Below are positions 1 to 35,832 of a stretch of 35,832 nucleotides of DNA, one piece after another. Source of the DNA: Oscillospiraceae bacterium (lineage in GTDB: Bacteria > Bacillota > Clostridia > Oscillospirales > Ruminococcaceae); contig JAFQLH010000027.1 in assembly GCA_017396665.1 (NCBI GenBank), positions 1-35,832 on the forward strand, written 5' to 3'. Position numbers and translations under genes: made by a program. The notes below the pieces were generated by a model, which did not search any database, was not told the DNA's origin, and was given only the letters and a program-made list of their open reading frames with translations. The number at the start of each line of letters is the position of its first letter. Positions within the stretch are counted from its first letter, which is position 1.

Positions 1-1167
1 GGCGAAAGCACAGGTTCTGTGGGCGTTGTTACCATCAACCTTCCCAGAATTGCCTACCTTGCAAAGACAAAGGAAGAATTCTTCACACGTCTTGACAGAA
101 TGATGGATATTGCGGCACGTTCGCTCAAGATCAAGCGTACCATCATCACAAAGCTTCTCGATGAAGGACTTTATCCTTACACAAAGAGATACCTCGGCAC
201 CTTCAATAACCACTTCTCAACAATCGGTCTTGTTGGTATGAATGAGGTAGGCCTCAATGCTAAGTGGCTCAGAGCTGACCTCACAAACGAAAAGACCCAG
301 CAGTTCACAAAGGATGTTCTCAACCATATGCGTGAGAGACTCTCCGACTACCAGGTTGAATACGGCGACCTCTACAACCTCGAAGCAACACCTGCAGAGT
401 CAACATCATTCCGTCTTGCTAAGCACGACCTCAAGCACTTCCCTGATATCATCACAGCAGGAAGAGAAGAGGGCAAGACACCTTACTACACAAACAGCTC
501 ACATCTTCCTGTTGGCTACACAGAGGATATCTTCACAGCACTCGATATCCAGGACGAGCTCCAGACTCTCTACACATCGGGTACTGTATTCCACGCATTC
601 CTCGGCGAAAAGCTTCCTGACTGGAAGTCTGCAGCTAACCTCGTAAAGAAGATTGCTGAAAACTATAAGCTTCCATACTACACACTTTCACCAACATACT
701 CCGTTTGTAAGTCACACGGCTACCTCACAGGTGAGCAGTTCACTTGTCCTGAGTGTGGCGAAAAGACTGAGGTTTACAGCCGAATCACAGGCTACTACCG
801 TCCTGTTCAGAACTGGAACGACGGTAAGACTCAGGAGTATAAGGACAGAAAGGTTTATAACATCGAAACCTCAAAGCTTACTCACGAAGGTCCGAAGCAG
901 GAATCCTGCGACTGCTGTGAAAACAGCGAGGCTAAGGCACAGGACGGCGTATGGCTGTTCACGACTGCAACCTGCCCTAACTGCAAGATTGCTTGCTCAA
1001 TTCTCGATAAGGCAGGAGTTCAGTACGAAAAGCTCCTCGCAAATGAGCACGCAGATATGGTAACAGCCTTCGGCATAAAGCAGGCTCCTACACTCGTTGT
1101 TGTAAAGAACGGCGAAACTACAAAATATGCCGGCGTTTCTGATATCAAGAAGATGCTTGGCGTCTGA
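1..1167 (+). CDS. nrdD: Anaerobic (class III) ribonucleoside-triphosphate reductase, C-terminal part, fused to a glutaredoxin-like domain (5' end outside the window)
   Basis: The frame is open from base 1, so this is the last 388 residues of a longer protein. NrdD reduces ribonucleoside triphosphates to dNTPs with a glycyl radical that an NrdG-type activase installs. Seen here are the family segment GDLYNLEATPAESTSFRLAKHD (quoted in part), a zinc-site pattern C-x2-H and CPEC around window residues 236-252, and the glycyl-radical loop RITGYY at about 261-266. After a short Cys-rich linker (CDCC, ~303-306) comes an ~75-residue thioredoxin-fold domain with the active site CPNC (~325-328) and a cis-Pro-like segment QAPTLVVV. 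Formate-dependent NrdDs lack such a domain. Other NrdD subclasses are known to use a redoxin as reductant, so the fused domain probably plays that role (inference). The stop is 14 nt before the flavoprotein gene, which suggests one operon. Confident for NrdD and the fusion. Confidence 0.95.
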   Translation, partial: GESTGSVGVVTINLPRIAYLAKTKEEFFTRLDRMMDIAARSLKIKRTIITKLLDEGLYPYTKRYLGTFNNHFSTIGLVGMNEVGLNAKWLRADLTNEKTQQFTKDVLNHMRERLSDYQVEYGDLYNLEATPAESTSFRLAKHDLKHFPDIITAGREEGKTPYYTNSSHLPVGYTEDIFTALDIQDELQTLYTSGTVFHAFLGEKLPDWKSAANLVKKIAENYKLPYYTLSPTYSVCKSHGYLTGEQFTCPECGEKTEVYSRITGYYRPVQNWNDGKTQEYKDRKVYNIETSKLTHEGPKQESCDCCENSEAKAQDGVWLFTTATCPNCKIACSILDKAGVQYEKLLANEHADMVTAFGIKQAPTLVVVKNGETTKYAGVSDIKKMLGV

Positions 1168-1181
1168 TTGGAAGAAGCACT

Positions 1182-2087
1182 ATGTATGACGTAATAATTA
1201 TCGGTGGCGGCCCTGCGGGGCTGACCGCCGCTATATACGCACGCAGAGCTAATAAAAGCGTGCTCGTAATTGAAAAAGGCGGCTTCGGCGGACAGATAAC
1301 CTATTCCCCGAAGGTCGAAAATATTCCCGGCTTTGCTGAGGTAACAGGAAACGAGTTTGCAGAAAAGCTTGTCGAACAGGCACTCGGCCTTGAAGCAGAA
1401 GTAGATTGTGCCGACGTTTTAAGAATTGAAAACGGCGAGTATAAAAAGGTCGTTACCGATAGCGGAGAGTATGAGGGAAAGTCTGTTATCATCGCAACAG
1501 GTGCAAAGCACAGACTGCTCGGTCTACCGAAGGAGCAGGAGCTTATCGGAGAGGGAATCTCCTTCTGTGCAGTGTGTGACGGAGCTTTCTATGAAGGCAA
1601 AACCGTCGCAGTAATCGGCGGAGGAAATTCCGCACTTCAGGAAGCTATACTTCTCTCTGACCTTGCAAAAAAGGTCTATGTTATACAAAACCTCGGCTTC
1701 TTTACAGGCGAGCAGAAGCTTGTTGAAAAGCTTACCTCAAAGGAGAATGTCGAAGTAGTCCTCGGTACTGTCGTAACAGGACTTATAGGCGACAAGGAGC
1801 TCACAGGTATAGAGCTTCAGAACGCTGAAACAGGCGGGAAGTCTGAGCTTATGCTCGACGGTATGTTTGTCGCTATCGGACTCGTTCCGCAGAATGAAGC
1901 GTTCAAGGACGTTGTCAAGCTTGACGAAAGAGGCTATATCATAGCAGGTGAGGATACAAAAACCTCAGCAGAGGGTATATATGCCGCAGGGGATTGCAGA
2001 ACAAAGAGCATCAGACAGGTTGTAACAGCCGCTTCTGACGGTGCAATCGCCGCACTCGCAGCCTGCGAAAGAGCAGACAGTATATAA
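1182..2087 (+). CDS. Thioredoxin-reductase-like FAD flavoprotein with atypical NADPH site
   Basis: 301 residues, the normal length of low-molecular-weight thioredoxin reductase, with a ribosome-binding site (GGAAGAAG) just before the ATG. The FAD motif GGGPAG is at 8-13, the redox-active CAVC at 129-132, and the second flavin motif near GIYAAGDCR (~265-273). The central pyridine-nucleotide domain has GGGNSALQEA (146-155) where classical TrxB has GGGDSAVEEA. The HRRxxxRA stretch that grips the NADPH 2'-phosphate is replaced by IQNLGFFTGE (168-177), with no basic pair. Ferredoxin-dependent flavin thioredoxin reductases of clostridia also lack these residues, so this enzyme may not use NADPH (inference). 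Its place 14 nt after the NrdD-glutaredoxin fusion suggests it re-reduces that redoxin domain. The FAD/TrxR fold call is firm; the electron donor is uncertain. Confidence 0.9.
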   Translation: MYDVIIIGGGPAGLTAAIYARRANKSVLVIEKGGFGGQITYSPKVENIPGFAEVTGNEFAEKLVEQALGLEAEVDCADVLRIENGEYKKVVTDSGEYEGKSVIIATGAKHRLLGLPKEQELIGEGISFCAVCDGAFYEGKTVAVIGGGNSALQEAILLSDLAKKVYVIQNLGFFTGEQKLVEKLTSKENVEVVLGTVVTGLIGDKELTGIELQNAETGGKSELMLDGMFVAIGLVPQNEAFKDVVKLDERGYIIAGEDTKTSAEGIYAAGDCRTKSIRQVVTAASDGAIAALAACERADSI

Positions 2088-2096
2088 TACATATAA

Positions 2097-2126
2097 AAAG
2101 CCCATCGGAATTAACCGATGGGCTTT
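2097..2126. terminator. Bidirectional intrinsic terminator
   Basis: A perfect 12-bp stem AAAGCCCATCGG / CCGATGGGCTTT encloses a 6-nt AATTAA loop between the convergent flavoprotein and asparagine-synthetase genes. Read on the minus strand the stem is followed by a T-run (CTTTTTATAT), so it best serves the minus-strand gene. On plus the T tract is short. Confidence 0.88.
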
Positions 2127-2142
2127 GCTGTGCTTTAAGAAA

Positions 2143-3681
2143 TTATCTCTTTACAAAGTATTCCTCGTACCATACAAGGAAGGTGTAGATTGTCCAGACC
2201 TTTCTCCAGTTGTCAGAGTTGCCTCCGATGTATTCGTCCCAGATAGCCTTGATTTCATCTACATTGAAAAATTCTGCCGCAATGTCGCTGTCAAACTTTG
2301 CCCTTACATCAGCGTTGTAACGCTCATCTGCAAGCCAGATTCTGATAGGAACGATAAAGCCGAGCTTCTTGCGGAATGCGATTTCTTCAGGGAGAACCTT
2401 TGCCGCAGCAGTTCTGAAGGCAACCTTGTTCTGCTCCTCTGTAACCTTGTGCCTTGAAGGAATTCTCGACGCAATGTCAAATACACGCATATCGGTAAGA
2501 GGCATTCTTACCTCAAGTCCTGCCGCCTCACTCATCTTGTCAACGTTGAGATAAATGTCACCCTCAAGCCAAATCTGAATGTCTACGTCACTCATCTTGG
2601 TGAGCGGGTCAAGTCCCTCTGTTTCCTCGTAAATCTTCTTTGCAAGATTGATAGGGAGAACGTCTTCGTTGTAGGTTTTTAAGATGCGCTTCTTTTCGTC
2701 TTCCTTCATAATGTTGGTGTTGCCGACATAGAAGGTCTTGAGATTTTCGCCGTATCTCTCAGCGTTGCGGTACATATTGTAGCCGCCGAAGAATTCGTCA
2801 GAGCCTTCGCCCGAATAACAAAGCTTTGTGTACTTCGCTGTCTCTCTGCAGCCAAGTGCGAAAGCAATCGCAGAAGCGTCACCGAGCGGCTGCTCCATAT
2901 TGTACATAACGTAAGGTACAATATCAAAGTAATCCTGCGGTGTTACAACACAGCGGATATTTTCTCTCTCAAGAAGGTCTGCAGTAGCCTTTGCAAGCTT
3001 CGACTCGTCAAAACGCTCGTCATCATAACCGCATGAGCTTGTTACCTTAGCGTCAGTCATAGCAAGTACATATGATGAGTCAACACCGCCCGAAAGGAAG
3101 GAGTATGCAACCTCGTCATCATCCTTAACCTCTGTCACTATCTCTGAAACAGTAGAGTGGATTTCGTCAGCCCACTGCTCAAGCGACTTGTCGTTGTCAG
3201 CGTTGAAGGTAGGTGTCCAGTATCTTGTGATTTCAAGCTTGCCGTCTTTAAAGAAAAGGTAGTGACCCGGCATAAGCTTCATTACACCCTTGAAGAAGGT
3301 TTCCTCACCGCCTACGTAGGTAAGGCTCATATAAATCTGAAGAAGGTCACGGTTAAGCTCCTTTTTGAAGCCGTCCTTTGAAATGATATCTCTAATCATT
3401 GTGCCGTACAGAAGCTCTGAGTTTTCTGTGAGATAGTAGTAAAACGGCTTTGTTCCGAACTGGTCACGAATGCAGAAAAGCTCGTCTTTATCTGTATCGT
3501 AAATTGCGAATGCAAACATTCCGTATATGTGGTTTGCAATATCCTTGCCCCACTTTTTATAGCCTTCTGTAAGAATAGCTTTTTCTCTCTCTTCTCTTGT
3601 AAGACCGCTTTCAATAGAAAGCTCCTCACAAAGCTGTCTGTGGTTTCTGATGTGTCCACGGTACTCCTTTAATTCAAGCAT
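2143..3681 (-). CDS. Asparagine-synthetase (AsnB)-like protein lacking the N-terminal glutaminase nucleophile
   Basis: 512 residues. The synthetase half is intact: the PP-loop ATP motif SGGVDSS is at 197-203 and SGEGSDE at 290-296. The N-terminal part aligns with the second half of a class II glutamine amidotransferase domain (NHRQLCEEL, then GMFAFAIYD at ~54-62 and RDQFGTKPFYY at ~72-82). The first ~70 residues of E. coli-type AsnB, including the catalytic Cys after the initiator Met, are absent. The ATG at 3681 follows AAGAGGTGT and lies ~35 nt below a sigma-A promoter, and stop codons upstream exclude a longer frame. I have the impression that similarly short clostridial homologues exist, but could not search. 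It may use free ammonia or a partner glutaminase, or act on a different substrate (inference). It is monocistronic and is followed by a good terminator. Confidence 0.88.
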   Translation of the reverse strand: MLELKEYRGHIRNHRQLCEELSIESGLTREEREKAILTEGYKKWGKDIANHIYGMFAFAIYDTDKDELFCIRDQFGTKPFYYYLTENSELLYGTMIRDIISKDGFKKELNRDLLQIYMSLTYVGGEETFFKGVMKLMPGHYLFFKDGKLEITRYWTPTFNADNDKSLEQWADEIHSTVSEIVTEVKDDDEVAYSFLSGGVDSSYVLAMTDAKVTSSCGYDDERFDESKLAKATADLLERENIRCVVTPQDYFDIVPYVMYNMEQPLGDASAIAFALGCRETAKYTKLCYSGEGSDEFFGGYNMYRNAERYGENLKTFYVGNTNIMKEDEKKRILKTYNEDVLPINLAKKIYEETEGLDPLTKMSDVDIQIWLEGDIYLNVDKMSEAAGLEVRMPLTDMRVFDIASRIPSRHKVTEEQNKVAFRTAAAKVLPEEIAFRKKLGFIVPIRIWLADERYNADVRAKFDSDIAAEFFNVDEIKAIWDEYIGGNSDNWRKVWTIYTFLVWYEEYFVKR

Positions 3682-3715
3682 AACTACACCTCTTAAAGTA
3701 AAAAATTACCTTGTA

Positions 3716-3744
3716 ATTATACCACAAATCCTTCTTTTAGTCAA
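3716..3744 (-). promoter_or_regulatory. Sigma-A promoter of the asparagine-synthetase-like gene
   Basis: On the minus strand, TTGACT (3744-3739), a 17-nt spacer and TATAAT (3721-3716), about 35 nt upstream of the start codon. Confidence 0.85.
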
Positions 3745-3777
3745 TATCAAATAATGCATAATAGGCGAAAATAAACA

Positions 3778-3936
3778 CTAAATATCGTTTCTGTCGCACA
3801 TAGGAAGGTCGTTTTCAAGGTTATCTCTTGCAAGGTCTGTGTCAATGGCAGGGTAAACGTCAGGGACATTATCATTGTCCTTTATCTGCGACAGCTTTTT
3901 TGAAACAACAGCCCGTATAAGCTTTCGTTTGTGCAT
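3778..3936 (-). CDS. Small hypothetical protein, 52 aa
   Basis: I do not recognise a family. The start is placed at the ATG at 3936 because the ideal ribosome-binding site GGAGGTGA lies 6 nt upstream; the frame could otherwise extend to 3975 with no such site. The product begins MHKRKLIRAVVSKKL, a basic amphipathic-looking N-terminus, and then becomes acidic (DNDNVPDVYPAIDTDLARDNLENDLP). It has a single Cys near the C-terminus (MCDRNDI). No signal peptide or membrane segment is evident. It is divergent from the secreted-protein gene at 4080. The strong SD favours a real gene; a regulatory or peptide-precursor role would be speculation. Confidence 0.6.
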   Translation of the reverse strand: MHKRKLIRAVVSKKLSQIKDNDNVPDVYPAIDTDLARDNLENDLPMCDRNDI

Positions 3937-4013
3937 AATAATCACCTCCGATAGCTTATTGTGTATCGTTTGCACAAATCGTATCCGTAACGGAAAAAGA
4001 ATTAAAAAAATCG

Positions 4014-4042
4014 TTTACAAATCAAATCAAATATGCTACAAT
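4014..4042 (+). promoter_or_regulatory. Probable sigma-A promoter of the secreted-protein operon
   Basis: TTTACA (4014-4019), a 17-nt spacer and TACAAT (4037-4042), 38 nt upstream of the ATG at 4080. Spacing is ideal, with one mismatch per hexamer. Confidence 0.7.
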
Positions 4043-4079
4043 TAATTTGAATAATTATGTATTGAAAGGGGATTTGAAT

Positions 4080-6716
4080 ATGAAATTCAAAGCTTCAAGA
4101 TTGACAGCGCTTTTGTGCTGTGCAGCTGTTGCAGCTTCAGGTATTGCAAACGGCTTTAGCGGTCTCACCGATACCGCAGTCATAGCAAATGCCGCAGTAA
4201 CTACGCAGTGTACAACATATTCGGGCAGGAATACAAATGCCCAGAATTACAGCACATGGGCATACCCGATAGAATCCTACCTTACTACAACAAGTAACGG
4301 ACAGCTTATGAGATTCCAGGAGGACGCAGTTTCGGGTAAGTATCTCATAGAGTATTATAATACCTACTACAACATCAAGAGCACAAAGCTTGTTGATGCA
4401 GAGCTCAGCATCTTCGGTGGCTTCTACGAAAGTGCAGACAACTACTATGTTGTGTCCGGTCAGTACAACAATAATGAAAGTGCAGAGGTAGAGTGCTTCC
4501 GTATCACAAAGTACGATAAGAGCTGGAACAGAATATCCTCTGTCGGCGTGTATGACTGCAATACAACTGTTCCTTTTGACGCAGGTTCAGTAAGATTTGC
4601 AGAGTATGGCAAGTACCTTGTCGTGAGAACTGCCCACGAAATGTATGAATCAAGCGACGGACTCAATCACCAGTCTAACTTTACAATTGTTGTTGATACA
4701 GAGAATATGACTGCAACAAGCAAAACTGTTGCTTATGCATCACACTCCTTCAACCAGTTTGTACAGGTTGACGGTTCAAATATCGCTTTTGTAGACCACG
4801 GTGATGCGTATCCTCGTTCTATCGTGATTGAAATGGGTACAATTAATTCAAATGGAAGCATTTCAACAAACAAAGAAATTGATATTCTCAACTTCCCGGG
4901 TGAAACAGGTCAGAATGCAACAGGTGCTTCTATCGGTGGCTTTGAGTATTCCGATACAAGCTACATCGTTGCATACAACTCTGTTATCCAGGACGAGAAG
5001 AATACCTCACGCTTTACAAGAAACATCTACATCAGCGTTATTGATAAGACAACCGATGAGATTTCTATAAAGCAGATTACCAACACCGCAGACGGCGGTC
5101 CTACATCAAATACACCACACCTTGTAAAGCTCTCGGATAATTCGTTTATGCTCCTATGGAGCGATATCTACGGCGTGTCCTATGTAACACTCGACGGTAA
5201 GGGAAATCTCACAAGTGAGATTTGCAGTATCGAGGGTGCTTATCTCTCTGACTGTGCTCCGCTCGTAAATGACGGAAAGGTTATCTGGTATACTTGGAAC
5301 AACGGTACAGTAACATTCTATGATATCGCAACAAGTGGCCTTGAAGCAAATGAAACTGTTATAGAGAACGGCCACGAGCTTGTGTACACATATCCTGAAG
5401 AAGGCGACAATGTCTGCACATCAGAGTGCAAGAACTGTGACTTTGCAGAAAGCTTCACAACACCAACTGACTTCATAACCTTCTGGAACCAGACAGGTGC
5501 AGGCTCTTACTCATCCTGGGTGAGCAGCAAGCAGTGCGATGGCGCAAACCTCTATTTCTACATTCCTTCAAGCTATGTAGAGCCTTCAGATGCACAGAGA
5601 AAGTTTTTCGATATTGAATCCTCTGACAGTGATATCGCAAAGGTAAATACACCAAGCACAACCTCTACAGGCAGCATAACCTTCGTAGGAAAGGGCACAG
5701 TAACAATCACCATTACCCCGACCTATAACCCTAACGTAAAGAAGACCTACACCTTTGAGGTAGGTGACCATGTAGACGCAAAGGGCGACGGACTTTGCGA
5801 CAACTGTCCGAAGATAATGGACGGCATCGGCGCACAGCTTGCAGGCTATACAGTAAGCCTTGACGGTAATGTCGGCGTAAACTTCCATATGCTCCTTGAC
5901 AGCAGTGTGCTTGCTGACGAACAGGCTTATATGCAGTTTACAGTCGGTGACAACGAGCCTGTAAAGGTTATGGTTTCCGACGCAAAAACAAGCACAGTAA
6001 CAGGTAAGCAGTACTATGTATTCCCGGTTGACGTTCCTGCAAAGGATATGACAACTGAAATCAAGGCTCAGATGATTACCTCAAACGGCAACGGCACAGT
6101 GTTTACCTACACAGTTGCTGAGTATTCAAAGCAGATTCTTTCCTCATCCTCATACAGTGATTCAACAAAGGCTCTTGTCAAGGCACTTCTCAACTACGGA
6201 GCTGCTGCTCAGACATACTTTGGCTACAACACTGACAAGCTTGCAAACTCAATTCTGAATGAATCAGACAGGACAGTTGCAGACAGTGATACACTTACAA
6301 ACGAAACAGCTTATGCAGTTTCTTCGTCAATTCCTGACGGCATCAGCTACTACGGAACAAGCCTTCTTCTCAAGTCTGAAACAACACTCAGACACTACTT
6401 CAAGCTCGAAGAAGGAAAGTCACTTTCCGACTATTCAATTACAGTAACAAACGGTACTGACTCAGTAGAGTATACAACAGGAACTAAGTCCGGTCTTTGC
6501 TATATCGATATATGCAATATTAACGCTCTGGACCTTGCAACAGGATATGTCGTTTCAATTGACGGATACTACGTATTTGAACAGGGTAAGGAAGCAAGCG
6601 TTATGAGGTTTGCAAAGCTCGTTTGTGACAGCGCATCTACTTCTGCTGAGTATAAGGCTGTTGCAAAGGCAATCGCAGCATACTGCGATGCGGCAGTTGT
6701 CAACAGCGCTGAGTAA
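4080..6716 (+). CDS. Large secreted protein with Ig-like and Cys-rich linker segments, function unknown
   Basis: 878 residues from the ATG at 4080, chosen because AAAGGGGA sits 8 nt upstream and a signal peptide follows at once. The signal peptide has basic KFKASR, a hydrophobic LLCCAAVAASGIA and a likely cleavage after ANA at about residue 38. Residues ~40-440 are rich in Tyr, Asp and Asn with alternating short beta segments (YYVVSGQYN, SFMLLWSDIYGVSYVTLDGKG), which looks like a beta-propeller (inference). A CTSECKNC cluster (~445-452) leads to an Ig-like stretch (~460-560: SDIAKVNTPS, GKGTVTITITPTYNP). An EF-hand-like linker GDGLCDNC follows at ~570. The final ~300 residues form a beta-rich domain (GYTVSLDGNVGVNFHMLLD) of a type I associate with Ruminococcus-like surface proteins. 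No catalytic motif, sortase signal or dockerin duplicate was found. It heads an operon with two further small genes. Confidence 0.85.
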   Translation: MKFKASRLTALLCCAAVAASGIANGFSGLTDTAVIANAAVTTQCTTYSGRNTNAQNYSTWAYPIESYLTTTSNGQLMRFQEDAVSGKYLIEYYNTYYNIKSTKLVDAELSIFGGFYESADNYYVVSGQYNNNESAEVECFRITKYDKSWNRISSVGVYDCNTTVPFDAGSVRFAEYGKYLVVRTAHEMYESSDGLNHQSNFTIVVDTENMTATSKTVAYASHSFNQFVQVDGSNIAFVDHGDAYPRSIVIEMGTINSNGSISTNKEIDILNFPGETGQNATGASIGGFEYSDTSYIVAYNSVIQDEKNTSRFTRNIYISVIDKTTDEISIKQITNTADGGPTSNTPHLVKLSDNSFMLLWSDIYGVSYVTLDGKGNLTSEICSIEGAYLSDCAPLVNDGKVIWYTWNNGTVTFYDIATSGLEANETVIENGHELVYTYPEEGDNVCTSECKNCDFAESFTTPTDFITFWNQTGAGSYSSWVSSKQCDGANLYFYIPSSYVEPSDAQRKFFDIESSDSDIAKVNTPSTTSTGSITFVGKGTVTITITPTYNPNVKKTYTFEVGDHVDAKGDGLCDNCPKIMDGIGAQLAGYTVSLDGNVGVNFHMLLDSSVLADEQAYMQFTVGDNEPVKVMVSDAKTSTVTGKQYYVFPVDVPAKDMTTEIKAQMITSNGNGTVFTYTVAEYSKQILSSSSYSDSTKALVKALLNYGAAAQTYFGYNTDKLANSILNESDRTVADSDTLTNETAYAVSSSIPDGISYYGTSLLLKSETTLRHYFKLEEGKSLSDYSITVTNGTDSVEYTTGTKSGLCYIDICNINALDLATGYVVSIDGYYVFEQGKEASVMRFAKLVCDSASTSAEYKAVAKAIAAYCDAAVVNSAE

Positions 6717-6731
6717 TGAAAGAGGTGTCTT

Positions 6732-6884
6732 ATGAAAACTGAAAAATATATCTCTCCTGTAATGGAAATAAGCAGACTCTGCAGCCTCGATATCATTACC
6801 GAAAGTGTTACACCGGATGACGACGAAACAGGCATCTTAATGCTTGACGAGGACGCAAACGGTCTTGCAGATAACCTGGAGTAA
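6732..6884 (+). CDS. 50-aa peptide of unknown function
   Basis: ATG at 6732 preceded by AGAGGTG, 15 nt after the stop of the secreted-protein gene. The product reads MKTEKYISPVMEISRLCSLD then IITESVTPDDDETGILMLDE and ends DANGLADNLE. The first half resembles the 'KYxxPVMEhxxhxxxDIIT' pattern common in short gut-Firmicute proteins of unknown function (recalled, not searched). The second half is strongly acidic. It has one Cys (residue 17), no signal peptide and no membrane segment. The layout of a conserved-looking front and a short variable acidic tail beside exported proteins would fit a peptide precursor or a small partner protein. No maturation enzyme lies nearby, so this stays open. Confidence 0.65.
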   Translation: MKTEKYISPVMEISRLCSLDIITESVTPDDDETGILMLDEDANGLADNLE

Positions 6885-6903
6885 AGCCAAAGGAATGATT
6901 GAT

Positions 6904-7371
6904 TTGAAAAGAAAGCTCCTGACAGCAGCCTGCCTGCTCGTTATCGCAATCGGTCTGACCGCCTGCGACAATGACAGCAGCTCGCAAAACAAGGCTGATT
7001 CTTCGTCAGATAATTCGGCAGTTACAACAACTACTACAACTACCGCAGGGTCAGACGCTCAGCCTGACGACAGCCAGCAGGGCAACACAGAGGATGTCTC
7101 TGTAACTGTGACAACCGAGCAGACAGAAGACGCACCGCAGGGAAGCGGCTCGCAGTTGCCTGAACAGACAGACACAGATACTACTACAACTACTACAGCA
7201 GACGACGAGGGCGAGATAATAATTACCCTCGAAACGTCGCAGGATAACGGACAGGGTGCGGATAACACCACTACAACCACTACTACGGCTGAGTCAGAGG
7301 TCACTCTCCCTCAGGATAGCACCACCTCTGACGATAACGTTATTACTCTCCCGTTCGTCCCCGCATTTTAA
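6904..7371 (+). CDS. Thr/Ser/Asp-rich lipoprotein, low complexity
   Basis: 155 residues from a TTG start at 6904. AAAGGA ends at 6894, which gives 9 nt to this TTG but 0 nt to the in-frame ATG at 6895, so TTG is preferred. A lipoprotein signal peptide follows (KRKLLTAACLLVIAIGLTAC) with lipobox LTAC, so the mature protein should be lipid-anchored on the outer face of the membrane. The rest is low-complexity Ser, Asp, Gln and Thr, with three separate runs of six or more Thr encoded by ACT/ACA/ACC repeats. No folded domain is visible; it may be a surface spacer or a heavily glycosylated stalk (inference). It starts 19 nt after the 50-aa peptide and ends directly against the fold-back element. 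Confidence 0.82.
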   Translation: MKRKLLTAACLLVIAIGLTACDNDSSSQNKADSSSDNSAVTTTTTTTAGSDAQPDDSQQGNTEDVSVTVTTEQTEDAPQGSGSQLPEQTDTDTTTTTTADDEGEIIITLETSQDNGQGADNTTTTTTTAESEVTLPQDSTTSDDNVITLPFVPAF

Positions 7372-7642
7372 GGACAGTACGTATATAGACATTTGATATG
7401 TACTATTGAGGAAAACCCTTTTGAAAAAGGGTTGTTCCTCAAACTCCTTTCCTAAAACTTTTATAATAAATTTCAGCCCCATAGGGTGTACATCACAAAG
7501 TGGAGATTTTAGTCTCTCTTGGTGCATACCCTATGGGGCTGAAATTATGTTAAGAGTCTTTGTAAGGGGGCTTGGGGGACAAACTTTCTTCAGAAAGGTT
7601 TCCCCCGACAATACGCATCGAATATCTATACGGGTACTGTCC
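7372..7642. repeat. Non-coding fold-back element, copy A (271 bp)
   Basis: The whole gap between two convergent genes is one imperfect palindrome. The ends pair as GGACAGTAC / GTACTGTCC and continue imperfectly for ~20 bp. Inside are a left hairpin (7406-7442, TTGAGGAA...TTCCTCAA), a right hairpin (7574-7606, GGGGGA...TCCCCC) and a central perfect stem TTTCAGCCCCATAGGGT (7471-7487) / its complement (7528-7544). A small apical hairpin GGAGA-TTTTAG-TCTCT sits at 7502-7517. The segments 7443-7462 and 7551-7570 also pair, so the single strand could fold into a four-way junction. A second copy in reverse orientation lies at 24728-25007. No credible ORF is present. It could be a MITE-like element, a structured RNA, or a bidirectional terminator module. 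Confidence 0.9.
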
Positions 7643-7645
7643 TGA

Positions 7646-8383
7646 TTATACGTAGGATTCTTCTTTTGTTTTCTTTTTCTTTGACTTATAGATTTTCATA
7701 AGGCGGAGCTTGGACTTGACGCCTTTATAGGAGAGTATTCTTGTTACGATAGCTCCGACGACAAGGACTGCGAGAATGATTGTAACTGCGAGTTTTGAAT
7801 TCTTGCTGTACTCCGTGCCGTCTGCGATATACCTACCTACAAATGCGTTTGTCAGAGCGCAGATTATGTAGCCCATAAAGCCTGTAAAGCCTGACATAAA
7901 GCCCATTCTGTACGGGTCCATTTTTGAGCCGCCCGGCATAACATTCGAGTAAAGTGATATATGGCAGGCTATGTACATTACAAGGTGGGAGATAAGCTTC
8001 ACAGGAATGTACTTAGCGATTCCGAACACAATAAAGAATACAACATCTGAAAGAATAACTGCTGCAAATATGCTGTCAAGCGTAAGCGACATTGCCAGCG
8101 GAATCTTCGAGGTCCTTGCAGGGATTGTAGACACGAAGGTGTAATTCGAGCCGATATTTATTCCTATAAGCATCGAGGCAAAAAGCAGTATCAGAGAGGA
8201 TGCAACCTGAAGCCCCATAATTCCGCCGCCTTCTGCTTCTTCAACATTACCCAGCCTGAACAAAAAGTACACGCAGGCGAAATTTATAATTACCGCTATT
8301 AAAGTAAGCCACATACATCCGCTTTTCACAGGAAGCAGACTGAATATTTCGCTCAGACTTTTGCGATGAGTTTTGTTTTCCAT
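7646..8383 (-). CDS. ABC transporter membrane subunit
   Basis: 245 residues from the ATG at 8383, which follows AAAGGGA at ~8 nt; the longer open frame to 8452 would overlap the upstream gene with no ribosome-binding site. Several hydrophobic helices are visible (WLTLIAVIINFACVYFLF, VASSLILLFASMLIGINIG, TLDSIFAAVILSDVVFFIVFG, LAVTIILAVLVVGAIVT). The C-terminus is basic and probably cytoplasmic (KSKLRLMKIYKSKKKKTKEE). I recognise no catalytic motif. It is the last gene of the GntR-ATPase-permease-permease operon and shares its size and topology with the preceding membrane gene, so the two probably form the transmembrane part of one exporter. Substrate unknown. Confidence 0.78.
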   Translation of the reverse strand: MENKTHRKSLSEIFSLLPVKSGCMWLTLIAVIINFACVYFLFRLGNVEEAEGGGIMGLQVASSLILLFASMLIGINIGSNYTFVSTIPARTSKIPLAMSLTLDSIFAAVILSDVVFFIVFGIAKYIPVKLISHLVMYIACHISLYSNVMPGGSKMDPYRMGFMSGFTGFMGYIICALTNAFVGRYIADGTEYSKNSKLAVTIILAVLVVGAIVTRILSYKGVKSKLRLMKIYKSKKKKTKEESYV

Positions 8384-8405
8384 TTGTTTTTCCCTTTCAT
8401 AAAAT

Positions 8406-9203
8406 CTATTTGTTCTGATACCATGCGGTCTTTTCTGCTCTCTTTTCCACAACTGCCTTCTGGATTACAACGATTGCAATAATGCAGATGAGGGAAAGAG
8501 CAATGCCGACATATCCCGAAAGGAAGCCGAACATATCAATGTCTATGAACTTATCCGCAAAGTCCAGCATAAGTCCAATCCATACTATGTAGTAGATAAC
8601 GAGAGCTGCTGAAAGTATAATTCCTCTTGCCTTTTCCGAAAGACCTCTTATAACATAGAAGGAGAGAAGATAGGACACGAGTATGAATACTGCGGCAGTA
8701 GTTCCCCAGATGCCGAGTGTGCCCTTTACCACTTCAAAGCGGTCATCAATTATTATCATAACATTCGGGAAAACCGATGAGAAGAATACAAATGCCGAAG
8801 ATATCATAAATGAACGGAAGGAGAGCTTGTATGCGTCAACTTTTCTGATAGGAAGGTGCATCATAGTTTCTGCGATTGTAGCACATCCGTCTAAGTTTCC
8901 TCTCGCCTTGCTTGCAGCGGCAGGGTCATTCGGAATACAGCTGTTTAGTGTGAACAGCATAAATGCCATAAATCCCGATGTGCAGCAGAAGGTAGCGATT
9001 GTTGACTTGTCCTCGAGGAAATCATTTGTGTCAAAGATTGACCCAAATACACAGGCTGCAAGCATAATCAGTGCCATAGCTATGTAGATAATGCTTATAA
9101 CGATATTTGTTCTGCCGGTAAGACAGCGGAACACCTTTTTTGTCCTCGTTACATTTGAGTAGGAGGGATTGTATTTAACCTGCTCCTTTTTCTTTCTAGC
9201 CAT
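8406..9203 (-). CDS. ABC transporter membrane subunit
   Basis: 265 residues. The start is the ATG at 9203, with GGAGG 8 nt upstream; an in-frame TTG at 9218 falls within that ribosome-binding site. The N-terminus is basic (MARKKKEQVKYN), followed by about six hydrophobic segments (NIVISIIYIAMALIMLAACVFG, ATFCCTSGFMAFMLFTL, SFMISSAFVFFSSVFPNVMIII, GTTAAVFILVSYLLSFYVI, IILSAALVIYYIVWIGLMLDF, VGIALSLICIIAIVVIQKAVV). It overlaps the ATPase stop codon by 8 nt, which suggests translational coupling. It is probably the partner of the next membrane gene. Peptide or antibiotic export of the Ytr/Bcr type is the usual context for such operons, but the substrate cannot be read from sequence. Confidence 0.8.
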   Translation of the reverse strand: MARKKKEQVKYNPSYSNVTRTKKVFRCLTGRTNIVISIIYIAMALIMLAACVFGSIFDTNDFLEDKSTIATFCCTSGFMAFMLFTLNSCIPNDPAAASKARGNLDGCATIAETMMHLPIRKVDAYKLSFRSFMISSAFVFFSSVFPNVMIIIDDRFEVVKGTLGIWGTTAAVFILVSYLLSFYVIRGLSEKARGIILSAALVIYYIVWIGLMLDFADKFIDIDMFGFLSGYVGIALSLICIIAIVVIQKAVVEKRAEKTAWYQNK

Positions 9204-10086
9204 TGTTTTCGCCTCCAAGCTCTACAATGTCCTCTCTGTGTCCCCAGATGCTGAAGGTGAGGAGGTTTTCAATGTTTGGTGTCCTTGTTGAAACGTTCTT
9301 GAATGAGTCAAGATGACTTCTTTCAACGAGTGCCTCAAAGCTTACGCTTCCACGTCTTACACCTACGCAAAGGTCCTTGTTTGTAACGTTAAGGCTCTCA
9401 AGCGGACCTGATATAACAGCGTACTTTTCTTCAATTCTGTCGATATCCATGCTCTCTGTTACCTTGCCGTTTATGAGAACAGTAACGCAGTCTGCAATCT
9501 TGTCAAGGTCGCCGGTGATGTGGGTTGAGAAAAGAACCGACTTGTCGCCGTCTGCTACAACCTCTCTCAATATGTCAAGCACTTCAATTCTTGCAACAGG
9601 GTCAAGTCCCGCAGTCGGCTCGTCAAGAATGAGCAGGTCAGGGTGATGAGCAAGAGTAAGGGCAAGCATTGCCTTTGTCTTCATACCCTTTGAGTATGTA
9701 GAAAACTTCTTCTTAGGCGGAAGATTCCACATCTTTGCGTACTTCTCGAAAAGCTCCTGGTCCCAGTTGCGATATATGTGTGCAAAAGCCTTGGCGTAGT
9801 TTTTGATGTTTGAGGTAACAATAAGATAGTCCTCGTCTGCAACGTAGCCGATTCTTTCCTTGCAGGCAATCTCTTCCTTGGTGTTGTCCATACCAAAGAT
9901 ATCTATCTGTCCGCCTGACTTTTCAATAGCGTTTAAAATAAGCTTGATGATTGTGGTCTTGCCTGCACCGTTTTCTCCGACAAGTCCCATTACCATACCC
10001 TTAGGAAGCTCAAAGCTTACGTCGTCGAGCTTGAAGTCCTCATATTCCTTGCTCAGCTTTTCAATCTTAAGTGCTGTGTTTTTCAT
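9196..10086 (-). CDS. ABC transporter ATP-binding protein (YtrB/BcrA type)
   Basis: 296 residues. Walker A GENGAGKTT is at 37-45, the ABC signature in the relaxed form YSKGM at 131-135, Walker B LLILDEP at 151-157 with D-loop GLDP, and the switch His in FSTH at 187-190. After the ~215-residue ATPase core is a C-terminal tail (SGPLESLNVTNKDLC onward) of the kind found in Bcr/Ytr-type ATPases. The protein should energise the two membrane subunits encoded just downstream. It starts 17 nt after the GntR gene's stop and overlaps the next gene by 8 nt, so the whole set is one transcription unit under the GntR operator. Confidence 0.93.
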   Translation of the reverse strand: MKNTALKIEKLSKEYEDFKLDDVSFELPKGMVMGLVGENGAGKTTIIKLILNAIEKSGGQIDIFGMDNTKEEIACKERIGYVADEDYLIVTSNIKNYAKAFAHIYRNWDQELFEKYAKMWNLPPKKKFSTYSKGMKTKAMLALTLAHHPDLLILDEPTAGLDPVARIEVLDILREVVADGDKSVLFSTHITGDLDKIADCVTVLINGKVTESMDIDRIEEKYAVISGPLESLNVTNKDLCVGVRRGSVSFEALVERSHLDSFKNVSTRTPNIENLLTFSIWGHREDIVELGGENNG

Positions 10087-10103
10087 AATTCTATATCCTC
10101 CCG

Positions 10104-10490
10104 TTAAACTTCCTCTGAACCCTCTGCATAAGCCTTGTCGATAGTATCAATAATAGCCTGCTTGGGTATACCGTGCTCCTTGCATTCTGATGCGGTGTTG
10201 TGAATATCTTTTAAAAGCTCGTCTTGTCGACCCTTCTGGAGCTCACCTAGCTTGTCGAGTTTAACAAACGTGCCCTTGCCAGATACCGTGTATACAAGCC
10301 CCTCGTGTTCGAGGTCAATGTAGGCTCGCTTTGTTGTAATAGCACTGACATTAAGGTCTTTAGCAAGCTGTCTTACACTCGGCAAAAGCTCGTTGTTCTT
10401 GAGCTTTCCGTCATAAATAGCCTTCTTGATACCGTCTTCAATCTGTTCGTACATCGGCTTGTCACTCGTGTAGCTTATGGTTATATTCAT
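10104..10490 (-). CDS. GntR-family transcriptional regulator, YtrA subfamily
   Basis: 128 residues from the ATG at 10490, preceded by AAGGAGA; the open frame upstream of this lies in the promoter and is ignored. The winged-helix DNA-binding domain fills most of the protein (PMYEQIEDGIKKAIYDG, then LPSVRQLAKDLNVSAITTKRAYIDLEHEGLVYTVSGKGTFV). Only a ~40-residue helical C-terminal tail follows, which is the short architecture of the YtrA subfamily. As first gene of an ABC-exporter operon with a palindrome over its own -10, it is very probably an autorepressor relieved by the transporter's substrate (inference from the YtrA paradigm). Confidence 0.92.
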   Translation of the reverse strand: MNITISYTSDKPMYEQIEDGIKKAIYDGKLKNNELLPSVRQLAKDLNVSAITTKRAYIDLEHEGLVYTVSGKGTFVKLDKLGELQKGRQDELLKDIHNTASECKEHGIPKQAIIDTIDKAYAEGSEEV

Positions 10491-10516
10491 CAAGATTCTC
10501 CTTTCACAAGAATTTT

Positions 10517-10549
10517 GTATACTGTGTATATGCTGTATATACAGTATAC
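10517..10549. promoter_or_regulatory. Palindromic operator of the GntR operon
   Basis: Inverted repeat GTATACTGTGTATA - TGCTG - TATATACAGTATAC, 13 of 14 positions symmetric. The distal half contains the -10 hexamer of the minus-strand promoter, so a bound dimer would block RNA polymerase. It is probably the site of the YtrA-like regulator encoded next to it. Confidence 0.8.
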
Positions 10550-10571
10550 CACCCCTATACACACTTGTCAA
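10543..10571 (-). promoter_or_regulatory. Sigma-A promoter of the GntR-ABC operon
   Basis: On the minus strand, TTGACA (10571-10566), a 17-nt spacer and TATACT (10548-10543). The -10 lies inside the operator palindrome. Confidence 0.88.
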
Positions 10572-10594
10572 CCCCTTTTTAATAATTTTTTGAG

Positions 10595-10623
10595 TTGACA
10601 AAACGCTTGCCTTGTGATATCAT
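10595..10623 (+). promoter_or_regulatory. Sigma-A promoter of pnuC
   Basis: TTGACA (10595-10600), 17-nt spacer, TATCAT (10618-10623). It is divergent from the GntR promoter, with the two -35 boxes 23 nt apart. Transcription would start near 10630, which leaves a ~108-nt leader. Confidence 0.82.
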
Positions 10624-10644
10624 AAGAATGCAATAAATAATATA

Positions 10645-10724
10645 CTGCCACCGGGTAGAAGGATTATGGTATCCGTTTGCGTTTCGTTAGGTCTTTGAAG
10701 AAACGCAGGCGGATTTGTTTTTTG
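10645..10724 (+). promoter_or_regulatory. Candidate riboswitch/attenuator leader of pnuC
   Basis: A strong intrinsic terminator sits before the gene: stem ATCCGTTTGCGTTTC (10671-10685) with GAAACGCAGGCGGAT (10700-10714), then TTGTTTTTTG. Upstream are two small hairpins: CTGCC-ACCG-GGTAG (10645-10658) and GGAT-TATGGT-ATCC (10661-10674). Their loops carry complementary ACC and GGT, so they could kiss or form a pseudoknot. The second hairpin's ATCC is also the first strand of the terminator, so the two folds exclude each other, which is the logic of a ligand-controlled attenuator. I do not recognise the aptamer; NAD+ or a precursor is the natural guess from the gene. The ATG follows with GAGGAG. 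Confidence 0.7.
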
Positions 10725-10737
10725 AGGAGATAGTTCT

Positions 10738-11433
10738 ATGAAGCTTTCATCTTATTTTACAGCCCTTGAAAAGGGAATATGGATATGCTCGATGATAGCG
10801 ATAGTCGTATCGTTTGTAATATGCGGTGAGGTTGACATTATGGTGCTGTCAGCCTGTCTTATGGGAGCCACGGGGCTTATATTCCTTGCGAAGGGAAACC
10901 CTGTAGGTCAGATTCTGACGGTGACCTTTTCGCTTGCCTACGGAATAGTGTCGCTCAAGTGCCGATACTGGGGAGAGATGATAACCTACCTCGGAATGAG
11001 TATGCCGATGGCGGCAATGGCGGCTGTTGCCTGGTACAGAAATCCGTTTGAGAAGGGAAAGAGCGAGGTTAAAATCCGAAAGCTCAGAGCATTGGATGTC
11101 GCTTTGCTTGCTTTATTTGCAGGGGTAACTACATTCGTGTTTTACTTTATACTGAAGTATTTTGACACTCCAAGCCTTACAGCAAGTACTGTGTCTATCA
11201 CAACAAGCTTTTTTGCGGCGGGGCTTACGTTCCTTAGAAGTCCGTATTACGCACTTGCGTATACTGCAAACGATTTGGTGCTTATATACCTGTGGGTTTC
11301 GGCGAGCAGCAGCGACAAGCAGTTCATACCGATGATAACCTGCTTTATGATTTTCCTTGTCAATGATATGTACGGCTTTTTCAGCTGGAGAAAAATGAAC
11401 AAGCGGCAGAGCCTTAAAGACACTGCCGCCTGA
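10738..11433 (+). CDS. pnuC: PnuC-family nicotinamide riboside (or related vitamin precursor) transporter
   Basis: 231 residues, about seven hydrophobic segments, typical length for the family. PnuC proteins carry nicotinamide riboside across the membrane for salvage into NAD. The family's features are seen near the C-terminus: NDLVLIYLWV (~178-187) and a final NDMYGFFSWRKM, with Trp, Asn and Tyr at the positions expected around the substrate channel. The start is the ATG at 10738 with GAGGAG 8 nt upstream. Expression appears to be controlled by a terminator-bearing leader. Related PnuT/PnuX proteins carry thiamine or riboflavin; no TPP or FMN riboswitch is visible here, so the nicotinamide-type substrate is favoured but not proven. 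Confidence 0.88.
   Translation: MKLSSYFTALEKGIWICSMIAIVVSFVICGEVDIMVLSACLMGATGLIFLAKGNPVGQILTVTFSLAYGIVSLKCRYWGEMITYLGMSMPMAAMAAVAWYRNPFEKGKSEVKIRKLRALDVALLALFAGVTTFVFYFILKYFDTPSLTASTVSITTSFFAAGLTFLRSPYYALAYTANDLVLIYLWVSASSSDKQFIPMITCFMIFLVNDMYGFFSWRKMNKRQSLKDTAA
11403..11429 (-). terminator. Possible terminator of the alkD-like gene inside the pnuC 3' end
   Basis: Stem GCGGCAG / CTGCCGC with a 13-nt loop lies in the last codons of pnuC. On the minus strand it is followed by a moderately T-rich TTGTTCATTTTT. The two genes converge with only a 10-nt gap and I see no other terminator. Confidence 0.4.
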
Positions 11434-11443
11434 AAATGCGATA

Positions 11444-12133
11444 CTATTTAATTGTAAGAGTACGGAGTAGAGCCTTCTGCTCGTTTGTAATGCGATAGCT
11501 TTCGATTGCCTTGCGGATGGTCTTGTTATGGGTCCATAGGTCGAGACGGTTGCCTGTGAGTAGCGGGAGAGTGCTGTCATACTGTTTTGCAAGGGCAGTT
11601 GCGAAAAACCACGCCCTCATCATATTGACGTAATACTCCTCGCTTTTTATATCCGCTACGATGCTGAGAATTTCAGGTGAAAAGTGCTCATCTAAGAAAA
11701 AGCTCATAAGGCACTTTATCCCGAACCTTACGGTGTAGGTGTGGCTTGATGAAATCCACTCGTATGCCTTTTTCAAAAGCTCGTCGGGGTGCTTTTTGAA
11801 GACCTTCGGCGAAAGGCAGTCGCAGGTTGCCCAGTTGTCTATATGAGGCAGAAACTTATCAACAAGTCCTACGCAACGCAGGAAGTCCTTTTCACGCTCG
11901 ATGATAAATGCGTGGAGATTGTTTTCCTCGTAAAATCTGTGCGGAAGGTCATCGAGAAATAAATCCTTGTCCTTTCTGCCACATAGCTCCTTAGCGTATT
12001 GTCTGAGCTTCGGTGTGCGTATGCCGATAACGCTCTCAGGGTCTGCTGAAGGAATCAGCGGAAGGTGAAAGCTTCTGTATTTTTCGTCTGCCATTGAAAC
12101 AAGCTTTTCACGTATCTCCTTTATAATATCCAT
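11444..12133 (-). CDS. DNA alkylation repair protein (AlkD-like HEAT-repeat glycosylase family)
   Basis: 229 residues from the ATG at 12133, with GGAAGGA 8 nt upstream. The sequence is all-helical with the pattern of AlkD/AlkC HEAT-like proteins: VIGIRTPKLRQYAKEL near the start, FYEENNLHAFIIER, HIDNWATCDCLSPKVF (~95-110, the family's NWATCD segment), and SHTYTVRFGIKCLMSFFL. AlkD enzymes excise bulky or charged N3/N7-alkylated purines without base flipping. Firmicute homologues of this shorter type are often annotated by family only, so glycosylase activity is inferred. It is monocistronic, has its own promoter, and converges on pnuC. Confidence 0.88.
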   Translation of the reverse strand: MDIIKEIREKLVSMADEKYRSFHLPLIPSADPESVIGIRTPKLRQYAKELCGRKDKDLFLDDLPHRFYEENNLHAFIIEREKDFLRCVGLVDKFLPHIDNWATCDCLSPKVFKKHPDELLKKAYEWISSSHTYTVRFGIKCLMSFFLDEHFSPEILSIVADIKSEEYYVNMMRAWFFATALAKQYDSTLPLLTGNRLDLWTHNKTIRKAIESYRITNEQKALLRTLTIK

Positions 12134-12165
12134 AGCCAAAATCCTTCCTTTGAGTGTTTGTATTA

Positions 12166-12194
12166 AATATACTTCAGATGAAAACGTTTGTCAA
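12166..12194 (-). promoter_or_regulatory. Sigma-A promoter of the alkD-like gene
   Basis: Minus strand: TTGACA (12194-12189), 17-nt spacer, TATATT (12171-12166), 33 nt upstream of the ATG. Confidence 0.82.
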
Positions 12195-12224
12195 GGTAAT
12201 TTGCACAAATCGTGCTCAGGATAA

Positions 12225-12253
12225 TTGACATTTGTGACAATGGGGACTATAAT
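12225..12253 (+). promoter_or_regulatory. Consensus sigma-A promoter of the MATE-MFS operon
   Basis: TTGACA (12225-12230), 17-nt spacer, TATAAT (12248-12253): full consensus in both hexamers. It is back to back with the alkD-like promoter. Confidence 0.9.
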
Positions 12254-12315
12254 GTAGTTGAAACACAGCAAAAGGATTTTGTCTGTGATTTTTTTGCGTA
12301 AAGAGGGGAAGGAAA

Positions 12316-13704
12316 GTGTCACAAAGCAGAAATATAGATATGTGTGAAGGACCGCTTTTTGGCAAGATAGTAAGGTATACTATTCCTATTATCCTCACAG
12401 GCGTGCTGCAGCTTTTGTTCAACGCCGCCGACCTTGTCGTTGTCGGAAGATACGGAAGTGAGTTTTCTGTCGGAGCAGTAGGCTCAACAGGACCTATCAT
12501 AAATCTTATAGTAAACCTGTTTATAGGACTCTCGGTAGGCGCAGGTGTAACAGTCGCTCTCGCCCTTGGCGCAGGCAGAAATGACGACGTAAGAAAGATA
12601 GTCCATACAGCAATCCCGACAGCACTGGTCAGCGGAGCTATACTGACTGTGGTCGGTGTCTGCGGTTCAAGATTGTTCTTGTCGCTTATGTCAACGCCCG
12701 ACAATATAATCGGTTTGTCAGCAGTCTATATGAGAATATACTTTTGTGGAATAACCGCAAGTATGGTGTATAACTTCGGCTCCGCAATACTCCGTGCAGC
12801 AGGGGATACAAAGGGCCCGCTTATATATCTTACAACTGCAGGCGTAATCAATGTCCTTCTCAATCTGTTTTTTGTAATCTTGTTTGATATGAACGTTGCA
12901 GGCGTAGCACTTGCTACATCACTTTCTCAGTGCGTGTCTGCCGTGCTTATTGTCCGTGCACTTATGAAAAGACAGGATGCCTGCAAGCTTGTGCTCAGAG
13001 ATATGAAGATATATAAAAACCAGCTTATGCGTATGGTCAGAATAGGACTTCCCGCAGGAATACAGGGCTCGCTGTTTTCAATATCAAACGTAATTATTCA
13101 GTCATCTGTAAACTCCTTCAAGGAAATCGCCGTGTCGGGCAATGCCGCCGCCCAGAATATCGAGGGCTTTGTCTATACAACAATGAATTCCTTCCACCAG
13201 ACAGCCGTAAACTTTACAGGCAAGAACTACGGTGCAGGCAAGCTCAAGCGTATAAGTAAGATTACCGCAATCTGCCTCGGAAGTGTCTTTGTAGCAGGCT
13301 TTGTCGCAGGTAATGCCGCATATCTTCTCGGCGATAAGCTGCTGGGAATATACCTGCCCGATTCACCGGAAGCTGTAGAGTACGGAATTGCAAGACTCAA
13401 GGCTATCTGTGTGCCGTACTTTGTCTGCGGACTCATGGACGTTACAACAGGTATAATACGAGGTCTGGGTGCGTCAATTTCGCCTATGTTCATAACAGTA
13501 CTGGGTGTATGCGGCGTAAGAGTGCTGTGGGTGTATACCGTCTTTACAATCCCGAAATACCATACCCTCGACAGCCTCTATCTTTCATATATAATATCGT
13601 GGACAATAGCTCTGCTTGCAGAGCTTGTCGCGTACGCAATACTTATGTCAAGAGCCAGAAAATCGCAGGAGCAAAGGCTCTTGCAACAGGAGAATAACAC
13701 ATGA
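12316..13704 (+). CDS. MATE-family multidrug efflux transporter
   Basis: 462 residues, twelve hydrophobic segments, the standard MATE length. The start is a GTG at 12316 after AGGGGAAGG; an ATG at 12340 (MCEGPLFGKI) is a possible alternative with no ribosome-binding site. The family opening is clear: GPLFGKIVRYTIPIILTGVLQLLFNAADLVVVGRYG (quoted in part), with the repeated half starting near the LPAGIQGSLFSISNVIIQ segment at ~240. MATE proteins export cationic drugs or metabolites in exchange for Na+ or H+; no substrate can be assigned. Its TGA overlaps the ATG of the following MFS gene (ATGA), so the two are translated from one message. Confidence 0.93.
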   Translation: MSQSRNIDMCEGPLFGKIVRYTIPIILTGVLQLLFNAADLVVVGRYGSEFSVGAVGSTGPIINLIVNLFIGLSVGAGVTVALALGAGRNDDVRKIVHTAIPTALVSGAILTVVGVCGSRLFLSLMSTPDNIIGLSAVYMRIYFCGITASMVYNFGSAILRAAGDTKGPLIYLTTAGVINVLLNLFFVILFDMNVAGVALATSLSQCVSAVLIVRALMKRQDACKLVLRDMKIYKNQLMRMVRIGLPAGIQGSLFSISNVIIQSSVNSFKEIAVSGNAAAQNIEGFVYTTMNSFHQTAVNFTGKNYGAGKLKRISKITAICLGSVFVAGFVAGNAAYLLGDKLLGIYLPDSPEAVEYGIARLKAICVPYFVCGLMDVTTGIIRGLGASISPMFITVLGVCGVRVLWVYTVFTIPKYHTLDSLYLSYIISWTIALLAELVAYAILMSRARKSQEQRLLQQENNT

Positions 13705-14867
13705 CAACACTTTTGCTGGTAGTAATATACCTGTCATTTATAAGCCTCGGTCTGCCCGATTCGCTTTTAGGCTCAGCTTGGCCTGTTATGAGACTCGATA
13801 TCGGAGCAGAGCTTTCATGGGCAGGAATACTATCTATGATAATGGCGTTTGCGACCATTATCTCAAGCCTCATATCAGACTTTCTTACAAGAAAGCTCGG
13901 TACAGGTCTGCTCACCGCAACAAGCGTGCTTGTTACGGCAGCTTCGCTGTTTGGCTTTGCAACGGTAGATAATTTCTATATCCTCTGCCTCATATGTGTT
14001 CCGTACGGAATAGGTGCTGGCTCTGTCGATGCCGCCCTCAATAATTACGTCGCACTCCATTTTGCATCAAGACATATGAGCTGGCTGCACTGCTTCTGGG
14101 GCGTCGGTGCGTCAATAAGTCCGTATATAATGTCTTACTGTATCGGTCAGGATAAGGGCTGGCAGGGCGGATACCTGTCGGTGTCGGTTTTGCAGATTGT
14201 TCTTACAGCGATTATTTTCCTGAGCCTTCCGCTTTGGAAAAAACGCTCAGCAGAAAGCGACGACACGCAGGCAAAGAATATCGGCATCAAGGGTGCACTC
14301 AGAATAAAGGGAGTAAAGTGGATTCTCATAACCTTCTTCTGCTACTGCGCAATGGAGTCAACAGCAGGTCTGTGGGCAAGCTCCTACCTCGTAAGCTGTA
14401 GGGGAGTAGATGCCCCGACAGCCGCTAAGTTTGCGTCTCTCTTTTACCTCGGAATAACCGCAGGAAGGTTTTTCTGCGGCTTTATCGCTGAAAGGCTGGG
14501 CGACAAAAGGCTCATACTCATAGGAAGTGCAGTCCTCATAAGCGGAATTATTCTCATAATGCTTCCGCTTGATAACGGAGTGCCGGCGCTTGTCGGACTC
14601 GTGGTAGTAGGGCTTGGCTGTGCACCGATTTATCCGTCGGTTATCCACTCAACACCGTTTTGCTTTGGCAAGGAAAACTCCCAGGCAATCATCGGTATAC
14701 AAATGGCCAGCGCATATACAGGCACAACCTTTATGCCGCCTGTCTTCGGGCTTATCGCACAGTATATCTCGGCGCAGGTGTATCCGTTCTTTCTAATGCT
14801 GTTTGCGGTGCTTATGCTCGTTACATATAGTTTTACAGTGAAAAGTGTCTCCTCTGCACAGCAGTAA
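13701..14867 (+). CDS. Major facilitator superfamily (MFS) transporter
   Basis: 388 residues, about twelve membrane segments. The MFS layout is visible: GLPDSLLGSAWPVM in helix 1, an inter-helix loop DFLTRKLG (~55-62), a conserved HCFWGVGASISPYIMSY (~130), a central charged loop (LWKKRSAESDDTQAKN), and a second-half repeat with AERLGDKR. The fold resembles the fucose-permease/YfkF-like group, which tends to transport sugars or small metabolites; the substrate is unknown. It overlaps the MATE gene by 4 nt and is followed by a terminator, so the operon has two genes. Confidence 0.9.
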   Translation: MTTLLLVVIYLSFISLGLPDSLLGSAWPVMRLDIGAELSWAGILSMIMAFATIISSLISDFLTRKLGTGLLTATSVLVTAASLFGFATVDNFYILCLICVPYGIGAGSVDAALNNYVALHFASRHMSWLHCFWGVGASISPYIMSYCIGQDKGWQGGYLSVSVLQIVLTAIIFLSLPLWKKRSAESDDTQAKNIGIKGALRIKGVKWILITFFCYCAMESTAGLWASSYLVSCRGVDAPTAAKFASLFYLGITAGRFFCGFIAERLGDKRLILIGSAVLISGIILIMLPLDNGVPALVGLVVVGLGCAPIYPSVIHSTPFCFGKENSQAIIGIQMASAYTGTTFMPPVFGLIAQYISAQVYPFFLMLFAVLMLVTYSFTVKSVSSAQQ

Positions 14868-14897
14868 CAGTATCAAAATCAATAGATGAAATGAATA

Positions 14898-14930
14898 AAG
14901 TCCGGGGAATGTATTCTCCGGACTTGTTTT
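14898..14930 (+). terminator. Intrinsic terminator of the MATE-MFS operon
   Basis: Stem AAGTCCGGGGAAT (14898-14910) with ATTCTCCGGACTT (14913-14925) and a very tight loop, then GTTTTAT. It lies 30 nt after the MFS stop. On minus it is also 25 nt past the hydrolase stop and could serve that gene. Confidence 0.85.
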
Positions 14931-14955
14931 ATGTTATGAGCAAGGCAACTGCATG

Positions 14956-15648
14956 TTACAGGTTTTCCAACAGCCACTTATCGACAATATCGGCATCTCC
15001 CTGTGCCATAAATGGATGGTCGCTGTTTTCAGCTACTGTGAGCTTGCAACCAAATCTGTCGGCGAAGTCATTTATGACCTCCGTGGACTGGAAAGTGTCT
15101 TTCCCTGCGAACAGGATACTTGTTTTGATGCTCCAGACGGATATTGGATGTTCCTTTGCATATTTGTAGTATTTCCACGACATGATGTCAATAGGTGTGT
15201 TGATTTCTTTTTCTGTATAAAGACGTTCTTCCGATATATCATACCATATCATCATTTGTTTTATCAGATACTCCATGTCAATAATAGGGGACTGAAAAAG
15301 ACACTTCTTTATGTCGAGCTTATCGTAAGTGTTAAGACAGAAGTAAGCACCCAGACTGCAAGCGTAAAGCGATACTTCCTTCCAGACGGAAAAAGCATAG
15401 TCGCCTATTATTGAAAGGTCATGCATCCCGTTCCATATGTCACATCTGCGGTCCTCATGCGTGCGTTCTCCGTGCTGCGGCAGGTCAAAGCTTATCGTCT
15501 GATAGCCCTTTGCCTCAGCAATTTCAGCAAGTCCTCCAGCAGACTCCTTTGAGGACATTTTCCCGTGTACGAATAAGTACACCTTGTCCGACTTTTCTCC
15601 CCAGACAATAGCCGGGATTCCGTCAATTTCAATTCTTGTTCTTTTCAT
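14956..15648 (-). CDS. Alpha/beta hydrolase
   Basis: 230 residues starting at an ATG with GGGAG upstream. An oxyanion-type VHGKMSS segment lies at ~27-33, the nucleophile elbow ACSLG at 96-100 (Ser98, the G-x-S-x-G pattern with Ala in the first place), and a late His in NSDHPF near 211 completes a plausible triad. An Asp in LFAGKDTF (~190) is the likely acid. There is no signal peptide, so it should be cytoplasmic. Short stand-alone hydrolases of this kind act on esters, lactones or peptides; no substrate can be assigned. It is transcribed alone from its own promoter. Confidence 0.85.
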   Translation of the reverse strand: MKRTRIEIDGIPAIVWGEKSDKVYLFVHGKMSSKESAGGLAEIAEAKGYQTISFDLPQHGERTHEDRRCDIWNGMHDLSIIGDYAFSVWKEVSLYACSLGAYFCLNTYDKLDIKKCLFQSPIIDMEYLIKQMMIWYDISEERLYTEKEINTPIDIMSWKYYKYAKEHPISVWSIKTSILFAGKDTFQSTEVINDFADRFGCKLTVAENSDHPFMAQGDADIVDKWLLENL

Positions 15649-15685
15649 GGATAAGCTCCCTAATAATCAAAATTATCATAATTCA

Positions 15686-15713
15686 ATTATAACAGCAAAA
15701 GCCACAAAGTCAA
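15686..15713 (-). promoter_or_regulatory. Sigma-A promoter of the alpha/beta hydrolase gene
   Basis: Minus strand: TTGACT (15713-15708), 16-nt spacer, TATAAT (15691-15686). Confidence 0.8.
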
Positions 15714-15754
15714 TGATTAGAAATCGGATAATACTAAAAAGCTTTCTGTAATCC

Positions 15755-15783
15755 TTGACAAATCGTAAAGCAGGTATTATAAT
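15755..15783 (+). promoter_or_regulatory. Consensus sigma-A promoter of the alaS T-box leader
   Basis: TTGACA (15755-15760), 17-nt spacer, TATAAT (15778-15783), full consensus. Transcription should begin near 15790. Confidence 0.9.
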
Positions 15784-15789
15784 GATTAC

Positions 15790-16016
15790 ATATGATAAAA
15801 GCAAACGACGGAATTATCCGATAAGCGTTTTTCAAAGAGAGAAAGCGGCCGGTGAAAGCTTTCATAAACGTGTCGGTGGCTAACCTGAGAGCTGTGCGGA
15901 AAACCGCAACGTAGCCCTGCGTTAAAGGGAAACAAAGTGACCGCAGAGGTTTTTGCGGTAATTTGGGTGGTACCACGGAGAAGCTTCGTCCCATTTATGG
16001 GCGGAGCTGTTTTTGC
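15790..16016 (+). promoter_or_regulatory. T-box riboswitch (tRNA-Ala sensing) upstream of alaS
   Basis: The canonical antiterminator sequence GGGTGGTACCACGG is at 15965-15978. Its bulge TGGT can pair with the ACCA end of uncharged tRNA-Ala. Upstream are the Stem I AGAGA-type motif (near 15831), the distal hairpin GAAAGC...GCTTTC (15841-15863), and Stem III ACCGCA / TGCGGT (15940-15959) preceded by the usual AAAGTG. Two GCT triplets (15879, 15891) are candidates for the alanine specifier; I could not decide between them. The competing terminator is AGCTTCGTCCCAT (15982-15994) with ATGGGCGGAGCT (15997-16008) and a T-run. Uncharged tRNA-Ala should permit readthrough into alaS. This accounts for the ~400-nt gap before the gene. 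Confidence 0.95.
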
Positions 16017-16051
16017 TTTTATAGGGAAATTTAATTTAAGGAGAAATACAT

Positions 16052-18697
16052 ATGAAATGGACAGGACTTAACGAGCTGAGAGATTCCTACCTCAAGTTCT
16101 TTGAAAGCAAGGGAGCTTTAAGAAAGAAAAGCTATTCGCTTATACCTCAGAATGACAACAGCCTTCTGCTTATCGTAGCAGGTATGGCACCTTTAAAGCC
16201 TTACTTTACAGGTCAGGAGGTTCCGCCGAGAACAAGAATGACAACCTGCCAGAAGTGTATCAGAACAGGCGATATCGAAAATGTAGGTAAGACAGCAAGA
16301 CACGGTACATTCTTTGAAATGCTCGGTAACTTCTCATTCGGCGATTACTTCAAGGAAGAAGCAATCGAATGGGCTTGGGAGTACTGCACAAAGGTGCTCG
16401 AGCTTCCTGAAGAAAGACTCTTTGTATCTGTTTATGAGGAAGACGACGAGGCAGAAAAAATCTGGCACGAGAAGATGGGACTTCCGCTCAATAAGATTTT
16501 CAGAATGGGCAAGGAGGATAACTTCTGGGAGGCTGGAACTGACGGACCTTGCGGACCTTGTTCAGAAATCTATTTCGACAGAGGCGAGGAGTACGGCTGC
16601 GGCAAGCCTGACTGTACAGTAGGCTGTGACTGCGACAGATATATGGAATTTTGGAACCTCGTGTTCACTCAGTTTGAACGCCACGAGGACGGAACATATA
16701 CTCCTCTTGCTCAGAAGAATATCGACACAGGTATGGGACTTGAAAGACTCGCAGCTCTTATGCAGGGCGTAGGCTCAATCTTTGATGTTGATACAATCAA
16801 GGCTATCAGAGATAAGATTTGCGAAATCGCAGGCTGTGAGTACGGCAAGGAATACAAGAAGGACGTTTCTATCAGAGTTATCACAGACCATATCAGAAGC
16901 GTTACATTCCTCGCTTCTGACGGAGTGCTACCTTCAAATGAGGGCAGTGGCTATGTTATGAGAAGACTCTTAAGACGTGCAGTTCGTCACGGAAAGCTCC
17001 TCGGAATCAACGGCCTGTTCCTTAAGGATATCGTAAAGACTGTTGTAGATAACTCAAAGAGCGAGTATAACGAGCTTGAGGAAAAGTACGACTATATCGT
17101 AAAGCTCCTCACAACTGAAGAAAAGAACTTCAACGAAACTATCGACAGAGGCCTCAATATCCTCTCAGGCTATATCGAGGAAATGCAGAAGAACGGCGAA
17201 ACTGTCCTCGACGGCGTAAAGTGCTTCACACTCAGCGACACATACGGCTTCCCGATTGACCTCACAAGAGAAATCTTAGAGGAAAAGGGACTCTCCTGCG
17301 ACGAGGAAGGCTACGCAAAGGCTATGGACGAGCAGAGAGAAACAGCCCGTAAGGCAAGAGGCGGCTCTAAGTATATGGGTGCTGACGAAACTGTTTTCCA
17401 TAAGATTGATAAGAACTTCTCAACAGAGTTTGTAGGCTACAATACTCTGAAGGCCGAAGCTGAAATCGCATTTATCGCAAATGACGATGAGCTTCTGGAT
17501 AATGCAGGTATCGGCGACGAGGTTTATATCGTATCCTCAAAGACTCCTTTCTACGCTGAAAGCGGCGGACAGGCAGGCGATAAGGGTATTATAAAGACGG
17601 CAAGCGGCGTCTGTGAGGTAATTGATACCCAGAAGGTCGTTGCAGGTAAGTTTGCTCATAAGGTAAAGGTTACAGAGGGCGCAGTTTCATGCGGTCAGCA
17701 GGCTCAGTTTATTGTTGATAAGGAGAACCGTGAGAACACAATGAGAAACCACTCATGTGCACACCTTCTCCAGTCAGCTCTCAGAAAGGTCCTCGGTGAC
17801 CATGTTCACCAGGCAGGTCAGCTCGTTGACGGAGAAAGACTCAGATTTGACTTTTCTCACTTCGAGGGCGTAACTTTGCAGCAGCTTTCTGAAATCGAGG
17901 AAATCGTAAACAGCTATATCCTCGCAGCTTATGATATCAAGGTAGAGGAAATGGCTATCGACGACGCTAAGAAGCTCGGCGCTATGGCTCTGTTCTCTGA
18001 AAAGTACGGCGAAACTGTAAGAGTCGTTACAATGGGCGACGCTTCAATCGAGTTCTGTGGCGGTACACACCTTGACAATACATCAAAGGCAGGACTGTTT
18101 AAGATTGTTTCCGAAAGCTCGGTAGCTTCCGGTGTAAGAAGAATCGAGGCTGTTACAGGAAACGGAGTGCTGGGGCTTATCAAGCAGCAGGCTGACCTTA
18201 TCTCAGCTTGTGCTTCAATCCTCAAAATCGGTAATACCGCTGAGCTCTCGAACAGATGTGCAAGCGTTATGGGCGAAATCAAGGCACTCGAAAGAGAAAG
18301 AGATTCTCTCCAGAGCGAGATTTCAAATATGAAGCTTAGGTCACTTCTTGATAACGTAACTGAAGTAAACGGCGTTAATGTTATTACCGCTAAGCTCGAC
18401 GGCGTAAAGCCTGATATGCTCAGAAAGATGTGCGACGAGATTAAGGCTGATAAGCCTGATACAGTTGCAGTCCTCGCAGGAGTTGACGGGGGCAAGGCAA
18501 ACCTTGCTTGTGCAGCAGGTAAGGACGCAGTTGCAAAGGGTGCTCACGCAGGTAAGATTGTAGGAAAGGTTTCCGCAGTTACTGGCGGTAAGGGCGGCGG
18601 ACGTCCTGACAGCGCTATGGCTGGTGTAGCAGATATTGCAAAGCTCGACGAAGCACTCTCAAGCGTAGCTGAGATTGTAAAAGAATTTATTAAGTAA
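16052..18697 (+). CDS. alaS: Alanine-tRNA ligase
   Basis: 881 residues, normal full length. AlaRS charges tRNA-Ala and edits mischarged Ser and Gly. The class II catalytic core starts at once (TGLNELRDSYLKFFESKGA), with motif 2 region PRTRMTTCQKCIRTGDIENVG (quoted in part), TARHGTFFEMLGNFSFGDYF, and motif 3-like GMGLERLAALMQG. The editing domain has the zinc ligands HSCAH (His567, His571) and CGGTH (Cys669, His673). The C-terminal coiled coil and DHHA1-type domain end with GGKGGGRPDSAMAG. The ATG at 16052 follows AAGGAGA. It is controlled by the T-box leader and begins a run of genes that continues with the HIT protein 19 nt later. Confidence 0.98.
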   Translation: MKWTGLNELRDSYLKFFESKGALRKKSYSLIPQNDNSLLLIVAGMAPLKPYFTGQEVPPRTRMTTCQKCIRTGDIENVGKTARHGTFFEMLGNFSFGDYFKEEAIEWAWEYCTKVLELPEERLFVSVYEEDDEAEKIWHEKMGLPLNKIFRMGKEDNFWEAGTDGPCGPCSEIYFDRGEEYGCGKPDCTVGCDCDRYMEFWNLVFTQFERHEDGTYTPLAQKNIDTGMGLERLAALMQGVGSIFDVDTIKAIRDKICEIAGCEYGKEYKKDVSIRVITDHIRSVTFLASDGVLPSNEGSGYVMRRLLRRAVRHGKLLGINGLFLKDIVKTVVDNSKSEYNELEEKYDYIVKLLTTEEKNFNETIDRGLNILSGYIEEMQKNGETVLDGVKCFTLSDTYGFPIDLTREILEEKGLSCDEEGYAKAMDEQRETARKARGGSKYMGADETVFHKIDKNFSTEFVGYNTLKAEAEIAFIANDDELLDNAGIGDEVYIVSSKTPFYAESGGQAGDKGIIKTASGVCEVIDTQKVVAGKFAHKVKVTEGAVSCGQQAQFIVDKENRENTMRNHSCAHLLQSALRKVLGDHVHQAGQLVDGERLRFDFSHFEGVTLQQLSEIEEIVNSYILAAYDIKVEEMAIDDAKKLGAMALFSEKYGETVRVVTMGDASIEFCGGTHLDNTSKAGLFKIVSESSVASGVRRIEAVTGNGVLGLIKQQADLISACASILKIGNTAELSNRCASVMGEIKALERERDSLQSEISNMKLRSLLDNVTEVNGVNVITAKLDGVKPDMLRKMCDEIKADKPDTVAVLAGVDGGKANLACAAGKDAVAKGAHAGKIVGKVSAVTGGKGGGRPDSAMAGVADIAKLDEALSSVAEIVKEFIK

Positions 18698-18716
18698 TAA
18701 GTGAGGAGGCAATGTT

Positions 18717-19058
18717 ATGTCAGATTGCTTGTTCTGTAAAATAATAAAGGGCGAAATCCCTTCAACAAAGGTGTATGAGGACGAACTCGTGTATGCGTTC
18801 AAGGATATAAATCCTATTGCTCCCGTGCATGTGCTCATTATCCCGAAGCAGCATATCTCAATGCTCTGGGACGTGAATGAAGAAAACAGCGCTGTTATCT
18901 CACATATCTATGAGGTAGCAGGAAAGATTGCCAAAGAGCTCGGACTTGAAAACGGCTTCAGAGTCGCAACAAACTGCGGAGAGGACGCAGGACAGACTGT
19001 GTTCCATATCCACTTCCACCTCATAGGCGGAAGAAAGCTCGGCTGGGAGGAGCAGTAA
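18717..19058 (+). CDS. HIT-family nucleotide hydrolase (HinT-like)
   Basis: 113 residues, the normal HinT length. The active-site histidine triad is H97-I-H99-F-H101 inside GQTVFHIHFHLIGGR, and the N-terminus has the family's CLFCKIIKGEIP with two Cys and the DINPIAPVHVLIIPKQHI segment. HinT-type proteins hydrolyse adenosine phosphoramidates and aminoacyl-adenylates such as those released by aminoacyl-tRNA synthetases. That fits its place directly after alaS (context inference). GAGGAGG stands 7 nt before the ATG. Confidence 0.95.
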   Translation: MSDCLFCKIIKGEIPSTKVYEDELVYAFKDINPIAPVHVLIIPKQHISMLWDVNEENSAVISHIYEVAGKIAKELGLENGFRVATNCGEDAGQTVFHIHFHLIGGRKLGWEEQ

Positions 19059-19120
19059 ATACCTTTTAGAATACTAAAGGCAGCAGAGAAAGAAGCTTCT
19101 TCTTAATGAGGAGGAACAAT

Positions 19121-21079
19121 ATGAGGCGAAAAACGGTGACCATAGGGGTATCATACTTATGCGGACTTTTTCTCGCCTCATTTTTATCTGTAAAGACAGC
19201 GGTGATACTTCTGCCGACGGTATCTGCAGTAACAACTGCTATCGCACTTTTAATGCGTAGCAGAACAAAGCAGGTGCTCGCAGTCGGAGTGAGCTTTTGT
19301 GTCGCAGTGGCATTAAGCCTTGCCTATACAGTGCTGGTCTATGAAACGCAGATTTCCTACGCAGGACAGGAGGTAATTTTCTGCGGAAAAGCAGTAGAAG
19401 CCGAGCATGTCTCAGGTGATAAAATGCTCTATACCTTAGAGGGTGAGCTTGGCGGAACAAATGCTAAAATCAGCTTTTTCAGTGATGACAGAAAGCTTGA
19501 ATACGGAGATATCGTAACGGTCAGAGCAACCCTGTCAGAAACAGAGGATAACCTCTATTTCAGCGGCAGAGCGTATTATAAATCACAGGGGATTTTCCTC
19601 ACAGGCGGCTATGCAGAGATAATAAATATCAAGGACGGTGGATTCTCGTTCATCGGCGGTGTAATAAAGTACAGAGATTATCTTACTGATAAGATAATGT
19701 CGTTTCTTCCTGATGACGAGGGCGGACTAATCTGTGCAATGCTCTGCGGTAATACAAGCTTTGTTTCTCCGGAAATTAAAAGCGTTATGTCCAGAACAGG
19801 TCTGCTCCATGTTTTCAGCGTGTCGGGGCTTCACCTCGTGATAATCTATTATATGATTTTCTGGCTGTGTGGTATGGCAGGGCTTCGCAGAAAAACAAAG
19901 CTTCTTGTCTGCGAAATGTTTATCCTTTTGTTTGTGCTGTTTGCAGGTGGCACAGTGTCGGTTGTAAGAGCCGCAGCAATGATGACTGTACATAACCTCG
20001 CTCCCGTGTTCAGAAGAAAATACGATTGTCTCGGCTCGGTTGTCCTGTGCGTAGTTATCATAACAGTAGGCAACCCGTATGTGATTCAGTCACCGTCGCT
20101 TCTGCTTTCAGTAGCGGGAGCACTCTCGCTTGGCTGGATTTCACCAATGCTTCTGTGCCGTCTTGACAGCAAAAGCAGATTTCATAAACTCAAAGAATCC
20201 GTGGTCGCTTCGGCTACCGTGTCAGTTATTACCCTCCCGCTGAATGTCTTTTTCTTTAGCGAGGTTTCGGTAATAAGCATTGTGACAAATGTATTCTTGC
20301 TGCCACTTTGTAGCGTGGCACTGTGCGTTAGTGCCGTTGTCGCATTGACCGGCGGTGTAGCAATAATCGCAAAGCCTCTGCTTATGGTCGCAGGGCTTGT
20401 AATAAAGGTGTTTCTGCACTTTTGCAGAATGCTTGCAGCACTCCCGTTTTCAAGCCTGCCGACAGGCTATATAGCAGTTAAATATACAACAGTTGTCTGC
20501 TTTGCAGTGGTGTTATTGCTAATCATTATATTAAGAACACCGTGCATTCCTGTTATAATAATGTCATTCTCGGCATTTCTTTGCTTTATAATTGTGTCGC
20601 TCGCAAACAGGCTTTTGCTAAGCGATACAGTTATAATCTATAAGCTTTGCGATGAGGATATGCAGGCGGTTTTGGTTGTGCAGGGAAGTGAAGCGACCGT
20701 TATCAATGTAAGCGGAAGCGGAGCAATCGCACAGGTAATACCACAGCTTATGCAAAGCAAGGGAGTAACTCAGATAACGAAGCTTTATGACCTCGACGGA
20801 GCACCGACAGTGTACTCTGCGTACTCGGAGTTCTTAGAGCTTGAAAATACAGAATTTGTGCAAAGCGAAGGTATCGCAATGCTCGAAATGAACGGCGTTA
20901 CAATTGCCGTCGCACAAACCCTTGTGAATAATACAGGGTGCAATGTTATGCTGTGCAGTGACAGCGTCTTGTTTGAAAATGAGAGCGTATGCTATCCGCT
21001 CTGTGATGAAATAGAAGAAATAATGATTAGTGATGAAAAATCAGTTGTAAGGGGGCTTAAGTATGGCTTTGTTGAATGA
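19121..21079 (+). CDS. comEC: ComEC/Rec2-family DNA-uptake channel protein with a shortened C-terminal region
   Basis: 652 residues from the ATG at 19121, which has GAGGAGG 6 nt upstream; the in-frame ATG at 19106 overlaps that site. N-terminal helices (VSYLCGLFLASF, ILLPTVSAVTTAIALLM, VGVSFCVAVALSLAY) precede a DUF4131/OB-type domain (~80-170). The competence domain follows (~200-480) with the signature GLLHVFSVSGLHLVIIYY (227-244), HNLAPVFRRKYDCLGSVVL and many membrane helices. ComEC forms the pore for single-stranded DNA in transformation. The usual metallo-beta-lactamase domain with HxHxDH is not seen; only ~135 residues without clustered His follow the last helix. It overlaps holA by 17 nt. 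Confidence 0.92.
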   Translation: MRRKTVTIGVSYLCGLFLASFLSVKTAVILLPTVSAVTTAIALLMRSRTKQVLAVGVSFCVAVALSLAYTVLVYETQISYAGQEVIFCGKAVEAEHVSGDKMLYTLEGELGGTNAKISFFSDDRKLEYGDIVTVRATLSETEDNLYFSGRAYYKSQGIFLTGGYAEIINIKDGGFSFIGGVIKYRDYLTDKIMSFLPDDEGGLICAMLCGNTSFVSPEIKSVMSRTGLLHVFSVSGLHLVIIYYMIFWLCGMAGLRRKTKLLVCEMFILLFVLFAGGTVSVVRAAAMMTVHNLAPVFRRKYDCLGSVVLCVVIITVGNPYVIQSPSLLLSVAGALSLGWISPMLLCRLDSKSRFHKLKESVVASATVSVITLPLNVFFFSEVSVISIVTNVFLLPLCSVALCVSAVVALTGGVAIIAKPLLMVAGLVIKVFLHFCRMLAALPFSSLPTGYIAVKYTTVVCFAVVLLLIIILRTPCIPVIIMSFSAFLCFIIVSLANRLLLSDTVIIYKLCDEDMQAVLVVQGSEATVINVSGSGAIAQVIPQLMQSKGVTQITKLYDLDGAPTVYSAYSEFLELENTEFVQSEGIAMLEMNGVTIAVAQTLVNNTGCNVMLCSDSVLFENESVCYPLCDEIEEIMISDEKSVVRGLKYGFVE

Positions 21080-22106
21080 TTCCGAGCTTGCAAAATCAAT
21101 ACGTGACGGAGATATAAAAAGAGCGTATTTTTTCTATGGAAAAGATGTCGCAGTGCTTGAAGCGTTTGCAAAAAAGCTTGTCGTGAAGCTTGCAGGAAAG
21201 GACGAAACAAGCCTCAACCTCCATAAGCTCGACGGCAGGAAGCTTAAAATGAGCGAGCTTTGGGACTGCTGTAATATGCTCCCTTGCTTTGCAGACAGAG
21301 TGGTGGTAACGGTCAATGACTTGAACGCCGAGTCGCTTAATAAGGACGATTTTGAATACCTTGTGTCAATGATTAAGGATTTGCCGGACACCACAACTGT
21401 GATTTTCTATGTAACAGGAATAGATATCTATAAGAATAAAAAGTCGCTTACCGATAAGAACGAAAAGCTCAATAAGCTTTTCCAGAGCGTCGGACATAGC
21501 TGTGAGTTTTCCTTCAAAACACCATCTGACCTTGCGAAAACAATTATCACAAAGCTCCGCAAGGCAGAGTGTGATATCTCAAAGGATGATGCCTCTTACC
21601 TCGCACAAAAGTGCCTCTGTGAGCAGGCGGTTATCAATAACGAAATTGAAAAGCTTGCTTCCTATGTCGCAGGCGGTGTCGTAACAAGAGAAATAATCGA
21701 TGACCTCTGTATGAGAAGGCTCGATGCCGACAGCTTCAGACTCGCAGGCTATATCGTAAAGGGCGACGCAAAAATGGCGTTTTCGCTTATCTCTGAGCTG
21801 TACGATATGCAGGTGTCAACCCTAGCAATTATCGGCTCTATGACAAATTCCTTCTGTGATATCTACAGAGCAAGAGCCGCAACCTCCTGCGGTAAGGGAA
21901 TGAGCGATATATCAGCCGATTTCAATTATCCTAAGAACAGGGAATTTACAATCAGGTACGCTCTCAACGATTGCAGAAATGTCAGCGATGCAAGAATAAG
22001 ACGCTGTATAAAGGCACTTTTTGAAGCGGACAACGAGGCGAAGTATTCAAATATCGACGACAGAATTGTCCTCGAAAGAGCAGTTTCTGTTATGCTGGAG
22101 AGATAA
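21063..22106 (+). CDS. holA: DNA polymerase III delta subunit
   Basis: 347 residues, normal length. HolA is the clamp-loader subunit that opens the beta clamp. The N-terminal RAYFFYGKDVAVLEAFAKKL, a degenerate P-loop-like region of the family, the middle VIFYVTGIDIYKNKKSL and PSDLAKTIITKLRKAECDIS (quoted separately), and the C-terminal collar SFRLAGYIVKGDAKMAFSLISEL with DIYRARAA are all typical. It starts inside the comEC reading frame, the common Firmicute order comEC-holA. Its stop is 1 nt before the TTG of the RNase M5 gene. Confidence 0.94.
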   Translation: MALLNDSELAKSIRDGDIKRAYFFYGKDVAVLEAFAKKLVVKLAGKDETSLNLHKLDGRKLKMSELWDCCNMLPCFADRVVVTVNDLNAESLNKDDFEYLVSMIKDLPDTTTVIFYVTGIDIYKNKKSLTDKNEKLNKLFQSVGHSCEFSFKTPSDLAKTIITKLRKAECDISKDDASYLAQKCLCEQAVINNEIEKLASYVAGGVVTREIIDDLCMRRLDADSFRLAGYIVKGDAKMAFSLISELYDMQVSTLAIIGSMTNSFCDIYRARAATSCGKGMSDISADFNYPKNREFTIRYALNDCRNVSDARIRRCIKALFEADNEAKYSNIDDRIVLERAVSVMLER

Positions 22107-22107
22107 A

Positions 22108-22704
22108 TTGGAAAGAGAAAAAATAAAGCTGAAGCAGGCTGTCATAGTGGAGGGGAAGTATGATAAAATACACCTCTCTCAGCTTGTAGATGCCGTGATA
22201 ATTACAACAAACGGCTTTGGAATATATAAGGACAGCGACACAGCCGAGCTTATAAGACATTACGCAAAAACAACAGGGATTATAATCCTCACCGATTCTG
22301 ACAGCGCAGGCAATCAGATAAGAGGAAGAATCAAAAGCATCGTTCCCGAAGGGAAAATATATAACGCCTATGTGCCGGAGATTTTCGGCAAGGAAAAGCG
22401 AAAGGCTTCTCCCTCAAAGGAAGGAAAGCTCGGCGTCGAGGGTATTTCGCCAAAGCTCATTATCGAGGCTCTCGAAAGAGCAGGAATAGGGCAGGACACC
22501 TCGCAGGAACGTGAAAAAGCTACAATGACGGACTTTATAAACGTGGGACTTTCAGGAGGCAAAAACAGCGGTGAGTTAAGAAAGAAGCTCCTGTCACAGC
22601 TCGGACTTCCTCAGTCGCTTACAGCCAGGGCAACGCTCGATGCGGTAAACTCAATGATGAGTAAGGATGAGTTTCTCAGGCTCGCAGGGGAGCTTTTCAA
22701 ATAG
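22108..22704 (+). CDS. rnmV: Ribonuclease M5, 5S rRNA maturation
   Basis: 198 residues from a TTG at 22108, with GGAGAG 5 nt before it. A longer open frame runs back into holA, but no ATG is suitable and the TOPRIM domain begins right after this TTG. TOPRIM residues are the Glu in IVEGKYDK (Glu15) and the DSDSAG pair (Asp63, Asp65), which bind metal; ITTNGFGIY is the family segment between them. The C-terminal half (KEGKLGVEGISPKLIIEAL) matches the RNase M5 extension that recognises the 5S precursor with ribosomal protein L18. It is the last gene of the alaS-side cluster; no terminator is visible after it. Confidence 0.94.
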   Translation: MEREKIKLKQAVIVEGKYDKIHLSQLVDAVIITTNGFGIYKDSDTAELIRHYAKTTGIIILTDSDSAGNQIRGRIKSIVPEGKIYNAYVPEIFGKEKRKASPSKEGKLGVEGISPKLIIEALERAGIGQDTSQEREKATMTDFINVGLSGGKNSGELRKKLLSQLGLPQSLTARATLDAVNSMMSKDEFLRLAGELFK

Positions 22705-22735
22705 TAAAAGTATTGTGAATGTTGCCTTAAGGTGC

Positions 22736-22764
22736 TTGAAAAGAAGATAAAAACGTGATAGAAT
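22736..22764 (+). promoter_or_regulatory. Probable sigma-A promoter of pyrB
   Basis: TTGAAA (22736-22741), 17-nt spacer, TAGAAT (22759-22764), 40 nt upstream of the pyrB ATG. Confidence 0.7.
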
Positions 22765-22804
22765 AATGAATGGTGAATTTTAAGTCGGAAGGAATGAAAA
22801 CGCA

Positions 22805-23887
22805 ATGGACAGAGCAGAGTTTGTAAATCTCATCGACCTGAGCGATTATGAGTCAATATGGTGGGAGGATATCGTCGTACTTGCCCATGAGATTATGAAT
22901 TATCCTAAGAAGTACGAAAAAAGATGTCAGGGAAAGATTATGGCTACTCTTTTCTATGAACCATCAACCAGAACACAGATGTCATTCCAGGCAGCTATGC
23001 TCAGACTTGGCGGCGGTATAATCGGCTTTGACAATCCGTCTACATCATCAGTTTCAAAGGGCGAAAACCTCAAGGATACAACAAAGGTTGTAAGCTCGTA
23101 CGGTGATATAGTCGTTATGCGTCACCCGCTTCCGGGAGCTGTAAAGGCAGCCGCTCTTACAGCAGATTGCCCTGTAGTTAACGCAGGCGACGGAGGACAC
23201 CTTCACCCGACTCAGACTCTTACCGACCTTCTTACACTCTATGAAGAAAAGGGAAAGCTCGACGGACTTACAATCGGTCTGTGCGGAGATTTGAAGAACG
23301 GCAGAACAGTTCATTCTCTCCTCAAGGCTATGAGCAGCTACCCGAACAATAAGTTTGTCCTTATCTCAACAAGAGAGCTTGAGCTTCCTGACTATATAAA
23401 GCAGACTCTTACAAACAAGGGCGTTGAATTCAAGGAGGTCTTCAGACTCGAAGACGCTATCTCAGAGCTTGACGTTCTGTATATGACAAGAATCCAGCGT
23501 GAACGCTTCGCTTCAGAGCAGCAGTACCTAGAGCAGAAGAATGTATATGTTCTCGATGAGGAAAAGATGAAGAAGGCAAAGCCTGACCTCGCAGTTCTGC
23601 ACCCACTCCCAAGAGTAGACGAAATTACAATCGGTGTCGATGAAGACCCGAGAGCTAAGTATTTCAAGCAGGCAAACTACGGTATGTATGTCAGAATGGC
23701 TCTCATTCTTCTGATACTCGAAAGAAGTCCGAAGCCTGCACCGCTCCTTAAGGGTGAAATCAGAGCAGATATATGCTGTTCAAATCCTAAGTGTATAACA
23801 AACCACGAAAGCTACCTGCCACATTCCTTTGTGATTAACGGTAACAAGGCTGTGTGCGAGTACTGTGACGAAACAACAGAAATATAG
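22805..23887 (+). CDS. pyrB: Aspartate carbamoyltransferase with a fused PyrI-like zinc ribbon
   Basis: 360 residues; catalytic chains alone are ~310. PyrB joins carbamoyl phosphate and aspartate in pyrimidine synthesis. Active-site motifs are STRTQ (54-58), HPLPG (107-111), HPTQ (134-137) and the later HPLPRVDEI. The last ~45 residues carry C325-x4-C330-x20-C351-x2-C354 with [13 protein letters not shown]. This matches the zinc domain of the regulatory chain PyrI (C-x4-C-x~23-C-x2-C), but the allosteric nucleotide-binding domain that normally precedes it is absent. In E. coli this zinc domain makes the contact to the catalytic chain, so here it may stabilise the holoenzyme (inference). Feedback by CTP is not predicted. 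The ATG at 22805 follows GGAAGGA at a rather long spacing. Confidence 0.95.
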
Positions 23888-23899
23888 CGTAGGTGACAA

Positions 23900-24724
23900 A
23901 TGGAACAACAGAACAGACCAAGAAAAAAGAAATACAGAATACTTTGGCACAGAGTAATAATCGCACTTATAATTCTTATCGCTCTCCTTGCGGTAGTCAT
24001 CTGGGGAATTGTCTCCTTCTTCAGCTTCGTTATCGGACTGTTCAGCGGTGATGACGACAGCTCAAGCGTGCAGGACACCGCCGCATCGGTATCCTCACAG
24101 GAAGAAAGCAGCAAGATAGAAATCCCCGAAAGCTCCTCCCAGCCTGAGCCGACAACAGGGCTTAAGGTCGTAATCGACGCAGGCCACGGCGGAAATGACG
24201 TCGGCGCTATGGACGTCACCGAAACCCGCTATGAAAAGGACGACGTGCTCAAGGTCGCACTCCTCGTAGAACAGTATCTTGAAGAGAAGGGCGTTGAGGT
24301 TATAATGACAAGAGATACAGACGTGTTTGTCAGCCTCAATGACAGATGCACTATCGCAAATGAATCACAGGCGGATTTGTTCGTTTCTATCCATAGAAAT
24401 CTCTATGAGGGCGAAGCGAGAGGCGTCGAAATCTGGGTAACTAATAAACGCTATGAGATTGATACGGCGCTCGGTCAGAATATTATGAACGGACTCGAGC
24501 TTGCCGGTATTTCAAGAAACAGAGGCGTCTGCTTCGGATATATCGGTATGCCGAATAAGAACTACCAGGTCAACAGAGAAACAGATATGCCGTCTTGCCT
24601 CATTGAGCTCGGCTTTATGCAGGACGATATGGATAACCAGCTCTTTGACGAAAACTATGAGGAATATGCAAAAGCTATCGCGGACGGCGTGTGGAAAACC
24701 GCAACCGACTATAATCTCAATTAA
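23900..24724 (+). CDS. Membrane-anchored N-acetylmuramoyl-L-alanine amidase (Amidase_3)
   Basis: 274 residues. A basic cytoplasmic N-terminus (RPRKKKYRILWHR) leads to one membrane segment (~19-47, VIIALIILIALLAVVIWGIV) and an acidic Ser-rich linker to ~85. The catalytic domain (~88-270) has the zinc ligands His96 (DAGHGG), Glu112 (RYEKDD) and His165 (SIHRN), and the general-base Glu236 (CLIELGFM). It cleaves the bond between MurNAc and L-Ala on the outer face of the membrane, as in cell separation or spore-related wall turnover. It starts 12 nt after pyrB and is probably co-transcribed. It ends 3 nt before the left arm of fold-back element B. Confidence 0.93.
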   Translation: MEQQNRPRKKKYRILWHRVIIALIILIALLAVVIWGIVSFFSFVIGLFSGDDDSSSVQDTAASVSSQEESSKIEIPESSSQPEPTTGLKVVIDAGHGGNDVGAMDVTETRYEKDDVLKVALLVEQYLEEKGVEVIMTRDTDVFVSLNDRCTIANESQADLFVSIHRNLYEGEARGVEIWVTNKRYEIDTALGQNIMNGLELAGISRNRGVCFGYIGMPNKNYQVNRETDMPSCLIELGFMQDDMDNQLFDENYEEYAKAIADGVWKTATDYNLN

Positions 24725-24727
24725 ACC

Positions 24728-25007
24728 AACGGGTAACATTCGTATAGGAACTCTATATGTATTTTTGGAGGAAACCTTTCTGAAGAAAGTTTTCCCCCAA
24801 GCCCCCTTACAAAGACTTTCAATATGATTTCAGCCCCATAGGGTATGCACCAAAGAGAACTAACTTCAATTCTCTGATTTGTGATGTACACCCTATGGGG
24901 CTGAAATTTTACTAAAAGTTTTAGGAAAGGAGTTTGAGGAATAACCCTTTTTCAAAAGGGTTTTCCTCAAGAGTACATGTAAAAATCCTATACGAATGTT
25001 ACCCGTT
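24728..25007. repeat. Non-coding fold-back element, copy B (280 bp), inverted relative to copy A
   Basis: The ends are a perfect 22-bp inverted repeat (24728-24749 with 24986-25007; core GGGTAACATTCGTATAGG). The right end runs into the stop codon of trmB (25006-25008). Inside, read in reverse, is the same series as copy A: hairpin TTGAGGAA...TTCCTCAA (24934-24970), central stem TTTCAGCCCCATAGGGT (24828-24844) with its complement (24890-24906), and the G-rich/C-rich hairpin (24765-24800). The apical hairpin is AGAGAA-N10-TTCTCT (24854-24875). The core is almost identical to copy A, while the outer stem and apical hairpin differ but stay paired. It lies between convergent genes, as copy A does. 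Confidence 0.9.
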
Positions 25008-25677
25008 ATTTTCTGAACATTGCTTCGAGTCTATAGATAGGGAAGCCCTGGCTTGAGAACTTGGCTTCATACTCGGTAACGATATTATCCTCGAAGTCGC
25101 TGTTATGGAGGTCGAGGGAGATATTCTTGAGGAGACAGCCATAGCGTGAGAATTCCTCGAGTGAGAACTCAAAGAAATTGCGGTTGTCGGTTTTCTGGTG
25201 GATTTCTGCACCTTCAACGAGGAGCTTCTCGTAAATTTTCAAGAAGTTAGTGTGGGTAAGCCTGTGCGAAGCGTAGCTCTTTTTTGGATAAGGACAGCTG
25301 AAGTTGAGATACAGCCTTCCGATAGAATTATGCGGAATGTAGCACTCAAGGTACTCAGCGCCGCCCCTCATAAAAATAAGGTTAGGGATATCCTGTTCCA
25401 GTGCCTTTTCGCAAGCCTCAACGATAACGTTGCTGCTCTTCTCAACAGCCAGGTAGTTTATATCAGGGTTTCTCTTAGCAATCTCGCAAGCAAACTGACC
25501 CTTGCCGCAGCCTATCTCAAGGTGCACGGGGTTGTCGTTGTTAAAAAGCTTTCTGAGGTCTAAAACCTCCGAGGTGTCAATAGCGTTGAAGCTTCTGTCC
25601 TCTCTGTCCATATAAATAATCTTGTCGCCGCAATCTGCGAGCCTCTGTTCAAGATTCTTCTTTCTTCTCATTCTCAT
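25006..25677 (-). CDS. trmB: tRNA (guanine-N7-)-methyltransferase
   Basis: 223 residues. TrmB makes m7G46 in the variable loop of tRNAs using S-adenosylmethionine. The SAM motif HLEIGCGKGQF is at 52-62, followed by YLAVEKSSNVIV and the family catalytic stretch LYLNFSCPYPKKSYASHRLTH (quoted in part), where most homologues have NFSDPWPK; here Cys replaces the Asp and Tyr the Trp. The C-terminal TEYEAKFSSQGFPIYRLEAMF closes the RNA-binding site. The start has GGAG 9 nt upstream. It follows a hypothetical gene by 15 nt, in an operon headed by galK. The Asp-to-Cys change at a normally conserved site deserves a check. Confidence 0.92.
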   Translation of the reverse strand: MRMRRKKNLEQRLADCGDKIIYMDREDRSFNAIDTSEVLDLRKLFNNDNPVHLEIGCGKGQFACEIAKRNPDINYLAVEKSSNVIVEACEKALEQDIPNLIFMRGGAEYLECYIPHNSIGRLYLNFSCPYPKKSYASHRLTHTNFLKIYEKLLVEGAEIHQKTDNRNFFEFSLEEFSRYGCLLKNISLDLHNSDFEDNIVTEYEAKFSSQGFPIYRLEAMFRK

Positions 25678-25692
25678 AGCAGTATCTCCGTC

Positions 25693-26238
25693 TTATAGAT
25701 ATTTTACAAGTGATGCCTCATCACTGCATACATTAATCCACTTGCTCACAGCTCCGTCAAGAATATTTGCGTAAGGGTAAACGGTGAGCATAATTTCCGT
25801 GTCCTGTTCACCCTTGTATGAAGGTACAAGTCTGAAATGGAGCTGTCTTTTCAGCTTCTGCATGAAAGCCTTTTCCTCGTCCTTTTCCTCAAGAAGTCCG
25901 CTTTCTAAACGAACATCCTGAAGCTTTGCCTGAAGAATAAACTTGCCGTCCTTTTTCTGAACAAAGCTGAGCTTCTTTTTTATAACCGTCTGTCTGCCCT
26001 TAATCATGCCCGACAGCTCAATCTCGTTTGCCTTGAAGCTGCCGTCATTGACAGCGTCGCCGGAAATCGCAACGCACAAGCCCTTGTTGGAAGCCTCTCC
26101 CACATTGTCAATGTCAAACTTGAAGGGAAGGGAATCAATCATCGCCGCACCTGCGCTTATAAGCCTCAGCGAAGTCGCATCGCCCCTGCCGTATTGCTTT
26201 TCAATTTCCTTTTTTACAGATTTGAATATGTTACTCAT
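25693..26238 (-). CDS. Hypothetical protein, 181 aa
   Basis: I do not recognise a family. The start is set at the ATG at 26238 (an in-frame TTG lies 6 nt before it). It overlaps the galK stop by 8 nt, which suggests translational coupling. The protein has no signal peptide or membrane segment. It starts with a basic helix (MSNIFKSVKKEIEKQYGRG) and continues as a mixed alpha/beta protein with several beta-like stretches (NKGLCVAISGDAV, IELSGMIKGRQTVIKKKLSF, QDTEIMLTVYPYANIL). One charged helix (LLEEKDEEKAFMQKLKRQL) interrupts them. Position between galK and trmB gives no clear functional clue. Confidence 0.75.
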   Translation of the reverse strand: MSNIFKSVKKEIEKQYGRGDATSLRLISAGAAMIDSLPFKFDIDNVGEASNKGLCVAISGDAVNDGSFKANEIELSGMIKGRQTVIKKKLSFVQKKDGKFILQAKLQDVRLESGLLEEKDEEKAFMQKLKRQLHFRLVPSYKGEQDTEIMLTVYPYANILDGAVSKWINVCSDEASLVKYL

Positions 26239-27478
26239 TGTCAAATGCTACCTCAGTTCCGCCGACTTTTCTTATCGAGAGTACATAGCAGCTTCCCTCA
26301 CCGAAAAGCTCGTTCATTGTCCTCTCAAACTCATCAAGCTTTGCATCAGGAACAAACGCCTGAATAGTTCCCGCAAAGCCTCCGCCGTGCACTCTGCAAG
26401 CGCCCGAATTTCCCAGAATACTCTTTGCAGTGTAAAGAGCAAGCGACAAGCCCTGATAGATAGGCTGGCTTGAAGCAAAGATATTCTGAAGATAGCAGTA
26501 GGATGAAAGTCCCGACTCGTTCACAAGAGAAAGGAATGCGTCAAAATCCCCCTCAGAAAGTGCCTGAGCCTCCTGCTTTACTCTCTTGTTGTCATCAAAG
26601 AAGTGAAGAGCACGAAGAACCGCCCTGTCACCACAGCTCGACCTTACCTTTTCAACCTTTTCAAGAAGCTGAGTCTTAGTGAGTGAACGCAGAGTCTCCT
26701 TGCCGAAGAACTGCGCAACAGACTTCATCTCCTTGGGGATAGCCGCATATTCAGGTGTAAGGTCAGCGTGGCTGCCCTTTGTGTCAACGATGCAAAGCGA
26801 GTGTCCGCTCTTTTCAAAATCAAAATCAATTGCCTCGATTACAGGATTCTTTGTGTCCTTGAAATCAATCGTGATAAATCCGCCGACTGATGAAGCCATC
26901 TGGTCCATAAGTCCCGAAGGCTTGCCGAAATACTCGTTTTCAGCAAACTGAGCAATCTGGGCAATCTCAACTGCGGATACGTTTCCCTCGTTGTAAAGAC
27001 CGCTGAGGATTGTACCTACAAGCACTTCGAATGCCGCGGAGGAAGAAAGTCCGGAGCCCTTGAGTACGCTCGAGGTTGTGTATGCCTTGAAGCCGCCGAT
27101 GCTGTGGCCGTTTTTCTTAAAGCCCGCCGCAACTCCTCTTATAAGCGAAGCGGAGGTGTTCTTTTCCTGCTCGCTTGGTTCTAAGTCGTCAAGAGAAACG
27201 TTGTCAGCCTCAAAGCCCTCTGACTTTATAAGAATAATGTTGTCGTCAGTCGGAACAACAACTGCGATTACGTCAAGTGAAACACCTGCCGCCATAACTC
27301 TGCCGTTGTTGTGGTCTGTGTGGTTACCGCAAACCTCACTTCTACCCGGTGCAGAGAAGAAGCGATAGCTGTCCTCCTTGCCGAAAATAGCCTCGAAATC
27401 TTCAATTGCCTGTCTGTAACGCTTTTCCTGCTGCTGAGCGCTGTTCATATAGATTTCTGAAAGAGAATGCTTTGCCAT
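26231..27478 (-). CDS. galK: Galactokinase
   Basis: 415 residues, a GHMP kinase. The N-terminal galactose-binding signature is GRSEVCGNHTDHNNG (45-59), where the textbook form is GRVNLIGEHTDYNGG. The ATP loop is GSGLSSSAAF (141-150) and the third motif is GACRVHGGGFAGT near 370. It phosphorylates galactose to galactose-1-phosphate, the entry step of the Leloir pathway; the other gal genes are not in this window, though a phosphohexomutase lies just beyond. The ATG at 27478 has GGGAG upstream. The Gly-Asn-His substitution in the signature is common in clostridial homologues in my recollection; activity on galactose is the likely but unproven reading. Confidence 0.92.
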   Translation of the reverse strand: MAKHSLSEIYMNSAQQQEKRYRQAIEDFEAIFGKEDSYRFFSAPGRSEVCGNHTDHNNGRVMAAGVSLDVIAVVVPTDDNIILIKSEGFEADNVSLDDLEPSEQEKNTSASLIRGVAAGFKKNGHSIGGFKAYTTSSVLKGSGLSSSAAFEVLVGTILSGLYNEGNVSAVEIAQIAQFAENEYFGKPSGLMDQMASSVGGFITIDFKDTKNPVIEAIDFDFEKSGHSLCIVDTKGSHADLTPEYAAIPKEMKSVAQFFGKETLRSLTKTQLLEKVEKVRSSCGDRAVLRALHFFDDNKRVKQEAQALSEGDFDAFLSLVNESGLSSYCYLQNIFASSQPIYQGLSLALYTAKSILGNSGACRVHGGGFAGTIQAFVPDAKLDEFERTMNELFGEGSCYVLSIRKVGGTEVAFDNE

Positions 27479-27519
27479 AATATATACTCCCTTCGGGTAA
27501 GTTTCATAATATCCATAAC

Positions 27520-27548
27520 ATTATACCACACAAGACCTAAACTTACAA
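27520..27548 (-). promoter_or_regulatory. Sigma-A promoter of the galK-trmB operon
   Basis: Minus strand: TTGTAA (27548-27543), 17-nt spacer, TATAAT (27525-27520), about 40 nt before the galK ATG. Confidence 0.78.
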
Positions 27549-27562
27549 GATGTTTTTGTGAC

Positions 27563-27595
27563 AAAAACAGCGCCCCGACTATACCGCCGGGGCGC
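27563..27595 (-). terminator. Intrinsic terminator of the phosphohexomutase operon
   Basis: Stem GCGCCCCG (27570-27577) with CGGGGCGC (27588-27595) and a 10-nt loop. On minus it is followed by TGTTTTTG, 18 nt after the 91-aa gene's stop. Confidence 0.88.
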
Positions 27596-27613
27596 ACTTT
27601 GTATAAGAAAATA

Positions 27614-27889
27614 TTACTGCTGCGTGTTAGCCTTCAAGTACTCCATGTACTTTGCCTCAATCCAGTCAATAAGCTGATTAAGACCGTCATCGGAAAGCTC
27701 GAAATCCTCCTGTGCAACAATCTCGCTCTCGTCAATGCAGTCGATTGCGAAAAGCCCGTGCCATATAACACAGTGAAGAGTGTCCGCAGGGATTATCTTG
27801 TATCTGAACAGCTTGTCGATAGAGCCGGAGAACTTGTTCTTTTCCTTGAAGTAATAAAGGGTAGGCAGCTCAACAAGTATACTTCTCAT
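27614..27889 (-). CDS. Hypothetical protein, 91 aa
   Basis: Function not recognised. The product is soluble, with no signal peptide: MRSILVELPTLYYFKEKNKF, then KIIPADTLHCVIWHGLFAID, an acidic middle and a final amphipathic helix (LNQLIDWIEAKYMEYLKA). It begins 3 nt after the phosphohexomutase stop, with only a weak ribosome-binding site, so it probably depends on translational coupling to that gene. A terminator follows directly. The compact operon position and protein-like composition favour a real gene. I recall similar short proteins in clostridia but cannot name a family. Confidence 0.75.
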   Translation of the reverse strand: MRSILVELPTLYYFKEKNKFSGSIDKLFRYKIIPADTLHCVIWHGLFAIDCIDESEIVAQEDFELSDDGLNQLIDWIEAKYMEYLKANTQQ

Positions 27890-27892
27890 GAT

Positions 27893-29623
27893 TTAGAAGC
27901 CGAGGATTGCCTTGAAGTCAGCAGAAAGCTTCTGCTCAAGTGCACTTGCAGCCTCTCTTGTCTCGCCGATTGTTGTGTAGTAAGCCTTAATCTTTGGTTC
28001 AGTGCCTGAAGGACGGATAACAACTGAAGCACCGTCTTCAAGTGTGAATGAAAGGACATCAGACTTAGGAAGTGTGATAGCGCTCTTTACACCTGTTGCA
28101 ACATCTGTCTTTTCACTTGCAATGTAGTCAGCAACCTCAATAACCTTAAGACCGCCGATTGAAGCAGGAGCAGTAGCTCTGAGACCTGCCATAATCTCCT
28201 TCATTCTTTCCATGCCTGTCTCACCCTCACAAACAAAGCTGTTCTGAGTGTGAACGTAGTTTCCGTACTTGCGGTACATATTTTCTCTTGCTTCGAGAAG
28301 TGTGATACCCTTTGTGCGGTAGAAAGCAGCCATTTCGCAGATAAGCATAGAGCCTACAACTGCGTCCTTGTCTCTTACATAAGAGCCTGCAAGGTAGCCG
28401 TAGCTTTCTTCAAAGCCGAAGATGTATCTGTAAGCCTCGCCGTCATTTTCGAGGAAGCCAATCTGCTCGCCGATGAACTTGAAGCCTGTGAGAACCTCTC
28501 TCATTTCAACAGAGTATTCTTCACAAATCTTTCTTACGATATCAGTTGTAACAATTGTCTTTACAGCAACAGGGTTCTTAGGCATTGTGCCGTTCTTTGT
28601 TCTTTCCTCGCAGATGTACTGAAGAAGCATTGCACCAACCTCGTTACCTGTGAAGAGAACATAGCTTCCGTCAGGAGCAGGTACAGCAATACCAACTCTG
28701 TCACAGTCAGGGTCTGTAGCAAGGAGAAGGTCAGGCTTTACGCTCTCGCAAAGCTCAAGACCCTTCTGAAGAGCTTCCTTGATTTCAGGGTTAGGGAATG
28801 GGCAGGTAGGGAAGTTTCCGTCAGGGTTTTCCTGCTCAGGAACAACAGTTACCTCAGAAATGCCAATCTTCTTGAGAATAGCTCTTACAGGCTTGTTACC
28901 TGAACCGTTGAGCGGTGTGTAAACAACCTTGAGTCCGCTGTCTGCAACGAGCTCAGTGTGAACACCCTGCTTTGAAACCTCATCGAGATAAGCGTCAATA
29001 ACGCTCTGGTCGATAAGCTTTATCATTCCGCTTGCAATACCTTCTTCATAGCTTACAAGCTTAGGACCGCCGAACATTTCAACGGAGTTAATCTTTTCAA
29101 TAACTGTGTTGGCAACATCAAGTGTAATCTGACAGCCGTCTTCACCGTAAACCTTGTAGCCGTTGTACTTGGCAGGGTTGTGAGAAGCAGTTACAACAAT
29201 ACCTGCGTTGCAGTTTAAGTATCTTACAGCCCATGAGAGCATAGGTGTAGGCATAAGCTCGCTGTAAAGGTGAACTGTGATACCGTTTGCTGCAAGAACT
29301 CTTGCTGCTTCCTTTGCAAAAACGTCAGACTTGATTCTGCTGTCGTATGCAATAGCAACAGAGCCGTTTTCAAATGAGCCGTTTACATAGTCAGCAAGTC
29401 CCTGTGTAGCACGTCTGATTGTGTAAACATTAAGACGGTATGTTCCTGCACCGATAACGCCACGAAGTCCGCCTGTGCCGAATTCGAGGTCACGGTAGAA
29501 TCTGTCGTTGATAGCCTCGTCATCGCCCTCGATTGCCTTAAGCTCTGCCTGAAGGTCAGCATCATCAACAGCCTTTTCGCACCAGCTCAGATAGAGCTCC
29601 TTTTCCTTTGGTGAAAGTGTCAT
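27893..29623 (-). CDS. Phospho-sugar mutase (phosphoglucomutase/phosphomannomutase)
   Basis: 576 residues, the length of the Firmicute PgcA-type enzymes. Four family loops are visible: the catalytic phosphoserine in TASHNP (Ser147), the metal loop DPDCDR (~306), the sugar-binding loop GFEESYG (~400) and the phosphate-binding loop RPSGTEPKIKAY near the C-terminus. It interconverts hexose-1- and hexose-6-phosphates. It thus links galactose/glycogen breakdown and cell-wall sugar nucleotides to glycolysis, which fits the neighbouring galactokinase. GGAGG precedes the ATG. It is followed 3 nt later by a 91-aa gene and a terminator. Confidence 0.95.
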   Translation of the reverse strand: MTLSPKEKELYLSWCEKAVDDADLQAELKAIEGDDEAINDRFYRDLEFGTGGLRGVIGAGTYRLNVYTIRRATQGLADYVNGSFENGSVAIAYDSRIKSDVFAKEAARVLAANGITVHLYSELMPTPMLSWAVRYLNCNAGIVVTASHNPAKYNGYKVYGEDGCQITLDVANTVIEKINSVEMFGGPKLVSYEEGIASGMIKLIDQSVIDAYLDEVSKQGVHTELVADSGLKVVYTPLNGSGNKPVRAILKKIGISEVTVVPEQENPDGNFPTCPFPNPEIKEALQKGLELCESVKPDLLLATDPDCDRVGIAVPAPDGSYVLFTGNEVGAMLLQYICEERTKNGTMPKNPVAVKTIVTTDIVRKICEEYSVEMREVLTGFKFIGEQIGFLENDGEAYRYIFGFEESYGYLAGSYVRDKDAVVGSMLICEMAAFYRTKGITLLEARENMYRKYGNYVHTQNSFVCEGETGMERMKEIMAGLRATAPASIGGLKVIEVADYIASEKTDVATGVKSAITLPKSDVLSFTLEDGASVVIRPSGTEPKIKAYYTTIGETREAASALEQKLSADFKAILGF

Positions 29624-29643
29624 AAATATTCCTCCGTTTCAGA

Positions 29644-29671
29644 TGTATAATAACATCGTATACTGTGTCAA
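29644..29671 (-). promoter_or_regulatory. Probable promoter of the phosphohexomutase operon
   Basis: Minus strand: TTGACA (29671-29666), 16-nt spacer, TATACA (29649-29644), 20 nt before the ATG. The short distance leaves room for little more than the ribosome-binding site. Confidence 0.6.
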
Positions 29672-29770
29672 AATCAAATTTTTTCAGTATATATTATATC
29701 ATATTTTAGAAATCTTGCAATAGCCAAATACACATTTTATTTATTTTTTCTTAATATAACGTTTTCGTAC

Positions 29771-29799
29771 TTGTAATCTGTGTGGAAATGCGATAAAAT
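29771..29799 (+). promoter_or_regulatory. Probable promoter of the lysophospholipase-like gene
   Basis: TTGTAA (29771-29776), 17-nt spacer, TAAAAT (29794-29799), 41 nt before the ATG at 29841. The surrounding 29672-29770 is A/T-rich and I see no other feature in it. Confidence 0.6.
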
Positions 29800-29840
29800 A
29801 ATATTAACACATATTATGGATGAATTAGGAGGAGTGCAGA

Positions 29841-30782
29841 ATGAACTCAAAAAGCTATACAAAAACGGTCGGATACTTCAAAAGTGCAAACGGCATAACA
29901 GACATTAAATACTATATATATACCCCCGTGACAAAGCCTGTCGCAGCAATCCAGATTGTCCACGGAATGTGCGAGTTTACAGAGCGTTACGAGGAGCTTG
30001 CGGAGTTTATGTGCAAAAACTCAATAGCTGTCTATGGTAATGACCACATAGGACACGGAAGCTCTGTGAAGACAAACGACGAGCTCGGCTACTTCTTTAC
30101 ACCAAACGGCTGGAAGGATATGATAGCCGATACAAGAAGAATGCTACTCATCGGTAAGGAACGCTTCGGTGAGCTGCCGACAATTATGTTCGGACACAGT
30201 ATGGGAAGCTTTGTGGCAAGAGCCTGCATGGTGAAATTCCCCGAGCTTATAGACTGCGTTATTCTCAGCGGAACGGGAAGCGGAATACCTGCCGTGACCG
30301 CATCACTTGCACTTGTAGAGAGTATGATAAAGGTCAAGGGTGCAAGACACAGAAGCGATACAATATGGAATATTGCCTTCGGTAAGTTCAATTCCCATAT
30401 ATCAATGCCAAGAACACAGTCTGACTGGCTTACAAGAGACAAGGACAAGGTAAGGGAGTACATTTCGGATATAAGATGTGTCACAATCTTTACGCTCAAC
30501 GGTATGCTTAACCTCACAAAGCTTATGGCATACGTCAACCAGGACAGATGGTATGAGAATGCCGATAAGGAGCTTCCCGTACTTATGATGTCCGGTACCG
30601 AGGACCCTGTAGGCGACTGGGGAAAGGGCGTTATGACCGTTTACGAAAAGCTGAAGGAAAATGGTGCAAACGTAGCTCTTAAGCTTTATGACGACTGTCG
30701 CCACGAGCTTGTGAATGAGCTTAACAGACAGCAGGTGTATGAGGATATCCTCACAGCACTCAGGAAAACTCTTGAAATATAA
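29841..30782 (+). CDS. Alpha/beta hydrolase, lysophospholipase/monoglyceride-lipase type
   Basis: 313 residues, Hydrolase_4 family. The oxyanion segment is IVHGMCEFTERY (39-50), followed by the diagnostic YGNDHIGHGSS (65-75). The nucleophile elbow is GHSMGS (Ser120), an acid lies in the SGTEDPVGD stretch (~252-260), and the catalytic His in DDCRHELVNE (~291). No signal peptide is visible, so it should work in the cytoplasm, probably on lysophospholipids or monoacylglycerols. AGGAGGAG stands 8 nt before the ATG. The comM gene starts 19 nt after its stop, so the two may be co-transcribed. Confidence 0.9.
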   Translation: MNSKSYTKTVGYFKSANGITDIKYYIYTPVTKPVAAIQIVHGMCEFTERYEELAEFMCKNSIAVYGNDHIGHGSSVKTNDELGYFFTPNGWKDMIADTRRMLLIGKERFGELPTIMFGHSMGSFVARACMVKFPELIDCVILSGTGSGIPAVTASLALVESMIKVKGARHRSDTIWNIAFGKFNSHISMPRTQSDWLTRDKDKVREYISDIRCVTIFTLNGMLNLTKLMAYVNQDRWYENADKELPVLMMSGTEDPVGDWGKGVMTVYEKLKENGANVALKLYDDCRHELVNELNRQQVYEDILTALRKTLEI

Positions 30783-30801
30783 AATCAGGGAAGTGATTTA
30801 G

Positions 30802-32328
30802 TTGTTTGCAAGTATAAACAGTATGGGACTTTTGGGGCTTAATGCCTATCCTGTATATGTCGAAATAGAAGCAAGCCGCGGCCTTGAAAGCCTCGATATA
30901 GTAGGACTCGCCGACGTTGCTGTAAAGGAAAGCCGTGAGCGTATAAGAAGTGCGTTCCGTTCGTCGCAGGTGCCTTTTCCGAAGCAGAGAATTATGATTA
31001 ACCTCGCCCCTGCCGATGTCAAGAAATCAGGCTCTGTGCACGATTTGGCAATCGCAGTGGCTATCCTTACAGCACAGGGGATTGTCAGCGATAAGCAGAT
31101 AGAAAAGGCGTGCTTTATCGGTGAGGTTTCACTCGGCGGAGAAATACGCTCTGTAAACGGTGTCCTGCCTATGACCCTTACCGCAAAGGCAAACGGTATG
31201 ACAGATATATATGTCCCTTCGCAAAATGCCTTTGAAGCCTCTGTCGTAGAAGGTATAAATGTATATGGCGTCGATTCCCTCGCAGAGCTTATATTGCATT
31301 TTGCAGGAAAAGCCGATATCCCGCCAATGAAAAAGTATGTCGCAAAGGCAACCGACTATTTCTCAGAGCTCGACTTTGCCGATGTGAAAGGTCAGCAGAC
31401 AGCAAAGAAAGCACTCGAAATCGCAGCATGCGGAGGACACAACGTGCTTATGGTCGGCTCTCCGGGTTCAGGTAAAAGTATGCTCGCCAAAAGAATGCCG
31501 TCAATACTTCCGCAGATGACCTTTGACGAGTCAATCGAAACTACAAATATCCATTCCATTTCAGGAATACTCAATCCCGATACACCGCTCGTGACAAAAA
31601 GACCTTTCCGTTCACCGCACCATACAATCTCTCCCGCAGGTCTCAGCGGCGGCGGTTCTGTCCCGAAGCCCGGCGAAATCTCGCTTGCACATAACGGACT
31701 GCTGTTTCTGGACGAGCTCGCAGAGTTTTCAAGACAAACTCTCGAAATCCTGCGTCAGCCCCTTGAGGACCAGAAGGTGACTATCTCAAGAGTCTCAGGA
31801 AGCATTACATACCCTTGCTCGATTATGCTTATCGCAGCTATGAATCCTTGCCCCTGCGGATATTACGGACATCCGACTAAAAAGTGTATCTGTACTCCAA
31901 AGCAGGTTTCGGGCTACCTCTCTAAAATAAGCGGACCTGTCCTCGACAGATTTGATATCCACCTCGAAGTCGCCCCCGTAGAGTATGACAGCCTCTCGTC
32001 AAAGATTAAAGAGGAATCCTCCGAGGCAATAAGGGAAAGAGTCCAGAGAGCGAGAGAAATCCAGAACGAAAGATATAAGGGTACAGCAGTTACCTGTAAC
32101 GCTAGAATTACTTCGGATATTCTCCACGAGGTGTGTGTTATGACAGACGACGCCAACGAAATGCTCAGAGGTGTCTTCGATAAGCTCGGACTCTCCGCAA
32201 GAGCCTACGACAGAATCCTCAAGGTAGCAAGAACAATAGCCGATATGGACTCAAGCGATGTCATAGATAAGAAGCATATCGCCCAGGCTGTCAGATACAG
32301 AAGCCTCGACAGAAAGTACTGGAACTGA
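30802..32328 (+). CDS. comM: YifB/ComM-family Mg-chelatase-like AAA+ ATPase
   Basis: 508 residues, normal length. The N-terminal domain has the typical opening GLNAYPVYVEIEASRGLESLDIVGLADVAVKESRERI (quoted in part) and QRIMINLAPADVKKSGS. The AAA+ core has Walker A GSPGSGKSMLAKR (from Gly219), a Walker B LFLDELAEF (~302), and AAMNPCPCGYYGHPTKKCICTP with four Cys, the probable zinc site of the family. The C-terminal domain (GLSARAYDRILKVARTIADM) is also typical. ComM in Gram-negatives is a helicase that drives branch migration in natural transformation. A link with comEC in this window is tempting but only inferred. The start is TTG at 30802 after AGGGAAGTGA. Confidence 0.93.
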   Translation: MFASINSMGLLGLNAYPVYVEIEASRGLESLDIVGLADVAVKESRERIRSAFRSSQVPFPKQRIMINLAPADVKKSGSVHDLAIAVAILTAQGIVSDKQIEKACFIGEVSLGGEIRSVNGVLPMTLTAKANGMTDIYVPSQNAFEASVVEGINVYGVDSLAELILHFAGKADIPPMKKYVAKATDYFSELDFADVKGQQTAKKALEIAACGGHNVLMVGSPGSGKSMLAKRMPSILPQMTFDESIETTNIHSISGILNPDTPLVTKRPFRSPHHTISPAGLSGGGSVPKPGEISLAHNGLLFLDELAEFSRQTLEILRQPLEDQKVTISRVSGSITYPCSIMLIAAMNPCPCGYYGHPTKKCICTPKQVSGYLSKISGPVLDRFDIHLEVAPVEYDSLSSKIKEESSEAIRERVQRAREIQNERYKGTAVTCNARITSDILHEVCVMTDDANEMLRGVFDKLGLSARAYDRILKVARTIADMDSSDVIDKKHIAQAVRYRSLDRKYWN

Positions 32329-32417
32329 CACTTTCAGATGTAGTTTAACCGTAAAATGCAAACACAAAACCAATTAACGAAAATTTTACAATTTTCCGAT
32401 TGTGCATAATTTCCATA

Positions 32418-32460
32418 CAGCCGTGTTTCCGAAGAAGGAAATATGGCTGTTTTGCTGTTT
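32418..32460 (+). terminator. Intrinsic terminator after comM
   Basis: Stem CAGCCGTGTTTCC (32418-32430), loop GAAGAA, then GGAAATATGGCTG (32437-32449) pairing fully with two G-U wobbles, followed by TTTTGCTGTTTT. It lies 90 nt past the comM stop. Confidence 0.82.
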
Positions 32461-32484
32461 TCGGGAAAAAGGGGCTTTGATTCG

Positions 32485-32513
32485 TTGACCTGTCCTTAAG
32501 TTTGTACTATAAT
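32485..32513 (+). promoter_or_regulatory. Sigma-A promoter of rpoB
   Basis: TTGACC (32485-32490), 17-nt spacer, TATAAT (32508-32513). Transcription would begin near 32520 and give a ~148-nt leader. Confidence 0.87.
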
Positions 32514-32597
32514 TATAAACTGAATCATAATGGATTGATAGCCTCATTTTGCGAAAAAAGCCGCAGGAAAAAGGCACAGATTCTCTATGAAAGCCGA

Positions 32598-32630
32598 CTC
32601 AGAAAGCCAAAGAAAACGGCGTTTTCTGAG
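32598..32630 (+). promoter_or_regulatory. Hairpin in the rpoB leader
   Basis: CTCAGAAA (32598-32605) pairs with TTTCTGAG (32623-32630), extended inward by CC/GG pairs. No T-run follows, so it is not a simple terminator; it may stabilise the message or serve translational control. I see no known leader motif. The rest of 32329-32667 holds only the comM terminator and the rpoB promoter. Confidence 0.5.
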
Positions 32631-32667
32631 CGAAAATCAATATATTCTTTAAGGAGTGATTGAGCCA

Positions 32668-35600
32668 ATGGTGAATGTCAAGGACGTAAAGCTCGGTAAG
32701 AATGTCCGTAAGAGCTTTGCCAAGATTAATGAAGTCTTGGAAATGCCTAATCTTATCGAGGTCCAGAAGAATTCGTACAAATGGTTTCTCGAGGAAGGTC
32801 TCAGAGAGGTATTCCGTGACGTATCAGCAATAACTGACTATAACGGAACACTTGAGCTTAACTTCATCGACTACCGTATCGACGACACACCTAAGTACAC
32901 TGTTGCGGAATGTAAGGAAAGAGATGTAACCTATGCCGCACCACTGAGAGTCGTAGCAAGACTCACAAACACAGAAACCGGAGAAATCAAGGAAAGCGAA
33001 GTTTTCATGGGCGACTTCCCGCTTATGACAGACAGCGGAACCTTCGTAATCAACGGTGCTGAAAGAGTTATCGTTTCTCAGCTTGTCCGTTCACCGGGCG
33101 TGTATTTTGCAAGCGATAAGGACAAGTCCGGTAAGGACCTGTTCAAGTCTACTGTTATCCCTAACAGAGGTGCTTGGCTTGAATACGAGATGGACTCTAA
33201 CGATATCACATACGTGCGTATCGACAAGAACAGAAAAATTCCTCTCACAACATTTATCAGAGCTCTCGGTATCGGCACAAATGACGAAATCGAGCAGACC
33301 TTCGGTAATGACGAAAGACTTAACCTCACAATTTTACAGCGTGACGCTACTGCAAACAGAGAGGAAGATCTCCTCGAGGTTTACAGAAAGCTCCGTCCGG
33401 GCGAGCCTCCAACGGTAGAAAGCGCTGTTACACACCTCAATAACCTCTTCTTTGATGCTAAGAGATATGACCTGTCACGCTTCGGACGTTATAAGTATAA
33501 TAAGAAGCTCGGCATCGGCTCAAGACTCTCAGGCCACGTTCTTTCACAGCCTGTAGTAAATGAGCTTACAGGCGAGGTGCTCGCTGAAGCAGGCGATTTC
33601 ATCGACTTTGCAAAGGCTATGGAAATCGAGCAGGCAGGTGTTTACGAAGCATTCGTAAAGGTAGAGGTAAAGGAATACCTCCCATCTGAAACAGGCGAGC
33701 TCGTTTTAAAGACAAGAGAAAAGGAAGTCAAGATTATCGGTAACGGTATGGTCGATATCAGCGGCTATGTTGCTGAAGACCTCACTGACTTCGGTATAAA
33801 TGAAAAGGTTTCCTTCCGTGTGCTCAAGGATATCATCGAAACAAACGAAACTGCTGAGGATATCGTTGAAGCATGCAAGACAAGAGTTGATGAGCTTATC
33901 CCTAAGCATATCATTCTCGACGATATCGTAGCTTCAATTTCCTACTACCTCAACCTCATCGACGGTGTAGGTACTGTTGACGATATCGACCACCTCGGAA
34001 ACAGACGTATCAGAAGCGTAGGCGAGCTGCTCCAGAATCAGTTCAGAATCGGCTTCACAAGAATGGAAAGAGTTATCCGTGAGAGAATGAATACTCAGTC
34101 TCAGGACGTTGAAGCTCTCACACCAACCGCTCTTATCAATATCAGACCTATCACTGCTGCAATCAAGGAATTCTTCGGTTCATCACCGCTTTCTCAGTTC
34201 ATGGACCAGACAAACCCTCTTGCAGAGCTTACACATAAGAGAAGACTTTCTGCCCTCGGCCCTGGCGGTCTCTCAAGAGACAGAGCCGGATTCGAGGTTC
34301 GTGACGTACACTATTCTCATTACGGAAGAATGTGTCCTATCGAAACTCCTGAAGGTCCTAACATCGGTCTTATCTCATACCTCGCTTCCTTCGCAAGAAT
34401 CAACGAGTACGGCTTCATCGAAGCTCCTTACAGAAGAGTAGATAAGGAAACAGGCGTTGTAACAGACGAAGTTGTTTATATGACTGCCGATGTAGAAGAC
34501 TCATTTATGGTTGCTCAGGCAAACGAACCTCTCACTGAAGAAGGAAAGTTTGCTAACGATAAGGTTAAGGGACGTTTCCGTGACCAGATTCTTGAAATCG
34601 ACAAGAACAAGATTGACTTCATGGACGTTTCTCCTAAGATGGTAGTATCAGTTGCTACCGCTATGATTCCGTTCCTCGAAAACGACGACGCAAACCGTGC
34701 CCTCATGGGCTCTAACATGCAGCGTCAGGCTGTTCCTCTGCTCAAGACAGAGTCACCAATCGTTGGTACAGGTATGGAATATAAGGCTTGTCTCGATTCA
34801 GGTGTCGCTGTTGTTTCTACAGCAGGCGGTATCGTTGAAAACGTAAGCGCAGACAAGATTGAGGTTAGAGAGGATAATGGCGAGCTCCATACCTACGACC
34901 TCATTAAGTTCAAGCGTTCAAATGCAGGAACATGTACAAACCAGCGTCCTATCGTTGATAAGGGCGAGAGAATTGAAGCTCACCAGGTAATCGCAGACGG
35001 ACCTGCAACCTGCAACGGCGAAATTTCCCTCGGTAAGAATGCCCTCATCGGCTTTATGACATGGGAAGGCTATAACTACGAAGACGCCGTTCTGCTTAAC
35101 GAAAACCTCGTAAAGCAGGATAAGTATACCTCTGTCCACATCGAAGAGTATGAACTCGAGTGCCGTGATACAAAGCTCGGCCCTGAGGAAATTACAAGAG
35201 ATATCCCTAACGTTGGCGAGGATGCCCTCAAGGACCTCGACGAGGACGGTATCATCAGAATCGGTGCAGAAGTAAGAGCAGGCGATATCCTCGTAGGTAA
35301 GGTAACTCCTAAGGGAGAAACCGAGCTTACTGCTGAAGAAAGACTCCTCAGAGCTATCTTCGGTGAAAAGGCAAGAGAAGTAAGAGATAACTCTCTTAAG
35401 GTTCCACACGGTGAAGCAGGCGTTATTATCGACGTTAAGGTGTTCACAAGAGATAACTGCGACGAGCTCGCTCCGGGCGTAAATAAGCTCGTAAGATGCT
35501 ATATCGCACAGAAGAGAAAGATTTCTGTCGGCGACAAGATGGCCGGCCGTCACGGTAATAAGGGTGTAGTTTCAAGAATTCTTCCACAGGAAGATATGCC

Positions 35601-35832
35601 GTTCCTCGAAGACGGTACTCCACTCGATATCTGTCTTAACCCTCTGGGCGTACCTTCACGTATGAATATCGGTCAGGTTCTTGAAGTTCATCTCGGTATG
35701 GCTGCAAGCAAGCTCGGCTGGAAGATTATGACCCCTGTATTCGACGGCGCACACGAAGCAGATATCCGTGAGTGCTTCAGACAGGCAGGTCTCCCTGAAG
35801 ACGGAAAGACAGTCCTCTACGACGGACGTACA
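32668..35832 (+). CDS. rpoB: RNA polymerase beta subunit (3' end outside the window)
   Basis: The first 1055 residues are in the window, with the frame open to the last base. The ATG at 32668 follows AAGGAG at 11 nt. Typical segments are seen in order: [20 protein letters not shown], the lobe [19 protein letters not shown], the rifampicin region [24 protein letters not shown] (quoted in part; wild-type Asp, His and Ser at the common resistance sites), [35 protein letters not shown] (quoted in part), and [15 protein letters not shown] near the end. It has its own promoter and comM upstream, rather than the usual rplJ-rplL genes. rpoC is expected just beyond the window. Confidence 0.98.

Follow-up and report, generated by a model that had tools for sequence, protein, structure and literature searches.

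A dispersed MITE/REP-like palindromic repeat of Ruminococcus-type bacteria located mainly between convergent genes

Bacterial MITEs such as RUP, BOX and SPRITE of Streptococcus pneumoniae, Correia and ERIC are small, non-coding, dispersed elements with inverted-repeat ends, and several MITEs of the IS630 type use a TA target. The REP, BIME and REPIN sequences of enterobacteria and Pseudomonas are short, palindromic, intergenic and multi-copy, with paired inverted hairpins around a variable centre, and to our knowledge they do not sit in terminator loops; target sites linked to terminator hairpins are found for group IIC introns. The cited passages of PMC1525189 place REP elements often between convergent genes and describe ISPsy8 as an insertion sequence that enters REP palindromes at the symmetry axis, while those of PMC10969869 report that RUP, BOX and SPRITE insert into one another and that SPRITE resembles a terminator. 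The element described here, of ~275 bp, is a dispersed MITE/REP-like repeat of Ruminococcus-type bacteria, two copies of which lie in a 35,832 nt contig of an Oscillospiraceae bacterium (the window). The original prediction for this contig proposed an inverted pair of non-coding fold-back elements; it made no mention of converging gene ends or of terminator loops. Among the open-licence PMC papers searched, we found no description of the element, nor of a family combining terminator-loop insertion with a fixed interior and drifting ends.

Two inverted copies with a four-way-junction layout

Both predicted copies exist and are oppositely oriented (Table 1). Each consists of an outer stem, a side hairpin (SL1), spacers that pair into a long central stem, a second side hairpin (SL2) and the returning strand of the outer stem, which corresponds to the proposed four-way junction; the halves with SL1 and with SL2 are related in inverted orientation but have diverged. 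The RNA folds lie far below those of shuffled sequences, with −132 kcal/mol for the + strand of copy 1 (z −13.4), −148 kcal/mol for the − strand of copy 2 (z −17.4) and −134 kcal/mol for its + strand (z −14.5), and 0 of 200 shuffles was as low in each case. Two details had to be corrected: the G5/C5 hairpin is present and represents the second side hairpin, and the near-identity of the copies holds for the core, as the outer stems differ in sequence, yet each is paired.

Copy 1 starts with the TAA stop codon of an ORF at 6844–7371 (+) and ends 2 bases from the stop codon of the converging ORF at 7646–8452 (−); copy 2 is flanked by converging Amidase_3 and Methyltransf_4 genes. As predicted, neither contains a credible ORF (none of at least 80 aa), and a 108-aa frame at 24501–24827, which overlaps the amidase gene, merely runs into copy 2. 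At the four other converging ORF junctions inspected in the window, there were ordinary hairpins at 2080–2150 and 14860–14962 and no hairpin at 11425–11450 and 27985–28020, which are too short or overlapping. The window further contains a T-box leader (RF00230; 15795–15996, +; 104.8 bits, gathering score 93) directly upstream of the alanyl-tRNA synthetase gene at 16052–18697.

Table 1 Features of the two element copies in the window (borders of copy 2 approximate).
Feature	Position	Strand	Basis or context
Copy 1, whole (TAAGG ... CCT)	7369–7643	+	
Copy 1 outer stem, left arm, copy-specific sequence	7372–7405	+	fold; arm pairing compared with arms of other copies
Copy 1 SL1 (TTGAGGAA...TTCCTCAA)	7406–7442	+	fold; mean identity 97%, 21 copies of own genome
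Copy 1 spacer 1, partner of spacer 2	7443–7470	+	fold and alignment
Copy 1 central stem, 5′ strand (TTTCAGCCCCATAGGGT)	7471–7487	+	sequence and fold
Copy 1 apical hairpin, variable; inverted in some other copies	7488–7527	+	
Copy 1 central stem, 3′ strand	7528–7544	+	sequence and fold
Copy 1 spacer 2	7545–7573	+	fold and alignment
Copy 1 SL2 (GGGGGACAAACTTTCTTCAGAAAGGTTTCCCCC)	7574–7606	+	sequence and fold
Copy 1 outer stem, right arm	7607–7643	+	fold; arm pairing
Copy 2, whole	24729–25006	−	between stop codons of ORF 23900–24724 (+) and ORF 25006–25677 (−)
Copy 2 outer stem, 21 bp	24729–24749 with 24986–25006		
Copy 2 central stem, one strand	24828–24844	−	
Copy 2 central stem, other strand	24890–24906	−	

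A fixed interior and drifting, paired ends

The supposed pair belongs to a family that occupies 32 places in the host genome (G000; 1.83 Mb, 87% complete), namely 25 intact copies, 4 cut by contig ends and 3 partial ones. The exact central-stem pattern was found in 77 stretches of GTDB contigs, all from five MAGs whose titles read Ruminococcus sp. or Oscillospiraceae bacterium; deer gut is the source of three. The element was matched in 9 of 41 genomes comprising the host and its relatives (several in the side hairpins only). With locus L125 as reference, it was also matched in the genus to which another carrier, G269, belongs (78 of 125 genomes; at most 6 candidates were scored per genome, and copy counts are lower bounds). 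A further 22 genomes of the family contain halves made of side hairpin and spacer, combined there with different central and outer stems. Related genomes, where the original prediction had suggested looking, do hold further copies with preserved pairing. Several draft contigs end inside copies (C8, C12, C13 and C15 of G318; C26, C27, C37 and C47 of G000), and draft assemblies therefore undercount the element. That it falls into no named family was confirmed in Rfam, with zero matches at gathering score and no convincing family at E ≤ 5 (best sub-threshold match rli51, 32.1 bits versus 48), and a distant-mode blastn search of plasmid and phage collections with positions 7400–7610 as query gave zero matches.

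We collected 96 distinct copies, excluding those within 130 bases of a locus end, and recognised both inner borders in 85. Alignment A2 holds 77 of these 85, cores longer than 216 nt and four G004 loci being excluded. Most copies were collected via the exact central-stem pattern, so that the invariance of the central stem in A2 reflects how copies were chosen, a bias that does not extend to side hairpins, spacers and arms. Over 21 copies of the host genome, identity was 93–97% in SL1, spacers and SL2, 40 and 48% in the outer arms and 53% in the apical loop; the six JAFTPG copies had 86 and 80% in the arms and 99% in SL1. Across genomes, within-genome identity was 91–100% for side hairpins and spacers versus 40–86% for outer arms. 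Outer arms and apical loop drift after insertion but keep pairing. SL1, SL2 and the spacers hardly change, a constancy that may mark them as the recognition sites of a candidate mobilising or binding factor.

As the arms do not align, RNAalifold on the 77 copies returned no outer stem, and duplex energies were used for the arms instead. These averaged −39.7 kcal/mol for arms of the same copy versus −20.7 kcal/mol for arms of different copies, and same-copy pairing surpassed all of 30 cross pairings in 53 of the 85 copies and failed to do so in 32. Matched double changes in both central and outer stem separate the orthologous copies L213 and L215, which lie in stretches of 91% identity. An alignment of 83 of 245 half-elements (at most 6 per close genome) showed pairing in 98% of cells compared with 93% (maximum 94%) in 500 shuffles; two-sided changes occurred at 4 of 9 pairs, mostly separating SL1 from SL2 subtypes and hence representing few events, and the number of pair types (10) was not above that of the shuffles (11.4). 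To look for selection at the RNA level, we also compared G-U with A-C, which amounted to 103 versus 70 on the transcribed strand of co-directional copies (p 0.015; plus versus minus copies, p 0.10) and to 209 versus 254 in convergent copies, the intended control (p 0.04). The upkeep of pairing could result either from an RNA function or from template-switch correction of DNA palindromes, a question that the inside-out conservation makes directly testable.

Gene ends, terminator loops and rearrangement

Convergent genes flank 58 of the 85 copies, usually with no more than ~20 bp to the stop codons; another 22 sit between co-directional genes and 1 between divergent ones, with 4 unresolved. The convergent share (58 of 81 classifiable copies) exceeds that of background ORF pairs from the same loci, which include the element sites (63 of 238; p 1e-12). 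A contiguous 200-kb stretch of SVNK contains 14 elements (merged from 18 pieces, short frames overlapping elements being left out), which are found in 8 of its 15 convergent gaps, 6 of its 80 co-directional gaps and none of its 16 divergent gaps (p 3e-5); both counts rest on simple ORF heuristics.

Outside the outer arms, many copies carry a second, locus-specific, terminator-like stem. With TA required at both borders, the stems of 22 of 85 copies scored above the 99% threshold set by re-paired flanks. By a second score it was found in 18 of 85, distributed as 6/6 in JAFTPG, 3/8 in SVNK, 7/37 in JAGALZ, 1/7 in SVNM, 1/23 in G000 and 0/4 in G004 (JAGALZ and G004 being the same genome with different copies), and the genome of the window thus has a clear outer terminator stem at a single copy. 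The flanks are polarised, with T-runs to the right in 53 of 85 copies versus A-runs in 20, and A-runs to the left in 51 versus T-runs in 9; the TTTT of those 53 lies within the right flank and not in all cases directly at the stem. TA at both borders was the best of the 16 dinucleotides (22 copies versus 15 for AT), and the element possibly targets TA. As TA is self-complementary, a duplication is indistinguishable from the palindrome.

One empty site reveals a loop insertion. G314 carries the 12-bp intrinsic terminator AAAAAGCAGTCCGAATGGACTGCTTTTTC where contig C6 of G318 reads AAAAAGCAGCC-element-GGCTGCTTTTTTT; the flanks are 95 and 93% identical and lie in 100 kb of synteny at 88–94% identity. 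This is the single clear case; the orthologue sought in G314 for the G318 copy on C12 yielded a 69% match away from the element and that for the copy on C13 element matches only. At ten orthologous junctions of G000 and the more diverged G004, the element was present in both genomes at seven and in one at three (two in G000, including copy 2 of the window, and one in G004). The element-free genome has a different, ordinary terminator at two of the three, among them the copy 2 site in G004, and another GC-rich repeat with a terminator at the third (L007/L088). These sequences are unrelated to the stems at the occupied sites, and the three sites show presence and absence, not loop insertion.

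The element also behaves as a mosaic. Two of the seven shared G000/G004 pairs (L015/L133 and L010/L128) have opposite orientations of the core with respect to the flanks, although for L010/L128 an independent insertion is possible because the arms do not align. Some copies also have the apical portion of the central stem in reverse orientation (L001 versus L021). The orthologous copies at 234.6 kb of G318 C6 and 96.3 kb of G314 C33 have quite different central stems; the former contains a further hairpin module inside SL2 and part of the downstream flank of the latter matches another G318 contig, which suggests a rearrangement at the element. Palindromes nested in palindromes were also seen at L089, L094, L113, L127, L079 and G314 C4 (L248), where a side hairpin has received an additional hairpin module (CTCCCCACAGTGTGGGGAGATGTC...GACAGAGGGGAC). 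Reduced forms occur in G000: at L034 (1935–2018) and L033 (1753–1857) the central stem is present with side hairpins missing or degenerate, in L034 followed directly by a T-run as in a plain terminator, and L035 (1640–1750; C61, ~60.2 kb) has a long outer stem with one side hairpin only, possibly an ancestral or collapsed form. At the starts of loci L066 and L115, one and the same sequence, with a short hairpin and, at the contig end, an ORF starting MSKRYGH, interrupts the element at an identical position in the G-run that precedes SL2; the start of the ORF is reminiscent of IS30-type transposases. This sequence may be an IS targeting these palindromes; a similar hairpin lies inside the central stem at the start of L043, from another species.

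We searched for two transposase families. Y1_Tnp (PF01797), sought in 21 genomes that do not include G269–G272, gave only a truncated match to 31 model positions where a G000 contig begins and nothing in G001–G009, and the IS630-type DDE_3 (PF13358) was absent from six carriers.

Alternative readings and relation to known systems

The dispersion, the one loop insertion, the placement, the conserved pairing and the fixed side hairpins would fit a scheme in which copies enter the loops of intrinsic terminator hairpins, as seen in one case and suggested statistically for many more, through an enzyme presumably acting in trans and possibly at TA. Where two genes converge, the main location of the copies, the old terminator stem, or the outer stem of the element after the old one has decayed, would form the base of a large hairpin that may serve as the 3′ end of both genes. 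We consider the chances about even that the element is such a non-autonomous mobile family of ~275-bp palindromes, which enters terminator loops and then becomes part of a two-way 3′-end hairpin; the placement itself is best read as targeting of, or survival in, terminator loops. The two-way terminator function is predicted from sequence. More tentative is the wider idea that a class of mobile elements spanning the family detects its targets through their structure, namely terminator-hairpin loops, that copies of it have been co-opted as the main two-way terminators of convergent gene pairs, and that a dedicated protein recognises their fixed side hairpins. Structure-targeted insertion into terminator loops, if true, would explain the harmless occupancy of 8 of 15 convergent junctions in 200 kb, and plain terminator, terminator with element and element alone form a natural series for studying the replacement of transcription ends.

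A purely parasitic palindrome might insert widely but, through its harmful effect, be lost everywhere except at gene 3′ ends, its arms being kept paired by template switching (quasipalindrome correction) without an RNA function. This would produce an identical placement and likewise matched double changes, and the G-U/A-C comparison gave no clear signal of selection on the RNA, but it leaves unexplained why the core is fixed at 91–100% while the arms diverge, unless copies convert one another, and the empty site lies in a terminator loop and not at just any 3′ end; we leave it a probability well short of even. Convergent placement as in the cited passages on REP (PMC1525189), folding of both strands and the lack of a preferred core orientation in the two inverted orthologous pairs would also suit a DNA-level element like the enterobacterial REP/BIME, acting as a cruciform or as a putative binding site, for example of gyrase or a nucleoid protein. 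The signature of A- and T-runs fits terminators instead, and this possibility appears unlikely.

Strong folds and side hairpins fixed across genera could also point to a structured RNA family acting in trans from many gene copies. We think this very unlikely, given the lack of an Rfam match, the tens of copies at gene ends and the core inversions, which would turn the RNA into its complement. Hardly any probability goes to an in situ origin, with palindromes growing as local terminators underwent repeated fold-back copying: the inverted kinship of the SL1 and SL2 halves would agree with it, but the occurrence of the same ~200-nt core at unrelated loci and its absence at orthologous ones already contradict it.

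The preferred reading, a mobile palindrome entering terminator loops, agrees with the MITE/REP-like mobile repeat considered in the original prediction, which gains support from dispersed copies, the empty site, inversion and module exchange. The alternative offered there, an undescribed structured RNA, would agree with the conserved pairing, which template-switch correction of DNA palindromes could equally produce. The element shares with bacterial MITEs its short, non-coding, many dispersed copies and sites that are empty in relatives (G318/G314 and the three G000/G004 sites). Its arms are inverted repeats within each copy but only 40–86% identical between copies, and an interior that stays fixed while the ends drift but keep pairing is the reverse of ordinary MITEs and transposons; the autonomous partner was not found for PF01797 or PF13358 in the genomes searched, and the lack of DDE_3 in six carriers is a difference from IS630-type MITEs. 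With REP and REPIN it has in common paired inverted hairpins in intergenic space; it differs in its ~275-bp size, the four-way junction, the copy-specific outer stem and the lack of a complete Y1/RAYT transposase in the carriers searched. Insertion sequences of the ISPsy8 type likewise enter the centre of a hairpin-forming target, but they encode a transposase and target REPs, whereas the element is non-coding and its probable target is an intrinsic terminator. Unlike group IIC introns, it is neither an intron nor a retroelement, and it lies, in the one clear case, in the terminator loop with the stem kept on both sides.
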